Shown here: in pieces, positions 1-64,000 of the stretch
Layout: the number at the start of each line of letters is the position of its first letter
Numbering within the stretch: the first letter of the stretch is position 1
DNA from: Chloroflexi bacterium OHK40
GTDB taxonomy: Bacteria > Chloroflexota > Chloroflexia > Chloroflexales > Chloroflexaceae
DNA: 64,000 nt
Assembly: GCA_004367505.1 (NCBI GenBank)
Contig: SFCB01000028.1
Location: 1 to 64,000 of the forward strand
Direction of reading: 5' to 3'
Translations under genes and position numbers: made by a program
Notes under the pieces: generated by a model
The model's input: only the letters and a program-made list of their open reading frames with translations
The model's database searches: none
What the model was told of the DNA's origin: nothing

Positions 1-1586
1 AGCCCACCCCCGCGCAGGCGGCCACTCCGGCCGCCGAGCCCACCCCCGCGCAGGCGGCCACCCCGGCCGAAGGCCCGGTGCTCACCTACGGCCTGGCGGG
101 AACCTTCGACAAGCTCGACCCCAACGCCACCACTTTCAGCCGTGTCGGACAGATTGCCCTGCACCTTGTAGACCCGCTGCTCTGGCAGCCTACCGTGGGC
201 AGCTTTGAGCCTGGTCTGGCAACCGAATGGTCCGTGAACGACGACGCGACGGCCTACACCCTCAAGCTGCGCGAAGGCGTGACGTTCCACGACGGCACGC
301 CCTTCACCGCCGAGGCGGTGAAATTCACCTTCGACCGGATCGCGAACCCTGAAACCAAGGCCCAGACGGCCCTGAGCCTGCTCGGCCCCTACCAGGAGAC
401 CGAGATCATCGGCGACTACGAGGTGGTGGTGCGCTTCACCCGGCCCTTTGCCCCCTTCCTGAACAGTCTCTCCACCGCCTACCTCGCCCCTGTCTCGCCG
501 ACGGCTTTTGCGCGGGTAGGGCCGGAGAACTGGGGCCTCACCGAAGTGGTAGGCACCGGGCCGTTTAAACTCGTCTCCTACACCCCCGACAGCGAGATCG
601 TGCTGGAGCGCAACCCCGACTACGCCTGGGGGCCGAGCTTCACGGGCATGAGTGGCCCGAGCAAGCTGGCCGGGATCGTCTACAAGATTATCATCGAGCC
701 AGCCACCCGCATCGCTGCCCTGGAGACGGGGGAGGTCGACTTCATCGAGGAAGTCCCGACGATCGAGTTCGAGCGGATCAGCAACACCCCCGGCTTCGTG
801 ACGGTGAACGTGCCCCAGCCCGGCTCGGGCTGGAGCTTGATGATGAACCAGCGCCAGCCACCGATGGACGACCTGGCTGTGCGCCGGGCGATCCAGCTAG
901 CCTCCGACAAGGAGGGCATGATCGCCACGATCTGGAACGGAATCGGCCAGGTGGGCTGTGGCCCGATCACCCACGCCACCTTCGCCTTCGATGAGGCGAC
1001 CTGCTCGATGTACACCTACAACGTCGAGGAGGCCAATGCCGTGCTCGAGGAGGCTGGCTGGGTGGATAGCAACGGCGACGGCGTGCGCGAAAAGGACGGC
1101 GTCGACCTGGTGATCGGGCACTACTACCGCGCCGAGTCGCCGCTGGCCCAGCAGATGGCCGACTATATGCTGGCCGATCTGGCCCGTGTGGGGATCAAGG
1201 TTGAGCTGAATGGCCTGGCCCAGGCCGGCTACTTCGATGCCGTGCGTGCCGGCGAGCACCACACCCAGAACTGGTGGGACACCGCCACCGACCCCGACGT
1301 AGTGCGCATCCTCTTCTACAGCAAGAATGCCGGTGGCGGTACGAATCGCAACAACTACGAAAACCCCGAGATGGATCAGTTGATCGATGCTGCGGCTGGC
1401 GAGGCCGACCCGGAGGCGCGTGTGGAGCTCTACCGGCAGATCCAGCGCAAGGTGATGGACGAGGCGCTGATGGTCTTCTACAATGACCCCTACACGCTCT
1501 ACGCCCATACCGAGAAGCTCACCAACCCGGTGATGTACCTTGGCGGCAACTACGCCTACTTCGCCGCGGCTGAGCTCAGCGAGTAG
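1..1586 (+). CDS. ABC transporter substrate-binding protein, peptide/nickel family (family 5), 5' end outside window
   Basis: Extracellular binding protein of a dipeptide/oligopeptide-type ABC importer. The reading frame is open to the left edge, so the true start, signal peptide and lipobox lie upstream; an internal GTG at 78 is not the start. The first visible residues are a Pro/Ala/Thr-rich linker built from a tandem repeat, typical of the tether between a lipidated Cys and the globular domain. The mature domain has the family landmarks: an EPGLATEW-type segment, LREGVTFHDGTPF, VKFTFDRI and GTGPFKLV, running to a family-typical C-terminus about 500 residues on. It is followed by two permease genes after a large hairpin. 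The ligand is not predictable; adjacent dehydrogenases argue for a small organic solute rather than a nutritional peptide. Confidence 0.93.
   Translation, partial: PTPAQAATPAAEPTPAQAATPAEGPVLTYGLAGTFDKLDPNATTFSRVGQIALHLVDPLLWQPTVGSFEPGLATEWSVNDDATAYTLKLREGVTFHDGTPFTAEAVKFTFDRIANPETKAQTALSLLGPYQETEIIGDYEVVVRFTRPFAPFLNSLSTAYLAPVSPTAFARVGPENWGLTEVVGTGPFKLVSYTPDSEIVLERNPDYAWGPSFTGMSGPSKLAGIVYKIIIEPATRIAALETGEVDFIEEVPTIEFERISNTPGFVTVNVPQPGSGWSLMMNQRQPPMDDLAVRRAIQLASDKEGMIATIWNGIGQVGCGPITHATFAFDEATCSMYTYNVEEANAVLEEAGWVDSNGDGVREKDGVDLVIGHYYRAESPLAQQMADYMLADLARVGIKVELNGLAQAGYFDAVRAGEHHTQNWWDTATDPDVVRILFYSKNAGGGTNRNNYENPEMDQLIDAAAGEADPEARVELYRQIQRKVMDEALMVFYNDPYTLYAHTEKLTNPVMYLGGNYAYFAAAELSE
8..78 (+). 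repeat. Tandem ~36-bp repeat coding for a Pro/Ala linker
   Basis: Two nearly identical copies of a 36-bp unit lie head to tail at the left edge and encode a repeated EPTPAQAATPA-like peptide. In-frame tandem repeats of this kind commonly lengthen the flexible tether of surface lipoproteins. More copies may lie upstream of the window. Confidence 0.7.
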
Positions 1587-1596
1587 AACGCCCCAT

Positions 1597-1635
1597 GCGG
1601 CGTGGCGAGCGGCGGCTGATCGCTCGCTACGCCGC
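1597..1635 (+). terminator. Large intercistronic hairpin between binding protein and permease
   Basis: A 15-bp inverted repeat (1597-1611 and 1621-1635, one mismatch) encloses a 9-base loop. It starts 10 bases after the binding-protein stop and ends 11 bases before the permease ATG. There is no U-run after it, so it fits a processing or stability hairpin (or partial terminator) that leaves the binding protein more abundant than the permeases. Confidence 0.6.
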
Positions 1636-1646
1636 CCGCAACTGTT

Positions 1647-2570
1647 ATGCTCCGCTACATCGGCAACCGGCTGCTCGCCGCAATCCCCACCGTGCTGCTC
1701 GTGACGGTGCTGGTCTTCCTGATGCTGCATCTCATCCCGGGTGACCCGGCGGAGATCTTCCTGGGGGAGAACTTCAGCACGCCAGAGCTGCTCGCCCAGG
1801 TGCGGGCCGACATGGGGCTGGACCGCCCGCTCCACGTGCAGTACCTTTCCTACCTTGGTGGGGTGCTCCAGGGCGATTTCGGGCGCTCGCTGAACAACAA
1901 CCGCCCGGTACTCGACGAGATCGCGGCGCGCCTGCCGACCACGATCGAGTTGACAGTCGCGGCCATGGCGGTGGGCGTGCTCCTGGGCTTCTCGCTTGGC
2001 ATCATCTCGGCTCTCGGCCACAACACCTGGGTTGACACACTGGCGATGGCCCTGGCGCTGCTCGGTGTCTCGATGCCAATCTTCTGGATGTCGCTACTGC
2101 TGATCTTCTTCTTCTCGGTGCGTCTGAACTGGTTCCCCGCCCTCAGCACCGGGGGCCTGCAGGGTCTGGTGCTACCGGCGCTGGCGCTGGGCCTGCTCAG
2201 TTCGAGCACACTGGCGCGCATGGTGCGCAGCAGCATGCTCGACGTGCTGAACCAGGACTACGTGCGCACTGCCCGGTCGAAGGGTTTGCGCGAGCGGACG
2301 GTGGTGCTGCGCCACGCGCTGAAGAACGCGCTGATCCCGACGATCACGGTGCTCGGGCTCCAGTTCGGCCAGTTGCTCGGTGGCGCGGTGATCACCGAGA
2401 CGATCTTCGCCCGTCAGGGGATCGGCCGGCTCTACGTCGAGTCGATCCTGCGCAAAGATTTCACGATGGTCCAGGGGCTCACGCTGCTGATCGCCATTGC
2501 CTACGTGCTGATCAACCTGGCGGTGGATGTGGCCTACGCCGCCGTTGACCCACGGATCCAGTATGAGTAA
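1647..2570 (+). CDS. ABC transporter permease, DppB/OppB type
   Basis: Inner-membrane permease subunit of the importer, 307 residues, the normal length. It opens with MLRYIGNRLLAAIPT, the typical first helix of DppB proteins, and has the family's HLIPGDPAE segment, the R-x-S-M-L-D-V-L-x-Q-D-Y-V-R-T-A-R-x-K-G stretch near residues 195-215 and the EAA-like coupling loop before HALKNALIPT. Five to six membrane helices can be read. The start is an ATG directly after the intercistronic hairpin, with no clear Shine-Dalgarno. The next permease overlaps its last eight bases, so the two are translationally coupled. Confidence 0.94.
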   Translation: MLRYIGNRLLAAIPTVLLVTVLVFLMLHLIPGDPAEIFLGENFSTPELLAQVRADMGLDRPLHVQYLSYLGGVLQGDFGRSLNNNRPVLDEIAARLPTTIELTVAAMAVGVLLGFSLGIISALGHNTWVDTLAMALALLGVSMPIFWMSLLLIFFFSVRLNWFPALSTGGLQGLVLPALALGLLSSSTLARMVRSSMLDVLNQDYVRTARSKGLRERTVVLRHALKNALIPTITVLGLQFGQLLGGAVITETIFARQGIGRLYVESILRKDFTMVQGLTLLIAIAYVLINLAVDVAYAAVDPRIQYE

Positions 2571-3465
2571 CCCCGCCCTCCACCAGTCGAGCGCGGCCCC
2601 GAGCCCGGCTCGCCCGGCGCTTCAGCGCTCGCTCTGGCTCGACTCGCTGCGGCGCCTGGCCAGGAACCCGGGCGCCGTGCTCGGGCTCGGGCTCCTGGCG
2701 CTGATGATCCTGGCCGCGCTGTTTGCTCCTCAGATCACCCGCCACGATCCGACTGAGATCGTGCCGCGCGACCGGCTGCAGGGGCCGAACGTGGAGCACT
2801 GGTTCGGTACCGACGCGTTTGGCCGCGATATCTACACCCGCGTCGTCTACGGCGCGCGGATCTCCCTGGTGGTCGGCGTTGTCTCCGTGGCTATCGCCAC
2901 CGTGCTCGGCGTAACGCTGGGGATCCTCGCCGGTTACTTCGGTGGGATCGCCGACGCGCTGATCATGCGTGGCGTGGACGTGATGCTGGCCTTCCCGGGC
3001 ATCTTACTCGCGCTGGTGATCGTGGGGGTGCTCGGACCCGATCTGCTCAACGCGATGATCGCGGTAGGCCTCTCCGCCGCCCCCACGTATGCCCGGGTGA
3101 CCCGCAGCGCGGTGCTGCAGACGAAGACGAACCTGTACATCGAGGCGGCCACTGTGGCTGGCGTGCCGGCCTGGCAGATCGTGCTGCGGCACCTGCTGCC
3201 GAATATTCTTGGCCCGATCGTGGTGGTGACGACGCTCGGGGTCGCCGGGGCGATCATCGCCGGGGCCTCGCTGAGCTTCCTGGGTCTGGGTGCCCGGCCG
3301 CCCACCCCCGAGTGGGGGCTGATGCTCAGTGAGGGGCGCAGCTACCTGCGCCAGGCCTGGTGGATCACTACCTTCCCCGGTCTCGCGATCATGCTCACGG
3401 TGCTCGCCATCAATCTGCTCGGCGATGGCCTGCGCGACGCGCTCGACCCCCGGATGCAGAAATAA
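2563..3465 (+). CDS. ABC transporter permease, DppC/OppC type
   Basis: Second permease subunit, 300 residues. The ATG at 2563 overlaps the stop of the upstream permease, so this start is preferred over an in-frame codon at 2527. It shows a cytoplasmic N-terminal tail, then the first helix (about residues 35-55), the RDxYTRVVYGARISL segment that opens the transmembrane domain, the Y-I-E-A-A-x-x-x-G coupling loop near residue 195 and the C-terminal DGLRDALDPR motif typical of DppC. No ATP-binding subunits follow, so the importer must borrow ATPases encoded elsewhere. Confidence 0.94.
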   Translation: MSNPALHQSSAAPSPARPALQRSLWLDSLRRLARNPGAVLGLGLLALMILAALFAPQITRHDPTEIVPRDRLQGPNVEHWFGTDAFGRDIYTRVVYGARISLVVGVVSVAIATVLGVTLGILAGYFGGIADALIMRGVDVMLAFPGILLALVIVGVLGPDLLNAMIAVGLSAAPTYARVTRSAVLQTKTNLYIEAATVAGVPAWQIVLRHLLPNILGPIVVVTTLGVAGAIIAGASLSFLGLGARPPTPEWGLMLSEGRSYLRQAWWITTFPGLAIMLTVLAINLLGDGLRDALDPRMQK

Positions 3466-3482
3466 GCAGCAGAGGAGCTCAC

Positions 3483-4310
3483 GTGCAGCGCTTTCGCGGA
3501 AAGGTAGCGATCGTCACCGGGGCGGGCAGCGGGATCGGCCTGGCGATCGCCAGGGCCTTCGCGTCCGAGGGCGCGGCGGTGGTGATCGCCGAGATCAACC
3601 CGGCGACGGGTGCGGTGGCGGCGGCAACAATCGGCACGGCCGGGGGGCAAGCGATCGCCATCCCCACCGATGTGGCCGATGAAACCCAGGTGGCGCGCAT
3701 GGTCGAGGCAACGGTGGACCGGCTCGGCCAGGTTGACATCCTGGTGAACAATGCCGGTGTGGTAGCCCACAGGCTGCTCCTCGATCTGGAGCGGGAGGTC
3801 TGGGAACGGCAGCTGGCGGTGCAGCTCACTGGCCCCTTCCTGGCCTCGCGCCATGTGGCCCGCCACCTGATCACCCGGGGCGCGACTGGCCGGATCATCA
3901 ACATCTCGTCGGTCGCAGCGCTGATGGGACGGGTGAAGGGCGGCGCCCACTGCGCCTCCAAGGCGGGGCTCACCATGCTCACCCGGGTGCTCGCGATGGA
4001 GCTCGGTGCCTACGGCATTACCGTGAATGCCGTGGCCCCCGGCCTGGTCGATGTGCCGGCCCAGCGTGATGAGCTGAACCTCTCCGGCGCATACAAGGAG
4101 CGCTACCTGCGGGAGATCCCGCTCGGGCGCATCGGCGAGCCGGCTGATATTGCCCACACGGTACTCTTCCTCGCCTCCGATGAGGCGGCCTGGGTGAGCG
4201 GCCAGCTCCACGTGGTGGACGGCGGCCTCATGGCTGGTCACCTCTCTTTCCAGGGTGTGCACGACTTTACCATGCTCCAGGGTACCGGTATGGAGGGAGA
4301 GCTGCCGTGA
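3483..4310 (+). CDS. Short-chain dehydrogenase/reductase with catalytic Tyr apparently missing
   Basis: NAD(P)-dependent SDR-fold protein, 275 residues from a GTG start placed 3 bases after GAGGAGCT. It shows the TGAGSGIG cofactor motif (residues 12-19), the NNAG motif and the NISS catalytic-serine segment. The YxxxK site is abnormal: the sequence reads GGAHCASKAG (His156-Cys157-Ala-Ser-Lys160), where relatives commonly read AHYCASKAG. It looks like an in-frame loss of the Tyr codon from a CAC-TAC run, leaving His at the Tyr position. The C-terminus is also longer than usual. Likely co-transcribed with the transporter and overlapping the next SDR by four bases. It may be inactive, have altered activity, or carry a sequence error. 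Confidence 0.88.
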   Translation: MQRFRGKVAIVTGAGSGIGLAIARAFASEGAAVVIAEINPATGAVAAATIGTAGGQAIAIPTDVADETQVARMVEATVDRLGQVDILVNNAGVVAHRLLLDLEREVWERQLAVQLTGPFLASRHVARHLITRGATGRIINISSVAALMGRVKGGAHCASKAGLTMLTRVLAMELGAYGITVNAVAPGLVDVPAQRDELNLSGAYKERYLREIPLGRIGEPADIAHTVLFLASDEAAWVSGQLHVVDGGLMAGHLSFQGVHDFTMLQGTGMEGELP

Positions 4311-5191
4311 GCACGTCCCCCGATCGCTCGCCGGCAACCGAGCCGTGGCGCCCGCTGACGGGTCGTGTGGCGCTGGTAACGGGTGCTGGTCGTGGTCTGG
4401 GCTATGGTGTAGCCCGAGCGCTCGCCCGCGCGGGCGCCGCCGTTGGCGCCGCCGATATCGATGCGGGTGAGTTGGCCCGGGCGGGCGCGGCGATCCGCTC
4501 CGATGGTGGTGCGGTGCGTGAACTACGCTTCGATGTGAGTGACCCTGGTGCCTGTGAGGGCGCAGTGCGCGAGCTCGTGGCTCGCTGGGGCCGCCTTGAT
4601 ATTGTGGTCCACGCCGCCATTCTCATGCCGCTGATCCGCTTCGATGCGACCACGCCCGCGCTGTGGCGTCGTCAAATTGACATAAGCATTGGTGGGCTCG
4701 TCAACCTGACGCGAAGCGTGTGGCCGGTGATGGCGAGCCAGGGCGGCGGGCATCTCATCGGTGTGGCGAGTGGCTCGAGCGTGCGCGGCTACCACCACGA
4801 GGTGGTCTACTGCACCGCCAAGCACGCCCAGGAGGGCTTCGTCAAGGCCCTGGCCCTGGAGGCGGGGCCGCAGCGCATCGCCGTGAACACGATCGGGCCG
4901 GGGGCTCCGATCAAGCCCACCGGGATCAGTTGGGCCGAGCTGGAGGCGTTGCCCGCGTCCGAACGCGGAGCCTGGGCCGATCCGGTGGATCTGGGCCGGG
5001 CCTTCGTCTGGCTGGCCGCTCAGCCGCCCGAGCGCTTCAGCGGGCTCCGCTTCGATGCCGGGCCGATCGTGCGCTCGCTCGACGCTGAGGGGCCTGACTT
5101 CGCCTTCGCTCCCGAGAAGGTGACGCTCTATGTGGACGACTTCGTGGCGCGGCAGCGCTGGATGGCCGCCTACCCGCACATGGAACCCTAG
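4307..5191 (+). CDS. Short-chain dehydrogenase/reductase
   Basis: SDR-family oxidoreductase, 294 residues, starting at a GTG that overlaps the previous stop (GTGA). It carries TGAGRGLG for dinucleotide binding, a GVASGSS serine segment and an intact YCTAK catalytic motif (Tyr and Lys present), unlike the SDR just upstream. The pair may work as a heteromer or on successive steps of one substrate. The C-terminal ~50 residues after the core are family-unspecific. Substrate unknown; the operon (importer, two SDRs, 2-hydroxyacid dehydrogenase) suggests oxidation or reduction of an imported hydroxy or keto compound. Confidence 0.9.
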   Translation: MSTSPDRSPATEPWRPLTGRVALVTGAGRGLGYGVARALARAGAAVGAADIDAGELARAGAAIRSDGGAVRELRFDVSDPGACEGAVRELVARWGRLDIVVHAAILMPLIRFDATTPALWRRQIDISIGGLVNLTRSVWPVMASQGGGHLIGVASGSSVRGYHHEVVYCTAKHAQEGFVKALALEAGPQRIAVNTIGPGAPIKPTGISWAELEALPASERGAWADPVDLGRAFVWLAAQPPERFSGLRFDAGPIVRSLDAEGPDFAFAPEKVTLYVDDFVARQRWMAAYPHMEP

Positions 5192-5193
5192 CA

Positions 5194-6282
5194 ATGCACG
5201 TGGCTGTAACCCCTGAGCTTCCCTCGCCTGGGGCCGCGCTCCATGCGCGCCCCGTGAATGTCCTGATCGCCTCCTACCTGGAGCCCGAGCATGTCGAGCG
5301 CATCCGCGCCGTGGACGCGCGGCTGCGCGTGAGCTACGAGCCCGACTTGCTGCCACCGCCGCGCTACCCAGCCGACCATACCAGTACGCGCTCCCGCAGC
5401 GCCGCCGACGAGGCCCGCTGGCGGGCGCTGCTCGCCGAGGCCGAGGTGCTCTTCGACTTCGACCACACCAACCGCCAGGCGCTGCCCGAGCTGGCGCCAC
5501 GGCTACGCTGGGTGCAGGCCACTAGCGCCGGGATCGGCCAGTTTGTGCGGCGCATGGGCTACGCCGAGCGCATGCCCGGGGTTGTCTACACGACGGCCAG
5601 TGGGGTACACGCCCAGCCCCTCGCCGAGTTCTGCGCCATGGCTATGCTCATGTTCGCCCGCAACCTCTGGCAGATGCAGCGCCTCCAGGCCGAGCGGCGC
5701 TGGGAGCGCTTCGGCGCAACCGACCTGGCGGGCCGTACGCTGCTGGTGCTTGGCCTCGGGCGGGTGGGTACGGCCGTCGCGCGTCTTGGCAAAGCCCTGG
5801 GGATGACGGTGCTCGGCGTGAAGCGCAGGCCCGCAGGTGCCGACCCACACGCCCTGGGCTGCGATGAGCTCTACGGGCCCGATAGGCTCGCCTCACTACT
5901 GCCACGGGCCGAGTTTCTCGTTATCGTGACGCCCCATACCGACGCGACCGAGCGGCTGGTGGGCGCGCCGGAGCTGGCCGCGCTGCCGCGTGGGGCCGTG
6001 GTGATCAACATCGGGCGCGGCCAGGTGCTCGACGAAACCGCCCTCACGGCAGCGCTGCAGGCGGGCCACCTGGGCGGGGCCGCGCTCGATGTCTTCGAGA
6101 CCGAGCCCCTTCCAGCCGAGAGCCCGCTCTGGGCCATGCCCAATGTGCTCGTGAGCCCGCACTCCGCCAGCACCAGCGATCGGGAGAATGGCCGGCTCAC
6201 CGAGCTCTTCTGCGATAATCTCCGCCGCTATCTCGCCGGTGCGCCGCTGTGTAACCTGCTGGACCTTGAGGCGCTGTATTGA
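5194..6282 (+). CDS. D-isomer-specific 2-hydroxyacid dehydrogenase family protein
   Basis: NAD-dependent 2-hydroxyacid/phosphoglycerate-dehydrogenase-type enzyme, 362 residues. The C-terminal NAD domain shows GLGRVGTAVARLGKALGM, the INIGRGQVLDE segment with the catalytic Arg, ALDVFETEPLP with the Glu, and VSPHSAS with the catalytic His. The N-terminal substrate domain is of the GyaR/CtBP-like variety. It starts two bases after the upstream stop and ends the operon. Probable role: interconversion of a 2-keto and 2-hydroxy acid derived from the transported compound. Confidence 0.92.
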   Translation: MHVAVTPELPSPGAALHARPVNVLIASYLEPEHVERIRAVDARLRVSYEPDLLPPPRYPADHTSTRSRSAADEARWRALLAEAEVLFDFDHTNRQALPELAPRLRWVQATSAGIGQFVRRMGYAERMPGVVYTTASGVHAQPLAEFCAMAMLMFARNLWQMQRLQAERRWERFGATDLAGRTLLVLGLGRVGTAVARLGKALGMTVLGVKRRPAGADPHALGCDELYGPDRLASLLPRAEFLVIVTPHTDATERLVGAPELAALPRGAVVINIGRGQVLDETALTAALQAGHLGGAALDVFETEPLPAESPLWAMPNVLVSPHSASTSDRENGRLTELFCDNLRRYLAGAPLCNLLDLEALY

Positions 6283-6350
6283 TGGCACGCCGCTTGCTGA
6301 TAGGGCTGCGAGCAACCTCTTCGCAACGCGCCTGCTAACCCCCTCTTTCG

Positions 6351-6370
6351 CGGCCGCCCACGGGCGGCCG
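6351..6370. terminator. GC hairpin between convergent genes
   Basis: A perfect 9-bp inverted repeat with a 2-base centre sits 69 bases past the 2-hydroxyacid dehydrogenase stop and 9 bases from the stop of the oppositely oriented TspO-like gene. No clear T-run follows on either strand, so it is a probable bidirectional terminator without a canonical tail. Confidence 0.5.
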
Positions 6371-6378
6371 TTGCCGAT

Positions 6379-7164
6379 CTACGGCCTGCGCGCCCGTAGG
6401 GCAGCGGCGGCGGCAGCGAGGGCAGCGGCCCCGCTGGCGACCATGGCCACGGGCCCGGCCAGGGGCGTTCCGGCATTCTTCGCGGCAATCCCGGCGAAGG
6501 CCCAGGCCAGGGTGAGCGGGTAGGCCGGGTCGCGCCGGGCGAGGCCAAGGGCCGTAGCCAGAGCGGCGCCGATCGCGAGCAGGCTGGCGGTCCATAGCTC
6601 GCGGCTCTGCTCCGTGCCGGTCCAGCCGGCGTCGTAGAGCGCCACCGTCACGTTGATGATCGTTGCGACGCTCACCCAGCCCAGATAGATGCTGAAGGGA
6701 AGCCGGGCCAGCAGCCACTCGGCCAGGGGGCGCGGGCCGTGGCCGAGGCGTGTGTCGGCCACAATGAGGGCGAGCAGCAGGCCGAGCATGGCGCCGAGCG
6801 TGAGCCCGAAGTGGTTGTAGTGCCAGAGCAGGAGCCAGGTGATGTTGGCCGCGCAGCTGGCGATGAAGGGCCAGGCCACTCGCCGCAGGCGTGGATTGCC
6901 CCGCTGGCTGGGCAAGGCCTGATAGACGGCGTAGCCCACCAGGCCACTGTAGATCAGGCCCCAGATGCTGAAGGTGTAGCCGGCAGGGATGATCGGGAGC
7001 GGGAAGCGGTCGGAGATTGCGCCGGTGGTCTGGCCATTGAGGGGCAGGCTGTTAGCGAGGGCGTTCGTGGCGATCGTGGCAGCCAGCGCCGCGATCACCG
7101 CGCCCTGGCGTCCGGACTCGGCTGGGAGCGAGGCGCCCTGGCTGCGGGGGAGGATGCTGGTCAT
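6379..7164 (-). CDS. TspO/MBR-related membrane protein (tryptophan-rich sensory protein-like)
   Basis: Integral membrane protein, 261 residues, with about seven hydrophobic segments. The stretch IIPAGYTFSIWGLIYSGL (residues ~58-75) and the later WLLLWHYNHFG and LPFSIYLGWVSVATIIN segments are characteristic of the long TspO-related family rather than the compact ~160-residue TspO. Canonical TspO binds tetrapyrroles and modulates porphyrin-linked regulation; whether this longer form does so is unknown. The ATG follows AAGGAG at a good distance. It is divergent from the M20 peptidase gene. Confidence 0.75.
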   Translation of the reverse strand: MTSILPRSQGASLPAESGRQGAVIAALAATIATNALANSLPLNGQTTGAISDRFPLPIIPAGYTFSIWGLIYSGLVGYAVYQALPSQRGNPRLRRVAWPFIASCAANITWLLLWHYNHFGLTLGAMLGLLLALIVADTRLGHGPRPLAEWLLARLPFSIYLGWVSVATIINVTVALYDAGWTGTEQSRELWTASLLAIGAALATALGLARRDPAYPLTLAWAFAGIAAKNAGTPLAGPVAMVASGAAALAAAAAALRARRP

Positions 7165-7356
7165 CGGGAACTCCTTGTATAATGGGCCATCTGTGATGTT
7201 GGACCTGTCCAGGAAGTTGGGCGTTGTGCTGGCGATCGCTCCAGGCGCCAGCCTACCGCTGACTCACCGCTGCGGGCGGCGGCGCCGGCCGCTTTCAGAC
7301 AGGTTCTCCATCGTTTCGTAGCGCCACGGCGCATGAGTAGTGTAGAGGCAACCCCT
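7165..7356. other. Divergent intergenic region
   Basis: Between the TspO-like gene (minus) and the M20 peptidase (plus). A TATAAT hexamer lies at about 7178-7183 on the plus strand, but I could not pair it with a convincing -35 element. No operator-like palindrome was seen. Confidence 0.4.
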
Positions 7357-8724
7357 ATGCCAGGCTGGGAATCCTACCTTGAGGCCAACCAGGCCCGCTT
7401 CACCGACGAGTTGCTCGACTTTCTGCGCATCCCGAGCATCTCCGCCATCCCCGCTCACGCCCCCGATGTACAGCGCGCCGCTGAATGGGTTGCCGCCCGG
7501 GTCACGGCGGCGGGTCTTGAGCATGCCCGGATCCTGCCCACCGGTGGCCACCCCGTCGTCTACGCCGACTGGCTCCACGCCCCTGGCAAGCCTACGGTGC
7601 TGATCTACGGCCACTTCGATGTGCAGCCGGTAGATCCGGTGAGCCTCTGGACGCACCCGCCCTTCGAGCCCCACATCGAGGATGGCCGGGTCTACGCCCG
7701 TGGCGCCAGTGATGATAAGGGTAACATGCTTGTGCCCATCCTGGCGATCGAGGCCATGCTCAAGACCAGCGGCGCCCTGCCGGTGAACGTCAAGGTCTTC
7801 TTTGAGGGCCAGGAGGAGATCGGGAGCCCGCAGATCGGGAGCTTCCTGCCGCACCATAAGGAGCTCTTCGCCTGCGATATGGTGCTGAGCGCCGACGGCG
7901 GCCAGTACAGCGAGACCGAGCCTGAGATCCTCGTGGCCCTGCGGGGCGGTTGCGGTGTGCAGATCGATGTGCGTGCCGCGAAGATGGATCTCCACAGCGG
8001 GCTCTACGGCGGCGTGGTGATGAATCCCATCCACGCGCTGGTGATGATCCTCAACTCGATGCGCTCCCCCGACGGGGTGATCACCGTCGAGGGCTTCTAC
8101 GACGATGTGCGCCCGCTCACCCCGCTCGACCGCGAGCGCATCGCTGCCGTCCCCTACGATGTCGAGGCCATCAAGGCCGAGCTACAGATCCCCGCCACCT
8201 TCAGCGAGGCTGGCTACACGCCGCGCGAGGCCAGTTGGGCCCGGCCTACCCTCGAGGTGAATGGGATCTGGGGTGGCTTCCAGGACGAGGGCATCAAGAC
8301 GGTGCTGCCCGCCGAGGCCCACGCCAAGATCACCTGCCGCCTGGTGGCCGACCAGGACCCCGAGCGGATCGTGCGTGCCTTGCAGGCCCACGTGGAGCGC
8401 AACACGCCCCCCGGCGTGACGGTGACGGTCACCCCGCTTGCCTTCCGTGCCTACCCCTACATGGTGCCGGCCGATGAGCCGGGCAACGCGGCGGTGCGCG
8501 AGGTGCTGCTGGAGCTCTACGAGAAAGAGCCCTACCATGTGCGTAGCGGCGGCTCGATCCCCGTCTGTACGCTCTTCCAGCGCGAGCTTGGCGCCTACAC
8601 CGCTAGCTTCGGCTTCGGGCTCTCCGACGAGCGCCAGCACTCCCCCGACGAGTTCTTCCGCCTGGCGAGCTTCCGCAAGGGGCAGACGGCCTACTGCAAG
8701 CTGCTTGAGCGCCTGGGACGCTAA
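7357..8724 (+). CDS. M20 family dipeptidase
   Basis: Zinc-dependent exopeptidase of the M20/ArgE/DapE/carnosinase-like group, 455 residues. Visible metal and catalytic motifs in order: YGHFDVQPVD (His, Asp), ARGASDDKGN (bridging Asp), FEGQEEIGS (catalytic Glu and metal Glu), LSADGG, and the late SDERQHSPDE metal His. A lid domain lies in the middle, with GGSIPVC near the C-terminus. I prefer ATG 7357 because AGAGG stands 8 bases upstream; an in-frame ATG at 7333 has no Shine-Dalgarno. It probably hydrolyses dipeptides or N-acyl amino acids in the cytoplasm. Confidence 0.92.
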   Translation: MPGWESYLEANQARFTDELLDFLRIPSISAIPAHAPDVQRAAEWVAARVTAAGLEHARILPTGGHPVVYADWLHAPGKPTVLIYGHFDVQPVDPVSLWTHPPFEPHIEDGRVYARGASDDKGNMLVPILAIEAMLKTSGALPVNVKVFFEGQEEIGSPQIGSFLPHHKELFACDMVLSADGGQYSETEPEILVALRGGCGVQIDVRAAKMDLHSGLYGGVVMNPIHALVMILNSMRSPDGVITVEGFYDDVRPLTPLDRERIAAVPYDVEAIKAELQIPATFSEAGYTPREASWARPTLEVNGIWGGFQDEGIKTVLPAEAHAKITCRLVADQDPERIVRALQAHVERNTPPGVTVTVTPLAFRAYPYMVPADEPGNAAVREVLLELYEKEPYHVRSGGSIPVCTLFQRELGAYTASFGFGLSDERQHSPDEFFRLASFRKGQTAYCKLLERLGR

Positions 8725-9125
8725 ATGGAACCACGGATCGCTTGCGGTACCTCGGAGAAGCACTACCCCCGCAGGGGCAGGCTCCGCTTGCACAGAGGCT
8801 GGCGTGGGGACGTGCGAACCGACCCATAGGCGTCGTTCCCGCGCATGCGGGAACTCAGGCCCCCCCGCTTGCGCGGGGGCAGGCCCCCCGGCGTCCGACC
8901 CTGGACGCCCGCCTGCGCGGGCGTGACCCCAAGTGTGCCGAGGTGTCGTTCCCGCGCAAGCGGGAACCCATCCCCCGCCTGCGCGGGCGTGACCCCACGC
9001 GCACCAGGGTGTCGTTCCCGCGCAAGCGGGAACCCAGGCCCCCCGCTTTCGCGGGGGCAGGCCCCCGGCGTCCTACCCTGGACGCCCGCCTGCGCGGGCG
9101 TGACCCACGCACGTGCGTTACGCTC
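8725..9125. repeat. Block of GC-rich palindromic (REP-like) repeats
   Basis: This 400-bp gap holds three copies of a palindrome of the form GTCGTTCCCGCG-nn-GCGGGAA (8832-8854, about 8945-8967 and 9011-9033). Between them are CCCCGCTT-n-CGCGGGG and CGCCCGCC-tg-CGCGGGCG palindromes. The first and last composite units (about 8832-8930 and 9011-9110) are nearly identical direct repeats of ~100 bp, with a shortened unit between them. The arms match the general architecture of widespread extragenic palindromes that begin GTC.TTCCCGC and end GCGGG..TGAC. Related copies lie at 46541-46660 and 59400-59440. No credible gene is present; reading frames through the block are Arg/Pro/Gly-rich shadows. Confidence 0.85.
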
Positions 9126-9950
9126 TCAGGCTCCCCCGGGTCGAGCCAGCGCCGCGTACACTTCCGGGCAGTGGGTGGGGAGGATGCGCACCTCGGGGTG
9201 GGCCAGGCTGAAGGCGTGCAGGGCATCGATCGTGGCGCGCATGGCCCGTGCGTCGTCGACGATCAGGCTGGCCATACGCGATGGCGGGCGCCGCTCGCGG
9301 ATGGTACGGCTCGTCCAGGCGCCGTCCGCCGCGAGCAGCACCGGCCCGCCAGTAGTGGCGACGAGGGCGCCGATCTGGCCGCAGGCGTGGCCGGGGAGCG
9401 CAATCAGCAGGATCGAGCCGTCGCCGAAGAGGTCGTGGGTGGGGCCAAGGTGTGGCAGGGGTGCCCCGGTGAAGGGCGGCAGGGGGCACGCCCGGGCCTC
9501 CAGATCGGGTGGCTGGAGCGCCGGTAGGTAGCCCCGCCGCAGCGCCGCCAGGCCGCGCCGCCCACGCACGCTCTCAAGCGCCGCCTGCGTAGCCACGATC
9601 GTAGTCGCCGGGAAATCGCGCAGCCCCGCCACGTGGTCGGCGTGGAAGTGTGAGACGATCACCCGGCCGATGTCGTTCGGCGCGATACCCCGCGCGGCCA
9701 GTTGGCGCACGAGCTCCAGCTCGGGGCTGAGCCGCAGCGGCGTGAGCGCGCGGTACAGGCGGTAGGGCCAGGCCCGCGTCGCGTCGAGCATGCGCATCGC
9801 GTAGCCGGTGTCGAAGAGGGTGAGGCCCTGGCGCGGGTGGTGCAGCAGCGCCACAAGCGCATGGCAGGCCATGGGCCGCGCCGCGCCGCCCCGGAGCACC
9901 TGGCGCTCGGAGACGACGCAGTGGCCGGTGTCGAAGAGCTCGATCGTCAC
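9126..9950 (-). CDS. Metallo-beta-lactamase-fold hydrolase
   Basis: MBL-fold protein, ~274 residues, with the metal motif SHFHADH (HxHxDH), a downstream ALPGHACGQ His and LAADGAW Asp, and a final LPTHCPE His. These supply a dinuclear metal site as in the lactonase/glyoxalase-II-like group; the order and size resemble N-acyl-homoserine-lactonase-like proteins, but the substrate is open. Start choice is uncertain. GTG 9950 is given here; an in-frame CTG at 9959 sits 6 bases after GGGAGG and is the best-spaced codon, while a TTG at 9977 precedes that site. It lies directly downstream of, and close to, the epimerase gene on the same strand. Confidence 0.85.
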   Translation of the reverse strand: MTIELFDTGHCVVSERQVLRGGAARPMACHALVALLHHPRQGLTLFDTGYAMRMLDATRAWPYRLYRALTPLRLSPELELVRQLAARGIAPNDIGRVIVSHFHADHVAGLRDFPATTIVATQAALESVRGRRGLAALRRGYLPALQPPDLEARACPLPPFTGAPLPHLGPTHDLFGDGSILLIALPGHACGQIGALVATTGGPVLLAADGAWTSRTIRERRPPSRMASLIVDDARAMRATIDALHAFSLAHPEVRILPTHCPEVYAALARPGGA

Positions 9951-9980
9951 CGCTGTCAGAGGCCACCTCCCGATCAAGGG

Positions 9981-10955
9981 CTAGCGCGCGCTAGCGAGCC
10001 CGGCAAGGGTGCGGTCCACGCCTTCGGCCACGCTCACCAGCGGCGTGTAGCCAAGGTCGCGCCGGGCCGCGCTGATGTCGTACGTCTGCGTGCGCCCGAG
10101 GATGGCCACAGTATAGCGTGTGAGCAGGGGCTCGCGCCCGGTGATCGCGGCCCGCGCCTCCATAAGCCCCGCAAGCAGGCTCAGGGCGGCCAGTGGGACG
10201 GGCCGCAGTCGCGCCGGGATGCCGAGGCGGCTCAGTACATCGCGGATCAGCCCCCAGAGCGGTACGTGCTCGCCATTGGTGATGTGGAAGGTGCGCCCCT
10301 CCACGCCCGGCCGGGTGAGCGCGAGGGCCACGGCGTGGGCGACGTTCTCGACATACGTCAGGTCGACCAGGTTCCGCCCGGCGCCCACCTGGGGCAGGCG
10401 GCCAGTTCGCGCGGCGGCTATCACTCGTGGTAGCAGAGCCCGGTCGCCTGGGCCGAAGACGGCCTTCGGGCGCAGAATCACGCTCGATACGTCGTCTGCG
10501 GCGCGCACGAGCTGCTCGGCGATGGCCTTGGTGCGCGCGTAGCTGGAGCTGAAGCGCCGTGGGTAGGGGGCGGCCTCGGTCGTGTCCACGTGGTCGCGCC
10601 CGGTGAAGGTAACGGCGGGCGAGGAGATCAGCACCATGCGGGCCACGGCGTGTGTACGGCAGCCTGCCAGCACCGCCGCCGTGCCACCGATGTTCACGGC
10701 TTCGAAGGCCGCTCGCGGTCCCCACGGCGCGGAGAGCGCCCCGCAGTGTATAACGGCATCGACGCCGTGGCAGGCCCCGGCCACCGCAGCCGCATCGCGC
10801 AGGTCGGCCCGCCAGGGCTCGGCGCCGGTCGCCAGTAGCGCGCCAACCTCACCGAAGTCGCGGCCCATCAGGCGCACGCGGTGGCCGTCACGGAGTAGCC
10901 GGGTCGCTACATGCCGGCCGACAAAGCCGGTGCCGCCGGTGACAAGAATGCGCAT
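9981..10955 (-). CDS. NAD-dependent epimerase/dehydratase (3-beta-HSD-like extended SDR)
   Basis: Extended SDR, 324 residues from ATG 10955. It has TGGTGFVGRH for NAD binding at the very N-terminus, an SSPAVTF serine segment and the catalytic SSYARTK (Tyr-x-x-x-Lys) motif, then the ILRPKAVFGPGD strand and a VDLTYVENVAHA segment typical of the NAD-dependent epimerase and 3-beta-hydroxysteroid-dehydrogenase-like branch. An in-frame extension to 11111 is Arg-rich and low-quality, so it is excluded. The MBL-fold gene follows within a few tens of bases and is probably co-transcribed. Confidence 0.9.
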   Translation of the reverse strand: MRILVTGGTGFVGRHVATRLLRDGHRVRLMGRDFGEVGALLATGAEPWRADLRDAAAVAGACHGVDAVIHCGALSAPWGPRAAFEAVNIGGTAAVLAGCRTHAVARMVLISSPAVTFTGRDHVDTTEAAPYPRRFSSSYARTKAIAEQLVRAADDVSSVILRPKAVFGPGDRALLPRVIAAARTGRLPQVGAGRNLVDLTYVENVAHAVALALTRPGVEGRTFHITNGEHVPLWGLIRDVLSRLGIPARLRPVPLAALSLLAGLMEARAAITGREPLLTRYTVAILGRTQTYDISAARRDLGYTPLVSVAEGVDRTLAGLASAR

Positions 10956-11119
10956 ACGTGACTCAAGGATGGTCGCGCGCCGTCGGTGTGAACGCCTGGG
11001 CTCGGTTCGCGAAGGCCGCCGTTGTGGCCGCGCCCTGGCGCAGGTGCGGATGCACCGGCCCTGACCCGTGTCGTGCGCCGCCGGGAGGGCCGTGCGAACG
11101 CAAAGTCGCACTTGGAGGA

Positions 11120-12232
11120 TTAATCGTTATCTACCTCGATATCGCCGGAGGTGGTGCTGATCGTGAGGGACGTATCGCCCACGCCGAGTGTGCCACTGAG
11201 CCGGCGCCGCTCACGCTCCGCTGCGTTCAGGGGCAGGTTGCTCTGCAGGTCGCCGCTGATGGTCGAGGCCTCGAGCCGTAAGTCTGCCGGGCGCTCCAGG
11301 CGCACATCAACGTCGCCGGAGATGTTGTTGATGTGATTGCTTGCGCCGCTCGCCAGCCAGCCCTCGAAGCTGATCGCGCCACTAGTGCTCTCGGCGGTTA
11401 GGCTAGCGTCTGCGGCCTCGCGCACGCCCAGGTCGCCCGAGATGCTGTGTAGCTCCGTGGCGCCGCGCACACCGCTGAGCTCCACGTCGCCGCTGACCGT
11501 CTCAACGCGCGGACGCTCCAGTGCACCACTGGCCCGCACATCGCCGCTCACACTCTCCACCACGAGGGGGCCGGTGTGGTCGCGCAGCTCCACGTCGCCG
11601 CTGGTGGTGTTCACAGCCAGGCTGCCGGCCGTGCGCTCCGCCTCGATCGCGCCGCTCACGCTGCTCAGCCGCAGGTCGCCACGGATGCCGGTGGCGTCGA
11701 TGCTGCCGCTCACGACGCTCGCCTCGGCCGCAACCCCTTCCGGCAGGGCCACCCGGAGCTCGGCGAAGGGCGCGCGCCCGATAATGCCGCCCAGGCCAGT
11801 TGGCCGGCGGACCTCGATCACCAGGGTGTCGCCACGCTCCTCGGCTACCACGTGCAGCCGCTCCAGGGCAGCCGCAGCCCCGTCGCCGTTCCAGCCAAAG
11901 CCCCGCTCAACACCGCTGAGCGTCACCTGTGCATCCCTGGCAGCCACGAGCTCGATCTCGTCGCCCACGCCGCTGACGACAACCCGCCGCACATTAAAGC
12001 TCTGGGCGGGGATCGGCTCGCGCTGCTCCACGAAGCCGCCGATGCCACCAAACACGGGGCCGCGAGCCGTCAGCTCGAAGACGAGCCAGACGACGCCGAC
12101 CAGCAGCAGCAGGGCGCCCCAGCGGCGTAACTGCTCGCCCCGGCGGTAGCATGGCTCATTCGGAACGATCCCCTCCGGTCGCGCCGCCTGCGGGGCGGCT
12201 GGCGTGGTTCGGGGCTCGTGCTCAACGTTCAT
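11120..12232 (-). CDS. Membrane-anchored DUF4097-like beta-repeat protein
   Basis: 370 residues. A cytoplasmic N-terminal ~35 residues precede one transmembrane helix (about residues 36-55, WGALLLLVGVVWLVFEL), then a long extracytoplasmic domain made of about eight to nine repeats with a VSGDV/TSGDV/ISGDL core roughly every 18-20 residues. This regular SG-D pattern is the hallmark of DUF4097/DUF4098-type parallel beta-helix domains found in envelope proteins. The start follows GAGGTGAGCG. No enzymatic motif is present; function unknown, plausibly cell-envelope structure or stress sensing. Confidence 0.85.
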   Translation of the reverse strand: MNVEHEPRTTPAAPQAARPEGIVPNEPCYRRGEQLRRWGALLLLVGVVWLVFELTARGPVFGGIGGFVEQREPIPAQSFNVRRVVVSGVGDEIELVAARDAQVTLSGVERGFGWNGDGAAAALERLHVVAEERGDTLVIEVRRPTGLGGIIGRAPFAELRVALPEGVAAEASVVSGSIDATGIRGDLRLSSVSGAIEAERTAGSLAVNTTSGDVELRDHTGPLVVESVSGDVRASGALERPRVETVSGDVELSGVRGATELHSISGDLGVREAADASLTAESTSGAISFEGWLASGASNHINNISGDVDVRLERPADLRLEASTISGDLQSNLPLNAAERERRRLSGTLGVGDTSLTISTTSGDIEVDND

Positions 12233-12360
12233 CGCTCACCTCGCGTTCGGTAGCTCCTCTGCTGCATTCGACGCAGCCGCGAGGGCCAGTGTTGCGGGTC
12301 GCCCCGGCGTGGCTGCCGGGCGGCGGGACGAAAGCCCCCGGGCGCCCGTAGAAGCGGTGG

Positions 12361-12366
12361 TATCAT
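12361..12366 (+). promoter_or_regulatory. Possible -10 box (TATCAT) for leaderless transcript
   Basis: TATCAT ends seven bases before the ATG at 12374, so a start seven bases after the box would coincide with the A of the ATG. No Shine-Dalgarno precedes the ATG. No clear -35 is visible, so the call is tentative. Confidence 0.35.
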
Positions 12367-12373
12367 ACAATCA

Positions 12374-12865
12374 ATGCCGATCCTGATCGATGGCCACAAC
12401 CTGATCGGGCAGCTGCCCATGCTGAGCCTGGCCGACCCGGACGACGAGGCCAGGCTGGTGCTGATCCTGCGCCGCTACGCCGCCCGCCGGCGGGGTCGCC
12501 GGGTGATCGTAGTCTTCGACGGGGGTGTCTACGGCCACCCTGAGCAGTTGAGCGGCTATGGCGTCGAGGCGCATTTCGCGCGCTCCCCCGCCGACGCGGA
12601 TGCCGAGCTGATCCGCAAGATCAGAGCCATCCGCCGCCGCGACGAGTGGCTGGTGGTCAGCTCAGATCGGGCTGTGATTGGCGAGGCCCGCGCCCGTGGG
12701 ATCCCAACCCTGAGCGCCCAGGAGTTCGCCCGTCGCCTGGCCAGCCTCGACCAGCCACGCGCCTCGCTGAGCGCGAAGCGCAACGATCGCCCCCTGAGCC
12801 GCGAGGAGGTCGAGGAGTGGCTGCGCGTCTTTGGTGAGCCTGATAGTGGTGAGGAGGAGCCGTAG
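12374..12865 (+). CDS. NYN-domain protein (YacP/Rae1-like putative ribonuclease)
   Basis: 163 residues with the PIN-like NYN fold: LIDGHNLIG at the N-terminus (acidic metal residue plus Asn), VVFDGG, ADAELIRKI and VSSDRAV with the downstream acidic cluster. Relatives include Bacillus Rae1/YacP, a ribosome-associated endoribonuclease; this copy is of similar size. It is first in the 12374-17274 operon, one base before the methyltransferase GTG, but its link to that pathway is probably only positional. The start is ATG with no Shine-Dalgarno. Confidence 0.85.
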   Translation: MPILIDGHNLIGQLPMLSLADPDDEARLVLILRRYAARRRGRRVIVVFDGGVYGHPEQLSGYGVEAHFARSPADADAELIRKIRAIRRRDEWLVVSSDRAVIGEARARGIPTLSAQEFARRLASLDQPRASLSAKRNDRPLSREEVEEWLRVFGEPDSGEEEP

Positions 12866-12866
12866 G

Positions 12867-13715
12867 GTGGATTATACGACGATCCGGGAACAGAATCGCC
12901 GCTCGTGGAATGCGGTGGTGCCGGCGCACGCGAGCCACCGCCCCGGCCTCGCCGCCTTCCTGCGCTCCGGTGGCAGCACGCTCTTCCCCGAGGAGTTGGA
13001 GTTGCTCGGCGACGTGGCGGGCCGGTCGCTGCTGCACCTGCTCTGCAATGCCGGCCAGGATACGTTGAGCCTCGCCGCCCTTGGCGCGCGCGCCACCGGT
13101 GTCGACCTGAGCGACGCGGCGGTGGCCCGCGCCCTGGCGCTCAGCGCCGAGAGCGGCATCCCGGCCCGCTTCGTCTGCGCCGATGTCTACGACTACCTCG
13201 CCGAGGCCGCCGGGGCCGGCTTTGCGCGGATCTACTGCGGCTACGGCGCCATCTGCTGGCTGCACGATCTGGCGGCCTTCGCGCGGGGTGTGGCCGCCGC
13301 CCTCGCTCCGGGTGGTCGCTTTGCGCTTGTGGAGTTCCACCCGGTGGCGAATATGTTCGATCCGTCCTGGCGCCTCACCGCTGATTACCCGCAGGGCGGG
13401 GCGCTGCTCACCCTCGACGGCGTGGGCGACTATGTAGGCGCCGCCGGGGAGGGGCTGGCGCCCGGCGGCTACGCTGAGGGCGTGCGCGACTTCGCCAATC
13501 CCCACGCCTGCCACCTCTTCCGCTGGGGGGTCGGCGAGGTGGTGAGCGCCCTGGCCAGCGCCGGGCTGGCGATCGTGGCCCTCCGGGAGTACCCCTTCGT
13601 CAACGGCGAGCGACCTTTCGAGCGCATGCGTAGTGAGGGCCGCCGCCGCTACCCGCCTGCTGAGCTTCCCGCTATTCCGCTGATGTACGGTCTCGCCGCC
13701 GAGCGGCCGGTGTGA
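12867..13715 (+). CDS. Class I SAM-dependent methyltransferase
   Basis: 282 residues. The AdoMet fold is recognisable: LLHLLCNAGQDTLSLAALGARATGVDLSD is motif I with the acidic end of strand 2 (broken here by a C in place of the usual first Gly), followed by FVCADVYD (motif II) and LAPGGRFALVEFHP (motif III). The start is GTG 12867, two bases after the NYN stop and 12 bases downstream of GAGGAGG; an upstream in-frame extension to 12831 only overlaps the NYN gene. As it sits in a run of pterin- and riboflavin-type genes, it is a candidate tailoring enzyme for their product. Confidence 0.88.
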   Translation: MDYTTIREQNRRSWNAVVPAHASHRPGLAAFLRSGGSTLFPEELELLGDVAGRSLLHLLCNAGQDTLSLAALGARATGVDLSDAAVARALALSAESGIPARFVCADVYDYLAEAAGAGFARIYCGYGAICWLHDLAAFARGVAAALAPGGRFALVEFHPVANMFDPSWRLTADYPQGGALLTLDGVGDYVGAAGEGLAPGGYAEGVRDFANPHACHLFRWGVGEVVSALASAGLAIVALREYPFVNGERPFERMRSEGRRRYPPAELPAIPLMYGLAAERPV

Positions 13716-13727
13716 GCCAGGTGGTCT

Positions 13728-14096
13728 ATGGAGAGCGACCGAATCATCCTTGAAGGCATGGTCTTTTTCGGCTACCACGGCACGCGCCCCGAGGAGACGA
13801 CGCTGGGCCAGCGCTTCGTGGTAGATGTGGCGCTGGAGTTGAGCCTGCGTGCCGCCGGTGAGTCCGACGATCTGGCCGCCACGGTTGACTATAGCGCCGT
13901 GCATCGTAGCACCCGCGCCATCGTTGAGGGTCCACCCCTCAAGCTTACCGAGGCCGTGGCCGAGCGGATCGCCGGGGCCGTTCTGGCCGAGCACCCCGCT
14001 GTGCAGGCGGTGCAGGTGCGGGTACGTAAGCCCAATGTTCGCCTTGACGATACGGTGCTGGCCGGCTCCATTGTTGAGATTACGCGCCGACGATGA
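13728..14096 (+). CDS. folB: Dihydroneopterin aldolase family protein
   Basis: 122 residues, the family's standard length. Active-site features are all present: HGTRPEE (substrate Glu), TVDYSAVH (Tyr of the T-V-D-Y-S motif), KLTEAVAERIA and VRVRKPNV with the catalytic Lys. FolB cleaves dihydroneopterin to 6-hydroxymethyl-dihydropterin and glycolaldehyde and can epimerise at C2'. No FolK, FolP or FolE accompanies it, and the RibD-type reductase overlaps it by four bases. Its role may therefore be in the pteridine-like pathway of this operon rather than folate synthesis. Confidence 0.9.
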   Translation: MESDRIILEGMVFFGYHGTRPEETTLGQRFVVDVALELSLRAAGESDDLAATVDYSAVHRSTRAIVEGPPLKLTEAVAERIAGAVLAEHPAVQAVQVRVRKPNVRLDDTVLAGSIVEITRRR

Positions 14097-14773
14097 GCCC
14101 ACGCCCACAGATCACTCTCAGCTATGCCCAGACTCTCGATGGGCAGTTGGCCACGCGCACCGGCAGCTCGCAGTGGATCGGCGGCCCGGAGTCGCTGCGG
14201 TTCGCCCACGGGCTGCGCACCCGCCACGATGCCATCCTTGTGGGGATCGGTACCGTGCTCGCCGATGATCCGCGCCTCACCGTGCGGCTCGTGGACGGGC
14301 GAAGCCCGCTCCGCGTGGTGCTCGATAGCCGGCTCCGCGTGCCCCTCGGCGCCAGGGTGCTGCGGGAGGGCGCCGCCAGCGGGACACTGATTGCCTGTGT
14401 GGAGGGCGCCGACCCGGAGCGCCGTGCTGCGCTCCAGGCCCTGGGGGCGCGGGTGGTCGTTCTGCCGCCTGGCCCAGACGGCGGCGTAGCGCTGGAGGCG
14501 CTGCTCGATGACCTTTACGCGCTCGGGGTGGGCACGCTGATGGTGGAGGGCGGCGCGCGGGTGATCACCGCATTGCTGCGCGCCAGGCTTGCCGACCGGA
14601 TAGCCGTCTGTGTTGCGCCCCGCATCCTCGGCACCGGGCTCGCCGCCGTGGGCGACCTGGGGATCGCCCATCTCGCCGAGGCCCTGCTGCTTGATGAGCC
14701 CCGCGTGACGGCCTATGGCGCCGACCTGATCATCGAGGCCCGGATCAGTTACCCGGAGCGCCAGGCCGATTAG
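14093..14773 (+). CDS. RibD C-terminal-domain reductase (DHFR fold)
   Basis: Stand-alone reductase domain, 226 residues, without the N-terminal deaminase of bacterial RibD. Landmarks are SYAQTLDGQLATRTGSSQWIGG at the N-terminus, HDAILVGIGTVLADDPRLTVR and the late MVEGGARVI nucleotide-binding segment. Such enzymes use NADPH to reduce the ribosyl side chain of the pyrimidine formed from GTP by cyclohydrolase II. Stand-alone versions can act on the non-deaminated pyrimidine, as in fungi and archaea. It overlaps folB by ATGA. A GTP cyclohydrolase II gene faces this operon 2.7 kb downstream, so a GTP-to-reduced-pyrimidine route is plausible. Confidence 0.9.
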   Translation: MSPRPQITLSYAQTLDGQLATRTGSSQWIGGPESLRFAHGLRTRHDAILVGIGTVLADDPRLTVRLVDGRSPLRVVLDSRLRVPLGARVLREGAASGTLIACVEGADPERRAALQALGARVVVLPPGPDGGVALEALLDDLYALGVGTLMVEGGARVITALLRARLADRIAVCVAPRILGTGLAAVGDLGIAHLAEALLLDEPRVTAYGADLIIEARISYPERQAD

Positions 14774-14801
14774 CGCGCCCCGGCCGCGCACAGGAGTCCC
14801 T

Positions 14802-15839
14802 GTGGAAGCGCTCACCGCCCGTGCCGTCTGGTTTGTTGCCCCGCGCCAGGTAGAGCTGCGGGAGGAACTGGTGCCACCGCCCGGCCCTGGCCAGGTGCGT
14901 ATTGCCGCTATCGCGTCGGCCATCAGCCACGGCACCGAGTTGCTCGTCTACCGGGGTGAGGTCGATCCGGCCCTCGAGCTGGATCTGCCGACGCTCGTGG
15001 GGAGCTTCGCCTTCCCGATCAAGTATGGCTACGCTAGTGTCGGCCAGGTGCTCGACGTGGGCGCCAGCGTGACGGGCCTGGCGCCAGGCGATCTGGTCTT
15101 TGTGCTGCACCCCCACCAGAGCCTCTACAACGCCTGCGCCGAGCTCGTTGTACCACTGCCGCAGGGCCTCACCCCCGCGCAGGGCCTCTTCTTCGCCAAC
15201 GCCGAGACGGCCCTCACCATCGCCCACGACGCGGCTCCGCGCCTGGGCGAGAGCGTGGTTGTCTTTGGCCAGGGTGTCGTGGGCTTGCTGGCTGCCCAGA
15301 TGCTCCGGCTCGCCGGGGCCGCCCGGGTGATCGCCGTAGACATGAACCCGCGCCGGCGCGCGCAGGCCCTGGCCCTGGGTGTGGACGCCGCCCTGGCCCC
15401 CGGACCGGAGCTCCCCGAGGAGCTGCGGGCGATCAATGGTGGGCGCCTCGCCGACCTCGCCGTGGAGGTGAGCGGCGCACCGGCCGCGCTGCAGGCCGCC
15501 ATCGGGTGCGTGCTCGACGAGGGGAGCGTGCTGGTGGCATCCTGGTATGGCCGCAAGCCGGTCACGCTGGATCTCGGCACACGTTTTCATCGGGGTCGCA
15601 TCCGGCTCCGTTCCACCCAGGTGGGCCGGCTGGCCCCCGAAACCTGGCCGCGCTGGGATCACCGCCGCCGCCGTGAGAGTGTGGCCGCTTTGCTGCCGCG
15701 CCTACGCCTCGATGAGCTGGTGAGCCACAGCCTCCCCGTCGAGCGCGCCGACGAGGCGTACCGCCTGGCTGAGCTCGGCGCCGCACTGCAGGTGGTCTTA
15801 ACGTACCGCGAGAAAGAGACGCTTCTATGTACGAGCTAG
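14802..15839 (+). CDS. Zinc-less medium-chain dehydrogenase (MDR), BchC-like subgroup
   Basis: 345 residues. The Rossmann part is clear: VVVFGQGVVGLLAAQMLRLAG with an acidic residue at the end of strand 2 (AVDMN). The N-terminal GroES-like domain has ISHGTELLVYRG where zinc alcohol dehydrogenases have a Cys-bearing CGSD motif, and the four structural-zinc cysteines are absent. This I-S-x-G-T-E form is typical of an MDR branch that includes bacteriochlorophyllide dehydrogenase BchC and related uncharacterised enzymes. It starts 28 bases after the reductase gene and overlaps the PTPS-like gene by 13 bases, implying tight coupling. Likely an NAD(P)-dependent oxidoreductase in the pteridine-like pathway. 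Confidence 0.86.
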   Translation: MEALTARAVWFVAPRQVELREELVPPPGPGQVRIAAIASAISHGTELLVYRGEVDPALELDLPTLVGSFAFPIKYGYASVGQVLDVGASVTGLAPGDLVFVLHPHQSLYNACAELVVPLPQGLTPAQGLFFANAETALTIAHDAAPRLGESVVVFGQGVVGLLAAQMLRLAGAARVIAVDMNPRRRAQALALGVDAALAPGPELPEELRAINGGRLADLAVEVSGAPAALQAAIGCVLDEGSVLVASWYGRKPVTLDLGTRFHRGRIRLRSTQVGRLAPETWPRWDHRRRRESVAALLPRLRLDELVSHSLPVERADEAYRLAELGAALQVVLTYREKETLLCTS

Positions 15840-16201
15840 GTGTCATCAGCCAGTTCGAGGCGGCCCATCGCCTCACCGGAGCGTTCGGGCCTGCTACACG
15901 GATGCACGGCCACACCTACCGCCTGGAGGTGCTAGTGCGTGGGCCGTCCCTGCGCCCGGACGGAACACTCTGCGATCTGGTGGCGCTCCAGGCCGCCGTG
16001 AGCGCGGTGGTTGGCGAGCTGCACTACCGCGATCTCGGTGAGGTGCCCGGGCTGGCCGGGGTCAATACGACTGCCGAGCATGTGGCCGCCTATTGCTGGC
16101 GTCAGCTGGCCGCCGCACTGGATGAGCCGGCGCTCGCGAGCCTGACGGTGCGGGTATGGGAGAACCCCGGCGCCTACGCGGCCTACGAGGGCGCGCTCTA
16201 A
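15827..16201 (+). CDS. 6-pyruvoyl/6-carboxy-tetrahydropterin synthase-like protein lacking catalytic Cys and Asp-His pair
   Basis: 124 residues, T-fold PTPS/QueD family. The three zinc ligands are in place: His14 (EAAHRL) and His27 and His29 (MHGHTY). The nucleophilic Cys, normally four residues before the first His of HGH, is Ala23. The usual LDH segment that gives the Asp-His proton relay reads LHY (His66-Tyr67). Glu84 (NTTAE) and the C-terminal WENP Glu, which bind the pterin ring, are kept. So it can probably bind a pterin or pyrimidine at zinc but should not run the standard reaction. It overlaps both neighbours (13 bases and 1 base) in the operon. I recall similar FGPA-x-R-x-HG proteins in actinobacterial clusters, from memory only. 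Confidence 0.85.
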   Translation: MYELGVISQFEAAHRLTGAFGPATRMHGHTYRLEVLVRGPSLRPDGTLCDLVALQAAVSAVVGELHYRDLGEVPGLAGVNTTAEHVAAYCWRQLAAALDEPALASLTVRVWENPGAYAAYEGAL

Positions 16202-17274
16202 TGCGCCTGGCCTTCGTGACCGTGGGCGACCCGGCGCGGCTCACCGGGGGCTACCTCTATCACCGTGAAGTCTTTGCCCGGCTCAGGGCCCGTGGCCTGG
16301 CCCTCGATGAGATTGTCGCGGCGGGCGCGGAGCTGGCCGAGCAACTCGCCGCAGCGCCGGCCCTTGGCGCTCGGCACCGCCCCGAGGCATACACCGCGAC
16401 CGTGGTCGATGCGCTGGCCCGCGCGGTCTGCGCGCCATGGCTCGACCGCTGGCGTGCCCGGGGGCCACTGGTGGCCATGGTCCACGAGCTGCCCTCGGTT
16501 GCGGGCGCGGGCGACGCCGCCGAGCTGGATTGCGAGGCGCCCCTGCTGCGGGCCGACCGGCTGATTGCCGTGAGCGAGGACGGCGCCAGGCGTCTCGCCG
16601 CCCGGGGCGCCCCGCCCGAGCGGATCGTGGTGGCCTCCGGGGGCTATGATCGCCTGGGAGCAGCGCCGGCCCGCCGGCCAGCCGGCTTGCCGCCGACCGT
16701 GCTCGCGGTTGGCCAGTGGATTCCGCGCAAAGGCCTGCTGGAGCTGGCGCGGGCATGGGCGCTGATTGCGCCCTCGCGCCCCGGCTGGCGCCTGGAGCTC
16801 GTCGGTGAGACGAGCGCCGACGGGCCATATGCCGAGGCGGTGCATCGGGCGCTGGCAGCGGCGCCGGTGGGCAGTGTGGCGGTACGGGGTCCGCTGAGCG
16901 ACAACGAACTGGCCAGGGCCTACGCGGGCGCGGCGATCTTCGCGCTTCCGTCCCGCTACGAGGGCTACGGGATCGCCTTTGCCGAGGCCCTGGCCTTTGG
17001 GCTGCCGGTCGTTGGCTGCGCCGTGGGCCCCGTGCCCGCGCTGGTAGGCCCCGAGGCCGGGTTCCTGGTGCCGCCCGGCGATGAGCGGGCCCTGGCTGGG
17101 ACCCTGGCCCTCCTGATCGACGACGCCGCGCTGCGCGAGCGCATGGCCGGCGCCGCCCGCGCTCGGGCCATCGCTTTGCCCACCTGGGACGACTGTGCCG
17201 CGCGCTTCCTGGCCGCCGTCGAGCAGGCCGTCGCGGAGCGCCGTGGGGCGATCCCGCCCTCGCTGCTGCCCTGA
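16201..17274 (+). CDS. Glycosyltransferase family 4 (GT-B) protein
   Basis: 357 residues from an ATG overlapping the previous stop (TAATG). The C-terminal nucleotide-sugar domain is clear: VLAVGQWIPRKGLLELARAW, RLELVGE, and the PSRYEGYGIAFAEALAFGLPVVG stretch carrying the E-x7-E motif. The N-terminal acceptor domain begins MRLAFVTVGDPARLTGGYLYH, with the glycine-rich loop expected for GT-B enzymes. Co-translation with the PTPS-like gene suggests it glycosylates the product of this operon. Pteridine glycosides are known from green bacteria and cyanobacteria, so this is a reasonable but untested idea. Confidence 0.88.
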   Translation: MRLAFVTVGDPARLTGGYLYHREVFARLRARGLALDEIVAAGAELAEQLAAAPALGARHRPEAYTATVVDALARAVCAPWLDRWRARGPLVAMVHELPSVAGAGDAAELDCEAPLLRADRLIAVSEDGARRLAARGAPPERIVVASGGYDRLGAAPARRPAGLPPTVLAVGQWIPRKGLLELARAWALIAPSRPGWRLELVGETSADGPYAEAVHRALAAAPVGSVAVRGPLSDNELARAYAGAAIFALPSRYEGYGIAFAEALAFGLPVVGCAVGPVPALVGPEAGFLVPPGDERALAGTLALLIDDAALRERMAGAARARAIALPTWDDCAARFLAAVEQAVAERRGAIPPSLLP

Positions 17275-17475
17275 GGCGAGCGCATGACCCGGAGAGACCA
17301 TCTGTGCCAGCGGGGCTCTGGTCGCATCGGGATGCCCTCCGTACGGCGCAGCGCTCCCCACCCACGCACGCGGATGGCTGCCTCCACGCCCGACCTCCGG
17401 TAGATGCCCACACGTTCTGCACGCTTTCAACCTGGCCGGGCCGGGGTCGCGAGATCTGTGGGCAACCTACTGGTG
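17275..17475. other. Convergent intergenic region
   Basis: Lies between the glycosyltransferase stop (plus) and the GTP cyclohydrolase II stop (minus). I see no strong hairpin with a T-run and no gene-like frame; small frames here are shadows. Confidence 0.4.
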
Positions 17476-18075
17476 CTAGAGCAGGTGACCCATGCGCTCG
17501 CGCTTGGCCCGCAGGTAGGGCCAGTTATGGTGATTAGGCGTAACCGTCACAGGCTGGCGCTCCACCACGCACACGCCGTGCTCCTCAAGGCCGCTCATCT
17601 TGAGGGGGTTGTTGGTTGCCAGCGCCACGTAGCGCACACCGAGATCCAGCAGCATCTCCGCTGCGGCCCGATAGTCACGGAGGTCGTCGGGGAGACCAAG
17701 GGCGCGGTTGGCATCCACGGTATCGAGGCCCGCCTCCTGGAGCGCGTAGGCGCGGATCTTATTCCCGAGGCCGATTCCCCGGCCCTCCTGGCGCAGATAG
17801 ATCAGCACACCACGCCCCGTACCCTGGAGCAGGCGCAGCGTCTGATCGAGCTGCTCGCCGCAGTCACAGCGCTGCGAGCCGAAGACATCGCCAGTGAGGC
17901 ACTCGGAGTGGATGCGCACCAGTGCCGGCGCCCCGTCGTCTACCGGGCCCACCGTCAGGGCCACGTGCTCCTTTCCCTCCGGCGCGACATAGACGTGCAT
18001 CTGGAAGGTACCATACCGGGTCGGGAGGGTGGTGCTGGCGATGCGCTCGGTAGAGCGCCGTGCGACCTGGGTCAT
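17476..18075 (-). CDS. ribA: GTP cyclohydrolase II
   Basis: 199 residues, stand-alone RibA (no fused DHBP synthase). Zinc ligands lie in SECLTGDVFGSQRCDCG, the active-site RQEGRGIGL follows, and the KIRAY motif keeps the Tyr (E. coli Tyr105) whose loss elsewhere changes the product. It should therefore make the normal diamino-ribosylamino-pyrimidinone phosphate with formate release. The C-terminal TNNP, GHLL and NPNN-like parts are normal. The start ATG 18075 is backed by AAAGGAG; a longer frame to 18114 is rejected. It faces the 12374-17274 operon and may serve riboflavin, that operon's product, or both. Confidence 0.94.
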   Translation of the reverse strand: MTQVARRSTERIASTTLPTRYGTFQMHVYVAPEGKEHVALTVGPVDDGAPALVRIHSECLTGDVFGSQRCDCGEQLDQTLRLLQGTGRGVLIYLRQEGRGIGLGNKIRAYALQEAGLDTVDANRALGLPDDLRDYRAAAEMLLDLGVRYVALATNNPLKMSGLEEHGVCVVERQPVTVTPNHHNWPYLRAKRERMGHLL

Positions 18076-18422
18076 GGAACGACTTCTCCTTTGTAGCGAG
18101 TACAGCATCGCCATAGCGTGGGACTCGGAGCCTTGCCACCCGGTAGGTCAACGTATCGGGGGCTTGACACCGCCGTAGGCGGGGGCGATCCTTCCTGCTG
18201 GGCGCAAACGCTGATACAACGTCGACGCCGCACGCTGCGTCCCTGCGCAGGCGACCGAGCGATGGTGGTAATTCCACACCTCCTGCCACTAGCGCGGGGG
18301 GCGTGCGAGTTCTGCCTGACAGTATACCCTGATTTAATGCTGCAACACCATCAGGCGGGAGGTTGGTTGGCAAGCGCCGCTCCTTCCTTCTGACGTTACG
18401 CAAGCCCTACCTCTGCACCATA

Positions 18423-18451
18423 TTGACAAAGCGCCCCCCGTGGTGTATGCT
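18423..18451 (+). promoter_or_regulatory. Strong sigma70-type promoter of the catabolic island
   Basis: TTGACA (18423-18428), a 17-base spacer, then TATGCT (18446-18451). The consensus -35, ideal spacing and near-consensus -10 make this one of the two clearest promoters in the window. The expected transcript start is at about 18458, just before the operator. Confidence 0.8.
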
Positions 18452-18462
18452 CGCTGCATCCC

Positions 18463-18480
18463 TGACTGCATGGTCAGTCA
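18463..18480 (+). promoter_or_regulatory. Operator TGACTG-N6-CAGTCA (probable TetR site)
   Basis: A perfect 6-6-6 inverted repeat lies at roughly +5 to +22 of the promoter at 18423. A further TGACTG half-site follows one base later (18482-18487). The same operator occurs at 27474-27491. Its placement would let a bound repressor block transcription. The likely binder is the TetR protein at 33937. Confidence 0.75.
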
Positions 18481-18530
18481 ATGACTGGCCGATAACTGCA
18501 TAGTATTGCCGCCGTTCAAGGAGGCGATCA

Positions 18531-19967
18531 ATGGCTGAGCCCTTTCTCGACGGCGAGACAGTGGCTTTCCCCGAGGCCGAGCGTCTGGCTGTGCGCAACC
18601 CTGCCGACGACTCGCTGATCGACAGTGTGCCCGAGGGCGGCGCCCCTGCGGTGGATGCAGCCGTGGAGAGCGCCCAGCGTGCGTTCGGAGCCTGGCGCGA
18701 CACACCGGCTGCCCGCCGCGGTGAGATCCTGGCTGCCGCCGCCCATCACGTGCTTCAACAGCGCGACGAGCTCGCCGCTCTGCTCACCCGCGAGCAGGGC
18801 AAGCCCCTGCGCGAGGCGGCGCTGGAGATTACCCGCTTCGTTCATACGCTCGAGCACTACGCAGGCCTGGCGAAGAACATCCGCGGCGGCTACGTGCCCG
18901 ACCTGGATGTGGGCGCCTACGGGATGATTGTGCGTCGCCCGCTCGGTGTGATTGCCGCGATCGTACCCTGGAACTTCCCTACCACGTTGCTTGGCAACAA
19001 GCTCGGCCCGGCCCTGATCTGCGGCAACACGCTGGTTGCCAAGCCTGCTGAGACAACCCCGCTCACCACGTTGCGTATTGCCGCGCTCATGCACGAGGCC
19101 GGCCTGCCTAAAGGTGTGTTCAATGTGATCACCGGCAGTGGCCCGGCCACCGGCCAACTCCTTGCTACCCACCCCCAGGTGCGTAAGGTGGCCTTTACCG
19201 GCTCCACCCCGGTGGGCAAGCGGCTGGCCGCCCTGGTGGCCGACGATCTCAAGCGTATGACGTTGGAGCTCGGTGGCTCCGACCCACTGATCGTCTGCGA
19301 CGATGCCGATCTCGAGGCCGCCGCCAGTGCCGCCAGCGTGGGCCGCTTCTTCAACTGTGGCCAGGCCTGTCTTGCTACCAAGCGCCTGTTTGTGTTCGAT
19401 TCGGTGGCCGATGCGTTCATCGCCAAACTCGTTGCGAAGGTCGAGCGTCTCAGGATTGGCCCCGGCATCGCCGAGCGCGTCACCACCGGGCCGCTGCACA
19501 CCGCCCGTGGCCGCGCGCTGATCGAGGCTCAGGTGGCCGACGCACTCGCCTCAGGTGCTGAGTTGCTCGTTGGCGGCCGCCGCCCGGAGGGCCCCGGGCT
19601 CGATCAGGGCTACTTCTACCAGCCCACCTTGCTGCTGGAGCCGAAGCCTACCGCGCGTGTTGCGTGCGAGGAAGTGTTCGGCCCCGTGCTGCCCATCTGG
19701 CGCGTGAAAGACCTCGACGAGGCCATCGCCCGCGCCAACGACTCGCCCTTTGGCCTCGGCTCGGCGATCTGGACCCACGACCTCGCCCGGGCCTCGTTCG
19801 CCGCCGAGCACCTTCAGGCCGGCTACACCTGGGTCAACTCGGTCAACCGTGTCTACGACGAGCTCCCCTTCGGCGGTTGGAAGCAGAGCGGCTACGGCAA
19901 GGAGCACGGCAGTGAGGCCCTCGACTTCTACCTGGAGACGAAGGCCGTGGTGATGAAGTGGCGCTAG
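18531..19967 (+). CDS. Aldehyde dehydrogenase family protein
   Basis: NAD(P)-dependent ALDH, 478 residues, close in type to succinate-semialdehyde dehydrogenases. Visible: PWNFPTTLL, KPAETTPLT, FTGSTPVGK for the cofactor, LELGGSDP with the general-base Glu, and FFNCGQACLA with the catalytic Cys. The start ATG follows AAGGAGGCG. It is the first gene behind the operator-controlled promoter. A paralogue lies at 31614. One of them may oxidise a ring-opened semialdehyde-CoA (the role played by PaaZ-N or BoxD elsewhere); which one is not decidable here. Confidence 0.93.
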   Translation: MAEPFLDGETVAFPEAERLAVRNPADDSLIDSVPEGGAPAVDAAVESAQRAFGAWRDTPAARRGEILAAAAHHVLQQRDELAALLTREQGKPLREAALEITRFVHTLEHYAGLAKNIRGGYVPDLDVGAYGMIVRRPLGVIAAIVPWNFPTTLLGNKLGPALICGNTLVAKPAETTPLTTLRIAALMHEAGLPKGVFNVITGSGPATGQLLATHPQVRKVAFTGSTPVGKRLAALVADDLKRMTLELGGSDPLIVCDDADLEAAASAASVGRFFNCGQACLATKRLFVFDSVADAFIAKLVAKVERLRIGPGIAERVTTGPLHTARGRALIEAQVADALASGAELLVGGRRPEGPGLDQGYFYQPTLLLEPKPTARVACEEVFGPVLPIWRVKDLDEAIARANDSPFGLGSAIWTHDLARASFAAEHLQAGYTWVNSVNRVYDELPFGGWKQSGYGKEHGSEALDFYLETKAVVMKWR

Positions 19968-20007
19968 GGTCGCGCTGCGGTAAAGATGCACAACGAGGTG
20001 AACGGCT

Positions 20008-21582
20008 ATGGTGGTCATCCCCGAGCGCTATAACGCGAGCGAGCTGATCGACCGCAACCTGGAGCGCGGGCGCGCTGCGAAGGTGGCGATCGTCTGCGGC
20101 GATGAGCAGCTGAGTTACGGCGAGTTGGCGGCGCGGATCAATTGCTTCGGCAATGCTCTGCGTGGGCTTGGCGTGCGCCGCGAGGAGCGCGTGCTGCTGG
20201 CCCTGCTCGATACGCCGGCCTTCCCCACGGCTTTCCTCGGCGCGATGCGGATCGGCGCGGTGCCTATCCCTACCAACACCCTGCTCGCCGCCGACGAGTA
20301 CCGCTACATGCTCGCCGATAGCTACGCCCGTGTTGCCGTTGTCGATGCCGCCCTGCTCCCCACCTTGCGCGATGCGCTCACCGGCCTGCGCGAACCGCCT
20401 TTGCTGATCGTCGCCAACGGCCCCGCCGACGATGGCTACGACCTCGCCGCTCTGCTCGCCGACGCCGATGAGCGGCTCGACCCATGCGACACCCACCGCG
20501 ACGATATGGCTTTCTGGCTCTACAGCTCCGGCAGCACTGGCCGTCCCAAGGGCGCCGTCCATCGCCACCGCGATATGGTGTACACCTGCGAGACGTACGC
20601 CCGCCACGTGCTCCAGATCGCCGAGGACGATGTCACGTTCTCGGCCTCGAAGCTGTTCCACGCCTACGGCCTCGGCAACAACCTCAGCTTCCCCTACTGG
20701 GCGGGTGCAACCACCGTGCTCTTTCCGGGCCGCCCCACACCGCTCGCCGTGCTGGAGACGGCCCAGCGCACCCGGCCCTCGCTCTTCTTCTCGGTGCCTA
20801 CGCTTTACAACGCCATCCTCAACACCCCCGGCGCAGAGCACTACGATCTCAGCTCGGTCCGGCTGTGCGTCTCCGCCGCCGAGGCGCTGCCCCCAGAGGT
20901 CTGGCGGCGCTGGAAGGAGCGCTTCGGGCTGACGATCCTCGACGGGATCGGCAGCACCGAGATGCTGCATATCTTCCTCTCCAACACACCCGAGCGCCTG
21001 CGCCCCGGTTCCAGTGGTGTGCCGGTGCCCGGCTACGACGCCCGCCTGGTGGGCCTCGACGGCCAGCCGGTGGCGAGCGGTGAGCCCGGCGCGCTCCATG
21101 TGCGTGGCGGCAGCGCGGCTTCGCACTACTGGCACAACGACGAGAAGACCCGCCAGACCATGATCGGCGAGTGGATGGTCACCGGCGACTACTACCGCGT
21201 CGACGAGGACGGCTTCTATTGGTACGAGGGCCGCATCGACGACATGATCAAGGTCGGCGGTAACTGGGTCTCGCCAATCGATATCGAGAATGCGCTCACC
21301 GAGCACCCCGCCGTGCTGGAGCCGGCGGTGATCGGCGTGCCCATCGACGGGCTGACCCGCATCAGGGCCTTTGTGATCCTGCGCGAGGGCCACGCCGCCA
21401 GCGATGCGCTGGCCGTCGAGCTCCAGGAGTGGTGCAAGGCCCGGCTGCGGCGCTACCAGTACCCGCACCTGGTGAGCTTCGTGGCCGAGTTGCCAAAAAC
21501 CGTCACCGGCAAGATCCAGCGCTTCAAGCTGCGCCAGCAGCACGAGACAGAGCTGGCTGCGGCGGTGGGGGTGCAGGGATGA
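20008..21582 (+). CDS. Benzoate-CoA-ligase-like AMP-forming acyl-CoA ligase
   Basis: 524 residues, ANL superfamily. The P-loop-like YSSGSTGRPKG motif (about residue 172), the GIGSTEM adenylate motif, GDYYRVDEDG and the C-terminal PKTVTGKIQRFKL with the catalytic Lys are all present. The N-terminal and central sequence (ERYNASELID, GVRREERVLLALLDTPAFP, STEMLHIFLSN) is of the benzoate-CoA ligase group, so the substrate is probably an aryl or related carboxylic acid. It should form the CoA thioester that the downstream PaaABC-like oxygenase attacks. It overlaps the amidohydrolase by ATGA. Confidence 0.9.
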   Translation: MVVIPERYNASELIDRNLERGRAAKVAIVCGDEQLSYGELAARINCFGNALRGLGVRREERVLLALLDTPAFPTAFLGAMRIGAVPIPTNTLLAADEYRYMLADSYARVAVVDAALLPTLRDALTGLREPPLLIVANGPADDGYDLAALLADADERLDPCDTHRDDMAFWLYSSGSTGRPKGAVHRHRDMVYTCETYARHVLQIAEDDVTFSASKLFHAYGLGNNLSFPYWAGATTVLFPGRPTPLAVLETAQRTRPSLFFSVPTLYNAILNTPGAEHYDLSSVRLCVSAAEALPPEVWRRWKERFGLTILDGIGSTEMLHIFLSNTPERLRPGSSGVPVPGYDARLVGLDGQPVASGEPGALHVRGGSAASHYWHNDEKTRQTMIGEWMVTGDYYRVDEDGFYWYEGRIDDMIKVGGNWVSPIDIENALTEHPAVLEPAVIGVPIDGLTRIRAFVILREGHAASDALAVELQEWCKARLRRYQYPHLVSFVAELPKTVTGKIQRFKLRQQHETELAAAVGVQG

Positions 21583-22436
21583 TTGAGGGCCTTGAGTTGA
21601 TTGATGCCCACGTTCACCCGCCCCACCGCGGCAGCCTCAAACCGGCCTGGGTTGAGTGGGCCAAGGCCTTTGGCAAAGGCGTGCCGCTCGACGAGCTGTA
21701 CGATCCGGCCGGGCACCTTATTCCCGCCCGCTTCGACGCCTACATGGCTGGTGAGGGTGTGGACCTGGTGCTGATGCTCTGCGAGTATAGCCCCAAGGCG
21801 ACCGGCATTCAGCCGATCGAGGACCTGCTGCCGCTGGTGGAGTACAACCCCGCCCGTTTCAGAATTCTGGCCAACCTCAACCCGCACTATCACTTCCCGC
21901 TCGTGGAGGAGTTGAAGCGCCAGGTGAGCTACGGCGCGGTGGGGCTCAAGCTGCACACGGTACACGGCGGCTTTGCGGCCAACGACGCCATGCTCTACCC
22001 AGTGTATGGCTACTGCGAGCAGGAGCGGCTGCCGGTGGTCTACCACTGCGGTACCAGCACCTTCCCCGGCGGCAGCAACCGCTTCGCCGACCCGCTGGTG
22101 ATCGAGGACGTGGCGCGCGACTTCCCCGGCCTGAACATCGTGCTAGCCCACGGCGGGCGCGGCTGGTGGTACGATGCGGCGGCCTTTCTGTCCCTGATGC
22201 GGCCAAACGTCTGGATCGAGGTCTCCGGGCTGCCGCCGCGTAAGCTGCCCGAATATTACGCCCGCTACGACTTCGCGCGCCTGGCCCGGCGCATGATCTT
22301 TGGCACCGACTGGCCCGGTGTCCCTGGGATCCGCACCAACGCCGCTGCTATCGCCGAACTCGGCCTCGATCGCACCACCCTCGCCGCGATCTTTGCCGGC
22401 AATGCCCGCGCCGTCTACCGCCTCGGGGAGGGGTGA
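21579..22436 (+). CDS. Amidohydrolase_2 (ACMSD-like) family protein
   Basis: 285 residues from an ATG overlapping the ligase stop; longer frames are rejected. Metal-dependent TIM-barrel hydrolase or decarboxylase: LIDAHVHPP (HxH), KLHTVHGGF, VYHCGTS (metal His), VLAHGGRGWW (His) and FGTDWPG (metal Asp) follow in the right order. This family includes decarboxylases and hydrolases of aromatic-degradation intermediates. Here it may prepare the acid substrate for CoA ligation. The substrate cannot be named from sequence. Confidence 0.87.
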   Translation: MIEGLELIDAHVHPPHRGSLKPAWVEWAKAFGKGVPLDELYDPAGHLIPARFDAYMAGEGVDLVLMLCEYSPKATGIQPIEDLLPLVEYNPARFRILANLNPHYHFPLVEELKRQVSYGAVGLKLHTVHGGFAANDAMLYPVYGYCEQERLPVVYHCGTSTFPGGSNRFADPLVIEDVARDFPGLNIVLAHGGRGWWYDAAAFLSLMRPNVWIEVSGLPPRKLPEYYARYDFARLARRMIFGTDWPGVPGIRTNAAAIAELGLDRTTLAAIFAGNARAVYRLGEG

Positions 22437-22482
22437 CGGCGTCGCGTTTTGTTCGCGATCAGACACCCAAAGGAGGGCGCTC

Positions 22483-23742
22483 ATGTCCGTAGAACGCCAG
22501 AAGGGGACTATCAGCCGCCGGCAGTTCCTCCAGCTTGGCGCCGTCGGGGGCGTCGTCGCCGCCACAGGCTCACTCCTCGCCGGCTGCGCCGCGCCGAACA
22601 TCGGTGGCGGGGCCAGCGGCCCGCTCAAGATCGGTGTGCTCCTGCCTTACTCCGACATCTATGCCGCCCTCGGCGAGAGTATCACCGAGGGGATGCGCAT
22701 GTACTTCGAAAGCGTCGACAACCGGGCCGGCGGCCGCCCGATCGAGCTGATCACCGAGGACGAGGGCACCGCCCCCGATGCCGCCGCCCAGAAGGCCCGC
22801 AAGCTCGTCGAGCAGGACCAGGTCGACCTCGTGGCTGGCATCGTCAGTTCGGGTGTGGCCGCCGCCCTGCGCGACTACTTCCACGACAACCAGAAATTCC
22901 TGATCATCGCCAACGCCGGGGCCAACGCCCTCACCCGCGCCGCCAAGAGCCCCTACATCTTCCGGGCCTCTTTCACCAACTGGCAGCCTAACTGGCCCAT
23001 GGGCAGTTGGGCCGCCGCGAACCTCGGCCGGCGCGCCTTCATCAGCGTGCCCGACTACGGCGCCGGCAAAGATACCATCAGCGCCTTCACCCATAGTTTC
23101 ACTGCCGCCGGTGGCGAGATCGTCAAGGTTCAGCTCACACCGTTCCCCAACATCGGCGACCCGGCGCCCTTCCTGGCCGAGATCCAGGCCGCCGCGCCTG
23201 ATTTTGTCTACTCGTTCTACAGTGGCGCCGCCGCTGTGACTTTTGTGAAGGCTTACAGCGACTTCGGTCTCACCGGCTCCATCCCCCTCGCCGGCTCGGG
23301 CTTTATGGTTGAGCAGGATGTACTGCCCTCCCACGGTAGCTCCGCCCTGGGGATCAAGTCGGCCCTGCACTGGGCGCTCACCCTCGATAACGCCGAGAAC
23401 CAGGCCTTCGTGGCGGCCTTCGCCCAGCGCGAACTGCCCAGCGGCAACAAGGGCGCCAACGTCTTCGCCGTGCAGGGCTACGATACGGCGCGGCTGATCG
23501 TCGAGGCGCTCAACGCGGTAGAGGGCGATATGAGCCGCACCGACGACCTGATCGGGGCCTTTGGCTCAGCTGCGTTCCCGAGCCCGCGCGGTGCCTTCAA
23601 AATGGACTCCACCACCCATAATGTGATCAATCCGATCTACATCCGTGAGGTGCAGGAGGTGAACGGCACGATCGCCAATGTGGTGCTCACCAGCGTGGGC
23701 GAGGTGCCCGACCCGGGCGATAACTCCAAGGATGCGGTGTGA
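22483..23742 (+). CDS. ABC transporter substrate-binding protein, branched-chain amino acid (LivJ) type
   Basis: 419 residues from ATG 22483, preceded by AAAGGAGGG. The N-terminus has a twin-arginine-type SRRQFLQLG, a hydrophobic stretch and an LAGC lipobox (Cys ~39), so it is a lipoprotein, possibly Tat-exported. The mature part is a periplasmic-binding-protein type-1 fold (PLKIGVLLPYSDIYA, ITEGMRMYF, DEGTAPDAAAQKARKL). In this family aromatic acids are common ligands as well as amino acids, and the genes around it point to an aryl acid. Confidence 0.92.
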   Translation: MSVERQKGTISRRQFLQLGAVGGVVAATGSLLAGCAAPNIGGGASGPLKIGVLLPYSDIYAALGESITEGMRMYFESVDNRAGGRPIELITEDEGTAPDAAAQKARKLVEQDQVDLVAGIVSSGVAAALRDYFHDNQKFLIIANAGANALTRAAKSPYIFRASFTNWQPNWPMGSWAAANLGRRAFISVPDYGAGKDTISAFTHSFTAAGGEIVKVQLTPFPNIGDPAPFLAEIQAAAPDFVYSFYSGAAAVTFVKAYSDFGLTGSIPLAGSGFMVEQDVLPSHGSSALGIKSALHWALTLDNAENQAFVAAFAQRELPSGNKGANVFAVQGYDTARLIVEALNAVEGDMSRTDDLIGAFGSAAFPSPRGAFKMDSTTHNVINPIYIREVQEVNGTIANVVLTSVGEVPDPGDNSKDAV

Positions 23743-23761
23743 CGGCCCGGCCTGCCATCGC

Positions 23762-23777
23762 GCTGCCGCTCGGCAGC
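23762..23777 (+). terminator. Intercistronic hairpin after binding-protein gene
   Basis: A perfect inverted repeat (about 8 bp, 2-base centre) starts 20 bases after the binding-protein stop, within the 124-bp gap before the permease. There is no T-run. This parallels the hairpin at 1597-1635 and probably sets differential expression of binding protein and permeases. Confidence 0.5.
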
Positions 23778-23866
23778 GGGGAACCGCGGTCCGCTTTCGG
23801 TCGCGACGTACGGGTGCAGTGCGCTGTGCCCCTTCCAGTCGCCAACGATACTCTGCGCGGATACCC

Positions 23867-24748
23867 ATGACCCTCGACACCTTCGTCTTGCAGCTCACCA
23901 ACGGCCTGGTCTTCAGCCTGCTGCTCTTCCTGATGGCAGCGGGGCTGTCACTGATCTTCGGCCTGATGGACGTGGTGAACCTGGCCCACGGTGCCTTCTA
24001 TCTGCTCGGCGGCTACCTCGGGCTGAGTATCGTGCGCTGGGGCGGCAGCTTCTGGCTGGCTCTGCTGCTGGCCCCGCTACTGGTGGGCGTGCTCGGCCTG
24101 CTGCTGGAGTTGACGCTCTTGCGCCGGCTCTACCGCCGTGGCCACCTCGACCAGGTGCTGGCGACCTTTGGCGTGGCTCTGATCGTGGCCGACCTGATGC
24201 GGGCCGCGTGGGGGGCCTACGTCGAGGTGGTGGCGCCGCCGGCGCTGCTGGCTGGCCAGGTGGCGATCGGTGGGCTGGCCTTCCCAACCTACCGCCTGGC
24301 GGTGATCGCGGTGGGCCTGTCCCTGGCCCTGGGGCTGTGGCTGTTCGTGGAGCGCAGCACGGTCGGCATGCAGATCCGGGCCGGGGTGAGCGACCCGCAG
24401 ATGGCTGGCATGCTTGGCGTCGATGTGCCGCGCCTGTTCGCTGGCGTGTTCGCCGGCGGCTGCGCGCTGGCGGCCTTCAGCGGGGTGGCCGCCGCGCCCA
24501 TCCTCACCCTCTACCCTGGCCTCGACTCGGAGATCCTGATCCTGGCCCTGGTGGTGGTGGTGGTGGGTGGGCTGGGCACCCTGCGGGGGGCCTTCTTCGG
24601 TAGCTTGATCGTCGGCATGGCCGATGTGTTCGGCAAGGCCTTGCTGCCGGAGTTCTCAGTCTTCGCGATCTTTGTGGTGATGGCTGCGGTGCTGCTCACT
24701 CGCCCCGCCGGCCTCTTCGGTCGCGCCACCGCCACGCGCGGTGCCTGA
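23867..24748 (+). CDS. livH: Branched-chain amino acid-type ABC permease (LivH)
   Basis: 293 residues from ATG 23867; longer frames upstream are low-complexity. Typical LivH pattern: QLTNGLVFSLLLFLMAAGLSLIFGLMDVVNLAHGAFYLLGGY in the first two helices, then about eight helices, an EAA-like segment around GMQIRAGVSDPQMAGMLGV and LVVVVVGGLGTLRGAFFGSLIVG near the end. It works with LivM (24894), LivG and LivF. Confidence 0.94.
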   Translation: MTLDTFVLQLTNGLVFSLLLFLMAAGLSLIFGLMDVVNLAHGAFYLLGGYLGLSIVRWGGSFWLALLLAPLLVGVLGLLLELTLLRRLYRRGHLDQVLATFGVALIVADLMRAAWGAYVEVVAPPALLAGQVAIGGLAFPTYRLAVIAVGLSLALGLWLFVERSTVGMQIRAGVSDPQMAGMLGVDVPRLFAGVFAGGCALAAFSGVAAAPILTLYPGLDSEILILALVVVVVGGLGTLRGAFFGSLIVGMADVFGKALLPEFSVFAIFVVMAAVLLTRPAGLFGRATATRGA

Positions 24749-24893
24749 CTCACGCCGGCGGGCATTCACCCACGCTCGTGGTTGGCCCCGGTGAGGGGGC
24801 GGGATGGCCAGGCCCCCATGGGTGCCCATCAGGGCGCTCGGACGCCACCATCCGGCGCCATCAGTGTGGCGCGCCACGATGGAGAATAACGCG

Positions 24894-25925
24894 ATGCGCG
24901 AGCGCTGGGAGCAGTTCACGAACACGGGCAGTCGCTGGGGATCCCTGGTGCTTGTTGCCCTGCTGGCGGTGCTGCCGGCTGTTGCGCCGCCCTACCTGCG
25001 CAGCCTGGTGATCGAGGTGCTCATCCTGGCCATCTTTGCGATGAGCCTCGATTTGCTGCTCGGCTATACCGGCATGGTCTCCTTCGGGCACGCTGCCTTC
25101 CTCGGCCTTGGAGCCTATCTGCTGGCCTTCTTCACTCGCTCGGTCGGAGCGAACCTGCTCCAGGCGCTGCCCGTGGTGCTGCTGGGGGTCGCGCTGTTCG
25201 CGGTGGTGGCTGGTTTTCTGGCCTTGCGCACCAGCGGGATCGCCTTTCTGATGCTGACCCTGGCGATCTCCCAGATGCTCTTCGGGCTGGCGATCAAATG
25301 GTCGTCAGTCACCGGTGGCAGCGATGGGCTCGCAGTAGCCCGGCCCTACGTCGGCATCGGGGGCGCAACCCTGGGCTTCGGGCCAGACCGCAGCTTCTAC
25401 TACCTGACCCTGGCCAGCTTTGCGCTAGCCTGGTGGCTGCTGCGCCGGATCACCGCCAGCCCCTTTGGTCACGCCCTGCGTGGGATCAAGGCCAATGAGC
25501 CGCGTATGCAGGCCCTCGGCTACCGCACGCACCGGCTGAAGCTCACGGCCTTCGTGATCGCCGGTCTGTTCGCCGGGGTGGCGGGAATGCTTCTGGCCGC
25601 CTTCAACCGCCACGCCTCGCCCGAGCTGTTCGGCTGGGCCGTGTCGGGTGAGGCGATCATCATGGTCATCGTCGGCGGCAGCGGCACGCTGGTCGGCCCC
25701 ATTCTCGGCGCCACGCTGGTACACCTGCTGGAAAGCTACGTGAGCAGCTACACCGAGTTGTGGCGCCTGGTCATGGGTCTGGTCTTCGTCGGCTTTGTGC
25801 TCTTTGCCCCGCAGGGGATCATCGGTCTGCTGCGCCGCCGGGGGCGACCACCCAGCGAGGTCGAACTGGCCGCCGCGATCAAGGAGCCCGAGCCGGCCGC
25901 CCTGCCCAAGGAGCGTCGCACATGA
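24894..25925 (+). CDS. livM: Branched-chain amino acid-type ABC permease (LivM)
   Basis: Second permease, 343 residues. ATG 24894 is preferred because GGAG stands 9 bases upstream; an in-frame ATG at 24879 is the alternative. LivM features are LLLGYTGMVSFGHAAFLGLGAY in helix 3, the GIKANEPRMQALGY coupling segment and VGGSGTLVGPILGA near the C-terminus. A Pro/Glu-rich cytoplasmic tail follows. A 145-bp gap separates it from livH, unusually long for this operon type, but I see no promoter in it. The stop overlaps livG. Confidence 0.93.
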   Translation: MRERWEQFTNTGSRWGSLVLVALLAVLPAVAPPYLRSLVIEVLILAIFAMSLDLLLGYTGMVSFGHAAFLGLGAYLLAFFTRSVGANLLQALPVVLLGVALFAVVAGFLALRTSGIAFLMLTLAISQMLFGLAIKWSSVTGGSDGLAVARPYVGIGGATLGFGPDRSFYYLTLASFALAWWLLRRITASPFGHALRGIKANEPRMQALGYRTHRLKLTAFVIAGLFAGVAGMLLAAFNRHASPELFGWAVSGEAIIMVIVGGSGTLVGPILGATLVHLLESYVSSYTELWRLVMGLVFVGFVLFAPQGIIGLLRRRGRPPSEVELAAAIKEPEPAALPKERRT

Positions 25926-26680
25926 GTGCCCTGCTCGTCCTCGACCGTGTCCGGCGTAGCTTCGGTGGCCTGTGCGTCACCAATGCTGTCTCGCTCAGCG
26001 TGGCAGCCGGCGAGCGCCGGGCGCTGATCGGCCCCAACGGCGCTGGCAAGACGACGCTCTTCAACCTGATCAGTGGTGTGCTCCGCGTTGATGGTGGTCG
26101 CATCCACTTCGATGGCCGTGATGTGACGCACGCCAGCCTCGACCAGCGCGCGCGCCTCGGCATGGGCCGCACGTTCCAGCGCAACAATCTGTTCCCCGCT
26201 CTCAGTACCCTGGAGAATGTGCGCCTGGCGGTGCAACAACGGGCCGGCCTCAGCGCGCGCATGTTCCGCCCCGCTCGAAGCTACCATGCCGTGACCGACG
26301 AGGCGCGGGAGTTGCTCGATCGGGTGGGCCTGCGTGACCGCGCCGACGCAGCGGCAGGCGAGCTAGCCTATGGCCAGCAGCGAGCCCTGGAGATTGCCCT
26401 GGCGCTGGCTCTGCACCCGCGCCTACTCCTGCTCGACGAGCCTACCTCTGGCATGGGGCCCGCCGAGACGGCCGAACTGATCGACCTGATCGCCGGCCTT
26501 CCACGTGAGATCACGCTCCTGATCATCGAGCACGATATCGACGCCGTGTTCCGGCTGGCCGACCGGATCAGCGTGCTCTCCTTCGGTAGCCTGCTCGCCG
26601 AGGGGAGCGTTGAGCAGATTCGGGCCAACCCGCAGGTTCAGGAAGTCTACCTGGGCCAGTCCACCGATGAGGTGCACTGA
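25922..26680 (+). CDS. livG: Branched-chain amino acid-type ABC ATP-binding protein (LivG)
   Basis: 252 residues from an ATG overlapping livM. Walker A is GPNGAGKTT (residues ~38-46). The linker AYGQQRALEIALAL replaces the usual LSGGQ with a YGQQR form typical of LivG. Walker B is LLLLDEPTSGMG with the catalytic Glu, and the H-loop is IIEHDIDAVF. The GRTFQRNNLFP Q-loop is also typical. It pairs with LivF, whose gene overlaps it by one base. Confidence 0.95.
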   Translation: MSALLVLDRVRRSFGGLCVTNAVSLSVAAGERRALIGPNGAGKTTLFNLISGVLRVDGGRIHFDGRDVTHASLDQRARLGMGRTFQRNNLFPALSTLENVRLAVQQRAGLSARMFRPARSYHAVTDEARELLDRVGLRDRADAAAGELAYGQQRALEIALALALHPRLLLLDEPTSGMGPAETAELIDLIAGLPREITLLIIEHDIDAVFRLADRISVLSFGSLLAEGSVEQIRANPQVQEVYLGQSTDEVH

Positions 26681-27381
26681 TGCTGCTCGCGCTTCAGGGC
26701 GTGCATACATACTACGGTAATAGCCACGTGCTCCACGGCGTCTCGCTGGAGCTGGAGGCGGGGCGTACCGTGGCCCTGCTCGGTCGCAACGGCGCCGGCA
26801 AAACCACCACGATTAGCTCGATTGTCGGTTTCGTTCCGCCCCGCTCCGGTAAAGTCCTCTTCAAGGGCCAGGATGTGACGGGTGCGCAGCCCCACGCCCT
26901 GGCCCGTATGGGGGTCGGCCTGGTGCCTCAGGGCCGGCGGATCTTTCCGAACTTGAGTGTGCGGGAGAATATCGCCCTTGCTCAGCGCGCCGCCGGTCGC
27001 CGCACCGGCTGGAGCCTGGAGCGGATCTACGCCCAGTTCCCGATCTTGCAGGAGCGCGCCGCCATTGGTGGCGCGCAGCTCAGTGGCGGTGAGCAGCAGA
27101 TGCTGGCGATCGCCCGCGCCATGGCCGTCGGCCCCGAGTTGCTGCTGCTCGATGAGCCATCCGAGGGCCTGGCACCCTTAATCGTCGCTGAGATCGGTCG
27201 CGTGATGCGAGCCCTCAAGCAGGAGGGCCTGGCCATGCTCCTCGTCGAGCAGCACGTCCCGCTCGCCCTCTCGGTCGCCGACACGGTGTATGTGCTCAAC
27301 AAGGGCCAGATCGTGTTCAGCGGCAGCCCCCAGGCCCTCGCCGCCGATGCGGCCCTCAAGCAGCAGTACCTCGGGATCTGA
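26680..27381 (+). CDS. livF: Branched-chain amino acid-type ABC ATP-binding protein (LivF)
   Basis: 233 residues, the family norm. Walker A GRNGAGKTT, Q-loop VPQGRRIFPNLSVREN, signature LSGGEQQMLAIARA, Walker B LLLLDEPSEGL and H-loop VEQHVPLAL are all intact. It closes the first transcriptional block of the island. The second operator-controlled promoter begins 60 bases downstream. Confidence 0.95.
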   Translation: MLLALQGVHTYYGNSHVLHGVSLELEAGRTVALLGRNGAGKTTTISSIVGFVPPRSGKVLFKGQDVTGAQPHALARMGVGLVPQGRRIFPNLSVRENIALAQRAAGRRTGWSLERIYAQFPILQERAAIGGAQLSGGEQQMLAIARAMAVGPELLLLDEPSEGLAPLIVAEIGRVMRALKQEGLAMLLVEQHVPLALSVADTVYVLNKGQIVFSGSPQALAADAALKQQYLGI

Positions 27382-27440
27382 TCGGGGGTTGGCTATGGCC
27401 GGGCCGGGGGGGCGGACCCGCGTCGCCACTCTCAACGGGA

Positions 27441-27469
27441 TTGACACCGCGCTCGCGCCACGCTACAAT
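27441..27469 (+). promoter_or_regulatory. Strong sigma70-type promoter of the Paa-like operon
   Basis: TTGACA (27441-27446), a 17-base spacer, then TACAAT (27464-27469). The expected start is at about 27476, inside the operator that follows. The design matches the promoter at 18423. Confidence 0.82.
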
Positions 27470-27471
27470 AA

Positions 27472-27493
27472 ACTGACTGACCAAACAGTCAGT
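27472..27493 (+). promoter_or_regulatory. Operator TGACTG-N6-CAGTCA, extended palindrome
   Basis: The same 6-6-6 operator as at 18463, here extended to eight perfect base pairs per arm (ACTGACTG and CAGTCAGT around ACCAAA). It spans the predicted transcript start, so binding would directly occlude RNA polymerase. Confidence 0.8.
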
Positions 27494-27517
27494 CTTCGTC
27501 CGTGAGAAGGAGCCAGT

Positions 27518-28465
27518 ATGAGCGCTACCACCGACGAGATCCTGCGGGCCAGAATCCAGTCGGGCCGCCTGGTCGAGCATCCCGACCAGGCCAACGAGGC
27601 CTACCTGAAGGGCCTCATCCGCACCCTGATCGTCTCCGCCGACACCGAGTTGATCAGCGCGCCGGCCTACATGCGCGCCGCCCAGAACATGGCCACCCTG
27701 CCCAGTGCCAACAGCCTGATCTCGGCCCTCGGCATCATCCAGGACGAGCTCGGCCACGCCCACATTGCCTACCGCATGCTGCGCGACCTCGGCGTCGATA
27801 CCGATGCCCTGATCTACGAGCGCGCCGCGCGCGACTTCAAGTATCCCTACGCCTTCGACGTGCCCCTCGACACCTGGACCGAGCTGGTGGTGGCCAATGG
27901 CTTCTACGACCGGGCCGGCTTCGTGCTGCTCGGCGACATTTTCCACCACACGAGCTACGGCCCCTGGAAGCGCGCGCTGGCCAAGGTCGATCGCGAAGAG
28001 AGCTTCCATCTGCGCCACGGCGAGAAGTGGATGCGCGCCATGGCCCAGGACCCCGAGAAGAAGCCCGAGCTTCAGCGCGCCGTCGATTGGATGTTTGTGA
28101 TGACCCTGGAGTGGTTCGGCCTCCCCGATGAGCTTAAGCAGCACAACGACCAGCTCGGCTACGGCCTTAAGGGCGCCTCCAACGACACCCTGCGCCAGCA
28201 GTGGATGGCCACCGCCGTGCCGCTCTGCGCGTCGCTCGGCCTCACCGTCCCCGCCCACTTCGATGCGGAGCAGAACATGTACGTGATCGACTGCCCCTTC
28301 CCGATGCGCTTCGACGACGCCCAGAAGCGCTGGGCCGTCGAGGAGGGCCCAATCGGCTGGGACGAGGTGCTGGTGCGCTGGAAGCGCCGCGGCCCCGCCA
28401 ACGAGGAGTATGTCGCCAGCATCCAGCGCGGCTACCGCAATCTGCGCCAGCAGCTCGCGGCGTGA
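27518..28465 (+). CDS. paaA: PaaA-like catalytic subunit of an aryl-CoA epoxidase
   Basis: 315 residues, the length of phenylacetyl-CoA epoxidase PaaA. The diiron ligands can be traced: Glu44, Glu77 and His80 (DELGH), Glu122 (the position of PaaA Asp126), Glu161 and His164 (EESFH). The SYGPWKRALAKVDREESFH stretch closely follows PaaA. It should activate O2 to epoxidise a CoA-bound ring. In E. coli the partners are PaaB, C, D and the reductase PaaE; here B-, C- and D-like genes follow but no PaaE. ATG preceded by GAAGGAG. First gene behind the promoter at 27441. The ligase type upstream leaves benzoyl-CoA-like substrates possible. Confidence 0.9.
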   Translation: MSATTDEILRARIQSGRLVEHPDQANEAYLKGLIRTLIVSADTELISAPAYMRAAQNMATLPSANSLISALGIIQDELGHAHIAYRMLRDLGVDTDALIYERAARDFKYPYAFDVPLDTWTELVVANGFYDRAGFVLLGDIFHHTSYGPWKRALAKVDREESFHLRHGEKWMRAMAQDPEKKPELQRAVDWMFVMTLEWFGLPDELKQHNDQLGYGLKGASNDTLRQQWMATAVPLCASLGLTVPAHFDAEQNMYVIDCPFPMRFDDAQKRWAVEEGPIGWDEVLVRWKRRGPANEEYVASIQRGYRNLRQQLAA

Positions 28466-28472
28466 GGAGATC

Positions 28473-28778
28473 ATGCACGCAGAACCTAGGCTTACCAGCG
28501 CCCTGCGCGATGTGCTCGACCCGGAATACCCGATCAGCCTGGTCGACCTGGGGCTGATTCGCGGCGCCGTGCTTGAGGGCGCCACGGCGAAGATCCAGCT
28601 CACCTACACCTGTATGGGCTGCCCGGCGATGGACCTGATCCAGGACGACATCCGCGCGCGGCTGCTTCAGCTCGATGAGGTCGAGCGGGTTGAGATCGAG
28701 GTGGTGTGGGATGGCTGGTCGCGCAAGGATATCAGCCCGCAGGGGCTGATCCAGCTGCGCCAGGTAGGTGTAGTATGA
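28473..28778 (+). CDS. PaaD N-terminal-type protein (MIP18/DUF59 domain only)
   Basis: 101 residues, a single DUF59/MIP18 domain: LRDVLDPEYPISLVDLGLI at the start, LTYTCMGCPAMDLI with the conserved Cys pair and the VEIEVVWDGWSRKDISPQG end typical of PaaD. Canonical PaaD (~165 residues) continues into a C-terminal zinc ribbon; here the protein stops and the matching zinc ribbon is a separate gene at 30029. PaaD is thought to mature metal centres of the epoxidase. The ATG follows GAGGAG, eight bases after paaA. Confidence 0.85.
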   Translation: MHAEPRLTSALRDVLDPEYPISLVDLGLIRGAVLEGATAKIQLTYTCMGCPAMDLIQDDIRARLLQLDEVERVEIEVVWDGWSRKDISPQGLIQLRQVGVV

Positions 28779-28975
28779 GCCGTCCGATCGAGGTCTATGA
28801 GGTGTTCGCCGCGCGCACCGGCGCCAATCAGCCGCTACGCCACATGGGCAACGTGCGCGCCAGTGAGCCAGCCACCGCCGCAGTCTACGCGCGCACCATG
28901 TACGACGAATGGGCCTGGCGGCAGATGTTCGTCGTCCGCCGCAGCGCGATCATCACCGTGATCGCGCCGAAGTGA
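28775..28975 (+). CDS. paaB: PaaB-like small subunit
   Basis: 66 residues, overlapping the DUF59 gene by ATGA. IEVYEVFAARTGANQPLRHMGNVRASEPATAAVYARTMY resembles the core of PaaB (usually ~95 residues), which bridges PaaA-PaaC heterodimers in the epoxidase. The protein is shorter than usual at the C-terminus but ends in a clean strand (IITVIAPK). A second small protein with the same flavour follows at 28987. Confidence 0.75.
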   Translation: MSRPIEVYEVFAARTGANQPLRHMGNVRASEPATAAVYARTMYDEWAWRQMFVVRRSAIITVIAPK

Positions 28976-28986
28976 AAGGAGCGCCC

Positions 28987-29196
28987 ATGGAGCGCTACCT
29001 GGTTTTCGCCCGCGACGCCTACGCCGAGCCGCTGAGTTTCCAGGGCGCCCTGGAGGCCCCCGCCGCCAGCGCCCCCGAGCTCGCCCTCAGCACCTACGGC
29101 GACACCTGGCTCGAGCTGGTGCTCATCCCCGAACGGGAGGTGGTCTGGGCGATCGAGGAGCCGGCTGCGCCGGCCAGCCTGGAGGCTGCGCCATGA
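28987..29196 (+). CDS. Second PaaB-like small protein
   Basis: 69 residues. ERYLVFARDAYAEPLSFQGALEAP recalls the first half of PaaB-type folds (a V/F-A-R-x-x-x-x-PL-x-x-x-G pattern), so it is probably a PaaB paralogue. The ATG at 28987 follows AAAGGAGCG and the stop overlaps paaC. Two PaaB-like polypeptides in one operon could form an asymmetric bridge between PaaA and PaaC. The assignment is weaker than for the 28775 gene. Confidence 0.6.
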   Translation: MERYLVFARDAYAEPLSFQGALEAPAASAPELALSTYGDTWLELVLIPEREVVWAIEEPAAPASLEAAP

Positions 29197-30032
29197 GCGA
29201 ACCGGTCACCGCAGAGATCGACCGCCTCGACGGTAGCCTGCGCGGTGGTTCGCCGCTGGCCAACCTGGGCGGCGAGACCCTCGATGCGCTCGGCGTGCTG
29301 ATCGTGGTGCTGGCCGACAACGAGATGTTCCACGGCCTGCGTGTAGCCACCTGGGCTACTGGCGCGCCCTCCCTGGAGGCTGCCGTCGCCTGCGCCGCCG
29401 TGGCTCAGGACAAGCTCGGCCACAGCCGGGCGCTCTACCCACTGCTCGACGAGTTGCCTCTGGCCCAGGTCGGCCCGGCCCACCCCGCCGATAATCCGCG
29501 CACCCGCTTCGCGATCAGCTTCTTCGATCGCCCCTTCGACGACTGGGGCCAGGTGGTGGCCGCTCTGGCCCTGGTTAGCCCGGCGCTCAACCTGCTCTTC
29601 CACGCCGTGAGCGGATCGGCCTTCGTGCCGCTGGCCCGCCGCGCCCAGCACATTCTCGGCGAGGAGCGCCTGACCAGCGTTTATGCCGAAGGCCTGGCCC
29701 GCGACCTGGTGGCCGTGGAGCGTGGCCGCGAGCTGTTGCAGCGCCACCTCGACGCGCTCCTGCCTGAGTTGCTCTGCTGGTTCGGCCCGCCCGACGAGCC
29801 CGGCTTCGCGGCTCTCTGCGCGGCTGGCCTCATCCGCGACGCTGACCCCAACGCGCCCGCACCTACCAACGAGAGCCTGCGCCAGCGCTATATCGGCCAG
29901 ATCGCCCCGCTGCTGGCGGCGCTCGGTCTGCGAACATCCCTTCTCTGGAACGAGGAGTCCCGGCGATGGAGCTACGATCCGCTACCCTGGTCGCGCTGGA
30001 ACGGTCGCCGTCGCCGCCTGGCGCCTGTATGA
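29193..30032 (+). CDS. paaC: PaaC-like structural subunit of an aryl-CoA epoxidase
   Basis: 279 residues, slightly longer than E. coli PaaC (248). Helical ferritin-like protein: LIVVLADNEMFHGLRVATWATGAPSLE, AVAQDKLGHSRALYPLL and the RFAISFFDRPFDDWGQ region are PaaC-type. PaaC is the catalytically silent partner of PaaA; a DKLGH motif is kept, but the second E-x-x-H site is not obvious. ATG overlaps the preceding stop. Confidence 0.85.
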   Translation: MSEPVTAEIDRLDGSLRGGSPLANLGGETLDALGVLIVVLADNEMFHGLRVATWATGAPSLEAAVACAAVAQDKLGHSRALYPLLDELPLAQVGPAHPADNPRTRFAISFFDRPFDDWGQVVAALALVSPALNLLFHAVSGSAFVPLARRAQHILGEERLTSVYAEGLARDLVAVERGRELLQRHLDALLPELLCWFGPPDEPGFAALCAAGLIRDADPNAPAPTNESLRQRYIGQIAPLLAALGLRTSLLWNEESRRWSYDPLPWSRWNGRRRRLAPV

Positions 30033-30223
30033 GCGCGGAAGGGAACGACCAGCAGTCGGGAACGAGCCCCGGCCAGGGCGCGACGCAGCAGCCCTTTGCC
30101 CTCGCGTGCCCCTGGTGCGACTCGGCGCGTGTGGAACAGGTGGGCGTGATCGGGTCGCACCTGATGGTCGCGCAGTACATCTGCCTGGACTGCCGCTGCC
30201 CCTTCGAGTGGATCCGCCGATGA
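30029..30223 (+). CDS. Stand-alone PaaD C-terminal-type zinc ribbon
   Basis: 64 residues, overlapping paaC by ATGA and the hydratase by ATGA. A flexible N-terminal ~24 residues precede CPWCDSARVEQVGVIGSH and CLDCRCPFEWIRR, that is two C-x-x-C knuckles in the arrangement seen at the C-terminus of PaaD (CPxCGS...CxxCxxPFE). With the DUF59 protein at 28473 it makes up a PaaD split into two polypeptides. Confidence 0.8.
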   Translation: MSAEGNDQQSGTSPGQGATQQPFALACPWCDSARVEQVGVIGSHLMVAQYICLDCRCPFEWIRR

Positions 30224-31005
30224 GCGCCGACACGCTCCTCCAGCGGGAGCTCGACGCGGGCCTGTTGCTGCTGCGCCTGAACCGGCCCGACCAGCGCAAT
30301 GCCCTGAACGAACCGCTCCAGCAGGAGCTCGCTGCGGCCCTGCTGGAGGCCGCCGAGGACCAGGCAGTGCGCGCGGTGATCCTCACCGGCGCCGGCGAGG
30401 CCTTCTGCGCCGGCGGCGACCTGGGCCGCTTCGAGGGGCAGCGCAGCGGCGCGCTGTTCCGGTTGCACAGCCAGCGCCTCACGCAGCTGATCGGGTTGAT
30501 CGAGCGCGTCGAGAAGCCCGTCGTCGCTGCGATCAACGGGCTGGCCACCGGGGCCGGTACCCAGCTCGCCCTCGCCTGCGACTTGAGAATAGCCGCCGAC
30601 ACGGCGCGCCTGCTCATCCGCGAGGGCCAGATCGGGCTCATCCCCAGCCACGGCGGCACGGCGCGCCTGGTGCGGCTCGTGGGCCTGGCCCGCGCCCGCG
30701 ACATCCTGCTCGGTGGACGCGACCTGAGCGCCGAGGAGGCCCACGCCCTCGGCCTGCTTACCGCAGTCGTCTCTCCGGAACGCCTGCTCGATGAGGCCCG
30801 CGCCCGCCTGGCCGATGCGCTCAAGAGCGCCCCCCAGGCCTACGGTCTCGCCAAGCGCCTGCTGCTCCTCGCCGCCAGCGCCGACATGGAGAGTGCCCTG
30901 ACCGCCGAAAGTCTGGCCCAGAGCCTGCTGGTGCAGAGCGAGGATCACCAGGAGGGCCTGCGCGCCCGCCGCGAGCGCCGCCCGCCGCGCTTCAGCGGAC
31001 GGTAA
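30220..31005 (+). CDS. Enoyl-CoA hydratase/isomerase family protein, PaaG-like
   Basis: 261 residues, crotonase fold. The oxyanion-hole segments are GEAFCAGGDLGRF and NGLATGAGTQLALACDLRIAAD. The later catalytic Glu site reads LIREGQIGLIPSHGG rather than the classic hydratase GxPE form, which suggests an isomerase-type member. PaaG isomerises the ring epoxide to an oxepin, and this position, directly after the oxygenase genes, suits that role. It starts at an ATG overlapping the zinc-ribbon stop. Confidence 0.85.
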   Translation: MSADTLLQRELDAGLLLLRLNRPDQRNALNEPLQQELAAALLEAAEDQAVRAVILTGAGEAFCAGGDLGRFEGQRSGALFRLHSQRLTQLIGLIERVEKPVVAAINGLATGAGTQLALACDLRIAADTARLLIREGQIGLIPSHGGTARLVRLVGLARARDILLGGRDLSAEEAHALGLLTAVVSPERLLDEARARLADALKSAPQAYGLAKRLLLLAASADMESALTAESLAQSLLVQSEDHQEGLRARRERRPPRFSGR

Positions 31006-31062
31006 AGTCGTCTTTCGTGGTCTGTGTTGCGTGAGCCGGGCAGGGAGAGTGGAGAAAGGTTC

Positions 31063-31572
31063 ATGGCGCACCTGATCGCATTCGACGGTGTCGCGCCGCA
31101 GATCCATCCCGACGCGTTCGTCGCCCCCACCGCCGTGCTGATCGGCGCGGTCGAGCTTGGCGCCGGGGCTAGCGTCTGGTTTGGTGCCGTGCTGCGCGCC
31201 GATTTCAACCGGATCGTGATCGGACCCGGCAGCAGTGTGCAGGATAACTGTGTGCTCCACGCTGCTACTGGCGAGCCCACCCTGATCGGGGCCAATGTCA
31301 CCGTTGGCCATCTGGCCGTGCTGGAAGGCTGCGTGATCGAGGACGGTGTCCTGATCGGGATGGGCAGCATTGTGCTTAACCGGGCCCACGTCGGCGCGGG
31401 CAGCGTGCTCGCCGCCGGTAGCGTGGTTCGTGAGGGGCTGCACATCCCGCCGGGCGTGCTTGCTGCTGGCGTCCCGGCCGTGGTTAAGCGCCCCCTCGAC
31501 GAGGCCCTGCGCCAGCGAACCGCCCATGCCGCCGAAGAGTATCAGCGCCTGCGCCTGCGCTACCGGCCCTAG
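31063..31572 (+). CDS. PaaY-like gamma-carbonic-anhydrase-fold protein with a changed metal ligand
   Basis: 169 residues of left-handed beta-helix (hexapeptide repeats, VWFGAVLRADFNRIVIG). In the active-site strip His66 (VLH) and His83 (VGH) are present, but the segment usually written LHGC reads LEGC, so the third zinc His is Glu88. PaaY is a thioesterase-type housekeeping enzyme in phenylacetate clusters. The start ATG 31063 follows GAGAAAGG. A C-terminal helix closes the trimer as usual. Whether it binds a metal with His2Glu is open. Confidence 0.87.
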   Translation: MAHLIAFDGVAPQIHPDAFVAPTAVLIGAVELGAGASVWFGAVLRADFNRIVIGPGSSVQDNCVLHAATGEPTLIGANVTVGHLAVLEGCVIEDGVLIGMGSIVLNRAHVGAGSVLAAGSVVREGLHIPPGVLAAGVPAVVKRPLDEALRQRTAHAAEEYQRLRLRYRP

Positions 31573-31613
31573 GGGGTGGTGAGTGTCGCGCACGGGAGAG
31601 AAAGGAAAGGTCG

Positions 31614-33068
31614 ATGGCCCTGATGTTCATTGACGGCGTTCCTGTCGCGGCGCGCTCGGGCGCGGAGCGCCCGATCATCGATCCGGCCACCGAGGAGCCG
31701 ATCGAGACGGTGCCCGTCGCCGGCGCGGAGGATGTTGACGCGGCGGTGCAGGCTGCGCAGCGCGCCTTCGCCGACTGGTCGCACCGCGACGCCGACGACC
31801 GTGCCCACATCCTGCGCGCCGGCGTGGAGCGCGTGCGCGCCGAGCTTCCATCGCTCGCCGCGTTGCTCTGCCACGAGCAGGGTAAGCCCGTTGCCGAGGC
31901 CAGCGGCGAGCTGAGCCACTTTTTACACGGCGTCGAGTTCTATATCGACCTGGCGAGTAAGATCCGGGGCAGCTATACCGCCCTGCCCTCCTCGCTCGGC
32001 CCGGCCTACGGCATGGTGATCAAGCGCCCGATCGGTGTGTGCGCCGCGATCGTACCCTACAACTTTCCGATCACCCTGCTCGGTACCAAGATCGGCCCCG
32101 CGCTGGCCGCCGGCAATACCGTGGTCGCCAAACCCGCCGAAACCACGCCGCTCACCACCCTGCGCATCGCCGAGCTCTTCGCTGCGGCTGGCCTGCCCCC
32201 CGGCGTGTTCAACGTCGTCACCGGCAGCGGCCCGGTCGCCGGTGAGGCCCTGGTGAGCCACCCCGCCGTACGCCGCGTCGCCTTCACCGGCGGTACCGAG
32301 ACCGGCCGGCGGGTGATGGCGCTCGCCGGCCCGCGCTTCAAGCGCGTCTCGCTCGAACTTGGCGGCTCCGACCCGGTGATCGTCTGCCCCGACGCCGATC
32401 TTGACGCGGCCGTGAAGGGGGTGGTGATCGGGCGCTTCTTTAATGCCGGCCAGGCCTGTCTCGCTGCCAAGCGCGTCTATGTCTTCGCGGAGATTTACGA
32501 CCAGTTCGTCGAGCAACTGGTGGCCCGTGTGCGGCGCTATGAACTCGGTCCCGGCTGGACGAAGGCCGCCAGGCCGAATGTGCGCATGGGTCCGCTCAAT
32601 GCCCCCGCCGTGCGTGATACGCTCTCCGCCCAGCTCGCCGACGCCACGGCCCGTGGCGCGCGGGTGCTCTGTGGCGGCGGTGTGCCGCCCGAGCCGGAGC
32701 GTGGCTTCTACTTTGCCCCCACCGTGGTGGCCGACGCACCCCACGACAGCCGACTGGTGCAGGAGGAGGTCTTCGGTCCCATCCTGCCCGTCTTCCGCGT
32801 TGCCTCGCTGGACGAGGCCATCCGGCTGGCCAACGACTCGGCCTACGGCCTTGGCTCCAGCATCTGGACGAGCAACGTGAAGTGGATCCACCGCGCCGCC
32901 CATGAGCTCGACGCGGGCATGACCTGGGTCAATCAGCTGCACTATGGCTACGACGAGTTGCCCTTCGGCGGCTTGAAGGATTCGGGGATCGGCCGCGAGC
33001 ATGGCCCCGAGGCGATCGAGTACTATCTGGAGACCAAGTCGGTGGTGGTCGGTGGCCTTGGCGAGTGA
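31614..33068 (+). CDS. Aldehyde dehydrogenase family protein (second copy)
   Basis: 484 residues, clearly paralogous to the ALDH at 18531. It shows PYNFPITLLGTKIGPAL, KPAETTPLTTLR, FTGGTETGR, LELGGSDP with the general-base Glu and FFNAGQACLA with the catalytic Cys. Preceded by AGAAAGGAAAGG. Candidate for oxidising the aldehyde released by ring opening, since no PaaZ fusion (ALDH plus MaoC hydratase) is present. Confidence 0.93.
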   Translation: MALMFIDGVPVAARSGAERPIIDPATEEPIETVPVAGAEDVDAAVQAAQRAFADWSHRDADDRAHILRAGVERVRAELPSLAALLCHEQGKPVAEASGELSHFLHGVEFYIDLASKIRGSYTALPSSLGPAYGMVIKRPIGVCAAIVPYNFPITLLGTKIGPALAAGNTVVAKPAETTPLTTLRIAELFAAAGLPPGVFNVVTGSGPVAGEALVSHPAVRRVAFTGGTETGRRVMALAGPRFKRVSLELGGSDPVIVCPDADLDAAVKGVVIGRFFNAGQACLAAKRVYVFAEIYDQFVEQLVARVRRYELGPGWTKAARPNVRMGPLNAPAVRDTLSAQLADATARGARVLCGGGVPPEPERGFYFAPTVVADAPHDSRLVQEEVFGPILPVFRVASLDEAIRLANDSAYGLGSSIWTSNVKWIHRAAHELDAGMTWVNQLHYGYDELPFGGLKDSGIGREHGPEAIEYYLETKSVVVGGLGE

Positions 33069-33125
33069 ACGATGAAGAGTCGGCGGCCAGCAGAGTTCCT
33101 GCCAGCTGCCAGGAGAGGATGTATC

Positions 33126-33902
33126 ATGATCGAGTACACGACCGAGGGGCCGATCGGCTACCTGACGTTCAACAACCCGCCGGCCAACAGCTACGCGATC
33201 GAGTTCATGGAGGAGCTCGGCGAGCGGGTGCAACAGGTTGCCGCCGATGAGGGGGTGCGGGTCGTGATTGTGCGCAGCGCGCTTGAGCGCTTCTTCTCCG
33301 CCGGCGCCGACATCAAGGCCTTTACCAGCAACTCGCCTGAGCAGAATCTGGAGATGGTGCGCACCGCCCACGTCAGCCTGGGCTTGATCGCCCGCACCCC
33401 CAAGCTGTTTATCGCCCAGATCGGTGGCAACGCTCTCGGCGGCGGCCTGGAGATCGCCCTGGCCTGCGATCTGCGCTTTGCTGGCGAGGGCCAGTACGCG
33501 GTTGGGTTACCCGAGGCCACACTGGGCCTGCTCCCCGGCAATGGCGGTACCCAGCGCCTCCCGCGCCTGATCGGCGTGGCCAGGGCCCTCGACCTGATGG
33601 TCACCGGGCGCCGGCTCTCGCCGCGCGAGGCCTTCGAGCTCGGCATCTTCGACCGGCTCTTCCCGGTCGATGAGCTCGCGGCCCAGACCCGCGCCTACGC
33701 CGAGGCGATCGCCCACGGCGCCACCCGGGCGATCGGCGCGATCAAGCTGGCGGTGATGCAGGGCAAGGACAAGAGCCTGGAGGAGGGCCTTGCTCTGGAG
33801 CGCGAGCTGCTCGCCCCGCTCTTCCGTGGCGAAGAGGCCCGCGAGGGCTTCCAGGCCTTCGCCGAGAAGCGCAAGCCGGTCTACTACCGTCCCGCCGAGT
33901 AG
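33126..33902 (+). CDS. Enoyl-CoA hydratase/isomerase family protein
   Basis: 258 residues from ATG 33126 (GGAGAGGATG region upstream). Crotonase landmarks: FFSAGADIKAF and GNALGGGLEIALACDLRFA for the oxyanion hole, and GLPEATLGLLPGNGGTQRL carrying the catalytic Glu in the standard hydratase context. It is a likely beta-oxidation-type hydratase acting before the 3-hydroxyacyl-CoA dehydrogenase at 34539 (PaaF role). Confidence 0.92.
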   Translation: MIEYTTEGPIGYLTFNNPPANSYAIEFMEELGERVQQVAADEGVRVVIVRSALERFFSAGADIKAFTSNSPEQNLEMVRTAHVSLGLIARTPKLFIAQIGGNALGGGLEIALACDLRFAGEGQYAVGLPEATLGLLPGNGGTQRLPRLIGVARALDLMVTGRRLSPREAFELGIFDRLFPVDELAAQTRAYAEAIAHGATRAIGAIKLAVMQGKDKSLEEGLALERELLAPLFRGEEAREGFQAFAEKRKPVYYRPAE

Positions 33903-33936
33903 CCTCCATCGAATTGTACGAACGAAAGGTTCGCCG

Positions 33937-34524
33937 ATGTCGCCCCCCGCCCGCCAGCTAGCACTCCTCCGTAGCACCTACAAAGTCATGGGCCTCAGGG
34001 GGGTCGGCCAGCTCCCACTCCAGGAGGTCGCCGACGACGCCGGGGTCAGCAAGGCGCTCCTGCTCTATCACTTCAAGACCAGGGAGAGTCTGATCCTGGC
34101 CACCCTGGAGTGGGTCCTGGGCCGCGTCGCCCGCCGCATCCGCGACGAGATTGCCCACGTTCCCACCGCCGAGGCCAGGGTCGAGGCGATGATCGACACG
34201 ATCTTCATCCGGCCCGACCTCAACCGCCACTTCTACCTCGTTTACTGCGATCTGCTCAGCCACGCGGCTCGCCACGACGCCTTCAGTGCCCTGGCCAACA
34301 CCTTCCACGACACGGTGAACCAGATGTACGCCGACGTGGCCGCCCTCGGGATGCGCGAGGGCGTCTTTCCGCATCGTGATCCGGAGGTGGCCGCCGTGGC
34401 GGTGCGGGCCCTGATCGATGGTACGTTTTTGCAGTGGATTCTCGAGCGCGACTGGGAGGGCACCCACGCGCGCTACCGCGAGCAGTGTAAGCAGGCCATC
34501 CTGGCCTACCTGCGCAGCGGCTGA
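33937..34524 (+). CDS. TetR/AcrR family transcriptional regulator
   Basis: 195 residues. The N-terminal helix-turn-helix is LQEVADDAGVSKALLLYHFKTRESLILATLEW (about residues 27-58); the C-terminal ligand domain is helical. It lies inside the island and is the only regulator gene there, so it is the natural candidate to bind TGACTG-N6-CAGTCA at 18463 and 27474. The inducer would be a CoA thioester, as for PaaR-type regulators; this is inference. No copy of the operator precedes its own gene. ATG 33937 follows GAAAGG. Confidence 0.9.
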   Translation: MSPPARQLALLRSTYKVMGLRGVGQLPLQEVADDAGVSKALLLYHFKTRESLILATLEWVLGRVARRIRDEIAHVPTAEARVEAMIDTIFIRPDLNRHFYLVYCDLLSHAARHDAFSALANTFHDTVNQMYADVAALGMREGVFPHRDPEVAAVAVRALIDGTFLQWILERDWEGTHARYREQCKQAILAYLRSG

Positions 34525-34538
34525 CCTTGGAGGCACGA

Positions 34539-36083
34539 ATGCCCACCGAGCTGATCGCGGTGCTCGGCGCCGGGACGATGGGAAGCGGGGTGGCCCAGGC
34601 CGCTCTCGCCGCTGGCTATACCGTGGCGCTCTACGATGTCAGCCCGGCCGCCCTCGACCGTGCCCGCGAGCGGATCGCCGCTGGTCTGAGCAAGCAGGGC
34701 CACGCTGCCGCGGCCGATCACCTGCGCTGCGTGGCCGACCTGGCCGCGATCAGTGGTGCCGGGATCGTGGTCGAGGCCGCACCCGAACGCCTGGAGCTCA
34801 AGCAGGAGTTGCTGCGCCAGGCCGCCGAGCGCTGCCCGCCGCCGGCAGTCATCGCCAGCAATACTAGCTCACTGCCGATAGTCGCCCTCGCCGCTGCCTG
34901 TCCTGCCCCGTCGCGGGTGGCCGGGCTGCACTTCTTCAACCCGGTCCACCGCATGGCCCTGGTCGAGCTGATCCGTGCCCCACAGACCGATGCGGCGACC
35001 ATCGCCGTGCTGCGCCAGTTCGGTGAGCGCCTGGGCAAGACGGTCGTGCTCGCCCGCGACACGCCCGGCTTCATCGTCAACCGCGTCGCCCGGCCCTTCT
35101 ACGGTGAGGCCCTGCGGCTCCTCGGCGACGGCGCCGCCTCTGCCGCGACAATCGACGCGATCCTTGAGCGGGCCGGCCAGTTCCCCCTTGGCCCCTTCGC
35201 GCTGATGGATTTGATCGGGGTTGACATCAACTACGCGGTGACATGCTCGGTCTACGAGCAGCTGTTCCACGAGCCTCGTTTCCGGCCGCACCCAATCCAG
35301 CGCCAGCTGGTGCTGGAGGGCGCCCACGGCCGCAAGAGCGGGCGCGGTTTCTACGATTACCACGACGGTCGCACGCCCTCGCGTCCCGCCACGCCCCCGG
35401 CCCCCGGCATCAGTGGCGCGGTGATGCTCACCTCCGGTAGCTGGGCGTCCACCCTGGCCGGGCTCTGTGCGGCCGCCGGCCTGCGTATGCTCCCCCTCGT
35501 CGACAAGCCGCCGGACGATCTACGCGCCGCCATGGTCGTCGCCGGGCGCGACGAGGGCGCAGCCGAGCTGGTACACCACCTTGACCGCTCGCTCGGTCCG
35601 CGCGTCCCCATCCTGGCCCAGGCCGTTGACATCACTCTTGGCGAGCTCGCCCAGCACCTGCGCCACCCCGAGCGCCTCGTAGGCTTCGACGGACTGTTCA
35701 CCACCGGTGCGCTCACCCTGGCCGCCACGCCGATCCTGGCCGCCGCGCCTCGCGCCACAGCTGAAGAACTGGCGTGGGGGCTCGGCCTGGTTCCTCTCTG
35801 GGTCGCCGACACTCCGGCGCTGGTGGTACCGCGGGTGGTTGCCCAGCTGGCCAACGAGGCCGCCTTCGCCCTCGGCGAGGGTATCGCCGACCGTGAGGCG
35901 ATCGACACCGCCATGTGTCTGGGCACCAACCACCCGGTCGGCCCGCTCGCCCGCGCGGGGGCGCTGGGCTACGCCCGCGTCGCCGCCATCCTCGACCACC
36001 TCCGGGCCACCACCGGCGAGGAGCGCTACCGCGTCGCTCCGGCCCTTCGCCGCGCGGCTCAATTCGGCATCCTCACCCCCTGA
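34539..36083 (+). CDS. 3-hydroxyacyl-CoA dehydrogenase, PaaH-like
   Basis: 514 residues. N-terminal NAD domain with LGAGTMGSGVAQ, the SNTSSLPI segment and the LHFFNPVHRMALVEL stretch with the catalytic His, then RDTPGFIVNRVARPF opening the first C-terminal dimerisation domain, and a second, diverged C-terminal domain near residues 410-500 as in PaaH-type long forms. It should oxidise the 3-hydroxyacyl-CoA formed after ring opening. TTGGAGG precedes ATG 34539. No thiolase follows, so the last step must be encoded elsewhere. Confidence 0.92.
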   Translation: MPTELIAVLGAGTMGSGVAQAALAAGYTVALYDVSPAALDRARERIAAGLSKQGHAAAADHLRCVADLAAISGAGIVVEAAPERLELKQELLRQAAERCPPPAVIASNTSSLPIVALAAACPAPSRVAGLHFFNPVHRMALVELIRAPQTDAATIAVLRQFGERLGKTVVLARDTPGFIVNRVARPFYGEALRLLGDGAASAATIDAILERAGQFPLGPFALMDLIGVDINYAVTCSVYEQLFHEPRFRPHPIQRQLVLEGAHGRKSGRGFYDYHDGRTPSRPATPPAPGISGAVMLTSGSWASTLAGLCAAAGLRMLPLVDKPPDDLRAAMVVAGRDEGAAELVHHLDRSLGPRVPILAQAVDITLGELAQHLRHPERLVGFDGLFTTGALTLAATPILAAAPRATAEELAWGLGLVPLWVADTPALVVPRVVAQLANEAAFALGEGIADREAIDTAMCLGTNHPVGPLARAGALGYARVAAILDHLRATTGEERYRVAPALRRAAQFGILTP

Positions 36084-36321
36084 TCCGTACCGCTCTTCTC
36101 CCTGTCCGGCCAGCGTTACATCGAACCCGGATCGGGTGCAAGACGTTGGGTTGCGAAGGGGCCGTAGGCCCCTCGGCGCCGCCCTGCCAATGCGCATCAT
36201 CAAGCCGGACATGATAGAACACTCGGAACGGACCCACGGTATTCCTCCGTCGATGTTGATCCGATGGCAGCGGGTGTGGCGCCCAGGCCGGGCCTGATCA
36301 TCCTCTCGCCGGCCACCGCAT
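36084..36321. other. Convergent intergenic region with a dispersed repeat
   Basis: 238 bp between the 3-hydroxyacyl-CoA dehydrogenase (plus) and the MFS gene (minus). It contains a repeat shared with 55013-55043 (see 36133) and a 7-bp hairpin. No gene-like frame. Confidence 0.5.
36133..36173 (+). repeat. Dispersed repeat (27 of 31 bases shared with 55013) ending in a hairpin
   Basis: Positions 36133-36163 match 55013-55043 at 27 of 31 bases (core CGGGTGCA-n-GACGTTG). Here the repeat runs into a perfect hairpin AGGGGCC-GTA-GGCCCCT (36157-36173). Both copies are intergenic, near gene 3' ends. Confidence 0.65.
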
Positions 36322-37548
36322 CTACTGGCGCTGGTCGATGCCAACCTGCCGTAGATCGGGCCAGAGCCCCAGGGCTGCGGTGAGCAGCGCCCCGGTGGCA
36401 AGCAGCCCCCCGCCAAGGTACGGAGCGGGGGGACCGGCCAGGTCGAAGAGCAGGCCGGCGATGGCTGGCCCGAGCACGAGGGTGAGGCTGAGGAGTGCCT
36501 GCATACCACCCATCACGGCGCCCTGGCGTCCCTCGCCCGCCCGCCGGGAGACGAGGCTGGTCAGGGCGGGGATGGCCAGCCCTGTGCCGACTGCCAGGAG
36601 CCCCACAAGCGGGTAGAGCGCCCAGCCCGCCGGGGCGAGCGCGGTGAGGCCCAGGCACCCGGCCATGGTGGCCAGGCCGCCGAGCACCAGCAGCGGCTCG
36701 CCCAGAGCTGGTTGCAGGCGGCCGATCAGGAGCGCCTGGGTGAGTACCGCGCAAAGGCCCACAAACGCGAAGAAGACCCCGTTCTCCACGCTGTCCCAGC
36801 CGAAGCGCGCGTTGCTGTAGAGCGGAAAGTTGCTCTGCAGCCCGGCGAAGGCGAGATTCAGCAGCACGATCGCTAGCAGGAGTGGGCGCACGTCGCGCAC
36901 GGTGGCGGCCTGGACGATCGGCCCGAGCAGGTTCCCGGGCCGGAGGGGCTGGCGCGCGCGGCGTTCGACCGGGAGCGACTCCGGGAGTAGCAGCAGGCCA
37001 TAGATCCCGTTGAGCAACGCCAGGCCGGCGGCAAGGAGCGCCGGCACGCCGAGCCCGAAGCTGCTCAGCAGCCCGCCGGCGGCTGGCCCGAGCATGAGGC
37101 CCAGACCGAAGGCCGCGCCGATCAGGCCAAGACCCCGGGCGCGGTCCTCGGGCGGCGTGCTGTCGGCGATGTAGGCCTGGGCGGTGGGGATGCTGGCGCC
37201 CGCCGCGCCGCCGAGGGCCACGGCGAGGAAGATCAGCGGCAGCGAGCGGAGAGTCGCGGCTACGGCCAGCAGCGCGTAGGCGCCACCCGCTCCCAGCACG
37301 CAGCCCACCAGCACCGGGCGCCGGCCCACCCGGTCGGAGAGGGCGCCGAGCACCGGGGCGAGCACAAGCTGGGCCACGGCGTACAGTGAGCTGAGCAGGC
37401 CCACCAGCAGCGCGCTCTCGGAGCGCTCGCGCACCATAAACGGTAGCAGCGGCACGATCATGCCGTAGCCCAGCATGTCGAGAAAGACGCAGATGAAGAC
37501 GATCAGCAGCGGCGAGCTGCGGCGGAGGCGGGCAAACACGGCGCTCAC
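36322..37548 (-). CDS. MFS transporter (drug:H+ antiporter-like, Tet/Bcr type)
   Basis: 408 residues, about twelve membrane helices. LLIVFICVFLDMLGYGMIVPLLPF opens the protein, and the loop 2-3 motif reads LGALSDRVGRRPVLV, the classic MFS signature; motif C-like GLMLGPAAGGLL lies in helix 5. The start is GTG 37548, overlapping the stop of the acyltransferase gene upstream on the same strand (GTGA); the longer frame to 37701 is rejected. Substrate unknown. Pairing with an acyltransferase recalls lysolipid-handling pairs, though the sequence itself looks efflux-like. Confidence 0.9.
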   Translation of the reverse strand: MSAVFARLRRSSPLLIVFICVFLDMLGYGMIVPLLPFMVRERSESALLVGLLSSLYAVAQLVLAPVLGALSDRVGRRPVLVGCVLGAGGAYALLAVAATLRSLPLIFLAVALGGAAGASIPTAQAYIADSTPPEDRARGLGLIGAAFGLGLMLGPAAGGLLSSFGLGVPALLAAGLALLNGIYGLLLLPESLPVERRARQPLRPGNLLGPIVQAATVRDVRPLLLAIVLLNLAFAGLQSNFPLYSNARFGWDSVENGVFFAFVGLCAVLTQALLIGRLQPALGEPLLVLGGLATMAGCLGLTALAPAGWALYPLVGLLAVGTGLAIPALTSLVSRRAGEGRQGAVMGGMQALLSLTLVLGPAIAGLLFDLAGPPAPYLGGGLLATGALLTAALGLWPDLRQVGIDQRQ

Positions 37549-38501
37549 GGCCGCGCAACCTCGCGGATGAGCCTCCGGGCCTCGGCGGCCACCGCCACGC
37601 TCAGGGGGCCACCCGAGGCCACGATCGGTGTCCCAAGCTGGACCCGCACCACTGTGCGCCGCAGCCGGGGGACGGCCAGTTGCAGGATCGCGGCAAGCCA
37701 CTGCCGGTCGGCCGGGGTGCGGCGCAGGCGTAGCAGCGGGTGGCGCAGGGCCCCGGGGGCGAGCACCCCGCCGACGATCGCGGGCAGCACGGTCACCTTG
37801 TCCGCCAGGCGGGCCAGGGTGTCTACACTGGTCGACCAGTGCGCCACGCTCGCCGCAGCCCCGGGCAGGCGCAGCGGATCGGGCTCGATCCGGCCAGCCG
37901 GGAAGCTGAGCAGGGCCCCCCCGGAGCGCAGGTGGCGGGCGGCCATACGCAGAGCTGCCGTGCGGGCGGCGGGTGTTGTGCCCACCGGGATGAGGTGGGC
38001 GGCGATCCCGGGTAATGCCCTCAAGAAGGGCCGCGTGATTGCAAGCACCCGCAGGTCGTTGCGGGGGATAGCCGCAAAGAGCGCCGCTGCGTCGAGCAGG
38101 CCCGGGTGGTTCGCTACCACCAGCAGCGGGCCACGGGCTGGGGGTGGCGGGCCGCGCAGCTCGAGGCCCTGGCTCAGACGCCCGCAGATCCAGGCGCCCC
38201 CCGCCGCAAGGCCCTCAGCGGCGACCCGTGCGTCGAGCTCGAGCATCTGGCGCGCGAAGCGCCGGGCAGGCCAGCGGCAGGCCAGTTCGGCCAGGCTACG
38301 GAGTGGCACGCCGGGGCGCAGGCCGAAGGCGCTGAGCATATCGGCGATGTTCAGCCAGGTAAGGTCGGCCAGCGCGGCATCGCCCGGGGCCGCCTGAACC
38401 CGCGCTGGCGGCGCCGGGGCCAGCGTGGCGAGGTAAGGCATAATCGAGATGGGTGAGCCGGCCAGCAGTGCCAGACGGATGTGCGCGGAGACTCGTTCCA
38501 T
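37545..38501 (-). CDS. PlsC-like acyltransferase
   Basis: 318 residues. LLVVANHPGLLDAAAL supplies the H-x4-D catalytic motif and FPAGRIEPDP the substrate-binding motif (F-P-x-G) of glycerolipid acyltransferases. The ~110-residue N-terminal extension before the domain is not recognised. ATG 38501 has no visible Shine-Dalgarno; an internal ATG at 38441 is possible. Divergent from the ferredoxin-type gene and translationally coupled to the MFS gene. Confidence 0.82.
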   Translation of the reverse strand: MERVSAHIRLALLAGSPISIMPYLATLAPAPPARVQAAPGDAALADLTWLNIADMLSAFGLRPGVPLRSLAELACRWPARRFARQMLELDARVAAEGLAAGGAWICGRLSQGLELRGPPPPARGPLLVVANHPGLLDAAALFAAIPRNDLRVLAITRPFLRALPGIAAHLIPVGTTPAARTAALRMAARHLRSGGALLSFPAGRIEPDPLRLPGAAASVAHWSTSVDTLARLADKVTVLPAIVGGVLAPGALRHPLLRLRRTPADRQWLAAILQLAVPRLRRTVVRVQLGTPIVASGGPLSVAVAAEARRLIREVARP

Positions 38502-38529
38502 GATAGCACAGCGCGCGCCGGCCCTGTGT

Positions 38530-38535
38530 TACAAT
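38530..38535 (+). promoter_or_regulatory. -10-like TACAAT for the ferredoxin-type gene
   Basis: TACAAT lies 34 bases before ATG 38569, leaving room for a short leader with GAGGAG. I see no good -35 at 17 bases. Confidence 0.4.
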
Positions 38536-38568
38536 ATCTGGCGAACCCCCCTGCTGAGGAGCGCATGC

Positions 38569-39204
38569 ATGCCCACGGTGATCATCAATGATGTGGCGTA
38601 TGAGGCCAGGCTGGGCGAGCGGCTGCTAAATATCGCCCGTCGCAACGGGGCCCACATCGGCTTCGTCTGCGATGGGAACGGCATCTGCCAGACGTGCCAG
38701 TGCCGGGTGCTGGCAGGCGCCGGCCAGCTCAGCCCACCCAGCGAGGCCGAGCGGATCTGGATGCCTGAGCGCCGTCTTGCTGAGGGGCATCGCCTCGCCT
38801 GCCAGGCCGCGCTGCGCGGCCCTGGCCCGGTCGAGCTGATCACGAAGGCCGAGGAGTTGCGCCGTCAGACCCTCGATGTCGTCGCTCCGCCCCGTGATGC
38901 CGACAGGCGGGATTATCTCGAGCCCCTGCTCGACAATCTGGTGCGTATGAGCGTGGACCAGCTGGCCCGCTATCCCTGGAATGTGCTAGCCACCGTGGGC
39001 CGTGTGGGGGTGGGCCGCTTCCTCTTCCCCTGGCGCGACGTGGAGCGCTGGGCCGAGGACGGTGCCCTGGTTGCCCGCCGAATGGTCGCCGGCCCGCCTC
39101 GCGCCGCCGCCTTGCCTTCCCCCACCGACCCGCGTGAGGAGGCGGTGATCGAGGCCGCCCGCAGCCTGCGCCGTGCGCGTGCCGCTGCCCGCCGTTCCTC
39201 GTGA
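38569..39204 (+). CDS. [2Fe-2S] protein resembling chlorosome-envelope ferredoxins (CsmI/J/X type)
   Basis: 211 residues. The N-terminal plant/adrenodoxin-type ferredoxin domain places four Cys at 34, 40, 43 and 78 (C-x5-C-x2-C...C; CDGNGICQTC and RLACQA). The C-terminal ~110 residues (VELITKAEELRRQ onward, with LARYPWNVL and VGRFLFP) resemble, from memory, the membrane-facing half of the chlorosome envelope proteins CsmI, CsmJ and CsmX of green sulfur bacteria and a Chloroflexus relative. If right, it tunes redox-dependent energy transfer in chlorosomes. A plain 2Fe-2S electron carrier is the alternative. No other chlorosome gene is in view. GAGGAGCG precedes the ATG. Confidence 0.72.
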   Translation: MPTVIINDVAYEARLGERLLNIARRNGAHIGFVCDGNGICQTCQCRVLAGAGQLSPPSEAERIWMPERRLAEGHRLACQAALRGPGPVELITKAEELRRQTLDVVAPPRDADRRDYLEPLLDNLVRMSVDQLARYPWNVLATVGRVGVGRFLFPWRDVERWAEDGALVARRMVAGPPRAAALPSPTDPREEAVIEAARSLRRARAAARRSS

Positions 39205-39237
39205 GTATGGGCGCAACGCCCTTTTCAGGAGCCCGGC

Positions 39238-40272
39238 GTGAGCATTGAGCCCCTGCGCATGATCGTCGCCGGCGCCGGTGGAATGGGTCGCGCCTGGCTG
39301 CGTACCCTGGCCGCCGACCCGCGCTGGACGGTTGCGGCCCTGGTCGATACGTCGGCCGAGGCGCTCCACGCGGCTGGCGAGTCCTTCGCTGTGCCCGTAG
39401 AGCGCCGTTTCGCCAGTGCCGCCGAGGCGCTAGAGCGGGCGCCTGCCGATGCCATCCTCGTTGCTACAACGCCCGAGACCCACCACGCGATCATCGTGCC
39501 GGCCCTTGAGCGTGGCATGCCGGTGTTTAGCGAGAAGCCCCTCACCGCCACGCTCCCCGAGGCGGTAGCTGTGCTTGCCGCCGCTCGCCGCAGCCGCGCC
39601 CCCCTGATGGTTGGCCAGGGCCGCCGCTGGCTCCCCCACATCGTCGCCCTGCGCGAGGTGCTCCAGGGCGGCCTGATTGGCGAGCCCGGCTACCTCACCT
39701 GCCAGTTCCGCATCCCCTTCCGCTTCGGCGGCTGGCGCGATGCCATGCCCGAGGTGCTGCTGGAGGATATGGCCATCCACCATTTCGACGCCATACGCTT
39801 CGTCACCGGTCGCAACGGCGCCCGCGTCTTTGCCCACAGCTTCCGCCCCGCCTGGAGCTGGTTCCAGGGCAACGCCTGTGCTGGCGTCGAGTTGCTGCTG
39901 GAGGGTGGGTTGCCGGTGAGCTACTTCGGCAGCTGGGTGGCCCGTGGCCCCCGTAGCTCCTGGGACGGCGAGGTGATCGTGGCTGGCGCCGAGGGCGCCC
40001 TGCTGCTGCGCGACGATGAGAGCCTCTGGCATTACCCGGGCGAAAGCGAGACGCCCCGGCAGCTTGTGGTGCCCCCGCTGGAGCCGGTCGGGCTCGCCCG
40101 TGGCCTGGATTGCTTCACCCGCGCGGTGCGCGGTGAGGCCCCGCCCGACCCGGACGGTGAGGATAACATCCACAGCCTCGCTATCACCTCCGCCGCTGTT
40201 GCCTCCGCCCGCAGCGGCCTGCCCGTGGATGTCGCGGCCCACTTGCACGAGGCGGGATGGCGCCCGATCTAA
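39238..40272 (+). CDS. Gfo/Idh/MocA family oxidoreductase
   Basis: 344 residues from a GTG 3 bases after GGAGCCCGGC. The N-terminal Rossmann motif is VAGAGGMGRAWLRTL, followed by VATTPETHHAI and the family-defining SEKPLT with the catalytic Lys; the C-terminal domain has the LLEDMAIHHFDAIRFV segment with the expected His residues. Such enzymes oxidise sugars, inositols and related polyols with NAD(P). A sugar-isomerase-like gene follows after 142 bp. Confidence 0.92.
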   Translation: MSIEPLRMIVAGAGGMGRAWLRTLAADPRWTVAALVDTSAEALHAAGESFAVPVERRFASAAEALERAPADAILVATTPETHHAIIVPALERGMPVFSEKPLTATLPEAVAVLAAARRSRAPLMVGQGRRWLPHIVALREVLQGGLIGEPGYLTCQFRIPFRFGGWRDAMPEVLLEDMAIHHFDAIRFVTGRNGARVFAHSFRPAWSWFQGNACAGVELLLEGGLPVSYFGSWVARGPRSSWDGEVIVAGAEGALLLRDDESLWHYPGESETPRQLVVPPLEPVGLARGLDCFTRAVRGEAPPDPDGEDNIHSLAITSAAVASARSGLPVDVAAHLHEAGWRPI

Positions 40273-40414
40273 ACGGTGTCGAAAGCCCGGCTGTGGTACC
40301 ATCGCGCGTACGAACCAGCAACCAGGAATCTGGAGAACGGCAGGTGCAAGGCGTTCTGACGCGCCCCAGACCGCCGCAGATAGCTCGGCCTTTCCGAGAA
40401 GTGCTCTCATCCCT

Positions 40415-41230
40415 ATGCAGTTAGGCCTCTTCCACGAGATCCGCCCCGGCGACGACCTGCCCCGCCTGACCGATCAGGTGGCCGCTATGGGGTTCGCCTC
40501 GCTCCACGCCCACTTTCCCGCCGGCTGCGACGAGGCGCTGGCTCGCCGCCTGAGCCGTTCCTGTGCCGGCAGTGGTCTCGCCATCGCCGCCGTCTCTGGC
40601 TACGCCAATCCTCTGCGGCCCGACGAGGCCCCCATGGGCTTCACGCTGGCGCAACTCGCCAGCCTGATCGCGTTGCTCCCCCTGCTCGACACGCGCCGGG
40701 TGGTGAGCTGGAGTGGCACCTACGGCGCTGGCCTCTTCGACGATCACCCGGACAACCGCACTCCGGCGGCCTGGGAGGTGTTGCACCGCAGTGTGGACGA
40801 GCTCTTTCCGGTGCTGGAGGCCGCCGAGGCCGTGCTCGTGATCGAGCCGCTCTTCGCCCACGTCCTCGATGGCCCGGCGCGCCTCGTCCGCTTCTGCGAA
40901 GAGGCCAACTCGCCCTACCTGCGGGTGGTCCTCGACCCACCGAATATGCTGCCGCCCGACACCTGGGCTCGCCAGGCCGAGCTGATCGCCGCCGCGGTCG
41001 ATCTTCTCGCACCCTATGTCGGGCTCGTGCATCTTAAGGATATGCGGCTGCAGGACGGGCGGCTCGATCTGCCCGGGCCCGGCCAGGGCGTGCTCGACTA
41101 CCCGGCCTTCTTCGAGGCCCTGGCCCGCGCTGAGATCAGCGCCCCCGCGATCGTCGAGCATGTGACGCTTGCCCAGGCTCCTGCCGCCCGGCGCTTCGTA
41201 CTCGCTCAGGCGGCGGCTGCCCGCCTGTAG
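40415..41230 (+). CDS. Sugar phosphate isomerase/epimerase-type TIM barrel protein
   Basis: 271 residues from ATG 40415. Xylose-isomerase-like AP-endonuclease-2 fold: MQLGLFHEIRPGDDLPRLTDQVAAMGF at the start, VLVIEPL (metal Glu), VVLDPPNMLP (Asp), YVGLVHLKDMRL (His and Asp) and APAIVEH (Glu) trace the metal site. With the Gfo/Idh enzyme upstream it suggests turnover of an inositol or sugar acid. No good Shine-Dalgarno is visible before the ATG. Confidence 0.85.
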   Translation: MQLGLFHEIRPGDDLPRLTDQVAAMGFASLHAHFPAGCDEALARRLSRSCAGSGLAIAAVSGYANPLRPDEAPMGFTLAQLASLIALLPLLDTRRVVSWSGTYGAGLFDDHPDNRTPAAWEVLHRSVDELFPVLEAAEAVLVIEPLFAHVLDGPARLVRFCEEANSPYLRVVLDPPNMLPPDTWARQAELIAAAVDLLAPYVGLVHLKDMRLQDGRLDLPGPGQGVLDYPAFFEALARAEISAPAIVEHVTLAQAPAARRFVLAQAAAARL

Positions 41231-41264
41231 GCGTTTGCCCGGCGCCACGCCCACAGACATCCGC

Positions 41265-41939
41265 TCAGCGCCCCCGGTCGCCGCTGCGGGCCGCGTACAG
41301 GGTGAGGTAGCCGAGCAGCAGGAAGCAGGCGAAGAGCCCGCTGACACCCACCAGCCGGGGATAGGCCGCCGGGTCGCTGAGCAGGGCCACCAGCTCGGTC
41401 GCCAGCGACCGTGGGCTCGTTAGCACGTCCCAGGAGTTCCAACGCAGGAATCGCCCCATATAGATCCCCAGGCCGCTCAGGCCCACGCAGCTGAGCACGA
41501 AGCCCCAGGCCACGGCAGAGCCGAGCCGCGCCCGCACCAGTTCCTGCATCACGTGGAGTGAAGCCACCCCCAGCAGGCAGCCCGACCAGGCAAAGGCCAG
41601 TAGGGTGCCAACGTCGTACCACCACACAAAGCCCATGCGTGGCAGATGGACGAAGTCGGTCATGATGTATGGCGCGTTCGGCAGGAACAGCAGCCAGACG
41701 GCTCCCGCGATCAGCGTGCCGGCCCCGATGCGGGTGCGCCCCACGGTCCAGTGCTCGGCGTAGAGGGCGGCGATGTAGGGTACCCAGGCCAGAAAGAGGT
41801 TCCAGAGTAAAAAGCGGAAGCCTCCGGCGCCCATTGCCTCGCGGGCGAAGAGCAGCACCACGGCCAGGGCACTGGCGGCGAGGCTGGGGTAGAAGAGACG
41901 GGTGGCGAGGTGGCGGTGAGCCCTGGCGAGGGGAAACAT
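41265..41939 (-). CDS. DUF1361-like membrane protein
   Basis: 224 residues with about six to seven membrane helices. FLLWNLFLAWVPYIAALY and LFLPNAPYIMTDFVHL are the two conserved blocks of the DUF1361 family. Function unknown. GGAGG precedes ATG 41939. Divergent from the VanZ-like gene. Confidence 0.85.
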   Translation of the reverse strand: MFPLARAHRHLATRLFYPSLAASALAVVLLFAREAMGAGGFRFLLWNLFLAWVPYIAALYAEHWTVGRTRIGAGTLIAGAVWLLFLPNAPYIMTDFVHLPRMGFVWWYDVGTLLAFAWSGCLLGVASLHVMQELVRARLGSAVAWGFVLSCVGLSGLGIYMGRFLRWNSWDVLTSPRSLATELVALLSDPAAYPRLVGVSGLFACFLLLGYLTLYAARSGDRGR

Positions 41940-42106
41940 CGGCTGGCCTCCTGGCGTACAATTGGGCGGCGCACCGGTAGCGCGCCCGTGGTACGATCAT
42001 GCTGTACCGCACCGGAGCAGCGCGACGGCCTGAGGACAGCATCTCGCACACCCGGGCCGCCGTGCCCGCGCACCCGAGTGCTTGACGCGCCCGGTATCCT
42101 GAGGCC

Positions 42107-42514
42107 ATGACGCACCCCATCCCACCCGCTGTCGCCCGCCTGAGCCCCCTGCTCCTGCTCGTTCTCTTCACGCTGCTCCCCTACGGCTGGTTCGCTCAGC
42201 ACTGGCCATGGCTCGACGCTGTGGCCAGCTGGCTCTTCGCCACCGAGGCCGCCCATGCGGTGGGCCACGCCCTGAGCTTTGGCGCTCTGGGAGCGGCGCT
42301 GCTCACCGTCTTCCCGGCCTTGTGCGCGCGCCCGGGGCTCTACCTCGCCATCGTGCTCGCCGTGGCGCTTGGCCAGGAGGGGCTGCAACTGCTCTACAAA
42401 GGCCGGGGCGTGATCGTGAACGACATGACCGATCTCGGCACCGACATGGTGGCCGCCGTGGTTGTGCTCGCGCTCATGCGGGCGGCCGCGCGAAACCGGC
42501 CGGAGGCCCTATGA
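42107..42514 (+). CDS. VanZ-like small membrane protein
   Basis: 135 residues, four hydrophobic segments. EAAHAVGHALSFGALGAAL in helix 2 and VIVNDMTDLGTD near the end fit the VanZ pattern (G-H-x-x-x-F and D-x-x-x-N-x-x-G-like). Its stop overlaps the response-regulator ATG, so it may belong to that signalling operon. A TATCCT hexamer ends six bases before the ATG, raising the chance of a leaderless start. Confidence 0.7.
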   Translation: MTHPIPPAVARLSPLLLLVLFTLLPYGWFAQHWPWLDAVASWLFATEAAHAVGHALSFGALGAALLTVFPALCARPGLYLAIVLAVALGQEGLQLLYKGRGVIVNDMTDLGTDMVAAVVVLALMRAAARNRPEAL

Positions 42515-43248
42515 TCACGCTGCTGGTGGTTGAAGATCACGACCGACTGCGCCCCGCTCTTGTGGCCGGGCTGGAGGCGACCGGCGCCATCCAGGTTACG
42601 GGTGCCTGTAGCAGCGGCGAGGAGGCCCTGGCGCACTGCCTGGAGGCCCCGCCCGACGCCGTGCTGATGGATGTGCAGCTCGCCGGAAGCTGGAATGGTG
42701 TTGAGGCCGCCGTGGCGCTACGGCGCGAGTTCCCGCGACTGCCGGTGATCTTCTACTCCATCCAGGACGACGATGCCTACTACCGGGCCTTCCGGCGGGC
42801 CGGCATTTTGAGCCACTACGCCTATGTCCGCAAGTCGAACTACTTGCTGCCCCAACTGCTTGTGCCGCTCATCCGCGACGCGGTTGCCGGGCGCAGTTAC
42901 ATCGACCCGGAGATCGAGTCGCGGGTCCAGGAGGTGAGCCGCAAGGATGAGCGCTCGCCCATGGCGCTGCTGGAGCCCTCGGAGCAGCAGGTGGCCCGGA
43001 TGCTTGCCGCCGGCATGAGCAATGAGCAGATCGCCGCCCGGCTTGGCTTCCGCGACAAGCGTACGATCAGCCGTACCAATGGCCAGATCTACGCCGCCTG
43101 GGGCCTGGCCGACACCGCCGCCGACGAGAAGATCGCTCGCACGCGCGCCGCGCTGATTGTCCAGTCGGGCCGCCTGCTGCGCTGGGCCGATGATGGCACG
43201 CCCCTCGTTGAGGATGAGCGTGGCGCATGGGTGCCGTATGAGCCCTGA
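42511..43248 (+). CDS. Response regulator with LuxR-like output domain
   Basis: 245 residues. Receiver domain: VVEDHDR (acidic pair), AVLMDVQLAG with the phospho-acceptor Asp ~53, FYSIQD (Ser switch) and YVRKSN (Lys). The output part, LEPSEQQVARMLAAGMSNEQIAARLGFRDKRTISRTNGQIY, is a NarL/LuxR-type helix-turn-helix. A C-terminal tail of ~40 residues after it is unusual. It overlaps the VanZ-like gene and is followed by the histidine kinase after 66 bp, making a clear two-component pair. Confidence 0.92.
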   Translation: MITLLVVEDHDRLRPALVAGLEATGAIQVTGACSSGEEALAHCLEAPPDAVLMDVQLAGSWNGVEAAVALRREFPRLPVIFYSIQDDDAYYRAFRRAGILSHYAYVRKSNYLLPQLLVPLIRDAVAGRSYIDPEIESRVQEVSRKDERSPMALLEPSEQQVARMLAAGMSNEQIAARLGFRDKRTISRTNGQIYAAWGLADTAADEKIARTRAALIVQSGRLLRWADDGTPLVEDERGAWVPYEP

Positions 43249-43314
43249 ACGGATCCGCCACGCAAGCGGTGGGCGGCGCCGCATCCCGGCTCCCGGCGGA
43301 GGCAGACGCATCGG

Positions 43315-45537
43315 ATGACCTACCGCATCCTCACCCTGCTCGATTGGGCGCTGATCAGCGCCTCGCTCTTCAACACCGTGGCCTTGCTCTGGCTCGGCCT
43401 GACGGTGCTGCTCAACGCTGAGCGGCGCAGCTGGGGCACCTGGGTGGCCGGTGGGGGGTTGCTGGTGGGCGCGGCGTTCTTTGTGGGCCACACGGCGGTA
43501 GTTGGCCGCATGATCGGCACCTTCTCCGGCGAGATGGAGCTCTGGTGGCGGATCGGCTGGCTGGTGCTTGTGGGCGCGCCCTACCTCTGGTACCTCGTGA
43601 TGGCCTGGTACAGTGGGGCGCTGCGGCGCCCGGCCGCCCGCCGCCTGCTGGCCGGGGTGAGCCTGGTGGGGCTCTGCGCGGTTGCGCTCCTGCTCTTTGC
43701 CGACCCGCTGCCGAGCTACGGCGATGTGCTCACGCGGAGCCCGGCACCGCTCTTCGCCGCTGGCCCGCTCCCCGCCGTCGCCTTGGTCTACCCGGTCTTC
43801 AGCGTCTGCTGCTCGCTGCTCGCCCTGGGCGTGCTGCGCCATCCAGCCGATACCGACCGCTTCATGGGCGAGGAGGCACGTCGGCGGGCCCGGCCCTGGC
43901 TGGTCGCGGCGACGGTGGTCCTGCTGGCCGTGAGCTTTGCTGTGGGCGCCGCAGCGGCCTGGGTGCTGCAACAGGTGCGTCAGGGCGATCTGCCTGGCCT
44001 CAGTGCCCGGGTGCTCAGCGCAATCATGCTCTTCGACCTCGCCGTCTCGCTGCTGGTGGCCACGACCGTGGTGCTGATCGGCCAGGCCGTGGTGGCCTAT
44101 GAGGTCTTTACGGGCAAGGCTCTGCCCCGTGGCGAGTTGCGCCGCCAATGGCGGCGCGCGTTGCTGCTGGCCGCCGGCTACGGGCTCGCGGTGGGCTGGA
44201 GCCTCTCGGGCGCCGGGATCCCGGAGTTGCCGATCTACCAACTGCTGCTCGCCACCGTGCTGATGACCGCCTTCTTCGCGTTGCTCGGCTGGCGTTCCTT
44301 CGCGGAGCGTGAGCGGGCGTTAGGGGGCCTGCGCCCCTTCGTTAGCGGCGAGCGGCTCTTCGAGGGGCTGCTGCGGCCAGGTGCTTCAGCCGGCGATTCC
44401 GCGCTGCCCTTCCGCGCGCTCTGTGGCGAGTTGCTCGGTGCAAGCAGGGCCTACCTGATCCCCCTCGGCCCGCTGGCCCCGCTCGCCGGCCCGCCCCTCG
44501 CCATGCCATCCGGCGCCGAGCCGCCCGCCCTGGCCGCCGCCACACTCGTGGCCGCGCTCCCGAGCCCGCCACCGCTCTGCGTGCCCGTAGACCCCACCGC
44601 CCACGCCGGGGCTGTCTGGGCCGTCCCGCTGCTGGGCGAGCGGGGCCTGATCGGCCTGCTCATGCTCGGCGAGAAGCGCGACGGTGGCCTCTACACTGCC
44701 GAGGAGATCGCTCTGGCACGCGCCGCCGGCGAGCGCCTGGTGGATGGCCAGGCCGCGTCCGAGATGGGCCGCCGCCTGGTGGCTCTGCAGCGGCGGCGCC
44801 TCGCCGAGGGCCAGGTGCTCGACAGGCGCGCCCGCCGCTTGCTCCACGACGAAGTGCTGCCTCGGCTGCACGCGGGAATGCTCGCTCTTGCCGCGCCTGC
44901 TCCGGGCCGGGCCGGGGGGCCGCTCGGTGCACCTGAAGCCGATACACGGGAGGCCGAGCTCATCGCGCTGCTCGCCGATGTCCATAAGCAGATCTCCGAC
45001 CTGCTCCACGACCTGCCACCGGTTGCTGGCCCGGAGCTTGAGCGCCACGGCCCCCTCGGCGCGCTGCGCCGCGCCGTGGAGCGTGAATTGCCCGACGCCT
45101 TCGATGACGTCTGCTGGGCCATCGCGCCCGATGCGGAGGCCGCCGCGCGCACCCTGGATCCGCTGGCCGCCGAGACGCTCTACTACGCGGCCCGTGAGGC
45201 CGCCCGCAATGCCGCCCGGCACGGTCGCGGCGCCAACCCGGCCCGCCCGCTGCGCCTGGCGGTGTCGGCGGCATGCCGCTCGGGGCCAGGGCGCCCGCCG
45301 GCGCTGGAGGTCTGTGTCGAAGACGACGGCGTCGGTATCGCGCCGGGGCGTGGCCCCACCAGCGCCCAGCCGGTTGCAAAGGCCGTGAGCGGCGCGGGGC
45401 TCACCCTGCATAGCACCCTGCTCGCAATCCTCGGCGGCGCCCTGGTGGTGGAGAGCGCGCCCGGTGGGCCGAGCCGGGTACTGGTAAGTGTGCCGCTGGA
45501 GTTGGTGCCTCCCGACGCCACCTACCCGACCGGGTAG
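43315..45537 (+). CDS. Membrane sensor histidine kinase (HisKA_3/NarX-like)
   Basis: 740 residues. About seven to eight helices occupy residues 10-340, followed by a GAF-like domain (about 350-470), a dimerisation segment with the phospho-acceptor His in RRLLHDEVLPRLH, and a C-terminal HATPase: ETLYYAAREAARNAARHG (N box), VEDDGVGI (G1) and GAGLTLHSTLLAILGG (G2). The last 25 residues are typical. The partner is the response regulator just upstream. Signal unknown; the many helices favour a membrane or lipid-soluble cue. Confidence 0.92.
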   Translation: MTYRILTLLDWALISASLFNTVALLWLGLTVLLNAERRSWGTWVAGGGLLVGAAFFVGHTAVVGRMIGTFSGEMELWWRIGWLVLVGAPYLWYLVMAWYSGALRRPAARRLLAGVSLVGLCAVALLLFADPLPSYGDVLTRSPAPLFAAGPLPAVALVYPVFSVCCSLLALGVLRHPADTDRFMGEEARRRARPWLVAATVVLLAVSFAVGAAAAWVLQQVRQGDLPGLSARVLSAIMLFDLAVSLLVATTVVLIGQAVVAYEVFTGKALPRGELRRQWRRALLLAAGYGLAVGWSLSGAGIPELPIYQLLLATVLMTAFFALLGWRSFAERERALGGLRPFVSGERLFEGLLRPGASAGDSALPFRALCGELLGASRAYLIPLGPLAPLAGPPLAMPSGAEPPALAAATLVAALPSPPPLCVPVDPTAHAGAVWAVPLLGERGLIGLLMLGEKRDGGLYTAEEIALARAAGERLVDGQAASEMGRRLVALQRRRLAEGQVLDRRARRLLHDEVLPRLHAGMLALAAPAPGRAGGPLGAPEADTREAELIALLADVHKQISDLLHDLPPVAGPELERHGPLGALRRAVERELPDAFDDVCWAIAPDAEAAARTLDPLAAETLYYAAREAARNAARHGRGANPARPLRLAVSAACRSGPGRPPALEVCVEDDGVGIAPGRGPTSAQPVAKAVSGAGLTLHSTLLAILGGALVVESAPGGPSRVLVSVPLELVPPDATYPTG

Positions 45538-45582
45538 GCGAAAACCGCCCCCCCGTGCCGTCCGCCAGGGGACCAGGGGCCG

Positions 45583-45588
45583 TATACT
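45583..45588 (+). promoter_or_regulatory. -10 box (TATACT) seven bases before the phosphoribulokinase ATG
   Basis: TATACT is near-consensus, and its distance to ATG 45596 predicts transcription starting at or next to the A of the start codon. No Shine-Dalgarno precedes the ATG. No clear -35. Confidence 0.45.
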
Positions 45589-45595
45589 CGACACT

Positions 45596-46501
45596 ATGGA
45601 CCAGCGGCCGATCATCCTCAGTGTCGTCGGCGATAGCGCAGCGGGGAAAACGACGCTCACCGCTGGCATCGCCTCCATCCTCGGCCCGGGCCGGGTTGTC
45701 ACCCTGTCGCTCGACGACTACCACCGCTACGGCCGCGCCGAGCGCGAGGCGCTGGGCCTGACCCCGCTCCACCCCGACTGCAATCACCTTGATGCGATGG
45801 AAGCGCATCTGGCGAGCCTCGCCGAGGGCCGCCCGATCGTCAAACCCGTCTATAACCACCTCACAGGTGAGCCGGCGGGCAGCCAGGAGCTCGAACCCGC
45901 GCCGTTCATCATTGCCGAGGGTCTGCTCGGGCTGGCAACTCCGGCGCTGCGCGCGCCCGCCCACGTCAAAGTGTTCCTCGATCCGCCCGAGGCCTTGCGC
46001 GAGCAGTGGAAACTGCGGCGCGACAGCGTGTTGCGTGGCTACACCCCCGAGCAGGTTCGGGCTGAGATCGCCCGCCGGCGGGCCGATGCCGCCGAATTCA
46101 TTCGGCCCCAGCGGGGCTGGGCCGACATTGTGGTGCGCTTCTTCCCGAGCGGCCATCCCAACCAGCTCAATGCGCGCCTGGTGCTCCGCCCTTCCCTCAG
46201 CTACCCCGACCTCAGCCGGGTGATCGCCGGCCAGCTCGGCCCCCCGGCCATGCGCCTGCGGGTGGGCCGCGATGATGGCCGACTCACCGAGATCCTCGAG
46301 ATCGACGGGGCGCTCAGCGCCGCCCAGGCCGGCGCCGTCGAAGAGGTGATCTGGGAGCACCTCGCCGGCTTGCGCTACCTGCGCCCTGAGCAACTCGGCA
46401 CGTACCTGGATGGTCGTGCCCTGCGCCAGAGTCACGCCCTCGGCCTGGTGCAGCTGCTGATCGCCTACCAGCTTCTGCTGCGCACTACCGTCAGCGCCTG
46501 A
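45596..46501 (+). CDS. prk: Phosphoribulokinase/uridine kinase family protein with phosphoribulokinase signature
   Basis: 301 residues. P-loop GDSAAGKTT, then SLDDYHRYGRAER, HPDCNHLDAM and KPVYNHLTGE, which is the order and wording of class II phosphoribulokinases. The stretch KLRRDSVLRGYTPE fits the phosphoribulokinase signature pattern K-[LIVM]-x-R-D-x3-R-G-x-[ST]-x-E as I recall it. It should phosphorylate ribulose 5-phosphate to the RuBisCO substrate; some Oscillochloris-type Chloroflexota use the Calvin cycle. No RuBisCO genes are in view, so a nucleoside-kinase-like role is not excluded. ATG 45596 lacks a Shine-Dalgarno. Confidence 0.82.
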   Translation: MDQRPIILSVVGDSAAGKTTLTAGIASILGPGRVVTLSLDDYHRYGRAEREALGLTPLHPDCNHLDAMEAHLASLAEGRPIVKPVYNHLTGEPAGSQELEPAPFIIAEGLLGLATPALRAPAHVKVFLDPPEALREQWKLRRDSVLRGYTPEQVRAEIARRRADAAEFIRPQRGWADIVVRFFPSGHPNQLNARLVLRPSLSYPDLSRVIAGQLGPPAMRLRVGRDDGRLTEILEIDGALSAAQAGAVEEVIWEHLAGLRYLRPEQLGTYLDGRALRQSHALGLVQLLIAYQLLLRTTVSA

Positions 46502-46864
46502 CCCCGCGTGCATGAGGGCAGCCCCAGCGACCCATGGAGTGTCGTTCCCGCGCCGGCGGGCACCTGGCCTCTGCGGGCAACCGGCCCCGCCCCCTGGACG
46601 CCCGCGTGCGCGGGCGTGACACCAACGCCCGAGTGTCGTTCCCGCGAAAGCAGGCACCCGGCGCCTCTTAGCCGCGCGTTTCACGCCATGGTACGCGGGG
46701 GGTGTCGGATGTTCCGGCACGCCCACCATCGCTTGGCGCGATCCACCTGGTGCTATACTCTCTTCCGTACCCAATCGCCCGCTGCGCCAGCACCGCGATC
46801 AGGGCGCCGAACTGTGACCCGCCCTGCGGCAGGAAGCGCGCCCTTTTGGAGAGGAGACCAGGCC
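46502..46864. repeat. Intergenic region with REP-like palindromes
   Basis: 363 bp. Two GTGTCGTTCCCGCG arms (46539-46552 and 46633-46646) flank a CGCCCGCG-tg-CGCGGGCG palindrome (46599-46616), a degenerate copy of the composite repeat at 8832-9110. Further right a TATACT at 46754-46759 may be the -10 of the dienelactone hydrolase gene. No gene. Confidence 0.7.
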
Positions 46865-47620
46865 ATGGATGACACCGGCCGGTATGAAGGTATGCTCGCG
46901 GAAACGATCGTCCTTCCGGGCCATCGGGGCGAGCTGATCAACGCCTACTTCGCGCGCCCACTGGGTCCCGGGCCTTTTCCCGCTGTGATCCTCATCCATC
47001 ATATGCCAGGCTGGGATGCGTGGTACCGCGAGGCTACCCGTAAATTCGCCCATCACGGCTATCTCGCCCTCTCGCCGAACCTCTACTTCCGCGCCGGGCA
47101 CGGCTCGCCTGAGGACGTGGCCGCCAAGGTGCGCGCTGCGGGCGGTGTGCCCGACGACCAGGTGCTCGGTGATGTCGCCGGGGCTCTGAGTTACCTCAAG
47201 GCCCTCCCGCTCAGCAGCGGGAAGGTGGGAGTCTTCGGCACCTGTTCCGGCGGGCGCCACGCCTTCCTGGCCGCCTGCCGGGTGCCCGGCTTCGCCGCCG
47301 CCGTGGATTGCTGGGGCGGCCGCGTGGTGATGACCCCCGCTGAGTTGACCCCGAACCAGCCCGTTGCGCCGATCGACTACACCGCCGATCTCAGCTGCCC
47401 GCTGCTCGGAATCTTCGGGGCCGAGGACCAGAACCCCACGCCCGCCCACGTGGCACGGCTCGAAGAGGAGTTGAAGCGGCACGGCAAACGCTATGAGTTC
47501 CACATGTACCCCGATGCCGGCCACGGCTTCTTTTACTACGACCGGCCGAATTACCGGCAAGCCCAGGCTGTGGACGGGTGGAAGAAGCTTTTTGCGTTTC
47601 TGGCGGCCCACCTGGCGTGA
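46865..47620 (+). CDS. Dienelactone hydrolase family protein
   Basis: 251 residues, alpha/beta hydrolase. ATG 46865 follows GGAGAGGAGACC; an upstream extension runs through the palindromic repeat and is rejected. Features: PAVILIHHMPGWD, the nucleophile elbow GTCSGGRHAF in which Cys stands in the dienelactone hydrolase nucleophile position, IFGAEDQNP (acid) and PDAGHGFF (His). The Cys-Asp-His triad is typical of the family. Substrate unknown; it may act on lactones from aromatic breakdown, though it lies far from the catabolic island. Confidence 0.9.
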   Translation: MDDTGRYEGMLAETIVLPGHRGELINAYFARPLGPGPFPAVILIHHMPGWDAWYREATRKFAHHGYLALSPNLYFRAGHGSPEDVAAKVRAAGGVPDDQVLGDVAGALSYLKALPLSSGKVGVFGTCSGGRHAFLAACRVPGFAAAVDCWGGRVVMTPAELTPNQPVAPIDYTADLSCPLLGIFGAEDQNPTPAHVARLEEELKRHGKRYEFHMYPDAGHGFFYYDRPNYRQAQAVDGWKKLFAFLAAHLA

Positions 47621-47657
47621 GGACAGGGGAACACAGGGGACAGGGGAGAGGCCATAG

Positions 47658-47957
47658 ATGTGTACCATGATCGTAACCCGGGTAGGGATCGAAGGGACCG
47701 GCAAGGGGCCACAGGGATGGTTTACCCTGCGCGAGGCCAATGTGTCGTACGATCACCCCTTCGAGGCCCCGTTTGAGCACGCCCTGAACATCGATTTCGT
47801 GAATGAGTCCCTCGGCCCTGGTGCGCGGGTCGCCGTTGAGTTGAGCGTCGAGGCGGCGCGCACGCTCGTGGAGGCGATCAACGCTGTGCTCGCCCGCGCC
47901 GAGGCGGGCGGCTACCTGGAGCCAACGGCGTCCTCGCAGGGGCCAGCCGGGGCGTGA
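47658..47957 (+). CDS. Small conserved protein, DUF6295-like
   Basis: 99 residues. It begins MCTMIVTRVGIEGTGKGPQGWF and continues with SYDHPFEAPFEHALNIDF, a pattern I associate with the DUF6295 family, of unknown function. No membrane segment. The start follows GGGGAGAGG. Name from memory, so moderate confidence. Confidence 0.7.
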   Translation: MCTMIVTRVGIEGTGKGPQGWFTLREANVSYDHPFEAPFEHALNIDFVNESLGPGARVAVELSVEAARTLVEAINAVLARAEAGGYLEPTASSQGPAGA

Positions 47958-48356
47958 GGCTGGCCGGTACTTCCGGCCGGATGCCCTCTGCATTCCCAAC
48001 CTGCCGGTGAGGCCCTCTGATGGCCGGCAGGCCGATTCGGGCTGCCTGTGATCACCACGGCGACGGAGTCACACGGCAGCGTACGGCGTCGGCTCCACCG
48101 GGATGTGAGTGAAGCTGCGGTACGCACATGGAGCACTGGCTCTGCCGTGTGGGGAGCGCAACCCTCACGTAGGCGAAAGGCCCGCGCGGAGCCCGTCGCG
48201 CCTCGCTTCCAGCGTGCCCCACAGCCGGGCCATGGCCCCCTGCCGCGCGCAGCGCTACCTCGGCCAAATGACGGATGACCGGTTGCCCGACCTGTGCTAC
48301 CCTCCAGGGGTTGCCAGTATTCGCCGCACATCTGGGACTACGCCGAGGCTATCGCC
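47958..48356. other. Intergenic region upstream of the ABC exporter
   Basis: 399 bp. A GGCCGG-TACTT-CCGGCC hairpin (47962-47978) stands four bases after the DUF6295-like stop and may end that transcript; it has no T-run. The rest shows small shadow frames only. I saw no tRNA-like fold, palindromic operator or clear promoter. Confidence 0.5.
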
Positions 48357-50105
48357 ATGGGTTCGCCTGCTGCCCAGTACCGCCATCTCATGCGCACCTA
48401 CCTGGCGCCGCTGTGGGGGTGGCTTGCCCTGCTCGCGGCCCTGATGCTCGTCCATCTGGCGCTGCAGCTCGGCCTGCCGCGCGTGGTGCAGGCCTTCATC
48501 GACAGCGCGACCGGCGGCGGTGAGCTGCGGGCCCTGCTCTGGATCGGCGTGGCCTACCTTGCGGTGGCGATCGGCCAGAACATCGTGCTCGTCGGCTGGC
48601 AGTATGTGGCCCAGAACGTCGGCCTGCTTGCCACGAACCGCATTCGGGTGGACCTGACGCGCCACTGCCTGCGGCTCGATATGGGCTTCCACAACGCGCG
48701 TACCCCCGGCGAGCTGATCGAGCGCCTCGATGGCGACGTGGCCCGTCTGGAGAACTTCCTGTCGCAGTTCGTCGTGCAGATCGTGCTCAACGGCCTGCTG
48801 CTGGCCGGGGTGATCGTCTTCTTGCTGTTGATCGACTGGCGGGTTGGTCTGCCGAGCGCGGTGAGTGTGCTGGCTGCCATAATCTTTGCCCGGGCGCTGA
48901 TGAGCCCCCTGGCGCGCTACAGCATCCGCGAGCGCCAGGCCAGCGCCGAGCTGTTCGGCCTGATCGAGGAGCGTCTCTCCGGTACCGAAGACATCCGCGC
49001 CAATGGGGCGGTGGCCTATGTGCTGCGCCGGCATATCGAGCGCGCGCGGGCCCTCTTTCGCATCAGTGTGCTGCGGGCGCTACTTGGTGTCCTTAGCTGG
49101 CGCACGATGAACGCGGCGATTACCATCGGCGGGGTCCTCTCGCTGGTGATCGGCGCGCTCCTCGCCCTCGATGGCGCGCTGACGGTCGGCCAGGTGTACG
49201 CTATCTTCGCCTACACCACGATGCTCAGCCATCCGGTCGAGGAGCTCCTGCGCCAGCTCGACGACCTGCAACAGGCGACCGCGAGTATCGTCAGGGTGCA
49301 GCAACTCTTCGCCACCACGCCCCGCGTCGCCGACCCCGACCAGCCGGTCGCGTTGCCCGACGGGCCACTTATGCTAGAGCTGGACGGCGTGAGCTTTGGC
49401 TACCCCGACGATGATCTCGTGCTGCGGGATGTCTCGGTCGTGGTGCCCGCCGGTACGACGCTCGGCCTCCTGGGGCGCACCGGCAGCGGCAAGACAACCC
49501 TGACCCGGCTGCTGCTGCGCCTGTATGATCCGACGGCGGGCGCCGTGCGGCTGGGCGGCGTGGATGTCCGCCGGGTGCCGAACGCGGCCCTGCGCGCGCG
49601 GGTGGCGATCGTTACCCAGGAGATCCAGCTCTTCAGCGCGACAGTGCGCGACAACCTGACCTTCTTCGACTCGAGCATCCCCGACGCGCGCATCCTCGCG
49701 GCGCTCGACACCCTGGGCCTGGGCGACTGGGCGCGGGCTTTGCCTGAGGGTCTGGATACCACCCTCGCCGCTGGCGGCGGCGGGCTCTCGGCGGGGCAGG
49801 CCCAGCTCCTCGCCTTCGCCCGTGCCTTCCTGCGCGACCCCGGGCTGATCATTCTCGATGAGGCTTCTTCACGGCTCGACCCGGCAACGGAGGCTCGGCT
49901 CGAAGAGGCTCTGACCCGGCTGCTCCATGGGCGCACCGCAATCATCATCGCCCACCGTCTTGGCACCCTCGACCGTGTTGATCAGCTGATGATCCTCGAG
50001 GATGGCCGGGTGCAGGAGCGAGGCCGGCGCGCCGAGCTCGTGGGCGACCCGGACTCACGGTTTTCCCGGCTCCTACGGGCGGGCCTGGAGGATGCGCTCG
50101 CGTAG
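48357..50105 (+). CDS. ABC exporter half-transporter 1 (permease fused to ATPase)
   Basis: 582 residues. An N-terminal six-helix exporter domain (about 20-310) precedes the nucleotide-binding domain: Walker A GRTGSGKTT, Q-loop VTQEIQLF, signature GLSAGQAQL (Ala in place of the second Gly), Walker B LIILDEASSRLD with the catalytic Glu and H-loop IIAHRLGTL. The start ATG 48357 is chosen over a frame from 48294. It pairs with the exporter gene at 50190, with which it forms a heterodimer having one consensus and one degenerate ATP site. Substrate unknown. Confidence 0.9.
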   Translation: MGSPAAQYRHLMRTYLAPLWGWLALLAALMLVHLALQLGLPRVVQAFIDSATGGGELRALLWIGVAYLAVAIGQNIVLVGWQYVAQNVGLLATNRIRVDLTRHCLRLDMGFHNARTPGELIERLDGDVARLENFLSQFVVQIVLNGLLLAGVIVFLLLIDWRVGLPSAVSVLAAIIFARALMSPLARYSIRERQASAELFGLIEERLSGTEDIRANGAVAYVLRRHIERARALFRISVLRALLGVLSWRTMNAAITIGGVLSLVIGALLALDGALTVGQVYAIFAYTTMLSHPVEELLRQLDDLQQATASIVRVQQLFATTPRVADPDQPVALPDGPLMLELDGVSFGYPDDDLVLRDVSVVVPAGTTLGLLGRTGSGKTTLTRLLLRLYDPTAGAVRLGGVDVRRVPNAALRARVAIVTQEIQLFSATVRDNLTFFDSSIPDARILAALDTLGLGDWARALPEGLDTTLAAGGGGLSAGQAQLLAFARAFLRDPGLIILDEASSRLDPATEARLEEALTRLLHGRTAIIIAHRLGTLDRVDQLMILEDGRVQERGRRAELVGDPDSRFSRLLRAGLEDALA

Positions 50106-50189
50106 CGTCACGGTGGCACCGGTGGTGGGCCGTCGCGGCACGGCCCACGTCTCCGGCAGGAACCAGGCTCGGACAGGAAACAGCGCCCT

Positions 50190-52064
50190 ATGGACACCGC
50201 ATCGCACCCGACCGCCATGCGCTCATCGTGGTGGTACATCGGTCGCCTGATCGCCTTTCGACCGTGGCTCTACGTGCTCAGCTTCCTCGGCATCATCAGC
50301 TTCTACCTCTGGCCGCTTGCGACGGGGCTCTTCACCCGGCAGATCTTCGACCAGCTCACGGGTGAGGCGCCGCTCACCGGCGATCCTCGCGCCACCCTGT
50401 GGGCGCTGGCCGGGGTGCTGATCGGCCTGGCGGTGGCGCACACAGCTACGGCCCTGGCCTACCCCTTCGGCGAGAAGGCGATCATGCTGGTGGCCGATGC
50501 GCTGATGCGACACAACCTGCTGCGGAGCATCCTGCGGCGCCCCGGCGCCAGTGCCCTGCCGCCCAACTCCTCGCCGGGTGAGGCGGTGAGCCGCCTGCGC
50601 GACGACATGGAGCACATCAGCGTCTTCATGGCCTGGACGGCAGACCCGATCGGCCAGGTGCTTGCCTTCGGGATCGCCTTCCTCACCCTGGCGCGGATCG
50701 ATCTAGGCATCACGGTGCTGGGGTTTCTGCCGCTCCTGCTGATCCTCGCCTTCGTCAACCTGCTGAACAACCGTATCCGGCGCTACCGCAAGGTCAATCA
50801 GGAGTCGATCGGGCGGGTGACGGGGCTGCTCGGCGAGCTGTTCGGTGCCGTTCAGGCGGTGAAGGTCGCCGGGGCCGAGGAGCCGGTGGTAGCGCACTTG
50901 CAGCGGGCCAACGAGCTGCGGCGGCTGGCGGCGCTGCGCGACCAGTTGCTCACCAATCTGATCAACGCCTTCTCCTTCGGCGCCTCCAACATCGCCACCG
51001 GGGTCCTGCTCATGTTGGCGGCCCGCTCGCTGCGCTCCGGCCAGTTCAGCGTGGGCGACTTCGCGCTCTTCGCATCCTACCTTAGCTGGCTGGCCTTCGT
51101 GATCGGCATGGTCGGCGGCTACGTGACGAAGTACCAGCAGGTGGGTATCTCGCTGCGACGCGCCGTCGAGTTACTTCAGGGCGAGCCTTCCACCTTGCTG
51201 ACGCGGCCCGACCCCGATGTGCGCATGCGCGGCTCGCTGCCATTCGTTCCGGTGCCCCGAGCGCTGGGTGAGCCACTGCGCACGCTCTCCGTCTCCGGGC
51301 TGCGCTACCACTACCCAGGCAGCCGGCGCGGCATCGAGGGGGTTGACCTGCGCGTCGAGCGGGGCCAGTTCGTCGTGATCACCGGGCGGATCGGCAGCGG
51401 CAAGAGCACGCTACTGCGGGCGCTGCTCGGGCTGCTGACGCCCCAGGACGGCGAGGTGCGTTGGAACGGCCAGCCGATCGACGACCTGGCGGCCTGGATG
51501 GTGCCGCCGCAGGTGGCCTACACCCCTCAGGTGCCACGGCTCTTCAGCGAATCGCTGCGCGACAACCTGCTCATGGGGCTGTACGCCGAGGATGCAGGTG
51601 GCCCGATGCTGCGGGATGCCCTCTACCGGGCGGTGCTCGATCGCGACCTGCCGGCGTTGGAGCACGGTCTGGAGACCATGGTCGGCCCCCGTGGCGTGCG
51701 GCTCAGCGGCGGCCAGGTACAGCGCGCCGCCGCCGCGCGCATGTTCGTGCGCCAGCCGGAGTTGCTGGTATTCGATGACCTGTCGAGCGCGCTCGACGTG
51801 GAGACCGAGCAATTGCTGTGGGAGCGGCTCGACGCGCGGCGCAGGCTGGCCGGTGCCGGCACCGCAGCAGGATCGGCGGGAGGACTGGCCTCCATCACAG
51901 TTCTGGCCGTCTCTCACCGCCGGGCGGCCCTGCGGCGCGCCGACTGGATCGTCGTGCTGAAGGCCGAGCAGGTGGTTGCGCAGGGCCACCTGGACGATCT
52001 GCTCCGCACGAGCCCCGAACTGCGGGAGCTCTGGCGCGCGGAGAGCGATCACACCACCCGGTGA
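50190..52064 (+). CDS. ABC exporter half-transporter 2 (permease fused to ATPase)
   Basis: 624 residues, exporter domain then ATPase: Walker A GRIGSGKST, signature RLSGGQVQRAA, Walker B LLVFDDLSSALD with Asp where the catalytic Glu should be, H-loop VSHRRAAL. The E-to-D change here, together with the altered signature in the partner at 48357, places both defects in the same composite ATP site, as in known asymmetric exporters. An insertion of ~20 residues (RRRLAGAGTAAGSAGG region) separates Walker B from the H-loop strand. Starts 84 bases after the partner. Confidence 0.9.
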   Translation: MDTASHPTAMRSSWWYIGRLIAFRPWLYVLSFLGIISFYLWPLATGLFTRQIFDQLTGEAPLTGDPRATLWALAGVLIGLAVAHTATALAYPFGEKAIMLVADALMRHNLLRSILRRPGASALPPNSSPGEAVSRLRDDMEHISVFMAWTADPIGQVLAFGIAFLTLARIDLGITVLGFLPLLLILAFVNLLNNRIRRYRKVNQESIGRVTGLLGELFGAVQAVKVAGAEEPVVAHLQRANELRRLAALRDQLLTNLINAFSFGASNIATGVLLMLAARSLRSGQFSVGDFALFASYLSWLAFVIGMVGGYVTKYQQVGISLRRAVELLQGEPSTLLTRPDPDVRMRGSLPFVPVPRALGEPLRTLSVSGLRYHYPGSRRGIEGVDLRVERGQFVVITGRIGSGKSTLLRALLGLLTPQDGEVRWNGQPIDDLAAWMVPPQVAYTPQVPRLFSESLRDNLLMGLYAEDAGGPMLRDALYRAVLDRDLPALEHGLETMVGPRGVRLSGGQVQRAAAARMFVRQPELLVFDDLSSALDVETEQLLWERLDARRRLAGAGTAAGSAGGLASITVLAVSHRRAALRRADWIVVLKAEQVVAQGHLDDLLRTSPELRELWRAESDHTTR

Positions 52065-52279
52065 CAGGCGCCCGGCTGCGGGGAGGTTGCGCCCGCTCGG
52101 GAGGACTGGAGCGCGTCAGACTGCCGTCTGCGCGCGATTTGCCGATTCCTGGTTCCCGGTTCCTGCGCGAAGACAAGGTTTGAGCCGGCTGTTCCGTTTG
52201 GTGACGCTCGGCGCGCGGGTGCGGCGGCCCTGTCCTCGTAGCTCTCTCCCGTGGACCCTTGCGGAAACGCGCCCTTTGC
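52065..52279. other. Convergent intergenic region
   Basis: 215 bp between the ABC exporter (plus) and the STAS protein (minus). I see no strong terminator, repeat or gene. Confidence 0.4.
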
Positions 52280-53431
52280 TCAGGCCGCCGCGTGGCTGTG
52301 GCTAGCCCGTTTGAGGAGACTAGTCACGGCTTGCTCCAGGGTAGCGTAGGTGGGCATGGTCAGGGAAATGCCGAGCGAGACGATCGTCTGGGCGACTTCA
52401 GGCCGGATGCCGACGAGTACCGCGCGCGCGCCGACAAGCCGCACACTGGAGGCAAGCTGGAGCAACTGCTGCGCGGTCGCCGTATCGATCATGGAAACGC
52501 TGGTAATATCGATAATCACGTCGTAGGCACGCCGCTCGACGATCTCCGCCAGGATGCGATCACCCACCATCTGCATGTGCTCACTTCCGCTCTGGCCGAT
52601 CAGAGGCACCAGGATGACGCCAGCCATCACCGGGATGATCGGCGCCTCAAGCTGCCGGATCGTCGCCTCACGCTGGGCGAGCGCGGCGAGCGTGGATGAG
52701 AGCTCTCTGGCCCGCTGCTCACTCTCCTCGAACGCTGCTCGGAGCTCCACCGTCTGCTGTGCCACCTGCTCCTGGAGCGAGTCGCGGGCGGCGCGGAGCG
52801 CCACTTCCTGCTCCTGGGTGCGTGCCAGTTCTGCCCGGAGGGCCTCACGGAAGCTCACCACCATCACCAGCACGAAGATGGCGAGGCAGGCGTGGACGAA
52901 CACATTGCTGAAGATCAGGCTGCGGTAGGTCTCAACGGGCAGGCCGGTATTGAGGTAGCCACTCGCCTCCAGGAAGCCGATCGCCGCAGCGAGGCCCACC
53001 GAGAGCAGGGTGATCGCGCTGCCGCCGAGCCAGCCGAGGAGCAGCCCGGCAAAGACGATCGAGGTGAGCATGGCCGCCAGCATGATCGAGGCGTAGACCA
53101 GCCCGCTCGCCAGGAGCCCGAGGGCCTGCACGGCAACGAGGCCGATCGCGATCAGCAGGACGGCTGCTTGAAACGAACCCCGGCGGGCGAGCCAGTAGCC
53201 GCCGATCGAGAGGGCCACCAGGCCGCCATACAGGCCAGCGGTGATCCCTGCCGCCTCGCCCAGTGCCATGCGCACAAACGAGACGAGGAGGCCCAGGCCG
53301 TCGAGGGCGCCAAGTGCAATGATCGTCGCAAAGAGGAGCGGATAGACCCGCCGTTGAAAGGGGTTGTCGGTCGGGGGAGGGAGCGAATGCCACCAGGCGC
53401 GGACGCGATCGGGCATGATCTTCTGCTGCAT
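52280..53431 (-). CDS. Membrane-anchored RsbR-like STAS domain protein
   Basis: 383 residues from ATG 53431 (GGGAGCTCTT before it); longer frames are rejected. About six membrane helices (residues 30-190), then a coiled coil rich in Gln/Glu/Arg (about 195-265), then a STAS domain. The STAS part (DVIIDITSVSMIDTATAQQLLQL, VRLVGARAVLVGIRPEVAQTIVSLGI) is of the RsbR stressosome type, including a Thr after the conserved Asp where RsbR is phosphorylated by RsbT. RsbR normally has a globin-like N-terminus; here a membrane domain takes its place. No RsbS/RsbT genes are adjacent. Confidence 0.88.
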   Translation of the reverse strand: MQQKIMPDRVRAWWHSLPPPTDNPFQRRVYPLLFATIIALGALDGLGLLVSFVRMALGEAAGITAGLYGGLVALSIGGYWLARRGSFQAAVLLIAIGLVAVQALGLLASGLVYASIMLAAMLTSIVFAGLLLGWLGGSAITLLSVGLAAAIGFLEASGYLNTGLPVETYRSLIFSNVFVHACLAIFVLVMVVSFREALRAELARTQEQEVALRAARDSLQEQVAQQTVELRAAFEESEQRARELSSTLAALAQREATIRQLEAPIIPVMAGVILVPLIGQSGSEHMQMVGDRILAEIVERRAYDVIIDITSVSMIDTATAQQLLQLASSVRLVGARAVLVGIRPEVAQTIVSLGISLTMPTYATLEQAVTSLLKRASHSHAAA

Positions 53432-53477
53432 AAGAGCTCCCGTGGCGTGCCGGCAGGCTCGGCGGCCAAAACTGGTT

Positions 53478-53512
53478 GGCCCACGCGCCAGGGGTATGCC
53501 AGCGCGTGGGCC
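53478..53512 (-). terminator. Hairpin terminator between secreted-protein gene and STAS gene
   Basis: A perfect 11-bp inverted repeat with a 13-base loop; on the minus strand it is followed within ten bases by TTTT. It lies 14 bases after the stop of the 53526-54047 gene and 47 bases before the STAS gene start. Confidence 0.65.
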
Positions 53513-53525
53513 GCAGTGTGTTGGA

Positions 53526-54047
53526 TCAGTTTCTGACGAGCGTTCCGCTGTAGGTGTCAACCTCCGACCCGGTGGCGAGATCGATCTGGCCTGTGACAGC
53601 CAGCGTGCCCGTGACCTTCCGATAGAACCTGGTGCCCGAGGTGAAGGTGACGGTGCTCGTGAGCTGGCCGTCGGTGAGTCGCACTCGCCCACTGACCGTG
53701 CCGCTCAGGGTGCCTCGGCGCGAGGTGATCGTGATCGTGCCAGTGTACACGGAGAAGGGTGTGCCGTCGGCCTCAACGACGATCTCGGAGGAGGTGATCA
53801 CGACCTCGGTGTCGCCCTTGATGTCGCCAGTGGCGACCCCACGGGCGCAGAGCGTGCTGGGAGGTGGGCAGCTCTCCGGAGGCTGAATCTGCGTCCGGAA
53901 CTCGCCCTGCACCATCCATGGCCGTGGCGCGGCGGCAACGCCAGTGGGAAGCAGCAGGCCGAGGGCGATGGTGCATACCATCAACAGAGCGGGCAGCAGG
54001 CGGGCGAGGAGCGGTTGGCGGCGATGCGGGGTCGAAGCGGTGTTCAT
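53526..54047 (-). CDS. Secreted beta-rich hypothetical protein
   Basis: 173 residues. The N-terminal signal peptide (basic HRR, then LLARLLPALLMVCTIALGLLLPTGVAAA) is likely cleaved after AAA at about residue 40. The mature part alternates Thr/Val-rich strands (VYTGTITITSRRGTLSGTVSGRVRL), which looks like a small beta-sandwich or lipocalin-like fold. Two Cys near SCPPPSTLC could form a disulfide. Family not recognised. Confidence 0.75.
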   Translation of the reverse strand: MNTASTPHRRQPLLARLLPALLMVCTIALGLLLPTGVAAAPRPWMVQGEFRTQIQPPESCPPPSTLCARGVATGDIKGDTEVVITSSEIVVEADGTPFSVYTGTITITSRRGTLSGTVSGRVRLTDGQLTSTVTFTSGTRFYRKVTGTLAVTGQIDLATGSEVDTYSGTLVRN

Positions 54048-54140
54048 GGCTGGTCGTACGTCCTTACCCTCTCTTGATCATCGCACACGGTGTGCCTCCC
54101 CACTGTGCAAGGCAGGGCGTAACCAGAGCATTACCACCGG

Positions 54141-54965
54141 GTGCTCGGAACGCGGTGGCGGCTTCCAAGGCACTCCTGGGCCTACTGGCTGGAGGTGTTC
54201 CGCACATACTACGTGGTGATGGGCCTCGGCGGCACGCCGGCAGTGCGCGCCGGCCTTGGCGCCGGCGCCGCCCTGCTGGGGCACGTCGTCCGCGTGCGCG
54301 ACGGCGGGGCGCCCCAGGCGGTGGCCGACCTTGCCACCTTTGAGGTGGCCAACGATGTCGATGGCGCTGGCCCCGACAGCAATCCCTACGCGCTCGCGTT
54401 GCGCTCGGACCGGCTCTTCGTCGTCGATGCGGGCGCCAACACGCTCGACGCGGTCGATCGCGACGGGCGGGTGCAGGTCTCGGTGATGCTACCGGGACGT
54501 CTCGTGCCGGCCCCGCCGTTCATTCAGCCCCAGCCGCCCGGCGGCCAGATCCCTATGCAGTCGGTGCCGAACAGCGCCGCTGTCGGCCCGGATGGGGCGA
54601 TCTACATCGGTGAGTTGACCGGCTTCCCCTTTCCGACGGGCGGTGCGAGGGTCTACCGGATCGGCGCCAACGGCGAGGCCGAGCTCTACGCGAGCGGCTT
54701 CACGAATATCATCGCGATCGACTTTGACCGCCAGGGCAACCTTTACGTGCTCGAGATCGCCAGGGACGGCCTCCTCGCCGCGCAGGCGGGGCCGCCCACC
54801 GGGCGCCTGGTGCGGGTAGCCAGGGATACCGGCGCCCGGACGGTACTCGCCGCCGAGGGACTGGTGGCGCCAGCCGGGCTTGCGGTAGACGACGACGCGA
54901 TCTACATCTCGAACTTCGGCGTCTTCCCGGGTCAGGGACAGATCGTCCGGATCGATCGATCCTGA
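54141..54965 (+). pseudogene. ScyD/ScyE-like beta-propeller gene, 5'-truncated
   Basis: The frame encodes up to 274 residues that match, from memory, the C-terminal two thirds of the ScyD/ScyE family: NPYALAL with VVDAGANTLDAVDRDG, VGPDGAIYIGELTGFPFP, GFTNIIAIDFD and a final SNFGVFPGQGQIVRI. Family members begin with a signal peptide and an earlier propeller blade, ~100 more residues. Here similarity starts only near GLGGTPAVRAGLG, and the 20-30 residues before it look random, with no signal peptide. It is therefore probably a remnant, unless an unseen alternative start serves a cytoplasmic form. Confidence 0.65.
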
Positions 54966-55012
54966 CACAGGGCTCGTGGGGGGTGTCGTGCTCTATCACA
55001 GCCTGTCTGGTC

Positions 55013-55043
55013 GGGTGCATGACGTTGTGGTGCGAAGCGGCCT
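55013..55043 (+). repeat. Dispersed repeat, second copy
   Basis: Matches 36133-36163 at 27 of 31 bases without gaps, both starting CGGGTGCA. Intergenic, 52 bases after the ScyD-like frame. Confidence 0.65.
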
Positions 55044-55135
55044 GCGACTACCCCGGACTCGCTCCCCTGCGGAGCGGGGCTGCCGCGCGGCGGCGGTGAG
55101 GCGGGGGTAGCAACGACGAGTTGTGGCGCTACGTA

Positions 55136-55165
55136 CAGGCCCCGTGGTGAGTGCCACGGGGCCTG
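55136..55165 (+). promoter_or_regulatory. 12-bp perfect hairpin upstream of pfkA
   Basis: Perfect inverted repeat 55136-55147 and 55154-55165 with a TGAGTG loop, 115 bases before the phosphofructokinase ATG. No U-run follows, so it could be a terminator of upstream transcription or a leader structure. Confidence 0.5.
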
Positions 55166-55280
55166 GTGTGTAAACCTCCCTGTGGGGTTAGGGCCTCTTC
55201 CTCCCGGGAGCACGGCGAACGCGCTAGGCTTGGGGGTGCACCTGCAGCTGTTGCGCCTCACCGTTGAGTGGAGGGAGCTC

Positions 55281-56399
55281 ATGAGTGACCAGCACACGGC
55301 CCCGTTTCGCATCGCCATCAGCACTGGTGGCGGCGATGCCCCGGGTCTGAACGCCGTTATTCGCGCCGCCGTACTCTCGGCCCTTCATCGTGGCTGGGAG
55401 TGCTACGGCATCCGCGACGGCTTCGCGGGGATCCTTGCGCCCAAGGAATACCCCCAGGGCGGTGTGGTCCCCCTTACTCGAGACACGGTGCGGGGGATCA
55501 CCAGTTCTGGCGGCACGATCATCGGCACCACAAACCGCGGCAACCCGTTGCGCTACCCCACCGCCGCCCCCGACGGCCGCATCTACGAGCGCGACCGCAC
55601 CGACGAGTTGGTAAACGGCCTTGCCGCCTTCGGTATCGACGCGCTGATCTCGGTGGGCGGCGACGGCTCGATGGAGATCGCCGCCGCCCTGGCACGCAAG
55701 GGCGTACGTGTGATTGGCGTCCCCAAGACGATCGACAACGACCTGGATGGCACCGTGGCAACCTTCGGCTTTGACACAGCCGTGGCCTTCGCCACTGAAT
55801 GCCTCGACCGGCTTCATTCCACAGCCCAGGCTCACCGCCGCGTGATGGTGGTAGAGGTGATGGGCCGCTACGCCGGCTGGATTGCGCTGTACGCCGGTAT
55901 AGCCGGAACAGCCAACGCGATTCTCATCCCTGAGATCCCCTACGACCTGGAACGTGTGGCGGCCAAGATCCGCCGCCGTGATGCCGAGGGCCGGCTCTAC
56001 TCGATTGTAGTGGTTGCCGAGGGTGCGAGGCCCGTTGGCGGTCAGGCGTCGGTGATCGAGCACGAGGCTGGCCGGGCCGAGCGTCTCGGCGGCATCGGCG
56101 AGAAGGTGGCCCAGGGCCTGCGCGAGCTTACTGGCCGCGAGACGCGCCTGGTTGTGCTTGGCCACTTGCTACGCGGTGGCTCGCCCAGCACCGGCGACCG
56201 GCTCCTCGCCCTGCGCTTTGGCGCGGCCGCTGTACGCGCCATCGAGGAGGGCCAGTCGGGGATTATGGTGGCCCTCGACCCGCCCTCCGTGAAGTATGTG
56301 CCCCTCGAAGAAGCCACCAGCCGCATGAAGGTGGTGCCCGTAGATTGCGATACCATGCTCACCGCCCGCGACCTGGGGATCTGCTTCGGAGATGCGTGA
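55281..56399 (+). CDS. pfkA: 6-phosphofructokinase, ATP-type residue at the phosphodonor site
   Basis: 372 residues from ATG 55281 with GGAGGGAGC before it. GGGDAPGLNAVIRA at the N-terminus, SVGGDGSM (Gly at the position equivalent to E. coli Gly104) and VPKTIDNDLDGT (Lys at 124) are visible, then VMGRYAGW and LGHLLRGGSP. Gly104 with Lys124 is the combination of group III ATP-dependent enzymes. It catalyses the committed glycolytic step. GAPDH lies convergent just downstream. A second, different PFK is at 57631. Confidence 0.93.
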   Translation: MSDQHTAPFRIAISTGGGDAPGLNAVIRAAVLSALHRGWECYGIRDGFAGILAPKEYPQGGVVPLTRDTVRGITSSGGTIIGTTNRGNPLRYPTAAPDGRIYERDRTDELVNGLAAFGIDALISVGGDGSMEIAAALARKGVRVIGVPKTIDNDLDGTVATFGFDTAVAFATECLDRLHSTAQAHRRVMVVEVMGRYAGWIALYAGIAGTANAILIPEIPYDLERVAAKIRRRDAEGRLYSIVVVAEGARPVGGQASVIEHEAGRAERLGGIGEKVAQGLRELTGRETRLVVLGHLLRGGSPSTGDRLLALRFGAAAVRAIEEGQSGIMVALDPPSVKYVPLEEATSRMKVVPVDCDTMLTARDLGICFGDA

Positions 56400-56409
56400 G
56401 GGCCTGGCG

Positions 56410-57405
56410 CTACTCCGCCAGCCGCGCCGCTGTCTCGGCCAGGCGGGTGGCGTAGCCCCACTCGTTGTCGTACCAGGCCGCCACTGAGAGGAGCTCGCCC
56501 TGCATCTGGGTCAGCGGCAGGTCGACGATCGATGAGTGCGAGTCGCCGATGATCCGCGAGGAGGCCCACTCCTCCTCAAGCACGCCCATAATACCCTTGA
56601 GGGGTGCCTCGGACGCGGCGGCGCGGAAGGCCGCATTGACCGACTCCACCGTGACGGGCTGCTCAGTGAGAACGTTCAACTCCACGATCGATCCGGTGCG
56701 CACGGGCACACGGTAGGCTTTGCCGGTGATCTTCAGGCCCGGCCAGATGAAGCTCAAGGCCTTGGCTGCGCCAGACGAGGAGGGGATCACATTCTCGGCC
56801 GCCGCCCAGGAGTCCCGCCGGTCGTCCATGGGCTGGTCGGTGAGTGACTGGGTGTTGGTATAGGCGTGCACCGTGGAGAAGAGCCCGTAGCGAATGCCGA
56901 ACTGGTCGAGCAGCACCTTCACCACTGGCGCGAGGGCGTTGGTCGTACAGGAGGCCATGCTCACAATCTTATGCTGGTCGGGGTCGAACTGCTCCAGGTT
57001 GATGCCGGGTAGCAGGAAGATGTCGCAATCCTCGCGGGACTTGCTGGGGGCGGAGACGAGCACCCGCCGGGCGCCACGGTCGAGGTGGGCCTGGGCGCCG
57101 GGCCGGCGCGTGGCCCGCCCGGTGCAGTCGATCACCAGGTCGACTCCGAGGGCGCCCCAGTCGGGCAGTTCGGCCTTTGCGTTGAAGTAGCGTACCTGCC
57201 GGCCACCGATAGTGAAGCCGCTCTCGTCGCCGCTCACCGGCTCGTGCCAGCGGCCGTAGTTCGTGTCTACCTCGAAGAGCGCGGCGAGTGTACGCGGGTC
57301 CTTGATGTCGGACACGACGGCGGGCGTGAAGAGGCCCTGTTTGAGGGCGATCCGGGCGAGCGAGCGGCCGATGCGTCCGAAGCCGTGTATCGCGATCGTG
57401 CCCAT
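56410..57405 (-). CDS. gap: Glyceraldehyde-3-phosphate dehydrogenase, type I
   Basis: 331 residues from ATG 57405, with AAAGGAG before it. IAIHGFGRIGRSLARI binds NAD(P), SCTTNALAPVVKVL carries the catalytic Cys, and GAAKAL and WYDNEWGYATRL complete the fold. Asp-versus-Thr cofactor residues were not resolved. The gene is convergent with pfkA and on the same strand as, and downstream of, the PPi-type PFK, so the glycolytic genes are grouped. Confidence 0.95.
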   Translation of the reverse strand: MGTIAIHGFGRIGRSLARIALKQGLFTPAVVSDIKDPRTLAALFEVDTNYGRWHEPVSGDESGFTIGGRQVRYFNAKAELPDWGALGVDLVIDCTGRATRRPGAQAHLDRGARRVLVSAPSKSREDCDIFLLPGINLEQFDPDQHKIVSMASCTTNALAPVVKVLLDQFGIRYGLFSTVHAYTNTQSLTDQPMDDRRDSWAAAENVIPSSSGAAKALSFIWPGLKITGKAYRVPVRTGSIVELNVLTEQPVTVESVNAAFRAAASEAPLKGIMGVLEEEWASSRIIGDSHSSIVDLPLTQMQGELLSVAAWYDNEWGYATRLAETAARLAE

Positions 57406-57630
57406 GACGGTCTGCTCCTTTATGCTGCTGGAGGTTCCTGGCGACAAGAGATCAGGGCTGCTCCGGGCGAAGGGTAGGGCGGCAGTGACGTGCCACGGAG
57501 CAGTGGTGGACCAGGCAGGCGGGCTGTCGGAGAGCGCTTGTGAACATCCGATAGCCGATAGGGCTGGAGCACGTTGTGGCCAGACGGGGCCGGGTTTCAT
57601 CGCGGCGTTGTGCGCGAAGCGCGTGACCGT

Positions 57631-58788
57631 CTAATACAAGAACATCGGCTTACCGAGCAGATGGGTGATATGAGGACGGTATTGCTCGGTATCGTAGAGC
57701 TCGGGCACATCCACGCGCTTGATGCCCCTGGTGCAGGTGTCCACGAGTACCGTGGTATAGACGCCGTTCTGCAGCGCGACCATCACACCGTCGTGGCCCT
57801 TCTCGAGTTGCTGGATGGCGAGGTTGCCGAAGGAAGTTGCCACCATGCGGTCGAGCGAGTCGGGGGCGCCGGCGCGCATCAGGTAGGCCAGTTGCTGGTG
57901 GACGATCTCGATCCCGGTGAGTTGCTTGAGGGCCTCACCGACAATCTGACCGATCCCGCCGAGCTTGCGATGGCCGTAGGCATCCTCCTGGCCGTACTCG
58001 ATCACCTGACCACCGAGCATACTGGCGCCCTCGGAGACGACCACGACGGCGTAGTTGCTCGGGTTGGCCCGGCGGTCCTCCACGACGAAGCGCGCGAGGC
58101 GCTCGACATCGAAGGGCACCTCGCTGATCAGCGCCCGGTCGGCGTCGGCCAAATAGGCGGAGATCAGCGCGGTCTCACCGCTGTTGCGCCCGAATAGCTC
58201 AATCACGGCGATCCGCTCGTGGCTGCCGGCGGGGGTGCGCAGGGCATTGATGAACTCGACGCTGCGGGTGACGGCGGTGCTAAAGCCGATGCAGTAGTCG
58301 GTGCCGAAGACGTCGTTGTCCATGGTCTTGGGGATGGCGATCACCCGCACGCCCTCGTTGTGCATGCGTACGGCGTAGCTGAGGGTATCGTCGCCGCCGA
58401 TCGGAATGAGCGTATCGATGCCGAGATGCTCCAGCACCTTCAGCACGTGGGGCGTGGCATCGGCCACCTGTTTCTCCCCCTGGAGGGGGAAGCGCCCTGC
58501 CAGGAAGGGGGGCATGCTGCTCTGCTTGACCCTGGCGGGGTTGGTGCGCGAGGTATGGAGGTGGGTGCCGCCGTAGCGGTCGATCGTGCGCACGTCGGCC
58601 CTGGTGAGGGGCTGCACCCACTGCGCGCTCGAGTCCGGGTCGTCGAGGTTATAGTTGAGCAGGCCGGCCCAGCCGTTACGAATGCCCAGCACCTCCCAGC
58701 CGTTTGAGGTGGCCCGGTTCACTACGGCCTTGATGCACGGATTCAGGCCGGGCACGTCGCCACCGCCGGTGAGGATCCCAATGCGCAT
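57631..58788 (-). CDS. pfp: Phosphofructokinase with pyrophosphate-type residues
   Basis: 385 residues, ATG 58788 with AAAGGAGTAAGC upstream. [16 protein letters not shown] opens it. At the phosphodonor site it reads IPIGGDDTL (Asp at the 104-equivalent) with IPKTMDND (Lys at 124), the pair diagnostic of pyrophosphate-dependent enzymes. [10 protein letters not shown] and [11 protein letters not shown] follow. PPi-PFK is reversible and saves ATP. Having it beside an ATP-type enzyme suggests a choice of phosphoryl donor, or of direction, with physiological state. Confidence 0.92.
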
Positions 58789-58811
58789 GCTTACTCCTTT
58801 CCGTGAGAGGG

Positions 58812-58823
58812 CTCAGCGCTGAG
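58812..58823. promoter_or_regulatory. 12-bp perfect palindrome upstream of the PPi-type PFK
   Basis: CTCAGCGCTGAG lies 24 bases upstream of the start codon (minus strand). It is short but perfect and could be an operator. No second copy was noticed. Confidence 0.35.
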
Positions 58824-58906
58824 TCCGTTGCCGGGCTCCAGCTTATCTGACATCAGGGCGCGGCGCGGATGAGCCCCGAGGCGCCCGGCCGCGCCCGCTC
58901 TCAAGG

Positions 58907-59164
58907 CTACGCCGGGGTGGGCAGCCGCTCGCGCAGCCATGCCGCGCGGTGCTCAAGGAGCCGCACCGCCGCGTCCATGTCGTCGAGCATGGCCAGGAAA
59001 CTGCTGATGTCGTGGCCCTCGGCCGTCCGGGCGTAGGCCTCGAGCAGGCCGATCAGTTCCTCCCGGGCGAGGGGCCAAGTCTCGATCCATGCGTGCAAAT
59101 GCCCAGCGGGGCCGGGGCTCACCGGCACGAGGCGGGCTGGCGCAACCAGATCCTGGGGTCTCAT
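58907..59164 (-). CDS. Small helical hypothetical protein
   Basis: 85 residues from ATG 59164, with AAAGGAG upstream. The C-terminal 60 residues look helical (REELIGLLEAYARTAEGHDISSFLAMLDDMDAAVRLLEHRAAWL). No membrane segment or metal motif. Family not recognised. The mRNA leader contains a strong hairpin immediately before the Shine-Dalgarno, and a TACAAT (minus strand, about 59255-59260) may be the -10. Confidence 0.65.
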   Translation of the reverse strand: MRPQDLVAPARLVPVSPGPAGHLHAWIETWPLAREELIGLLEAYARTAEGHDISSFLAMLDDMDAAVRLLEHRAAWLRERLPTPA

Positions 59165-59564
59165 AGTGTATCTCCTTTGCAGGCGCACGGCCAATCCGGG
59201 CCGTGCGCTGGCGGCAACGTCGACACCAGCGCAGGCAGCCTGCGGAACGCCTCAATTGTAGCGTGTTCTGCGCCCGCTGTGGTTAAGAATGGTTCCGGTG
59301 TAGCGTACGGTTCTGCACTAGCCCTGGCCCGTTTCGGCGGGCTCCGCGTTCCGTAGCCGGGTCCTTACGGCGTTGGGAAGCGCTGCTGGCCCACACCCTC
59401 GCTTGCGCGGGGGCAGGCCGCCCGCTTGCGCGGGGGCAAACCCCTGGCCCCTCTCCAGAGCGGGATCGGGGGGCCGGCCCGTCAGGATGCGGTTGCTAGC
59501 GATGGAGGGAGCGGATCGTCCGTGCTATACTGCCCAGCGATACTGCGCGCCAGGAGGGCCTGTG
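59165..59564. repeat. Intergenic region with REP-like direct repeats
   Basis: 400 bp between the small gene (minus) and the CHAT gene (plus). Two direct copies of CGCTTGCGCGGGGGCA (59400-59415 and 59423-59438) match the middle part of the 8832-9110 palindromic block. TATACT at 59526-59531 is a likely -10 for the CHAT gene. Confidence 0.65.
59183..59208 (-). promoter_or_regulatory. 10-bp perfect leader hairpin next to the Shine-Dalgarno
   Basis: Inverted repeat GCGCACGGCC / GGCCGTGCGC with a 6-base loop, ending two bases from the AAAGGAG of the 58907-59164 gene. Such a fold could hold or expose the ribosome site, or protect the 5' end. Confidence 0.5.
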
Positions 59565-61784
59565 ATGGAGCCAGACGCTCGCCTCGATCTCTGGCTGAGG
59601 CCGGTTGAAGGTGGCGTAACCGCTTACCAGACCGACGTCGAGTTGACGCTGTTCTTTCAGCCGGCGCCCGACGCGACGCTCTTCAGCGCGAGCGCGCTGG
59701 CGGTGTTCGATACGGGCCTGCTGGGCGCGCTTGAGGGCGACGAGGTGGCCTATGGGCAGGCCCTTACCCGAATGCTCTTCGGCGCGTCAGAGGCCGGCGC
59801 CTTCATGGAGCGTGTACACGATCGCCTCACGGCTGGCCAGCGCCTGGTGGTGCGGCTCTTTCTGGAGGAGGCTCCGCCCGGCCTGCGCGCGCTCGCCTGG
59901 GAGCGGCTCTGCGACCCGCGCGGTGGTGTGCCCCTGGCCCGGCTGGGCTGGGAGCTGCGGCCGGGCGACTCCGACCGTCTCGCTGTGCCCCCACCGGCGC
60001 CGGATGCCCCCAGGGTGGAGGAGCCCCCGCCGGCGCCGGAGCCCATGCGCGGTGGGGACGGGCCACCGTTTCAGCCGGACGATTCCCGGGGGGAGTTGCT
60101 GGTTGAGCCCAGCGCAGCCGAGGAGGGGGCTTACCTGAACACTCGCTTCGAGGGCTATGAAGATGCCCCCACGCTCCCACTCCGGCGCTGGGTGCCCCTG
60201 GTCGTCGCGGTTGGCCCGCGCCTGGCTGAGCGCGCAGGTGAGCGCAGTGCGCCCTTTGGCTACCGCTTCGCCGGGGCCGACCCGGTGGCGTTTTCGGTGA
60301 CAGTTGCCGGCCAGCCCGAGGCATGGGAGATCCGCCCTGCCGAGGAGACCATGCTCGTGGTGCCACCGGCCGCCGGCGCCCCAGCCCACACCGAGCAAGA
60401 GGCGACCTTTCTGCTGCGGGCACGCCTCGCCGGCCAGCATAAACTCTACCTCCGGGTGGCACAACAGGCGACGGGAACTGTTGTGCAGGACCTGTGGCTC
60501 TCCGTCGTTGCCAGCGAGGCCGCCATCTCAGCTGGCCAGCCTGCGCCTGCGCCGGTGACGGGCAGCGTGCGGGTGAGCCATCCGATCGATCTGGAGACGG
60601 CAAGCCCGCACCGGGTGCGCCTGGTGTTCGCTGCGGAGGACGCCTCGGCCAGCGGGTTCGCGCTGCAAGTGGAGGCGTTGCTGCCCGACTGGCAGCTCAT
60701 CCAGCGCTTTCGTCTTCCGGTGAGCGGCGCCGAACTGCAGAGCGCCGCAGGGCGATTGCGCCGGGCCCTGGCTCAGATCGTACATGTTAGCACCCCCGAT
60801 GCCCCCGAGCCGCTCCCCTTCTGTAGCAGCACGAGCCTGACGATCCCTGAGCCGGTGATGCGCCAGGCCGCCCTGGAGCTCGCCGATGTCGGGCGCCAGG
60901 TGTGGGAACTGCTCTTTAGCCGTGGGAGCGCCGCCGCCGAGTTGCGGGCCTTCGCCCGCCGCTTGCGCCAGGTGCCCCCCGGCACCGTGCTCGATCTCGT
61001 GCTCGAGAACCCGCAGTTTGGCCTGCCATGGGCACTGCTCTACGATCAGCCCGGCGACATAACGGCGGAAACGCTGAGCTGGGCGGGCTTCTGGGGCCAC
61101 CGCTTTGATCTGCGCATCCACTACCCCGGCGACTACCCCGGCCCGCTGATCGGCGGCACGCCGCTGCGGGTGCTCATGGCCTGCCATGACGACCCGACGC
61201 TGCGGGCCTGGGCGGCCGAGCAGCAGGCCCTGATCGACCAGCGCCTGGGCGAGCGCTCCTGCGCGGTAGTGGCTGGGCGCGAGGGTTTTCTCAGCCAGCA
61301 GCGGAGTGGGGTCGACGCCCAGATCCTCTATACCTTCTGCCACGGCCAGCGCAGCCATCTTCCTGGCGAGCCGCTCCCGCTCCCGAGCGAGGCGGCGCTC
61401 GTGTTCGGCAGTGATGCCCCGGCTAGAGTCACCGATCTGCGGCGGCTTGAGCTTGACCCGTTGCCCCAGCGGCCGCTCGTCTTCATCAATGCCTGCGAGG
61501 GCGCGACCCGCGACCCGCTCTATTACGATAACTTCGTCTCCTACTTCATCGGCGACCGGCACGCCCGTGGTTGTATCGGCACCGAGGTGATCGTGCCCCG
61601 CTACCTCGCCCACCAGGTGGCCCTCGCCTTCTTCGATGGTTTCACGCGGGGCGAATCGGTTGGGCCGCTCCTCTGGCGCCTGCGGCGGCAGTTCCTGGCC
61701 GAGCATCACAATCTGCTGGTCTTTAACTACACGCTCTATGGCAACGGCGACATGCGGCTCGCGGCAGAGGCAGCGCGGCCTTGA
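59565..61784 (+). CDS. CHAT-domain (caspase-like) protein
   Basis: 739 residues; ATG 59565 follows AGGAGGG. The C-terminal ~170 residues are a CHAT peptidase: His593 in LYTFCHGQ and Cys644 in VFINACEGA form the caspase-type dyad. The middle (IPEPVMRQAALELADVGRQVWELLF, then LVLENPQFGLPWALLYD) is the region usually preceding CHAT. A Pro-rich linker around residues 145-170 separates an N-terminal beta-rich domain that I do not recognise. CHAT proteases act in bacterial signalling or defence, cleaving a partner on activation. Adjacent genes (P450, vWA) do not show an obvious target. An upstream frame extension runs through repeats and is rejected. Confidence 0.9.
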   Translation: MEPDARLDLWLRPVEGGVTAYQTDVELTLFFQPAPDATLFSASALAVFDTGLLGALEGDEVAYGQALTRMLFGASEAGAFMERVHDRLTAGQRLVVRLFLEEAPPGLRALAWERLCDPRGGVPLARLGWELRPGDSDRLAVPPPAPDAPRVEEPPPAPEPMRGGDGPPFQPDDSRGELLVEPSAAEEGAYLNTRFEGYEDAPTLPLRRWVPLVVAVGPRLAERAGERSAPFGYRFAGADPVAFSVTVAGQPEAWEIRPAEETMLVVPPAAGAPAHTEQEATFLLRARLAGQHKLYLRVAQQATGTVVQDLWLSVVASEAAISAGQPAPAPVTGSVRVSHPIDLETASPHRVRLVFAAEDASASGFALQVEALLPDWQLIQRFRLPVSGAELQSAAGRLRRALAQIVHVSTPDAPEPLPFCSSTSLTIPEPVMRQAALELADVGRQVWELLFSRGSAAAELRAFARRLRQVPPGTVLDLVLENPQFGLPWALLYDQPGDITAETLSWAGFWGHRFDLRIHYPGDYPGPLIGGTPLRVLMACHDDPTLRAWAAEQQALIDQRLGERSCAVVAGREGFLSQQRSGVDAQILYTFCHGQRSHLPGEPLPLPSEAALVFGSDAPARVTDLRRLELDPLPQRPLVFINACEGATRDPLYYDNFVSYFIGDRHARGCIGTEVIVPRYLAHQVALAFFDGFTRGESVGPLLWRLRRQFLAEHHNLLVFNYTLYGNGDMRLAAEAARP

Positions 61785-61829
61785 GCAGGCCGGGGTGGCC
61801 AGGCGCCGAGCCCACCCGATGGCTCCCGT

Positions 61830-63164
61830 TCACCGTGGCATGAGCCGCATGCGCAGGCCGTAGCGTGGCCGTAGGGTGATCGTGGGCTGGAGCACCACCG
61901 GGTGCTCCGGCAGCAGGATGGGCCGCCAGCGCCGGGCGATCGTGGCGAGTACGAGTACGCCCTCCATCCAGGCGAACTGCTCGCCGATACAGATGCGCGG
62001 GCCGCCCCCGAAGGGAAAGTAGGCGAACTTCGGGCGGGCCGCCCGCGCCTCGGGCGTGAAGCGCTCCGGGTCGAAGCGGTAGGGGTCCGGGTAGTAGCGT
62101 GGGTCGTGATGCACTATCCACTGGCTCATCATGGCGATCGTGCCCGGTGAAAAGGTGTGGCCGCCGGCCACAAACGGCGCAATCGCCCGCCGCCCGAGGA
62201 TCCAGGCTGGCGGGTAGAGCCGCAGCGCCTCGGCAAAGACCATCTCGGCCAGCCGTAGCTGCGGCAGGTCGGCCACAGTCGGCGCCCGGTCGCCCAGTAC
62301 GGCGGCAAGCTCGTCGTGGAGCTGGCGGTCCACTTCCGGGTGTTGCGAGAGCAGGTAGAACGTCCACGCGAGGGCATTGGCAGTCGTCTCGTGGCCAGCG
62401 AGGAAGATGGTGAGGGCCTCGTCGCGTACCTGGGCATCGGTCATGCCGGTGCCGTCGCCGTCGATGTCGCGGGCCTGCAGGAGCATCGCCAGCAGATCAC
62501 CGCCATCGGGCCGGGCGCGGCGCGCCGCGATCATGCCGTAGATAATGCGGTCGAGACGCTGGCGGGCGGCGCGGAAGCGCATCGTGGAGGGCAGGGGCAG
62601 TTGCTCGATCGCATCGGCGAACGGCAGCGCCACCAGCCTGAAGAGGGCCAGCAGGTCGGCCATGGCGGCGGCCACCTCGTCGGCGGAGCCATCCGTATCG
62701 GCGCCGAAGAGCGTCTCTCCGGCGATCCGCAAGGTCAGCCGCATCAGCTCGTTGGCCAGGTCCACGGTGGCGCCGGGCTGCCAGCGAGCCTGATGCTCGT
62801 CGGCCAGGCGGGCCATGGTGGCGCCGTAGCTGGCGATGCGCTGGCGGTGGAAAGCGGGCGCGGCGAGGCGGCGCTGGCGCAGGTGGTGGGCGCCCTCGCT
62901 GGTGAGCAGGCCATCGCCGAGCAGCCGTCTGGCACGCTCCAGGGCGCGGCCTTTTACGAAGCTGCGGCTATTGGTAACAAGCACCTCGCGGATGTCGTCG
63001 GGGTTGCTGAGGAGCACGACTGGCTGCGGGCCGAGCTGGAAGGCGGCCACATCGCCGTGGCGGGCGGCCGCGCGGCTAAGGAAGCCGATCGGGTCGCGCT
63101 GGAAGGCGATCAGCGTGGCGCCGGGGAGGGCGCGCGGGCGTGCGGGGGCATGAGCTGGCACCAT
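61830..63164 (-). CDS. Cytochrome P450
   Basis: 444 residues from ATG 63164, GGAGG seven bases before it; the longer frame to 63194 is rejected. The I-helix AGHETTA, the K-helix EALRLYPP (E-x-x-R), the PERF segment and the haem loop [12 protein letters not shown] with the Cys ligand are intact. No membrane anchor, so a soluble bacterial class I enzyme needing ferredoxin and reductase partners. Sequence style is of the CYP102/CYP110-like fatty-acid group rather than polyketide CYPs, from memory. Convergent with the CHAT gene, divergent from the vWA gene. Confidence 0.95.
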
Positions 63165-63192
63165 ACGACACCTCCGTTGGAGCGACGGGATC

Positions 63193-63222
63193 ATAGTATG
63201 CGCTCAACGTAAAGATTGTAAA
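63193..63222 (-). promoter_or_regulatory. Candidate P450 promoter
   Basis: On the minus strand TTTACA (63222-63217), an 18-base spacer, then TACTAT (63198-63193), with a start expected near 63186 and ATG at 63164. Confidence 0.5.
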
Positions 63223-63238
63223 GCCTGGCCGGCATGGG

Positions 63239-63267
63239 TTGCCGGGCCTGCGGGAACTGGGTACAAT
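63239..63267 (+). promoter_or_regulatory. Candidate vWA-gene promoter
   Basis: TTGCCG (63239-63244), 17 bases, TACAAT (63262-63267). The start would be near 63274, giving a ~110-base leader to the GTG at 63383. It is divergent from the P450 promoter. Confidence 0.55.
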
Positions 63268-63382
63268 ATCAGGAAACCTCTACCTAATTGGCGTTTCGCC
63301 GCATCTGGCCGCAGCGCGCTTTGCCTCCTCTGCGGCACCCCCTGACGACATACCGGCCATCCCCACGGAAAGTGAGGCCGCG

Positions 63383-64000
63383 GTGCCTGCTCTCTCGTTT
63401 GTGCACCCGGAGATGTTGTGGCTGCTCGCGTTGCTGGGCGGGATCTGGGGCCTCGCGCTGGCCACGCCACGGCGCCTGGCTCCCTGGCGCCATTATGGCA
63501 GCCTCGCCCTGCGTTCGGCCATCCTCACCTGCCTGGTGTTCGCGGTGGCCGGCGCTCAGGCCGAGCTACCGGTGCGGCGCATCACGACCGTCTTCCTGCT
63601 GGACGGGAGCGACTCGGTGGCGCCCTCGATGCGGCTGCAGGCCGAGACGTTTATGCAGGAGGCGCTGCAGGCCATGCAGCCGGACGACCAGGCCGCTGTG
63701 ATCGTCTTCGGCGATGAGGCGCTGGTCGATCGCGCGCCGAGCGAGTCGCCGCGCCTGGCGCGGATCACGGCGGCGCCGGGGGGCGGCTACACCGACATCG
63801 CCGAGGCCATTCAGCTTGGTCTGGCCCTTTTCCCCGCCGACACCCAGAAGCGGTTGGTGCTGCTCTCCGACGGGGGGGAAAACGCCGGTAGCGCGATCGA
63901 GGCCGCCCGCCTCGCCGCCGCCCGTGGTGTGCCGATCGAGGTGCTCGACCTGAGTATGGCCACCGGCGAGCCGGAGGCGATCGTTGAGCGCCTGGAGGCC
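63383..64000 (+). CDS. vWA-domain membrane protein, 3' end outside window
   Basis: The frame is open from GTG 63383 (GAGG five bases before) to the right edge, 206 codons. Two hydrophobic helices (about residues 8-26 and 40-58, the second LRSAILTCLVFAVAGAQA) precede a von Willebrand A domain. The MIDAS motif reads LLDGSDSVAPS (D-x-S-x-S), with TDIAEAIQLGLAL supplying the Thr and LVLLSDGGEN the Asp. The arrangement is typical of BatA-like or glutamine-amidotransferase-type membrane vWA proteins common in Chloroflexota. Function unknown. Confidence 0.85.
   Translation, partial: MPALSFVHPEMLWLLALLGGIWGLALATPRRLAPWRHYGSLALRSAILTCLVFAVAGAQAELPVRRITTVFLLDGSDSVAPSMRLQAETFMQEALQAMQPDDQAAVIVFGDEALVDRAPSESPRLARITAAPGGGYTDIAEAIQLGLALFPADTQKRLVLLSDGGENAGSAIEAARLAAARGVPIEVLDLSMATGEPEAIVERLEA

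Follow-up and report, generated by a model that had tools for sequence, protein, structure and literature searches.

A conserved gene cluster of Chloroflexi bacterium OHK40 as a candidate route from GTP to a reduced pteridine

We set out to ask what could be made by a compact gene cluster of Chloroflexi bacterium OHK40 whose members carry the family labels of folate, queuosine and riboflavin enzymes. The cluster lies in a stretch of 64,000 nucleotides, here called the window. Open frames together with Pfam and NCBIfam searches place six plus-strand genes in a tight row, with a GTP cyclohydrolase II (GCH II) gene converging on them from the opposite strand across a 201-base gap to the last. The genes, with one upstream neighbour, are as follows.

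12374 to 12865, plus strand: YacP-like NYN protein (Pfam 57.8 bits), ending one base upstream of the methyltransferase gene
12867 to 13715, plus strand: class I SAM methyltransferase, type MTa (GTG start; Pfam Methyltransf_25, 41.6 bits for the frame from 12831)
13728 to 14096, plus strand: FolB, dihydroneopterin aldolase family (Pfam 113 bits; above the TIGR00525 cut-off)
14093 to 14773, plus strand: stand-alone RibD_C reductase (Pfam 168 bits)
14802 to 15839, plus strand: zinc-less MDR dehydrogenase, BchC-like (GTG start; Pfam ADH_zinc_N, 72 bits)
15827 to 16201, plus strand: PTPS/QueD-fold protein without the catalytic Cys (Pfam 106 bits)
16201 to 17274, plus strand: GT4 family glycosyltransferase (Pfam 92 bits for the frame from 16156)
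17476 to 18114, minus strand: GCH II (RibA), Tyr105 form (Pfam 218 bits)

Gaps between the six, from methyltransferase to GT4, are 12, -4, 28, -13 and -1 bases, the PTPS/GT4 junction being a TAATG overlap. The gene set, the gaps of -13 to 28 bases and the facing GCH II gene thus agree with the original prediction, whose end point of 18075 is an internal ATG of the GCH II gene; the true span reaches 18114. Gene calls are uncurated six-frame open frames, some of which merge neighbours, as in MTa frames of 1.9 kb. An Rfam search of the whole window gave no matches.

Neighbourhood comparison, the check first proposed for this locus, showed the arrangement to be kept across phyla and in both domains. 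The MDR-PTPS-GT4 core occurs also in Chloroflexota, Rubrobacter, Streptomyces-like genomes, Proteobacteria and haloarchaea, with modified forms of the gene set in actinobacteria, rhizobia and haloarchaea, and RibD_C accompanies the core in most bacterial loci. The phylum survey was a sample of 400 genomes, 80 of 418 relatives were kept for locus comparison, and 261 plasmid records had an MDR match, 12 of which, among those listed, were inspected. After removal of 19 loci repeating one contig stretch, 56 loci had 5 kb on both sides of the MDR gene; within that distance lay GT4 in 48, PTPS in 47 and RibD_C in 42. GCH II or GTP cyclohydrolase III (GCH III) was that close in only 21 of the 56. Chance adjacency of GCH II should be rare because a genome of several Mb holds one or two such genes. 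In many lineages no FolB gene stands close to the core, and four loci (L110, L113, L119 and L120) have no PTPS gene close to it. We consider RibA and FolB likely members of the pathway in at least some lineages. In the literature within reach, which left out most subscription papers, we recognised no description of this gene set, and an earlier mention is possible. New here are its archaeal and proteobacterial versions, the RibA-RibD_C fusions, the replacement by GCH III, the creatininase pairing and the lipid-gene neighbours.

Such a set might still be a chance grouping of housekeeping genes, with RibA and RibD_C serving riboflavin, FolB folate and PTPS queuosine synthesis. In keeping with this, the window's genome (G000) has a single detected GCH II, at the operon, and the operon FolB is the sole FolB found; FolE (GTP cyclohydrolase I) and an HPPK match are present as well. 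Riboflavin synthesis, judged by lumazine synthase (PF00885) alone, tells against it. That enzyme was found in 14 of the 22 genomes searched and in all 14 controls, but not in G000, G246, G222, G260, G104, G016, G062 or G401. The first five have one GCH II each, at the operon; in G016 the GCH II gene lies on a different contig from the operon.

The folate genes lead to a similar point in one lineage. The catalytic Glu, Tyr, Glu and Lys of FolB are intact in the window copy, and the aldolase residues are intact in 35 of 37 aligned copies. Four Roseiflexaceae-like genomes (G142, G385, G400 and G401) carry an operon FolB with all four residues, while neither FolE nor HPPK was detected in them, nor FolE2 in the two tested; all four are draft assemblies from a single lineage, and for two of them completeness is not stated. 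G330 of the same family lacks FolE too, and has no PTPS match. The set thus shares with the folate pathway (FolE-FolB-FolK) a FolB above the TIGR00525 cut-off, and differs in that FolB is retained in four genomes without detectable FolE and FolK, so that its substrate there should come from elsewhere, with the operon a candidate source. In the window's own family FolE is present in all nine tested genomes, G000 included, and FolB may therefore serve folate. Given the lumazine synthase not found beside the single GCH II, the FolB kept without FolE and HPPK, a PTPS-like protein that lacks the catalytic Cys and falls short of the QueD model, and a gene order kept across phyla, we reject the housekeeping mixture as highly improbable. 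What stands of the predicted GTP-derived pathway is a distinct and conserved set, as opposed to scattered folate, queuosine and riboflavin genes.

We next considered where the pathway would begin. The window RibA retains the GCH II residues checked, namely the zinc cysteines and Tyr105. Among aligned copies the position of E. coli Tyr105 holds Tyr in 33 of 39 and Met in 6 of 39. A creatininase-family gene adjoins all six Met-type RibA genes and none of the Tyr-type with the seed model, several of these loci being short. BrbF of this family deformylates exactly the proposed entry pyrimidine (PMC9478397). The window gave no creatininase match, with a model that had also absorbed spurious members. 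Matches in L049, L051, L087 and L088, from a second model round that had absorbed spurious members, were discarded as shadow frames near and opposite RibA; the later search returned to the two-seed model. GCH III takes the place of GCH II in three of the seven haloarchaeal loci seen (L067, L146 and L178). RibA-RibD_C fusions stand directly ahead of MDR in seven loci, one of which (L130) was checked with Pfam, and they are spread over three regions of the MDR tree, some of which have weak support. Chloroflexus has no GCH II beside the operon. Taken together, the fusions, the GCH III swap and the creatininase pairing make the ribosylamino-pyrimidine the probable starting compound of the pathway.

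The Met-type loci also bear on a statement in the original prediction, that actinobacteria hold similar sets, one with an atypical RibA; they are just such sets (S. fungicidicus L070 and five Streptomyces-like loci, L161-L165). Like the window, they have MDR, PTPS-like, GT4, methyltransferase and RibA genes, and the MDR-PTPS-GT4 set with GCH II that marks this type is found in the window too. They differ in the Met at the Tyr105 position, where the window has Tyr, in the creatininase neighbour, and in additionally carrying a CDP-alcohol phosphatidyltransferase and an LPG-synthase-TM-like protein; neither FolB nor RibD_C was found in the six. From their numbers and from these loci we infer that SCO6650 and SCO6655 belong to one such cluster. 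SCO6655 is reportedly an atypical GCH II, both in its activity and in its Met residue, and we know of no function assigned to the SCO6650-SCO6655 region. SCO6655 is listed only as a riboflavin gene in PMC2853524, and SCO6652 appears in PMC3610822.

The second enzyme fits the same start. No RibD deaminase domain was matched in the window RibD_C protein by Pfam or NCBIfam, and its solved relatives include two pyrimidinone-phosphate reductases, 6p8c (138 bits) and 2azn (115 bits). This likeness is not exclusive, since 7lrh, a 225-aa protein labelled RibD, scores between them (124 bits); the bifunctional RibD 2b3z scores 91 bits. The first two reactions and enzyme families are therefore those of the riboflavin pathway (GCH II, or GCH III and ArfB, then an ArfC/RibD reductase). 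Unlike that pathway, the window set continues with MDR, PTPS-like and GT4 proteins in a genome where lumazine synthase was not found. An azapteridine of the toxoflavin type, in which reduction and methylation turn the GCH II product into a secreted antibiotic, would share this opening, for the toxoflavin set includes RibA, RibD_C and a methyltransferase, and the window methyltransferase matches ToxA (8rdl) weakly, at 25 bits. PTPS, FolB, GT4 and MDR are not known from that set, however, and we regard such a product as very unlikely.

The middle of the pathway would fall to the MDR and PTPS-like proteins. The description of the former as zinc-less held: a Cys at the first catalytic-zinc ligand stretch occurs in none of 104 aligned homologues. 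The protein scores 88.9 bits against the BchC model, under the equivalog cut-off of 291.25. For the second protein, predicted to be PTPS/QueD-like, the fold agrees but the chemistry of the name does not follow, as the catalytic Cys is present in 0 of 96 aligned homologues (Ala in 75, Glu in 21) and the zinc His set is incomplete in 21 of 96; we call it PTPS-like only. The Glu that we take to be Glu110 of E. coli QueD is kept in all 96. QueD and PTPS families thus share the fold and this Glu with the window protein, whereas the Cys is replaced in proteins of the window type. The score against the QueD model is 57 bits, with a cut-off of 89. The nearest solved relative by sequence is 3d7j (SCO6650), which the predicted fold also matches (Z 19.6, 1.1 Å over 124 residues); the match to QueD has Z 17.3.

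From these sequences we propose, with a probability of about one half, that the operon encodes a dedicated candidate route from GTP to a reduced pteridine that does not need GTP cyclohydrolase I. RibA would open GTP to 2,5-diamino-6-(5-phosphoribosylamino)-pyrimidinone, a well-supported step, and the stand-alone RibD_C would reduce the ribosyl to a ribityl chain, as its family and the fusions suggest. The zinc-less MDR might then re-oxidise C2' to a 2-keto (Amadori-type) intermediate, the same as that inside GTP cyclohydrolase I, although its regiochemistry is a guess, and the alcohol that BchC itself oxidises is adjacent to a ring. The 5-amino group could close on the 2-keto to give 7,8-dihydroneopterin 3'-monophosphate, after which two T-fold enzymes, FolB and the PTPS-like protein without its Cys, may close or shorten the side chain of the ring. 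GT4 may then transfer a sugar, and the methyltransferase may methylate the product.

The ring need not form at all: ribityl-diaminopyrimidine could be kept, glycosylated and methylated, with the PTPS-like protein and FolB binding or modifying the pyrimidine. The entry enzymes all yield the pyrimidine, the PTPS-like catalytic Cys is lost, and FolB and PTPS are each missing from some loci, all in line with an open-ring product. Two T-fold pterin families nevertheless co-occur, with FolB residues intact in nearly all copies, and a 2,5-diaminopyrimidine is unstable to oxygen until it is cyclised. We therefore judge the open-ring product somewhat unlikely.

Against solved structures the GT4 protein scores 70 bits to MshA (7qsg), 65 bits to Tll1590 (6kih) and 56 bits to PimB' (3oka), but 21.9 bits to the tetrahydrobiopterin glucosyltransferase 9v0l, below other GT4 families. 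The resemblance to pteridine glycosyltransferases (CtPGT, 9v0l), compared in sequence with 9v0l only, lies in a GT4-like enzyme and a possible pterin acceptor. Because MshA scores 70 bits and 9v0l 22, the parallel with known pteridine glycoside enzymes appears weak. This bears on a biopterin-like pathway supplied by GTP cyclohydrolase I, in which the PTPS-like protein and MDR (as a sepiapterin-type reductase) make a tetrahydropterin, RibD_C is a pteridine reductase, GT4 glycosylates and RibA is a mere neighbour. The PTPS fold would suit it, as would the glycosylated biopterins of Chlorobium and cyanobacteria (PMC5683033), and FolE is found in G000 and most searched core genomes (14 of 16 in one search, 14 of 19 in another). 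Nine core-bearing genomes without detected FolE disfavour this supply (G142, G385, G123, G062, G400, G401, G412, G413 and G416; completeness is known for only four, and in G412, an archaeon, MDR and PTPS were the only core genes observed). So do the RibA-RibD_C fusions, RibA retained where lumazine synthase is missing, the PTPS Cys lost in 96 of 96 and the distance of GT4 from the BH4 enzyme, and we find it quite unlikely.

The methyltransferase is an accessory member; its MTa type is common to Chloroflexales, Roseiflexaceae-like genomes and Rubrobacter, and in 31 of 92 loci MTa homologues stand no more than 5 kb from MDR. Two further open frames of the window are possible accessories.

37548 to 38528 (stop to stop), minus strand: acyltransferase family, type PF01553 (358 bits to a neighbour-built model)
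36325 to 38214 (stop to stop), minus strand: MFS transporter-like, so labelled from its sequence rather than a family search, paired with the acyltransferase (580 bits to a neighbour model)

In Rubrobacter and Chloroploca an acyltransferase of this type lies next to the operon. Of 56 loci, 26 have lipid-type genes no more than 6 kb away, CDP-alcohol phosphatidyltransferase occurs in four of the seven haloarchaeal loci seen (L068, L072, L135 and L178) and in all six Met-RibA loci, and cytochrome b561 occurs in three proteobacterial versions (L069, L073 and L177). Lipid genes are thus neighbours of the core in many relatives, which raises the possibility that the phosphate-bearing product is joined to a lipid. 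An extension drawn from gene neighbourhoods, which we offer as unlikely, would be a membrane lipid whose head group is a glycosylated reduced pterin. GCH II or III would then be used because the 5'-phosphate, which CDP-alcohol phosphatidyltransferase can join to lipid, is retained; GT4 might act as PimB' does on phosphatidylinositol mannoside, with an acyltransferase and a flippase-like protein finishing the molecule; and cytochrome b561 could, in some proteobacterial versions, employ the product to carry redox equivalents, which would make it the pterin analogue of the quinones.

If the proposed route is correct, bacteria and archaea of several phyla can make pterins without GTP cyclohydrolase I by riboflavin-type chemistry, and genes at present annotated for queuosine, riboflavin or folate would gain functions in many genomes. 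The Streptomyces proteins of the SCO6655 and SCO6650 types would be explained as well. It would also point to a new, perhaps membrane-bound, redox molecule. The YacP-like NYN gene at the head of the row is probably co-transcribed as a bystander, its homologues having been found next to the operon in near relatives only (12 open frames, some from duplicate loci).

The original prediction had placed seven genes in this stretch, and open reading frames and family matches bear out their positions:

12867-13715, plus strand, methyltransferase, GTG start
13728-14096, plus strand, FolB, 113 bits
14093-14773, plus strand, RibD_C, 168 bits
14802-15839, plus strand, MDR, GTG start
15827-16201, plus strand, PTPS-like, 106 bits
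16201-17274, plus strand, GT4, last plus-strand operon gene
17476-18114, minus strand, GTP cyclohydrolase II (GCH II, RibA), converging on the operon, 218 bits

The operon genes are separated by 12, -4, 28, -13 and -1 bases, the last being a TAATG overlap between the PTPS-like and GT4 genes. Pfam matches firmly assign the predicted RibD_C, FolB, PTPS and GCH II proteins to their families; in family-model searches the PTPS-like protein scored under the QueD cut-off and the MDR under the BchC cut-off. Elsewhere in the window, palindromic REP-like direct repeats of the TCGTTCCCGCGCAAGCGGGAA type (8795-9106) give spurious open frames on both strands.

The prediction called for a conserved neighborhood, and the arrangement does recur across phyla and in archaea. 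In a 400-genome phylum sample, an MDR homologue lay inside a 3.4-kb stretch at 22 of 30 PTPS loci, our own included; one of these 22 homologues is partial. We then assembled 92 non-redundant MDR loci from wider stretches around PTPS loci, eight plasmid loci and the named genomes scanned, from which 80 of 418 relatives were retained; 19 duplicate stretches were removed. For the 56 loci whose flanks reach 5 kb or more on each side, RibD_C occurred within 5 kb of MDR at 42, GT4 at 48, a GTP cyclohydrolase (II or III) at 21, and PTPS at 47. Most loci had been selected by MDR similarity and a minority via PTPS or annotated plasmid matches, so that the PTPS count especially carries some bias. RibD_C overlapped MDR or lay within 60 bases of it at 62 of the 71 loci possessing it. 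The set, whole or partial, was found in Chloroflexota, Rubrobacter, Sphaerobacter, haloarchaea, Pseudomonadales and one Thermodesulfobacteriota MAG, and on plasmids of Streptomyces, Microbacterium, Agrobacterium, Rhizobium, Methylosinus and Thiodictyon. The methane-oxidizing Methanophagales had only MDR and PTPS of the set; these genes overlap in loci L123 and L128, and neither GT4 nor RibD_C was found in those two stretches. Locus L052 (7958-13553) has two PTPS genes 4 kb apart, a 336-base GT4 fragment following the first and a full GT4 the second, which looks like a partial duplication.

Three kinds of evidence concur that the entry step of the operon is the GCH II reaction. A RibA-RibD_C fusion stands immediately before MDR at seven loci (L109, L113, L118, L119, L120, L130, L144), spread over three parts of an MDR tree in which some nodes are weak; in L130, the sole fusion checked, Pfam showed both domains. 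GCH III is an archaeal enzyme non-homologous to RibA, and it takes RibA's place at three (L067, L146, L178) of the seven haloarchaeal loci seen (the others being L068, L072, L135 and L176). Its gene overlaps MDR in L067 and follows a methyltransferase in L146, while L178 reads CDP-alcohol phosphatidyltransferase, GCH III, MDR, PTPS, methyltransferase. At the E. coli 105 position, cluster RibA proteins carry Tyr (33 of 39) or Met (6 of 39). All six Met-type genes (L070, L161-L165) adjoin a creatininase-family gene, and our two-seed creatininase profile found none with Tyr-type RibA, several of these loci being short. SCO6655 of Streptomyces coelicolor has Met here too, and its reaction reportedly ends at the formylated pyrimidine. 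The creatininase-family protein BrbF takes exactly this formyl group off the pyrimidine (PMC9478397). RibA, GCH III, and Met-type RibA with creatininase are therefore three starts that converge on 2,5-diamino-6-ribosylamino-pyrimidinone 5'-phosphate. Among solved proteins, the window's RibD_C was closest to 6p8c, a reductase of the ribosylamino-pyrimidinone phosphate (138 bits), ahead of 7lrh, a 225-residue protein labelled RibD (124), 2azn (115) and the bifunctional RibD 2b3z (91), a ranking that suits the proposed reduction, short of proof.

With lumazine synthase as the riboflavin marker, genome content indicates that the operon genes are not simply riboflavin genes. In OHK40, whose genome is 100% complete, the only GCH II gene is the one at the operon, and a profile search did not detect lumazine synthase; G246, G222, G260 and G104 show this combination as well. 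The exception is G016, where GCH II is on another contig and lumazine synthase was likewise not detected. In the Chloroflexus group, lumazine synthase was present in all five genomes searched, with GCH II genes away from the operon, and the model was positive in 14 of 14 control genomes. Two more RibD_C-type genes occur in the OHK40 genome (C148 and C194; L042, L043), one cut by the contig end; on reading, neither looked like a bifunctional RibD, which fits the absence of lumazine synthase.

Gene content likewise indicates that the role of FolB extends beyond folate. The single FolB of OHK40 may serve folate, since GTP cyclohydrolase I (FolE) and an HPPK match are both present there; FolE occurs in all nine tested genomes of its family. 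Four operon-bearing Roseiflexaceae-like genomes (G142, 98% complete; G385, 92%; G400 and G401, the sources of L140 and L141, completeness unstated) yielded neither FolE nor HPPK, and FolE2 was absent from the two tested, while all four FolB proteins keep their four catalytic residues. Elsewhere in this family, G330, a genome without a PTPS match, lacks FolE too, while G166, G323, G341 and G309 carry it. Genes of the MDR-PTPS-GT4 core were found with HPPK and without detectable FolE in G123 (92% complete) and G062 (82%), and without either in G412 (an archaeon in which only MDR and PTPS were seen), G413 and G416, although most searched genomes with core genes have FolE (14 of 16 in one set, 14 of 19 in another). 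Since core genes occur in genomes without detectable FolE, the pathway can apparently do without GTP cyclohydrolase I. Upstream of the fusion, L113 and L118 carry FolB-like genes in divergent orientation (83 and 59 bits). Neither locus showed a PTPS gene close to the core, although L118 stops soon after MDR, and the two T-fold proteins may substitute for each other.

Alignment of 96 PTPS-like homologues, a few from loci without visible MDR, indicates that their chemistry has changed. The catalytic Cys is present in none, with Ala (75) or Glu (21) in its place; Plasmodium PTPS also has Glu instead of Cys. The three zinc histidines persist in 95, 90 and 82 of the 96, and all retain the conserved Glu, the pterin anchor of known members. 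The window protein's structure model (pLDDT 96.7) matched 3d7j, the PTPS homologue SCO6650 of S. coelicolor named 'uncharacterized' in the PDB (Z 19.6, 1.1 A), above QueD (Z 17.3); Glu37 mutant entries of the Plasmodium protein were among the matches.

A path from GTP through a ribosylamino-pyrimidine to a ribityl compound is strongly implied: GTP would be opened to the first and reduction would give the second. MDR would then oxidize C2' of the ribityl chain, giving the ketone that GTP cyclohydrolase I itself makes as an intermediate by Amadori rearrangement, and ring closure would yield 7,8-dihydroneopterin 3'-monophosphate, the type of substrate that suits FolB and the PTPS-like fold. In the leading alternative, no second ring is ever closed on the pyrimidine. 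The route through MDR oxidation and ring closure would explain the co-occurrence of GCH II, RibD_C, MDR and pterin enzymes, and the retention of FolB where FolE is missing. Tailoring of the product would fall to the methyltransferase and to GT4, which is nearest to MshA, Tll1590 and PimB'. Pteridine glycosides occur in Chlorobium and cyanobacteria (PMC5683033, PMC13259868). The observed gene set is confirmed, and the prediction of a dedicated GTP-derived pathway is supported and widened, with a pteridine or pyrimidine glycoside as a candidate product; we recognized no description of the pathway in the literature searched, which omits most subscription papers.

Gene neighborhood also makes a lipid link of the product possible. 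Of the 92 loci, 28 have a PlsC-like acyltransferase within 5 kb and 8 a CDP-alcohol phosphatidyltransferase, the latter being present also in five further Streptomyces-like loci and in L166, L177 and L178. LPG-synthase-TM flippase-like proteins are also among the neighbors, and 26 of the 56 loci have a gene of at least one of these three types within 6 kb. Cytochrome b561 genes sit inside three proteobacterial clusters (L069, L073, L177). In the window, acyltransferase and MFS-like open frames (36325-38528, minus strand) lie about 20 kb from the operon; a pair of the same type adjoins it in Rubrobacter and Chloroploca. An mdoH-type membrane glucosyltransferase directly precedes MDR in Methylosinus (L074, 7070-8872, divergent) and Neorhizobium (L179, 6082-7995, same strand).

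What the first reader, a model, noticed from the sequence alone, without database searches (positions are those of the whole stretch)
15827..16201. PTPS-family protein keeps zinc but loses the catalytic Cys and Asp-His pair
Seen: zinc ligands His14, His27 and His29 and the ring-binding Glu residues are present, but the Cys four residues before HGH is Ala23, and the LDH motif is LHY (His66-Tyr67). Known: 6-pyruvoyl- and 6-carboxy-tetrahydropterin synthases need the Cys and the Asp-His relay. Inferred: a different reaction, or a binding role, on a pterin- or pyrimidine-like ligand.
Basis: partly seen in the sequence, partly recalled or inferred. Interest (0 to 1): 0.75.

Follow-up and report, generated by a model that had tools for sequence, protein, structure and literature searches.

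The report
Orphan pterin-synthase relative in conserved operon
The gene encodes a relative of pterin-making enzymes that has lost the residues needed for the known reaction but kept its zinc-binding site; it belongs to an already named but uncharacterised subfamily (PTPS-IV) and sits in a widely conserved operon fed by the enzyme that normally starts riboflavin synthesis, even though this genome cannot make riboflavin.

Summary
Confirmed: window 15827-16201 encodes a 124-aa T-fold PTPS homologue with all three zinc histidines (H14, H27, H29), Ala23 in place of the catalytic Cys, and His66-Tyr67 in place of Asp-His. It is not a one-off. It belongs to the described but uncharacterised PTPS-IV subfamily (signature FGPAQ; closest structure SCO6650, PDB 3D7J). 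PTPS-IV splits in two: a zinc-site-retaining HGH/LHY clade (Chloroflexota, Thermomicrobiota, Rubrobacter; includes the window) and an HGA clade (mostly Proteobacteria, Actinobacteria, Gemmatimonadota; includes SCO6650). Both share a conserved core: RibD_C reductase, zinc-less BchC-like dehydrogenase, PTPS-IV, GT4 glycosyltransferase, methyltransferase, often GTP cyclohydrolase II. New evidence: this genome lacks RibB and RibH, yet keeps one stand-alone GCH II beside PTPS-IV. Across 61 genomes, stand-alone GCH II tracks PTPS-IV (18/21 against 3/40) and so does FolB (15/21 against 2/40). The operon is therefore a separate GCH II-fed pathway, not riboflavin, queuosine or F420. Best mechanism (inferred): reductase plus dehydrogenase turn the ribosylamino-pyrimidine into a 2'-keto sugar, PTPS-IV closes it to a dihydropterin (a split GTP cyclohydrolase I), FolB trims it, and it is methylated and glycosylated. 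Chemistry untested.

The parts
15827..16201 (+). PTPS-IV protein, 124 aa; H14/H27/H29 kept, Ala23, His66-Tyr67, E84, E112
14802..15839 (+). BchC-like medium-chain dehydrogenase without the catalytic-zinc Cys/His motifs; overlaps the PTPS start by 13 nt
   Evidence: (bchC 3e-25, below cut-off)
14093..14773 (+). Stand-alone RibD_C-type pyrimidine reductase (no deaminase domain); overlaps FolB by 4 nt
   Evidence: (TIGR00227 175 bits, above the 150 cut-off)
13728..14096 (+). FolB (dihydroneopterin aldolase family), the only copy in the genome
   Evidence: (above the folB cut-off)
12831..13715 (+). Class I SAM methyltransferase, conserved in the operon of the HGH clade (start codon uncertain)
16201..17274 (+). 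GT4 glycosyltransferase; start ATG shares one base with the PTPS stop (TGATG); the listed ORF starts at 16156
17476..18114 (-). Stand-alone GTP cyclohydrolase II (Tyr at the E. coli Y105 position), the only copy in the genome, convergent with the operon
12374..12865 (+). YacP-like NYN domain gene upstream; conserved neighbour in part of the family, probably not part of the pathway

Best explanation
Shown: the protein is a zinc-ligand-retaining member of PTPS-IV, an orphan T-fold subfamily without the catalytic Cys and Asp-His. It is encoded in a conserved operon with RibD_C reductase, a zinc-less BchC-like dehydrogenase, GT4, methyltransferase, FolB and a stand-alone GCH II, and this set occurs in genomes that lack riboflavin synthesis. 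Inferred: GCH II makes 2,5-diamino-6-ribosylamino-pyrimidinone 5'-phosphate. RibD_C reduces C1' to the ribityl form and the dehydrogenase oxidises C2' to a ketone, together doing by redox what GTP cyclohydrolase I does by Amadori rearrangement. PTPS-IV binds the ring through its conserved Glu and, in this clade, uses zinc to polarise the keto/hydroxyl group, so that the 5-amino group closes on C2' to give 7,8-dihydroneopterin 3'-phosphate. FolB then cleaves or epimerises the side chain, and the methyltransferase and GT4 give a methylated, glycosylated pterin. Confidence by layer: PTPS-IV membership and loss of PTPS/QueD chemistry about 0.9; dedicated GCH II-fed pathway about 0.85; pterin-type product about 0.5; PTPS-IV as the ring-closing enzyme about 0.3.
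For: Closest by sequence and fold is SCO6650 (3d7j: E 7e-15; TM 0.93, rmsd 1.5 A; model pLDDT 96.7). PMC5445326 gives the PTPS-IV signature FGPAQ and neighbours PF00925 and PF01872. Operon order MTase-FolB-RibD_C-ADH-PTPS-GT4 is conserved in relatives. The ADH-PTPS-GT4 core also occurs in the HGA clade: ADH 55/61, GT4 58/61, RibD_C 43/61 loci. G000 has no RibH and no RibB, and one GCH II and one FolB, both here. Stand-alone GCH II against PTPS-IV across 61 genomes: 18/21 against 3/40, Fisher 1e-9; among RibH-less genomes GCH II 10/12 against 3/21; FolB 15/21 against 2/40, Fisher 8e-8; FolB never co-occurs with a strong HPPK (0/17 against 25/44). The two FolB exceptions (G014, G025) are divergent (24-25% identity), and the G014 one lies near FolE in another context. 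GCH II co-varies with PTPS-IV inside genera g5, g6 and g24, and in several genomes it lies on another contig than PTPS-IV, so this is not mere linkage.
Against: No biochemistry; no metabolite identified. Ring closure after formation of the 2'-ketone may be spontaneous, leaving PTPS-IV another job. FolB is absent from 6 of 21 PTPS-IV genomes and from the HGA-clade loci (0/61), so it is accessory. The HGA clade lost the third zinc ligand, so zinc cannot be essential to a reaction common to all PTPS-IV. Fisher tests treat related genomes as independent. Three PTPS-IV genomes lack a detected stand-alone GCH II (G001, G006, G021).
Confidence: 0.4

Rival explanations
1. PTPS-IV in this operon is a non-catalytic or weakly catalytic ligand-binding protein: it holds or carries a labile pyrimidine or pterin intermediate for the dehydrogenase, methyltransferase or glycosyltransferase.
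For: The catalytic residues of known PTPS reactions are lost while Glu anchors stay; the HGA clade loses a zinc ligand too and still conserves the operon.
Against: The window clade keeps the third zinc His in 31/31 tree rows and a clade-typical His66-Tyr67, which suggests selection on an active site.
Confidence: 0.25
2. The pathway does not make a pterin: the reduced ribitylamino-pyrimidine is modified (oxidised, methylated, glycosylated) as a pyrimidine or rearranged into another heterocycle, with PTPS-IV catalysing a different cyclisation.
For: RibD_C and GCH II-type enzymes occur with both clades, whereas FolB is limited to the HGH clade. GCH II-derived azapteridines such as toxoflavin exist (from memory).
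Against: FolB co-occurs strongly with PTPS-IV in the Chloroflexales and without a strong HPPK, which favours a dihydroneopterin-like intermediate in this clade.
Confidence: 0.25
3. The neighbourhood is just a riboflavin gene group and PTPS-IV is a divergent QueD/PTPS/folate enzyme beside it.
For: Pfam PTPS, RibA and RibD_C annotations.
Against: No RibB or RibH in this genome; PTPS-I, II and III motifs all absent; below the QueD and 6PTHBS cut-offs; a separate Cys-containing tandem PTPS beside FolE exists at G000:C241.
Confidence: 0.05
4. PTPS-IV serves F420 (deazaflavin) synthesis, as stated in a review as unpublished work.
For: Statement in PMC5041015.
Against: No CofH match in this genome, although the same search finds at least weak matches in 11 of 14 control genomes. 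The statement concerns the archaeal cofactor.
Confidence: 0.03

Closest known systems
PTPS-IV subfamily of COG0720, e.g. SCO6650 of Streptomyces coelicolor (PDB 3D7J)
   Same: T-fold, FGPA motif at the Cys position, L-x-Y/F/L-R/Q motif instead of LDH, NT-x-x-E, conserved Glu; same operon partners (ADH, GT4, RibD_C, GCH, a methyltransferase)
   Different: Window clade has HGH (third zinc His kept) instead of HGA, LHY instead of mostly LNY/LDY, mostly FGPAT instead of FGPAQ; has FolB, a different methyltransferase and ordinary Tyr-type GCH II; no creatininase found (0/39 against 10/61 loci)
QueD (PTPS-I), 6-carboxytetrahydropterin synthase
   Same: Fold (TM about 0.83), zinc histidines, pterin-anchoring Glu
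   Different: No CxxxHGH Cys, no Asp-His; below the NCBIfam cut-off; no queuosine genes among the conserved operon partners
GTP cyclohydrolase I (FolE), as a mechanistic analogue
   Same: T-fold superfamily, zinc, and the proposed ring closure equals the second half of its reaction
   Different: Ring opening would be done by GCH II and the sugar isomerisation by a reductase/dehydrogenase pair; no sequence membership claimed
FolB dihydroneopterin aldolase
   Same: Operon FolB passes the curated cut-off
   Different: Genomes with this FolB lack a strong HPPK, so its role here is probably not folate synthesis

Membership tests
PTPS-IV (COG0720) | FGPAQ signature at the catalytic Cys position | tested here: met
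   FGPAT in the window (4 of 5 letters); the clade varies T/S/V/Q/N, with FGPAQ in its Roseiflexaceae members; FGPAQ throughout the HGA clade
PTPS-IV (COG0720) | Gene neighbourhood with PF00925 (GCH II) and PF01872 (RibD_C) (PMC5445326) | tested here: met
PTPS-IV (COG0720) | Groups with SCO6650 apart from Cys-containing PTPS/QueD | tested here: met
   One side of a branch, SH-aLRT 92, with only three outgroup rows; best PDB match by sequence and fold
PTPS-IV (COG0720) | Absence of the third zinc ligand, as in SCO6650 | tested here: not met
   HGH in the window and its clade; HGA in the SCO6650 clade. Treated as a clade difference, not as a family-defining feature.
QueD / PTPS-I | CxxxHGH catalytic Cys | tested here: not met
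   Ala23
QueD / PTPS-I | Asp-His relay in LDH | tested here: not met
   His66-Tyr67
PTPS-II (tetrahydrobiopterin) | CxxxxxHGH | tested here: not met
   Gly21 at that position
PTPS-III (folate) | ExxHGH | tested here: not met
   Thr24 at that position
Zinc-dependent T-fold enzyme | Three zinc histidines | tested here: met
   Aligned positions H14, H27, H29; actual zinc binding not testable with these tools
Riboflavin pathway member | RibB and RibH present in the genome | tested here: not met
F420 pathway member | CofH (FO synthase subunit) in the genome | tested here: not met
Split GTP cyclohydrolase I (proposed mechanism) | Ring closure of a 2'-keto pyrimidine to dihydroneopterin phosphate | not testable with these tools
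   Needs enzymology

The most novel reading that the evidence does not exclude
A GTP cyclohydrolase I-independent route to pterins: GCH II, a RibD_C reductase and a zinc-less dehydrogenase perform a redox version of the Amadori step, and a PTPS-IV T-fold protein closes the ring to dihydroneopterin phosphate, which feeds a widespread glycosylated pterin cofactor or natural product.
Probability: 0.3. Interest if true: 0.85.

Novelty: new variant of a known kind. Interest (0 to 1): 0.5.

Why it matters
PTPS-IV has remained an orphan although hundreds of genomes in several phyla carry it. Showing that its operon goes with its own GCH II and, in one clade, with FolB in genomes without riboflavin synthesis separates it from the known pathways of this enzyme family. 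It names a substrate and an order of steps that can be tested with five purified proteins. It also warns against annotating this protein as QueD/PTPS, and this GCH II and RibD_C as riboflavin enzymes.

Tried and rejected
Riboflavin gene group: rejected, RibB and RibH absent. F420: rejected for this genome. QueD, PTPS-II and PTPS-III: motifs absent. FAPy-forming GCH III as in Streptomyces: the window enzyme keeps Tyr at E. coli Y105, while Streptomyces has Met and Actinomadura His, and no creatininase is found near HGH-clade loci (0/39). I first took the C148 RibD_C hit for a full RibD; translation shows no deaminase domain. G014/G025 looked like PTPS-IV-free versions of the module; G014 has a divergent FolB with an SDR, FolE and GCH II, so it is a different cluster. 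Literature searches for the gene cluster, pterin glycosides and SCO6650 found no functional study in the held library; the paper on COG0720 promiscuity is not held.

Full report
Observation. The ORF at 15827-16201 (+) is a real gene: 124 aa, no stops, Pfam PTPS at 1.2e-30. It overlaps the preceding dehydrogenase gene by 13 nt and shares one base with the following glycosyltransferase (TGATG), as in a translationally coupled operon. Aligned with E. coli QueD, the zinc histidines are all present (H14, H27, H29), the catalytic Cys is Ala23, and the Asp-His pair is His66-Tyr67.

Family. The protein scores below the NCBIfam cut-offs of QueD (57 against 89 bits) and of the 6PTHBS subfamily (57 against 125). 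Its best solved relative by sequence is SCO6650 of Streptomyces coelicolor, 3D7J (7e-15), and by fold as well (TM 0.93, rmsd 1.5 A; QueD about 0.83; model pLDDT 96.7). From memory, the 3D7J paper reports that SCO6650 lacks the active-site zinc and the catalytic triad and does not catalyse the PTPS reaction; that paper was not read here. A neighbourhood-network study describes this group as PTPS-IV, signature FGPAQ, 561 sequences, with PF00925 and PF01872 as neighbours (PMC5445326). A review links PTPS-IV to archaeal F420 as unpublished (PMC5041015).

Two clades. In a tree with the trait columns masked, the zinc-ligand state HGH against HGA splits PTPS-IV once (SH-aLRT 84 and 89; few columns, short search, three outgroup rows). 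The HGH clade holds Chloroflexota, Thermomicrobiota and Rubrobacter and nearly always has LHY; the HGA clade holds Pseudomonadota, most of the Actinomycetota found, Gemmatimonadota, Myxococcota and a cyanobacterial MAG. Since canonical QueD has HGH, retention is the simpler ancestral state and the SCO6650 branch lost the ligand (inference).

Operon. Chloroflexales and Rubrobacter relatives share FolB, RibD_C, ADH, PTPS and GT4 with a methyltransferase, and often YacP or a convergent RibA. In the HGA clade ADH, GT4 and RibD_C persist at 55, 58 and 43 of 61 loci, contig ends not excluded; a different methyltransferase is found at 50 of 61 and a creatininase-type protein at 10 of 61. FolB is only in the HGH clade (25/39 against 0/61) and creatininase only in the HGA clade (0/39 against 10/61). 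The dehydrogenase is BchC-like and lacks the usual catalytic-zinc Cys/His motifs in all sequences aligned. GCH II in the window has Tyr at E. coli position 105; the Streptomyces cluster enzyme has Met and the Actinomadura one His. From memory, the S. coelicolor homologue SCO6655 with Met stops at the formylated intermediate, and creatininase-family proteins deformylate it, which would lead to the same diamino-pyrimidine; a formamidase acting on this intermediate is reported in PMC9478397.

A pathway of its own. The window's genome (100% complete, 3.5% contamination) has no lumazine synthase and no DHBP synthase, so it cannot make riboflavin by the standard route, yet it keeps one GCH II, beside PTPS-IV. 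Its two other RibD_C-domain proteins carry no deaminase domain in the stretches read. In 61 genomes of the order, stand-alone GCH II is found in 18 of 21 with PTPS-IV and 3 of 40 without (Fisher 1e-9). Among the 33 without RibH, any GCH II is found in 10 of 12 against 3 of 21. FolB is found in 15 of 21 against 2 of 40. The two FolB exceptions are divergent, and the one read in detail lies in a different cluster with FolE. No FolB genome has a strong HPPK (0/17 against 25/44; six have only weak matches), so this FolB is probably not an ordinary folate enzyme. In several genomes GCH II lies on another contig than PTPS-IV, so co-occurrence is not a by-product of linkage. Inside genera g5, g6 and g24, presence of PTPS-IV and of stand-alone GCH II varies together. 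The test does not otherwise correct for phylogeny.

Mechanism (inferred). GCH II gives 2,5-diamino-6-ribosylamino-pyrimidinone 5'-phosphate. A RibD_C protein without deaminase reduces C1' and leaves the 2-amino group, as pterins need. BchC oxidises a secondary alcohol; oxidation of C2' by its relative here would give the same amino-ketose that GTP cyclohydrolase I reaches by Amadori rearrangement. Closure of the 5-amino group on C2' gives 7,8-dihydroneopterin 3'-phosphate, and FolB is the classical next enzyme. PTPS-IV, a T-fold relative of GTP cyclohydrolase I with the ring-binding Glu and, here, a zinc site, fits the ring-closing step. Methyltransferase and GT4 would finish a methylated pterin glycoside. 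Every chemical step is untested; ring closure could be spontaneous and PTPS-IV a binding protein.

Verdict. What is new here is the zinc-ligand-retaining clade with its FolB-containing operon, and the evidence that GCH II and RibD_C belong to it and not to riboflavin synthesis.

Noticed in passing
G000:C241:42315-43821 (L001, L044): A tandem fusion of two Cys-containing PTPS domains (GRCTRPYGHGH and GPCNNPNGHGH) directly followed by FolE; similar paired matches occur in many relatives. The second half has LDY-HH rather than LDH.
   Followed up: partly
61 relatives: 25 genomes have a strong HPPK but no FolB match at all, so how these Chloroflexales make the HPPK substrate is unclear; possibly another PTPS replaces FolB, as PTPS-III does elsewhere.
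   Followed up: no
L132 (G014:C79) 5489-8741; L133 (G025:C52): A divergent FolB (24-25% identity to the window's) near stand-alone GCH II; in L132 read in detail: FolB, a glycosyltransferase-2-like ORF, SDR, then FolE and GCH II on the other strand, without PTPS-IV.
   Followed up: partly
L135 (G036:C92) 5652-6856: Stand-alone GCH II followed by a partial second copy of the GCH II C-terminal part.
   Followed up: no
window 18531-22436 (+): Aldehyde dehydrogenase, benzoate-CoA ligase family protein (TIGR02262 633 bits, above cut-off) and an apparent amidohydrolase in a row, suggesting an aromatic-acid degradation operon.
   Followed up: no
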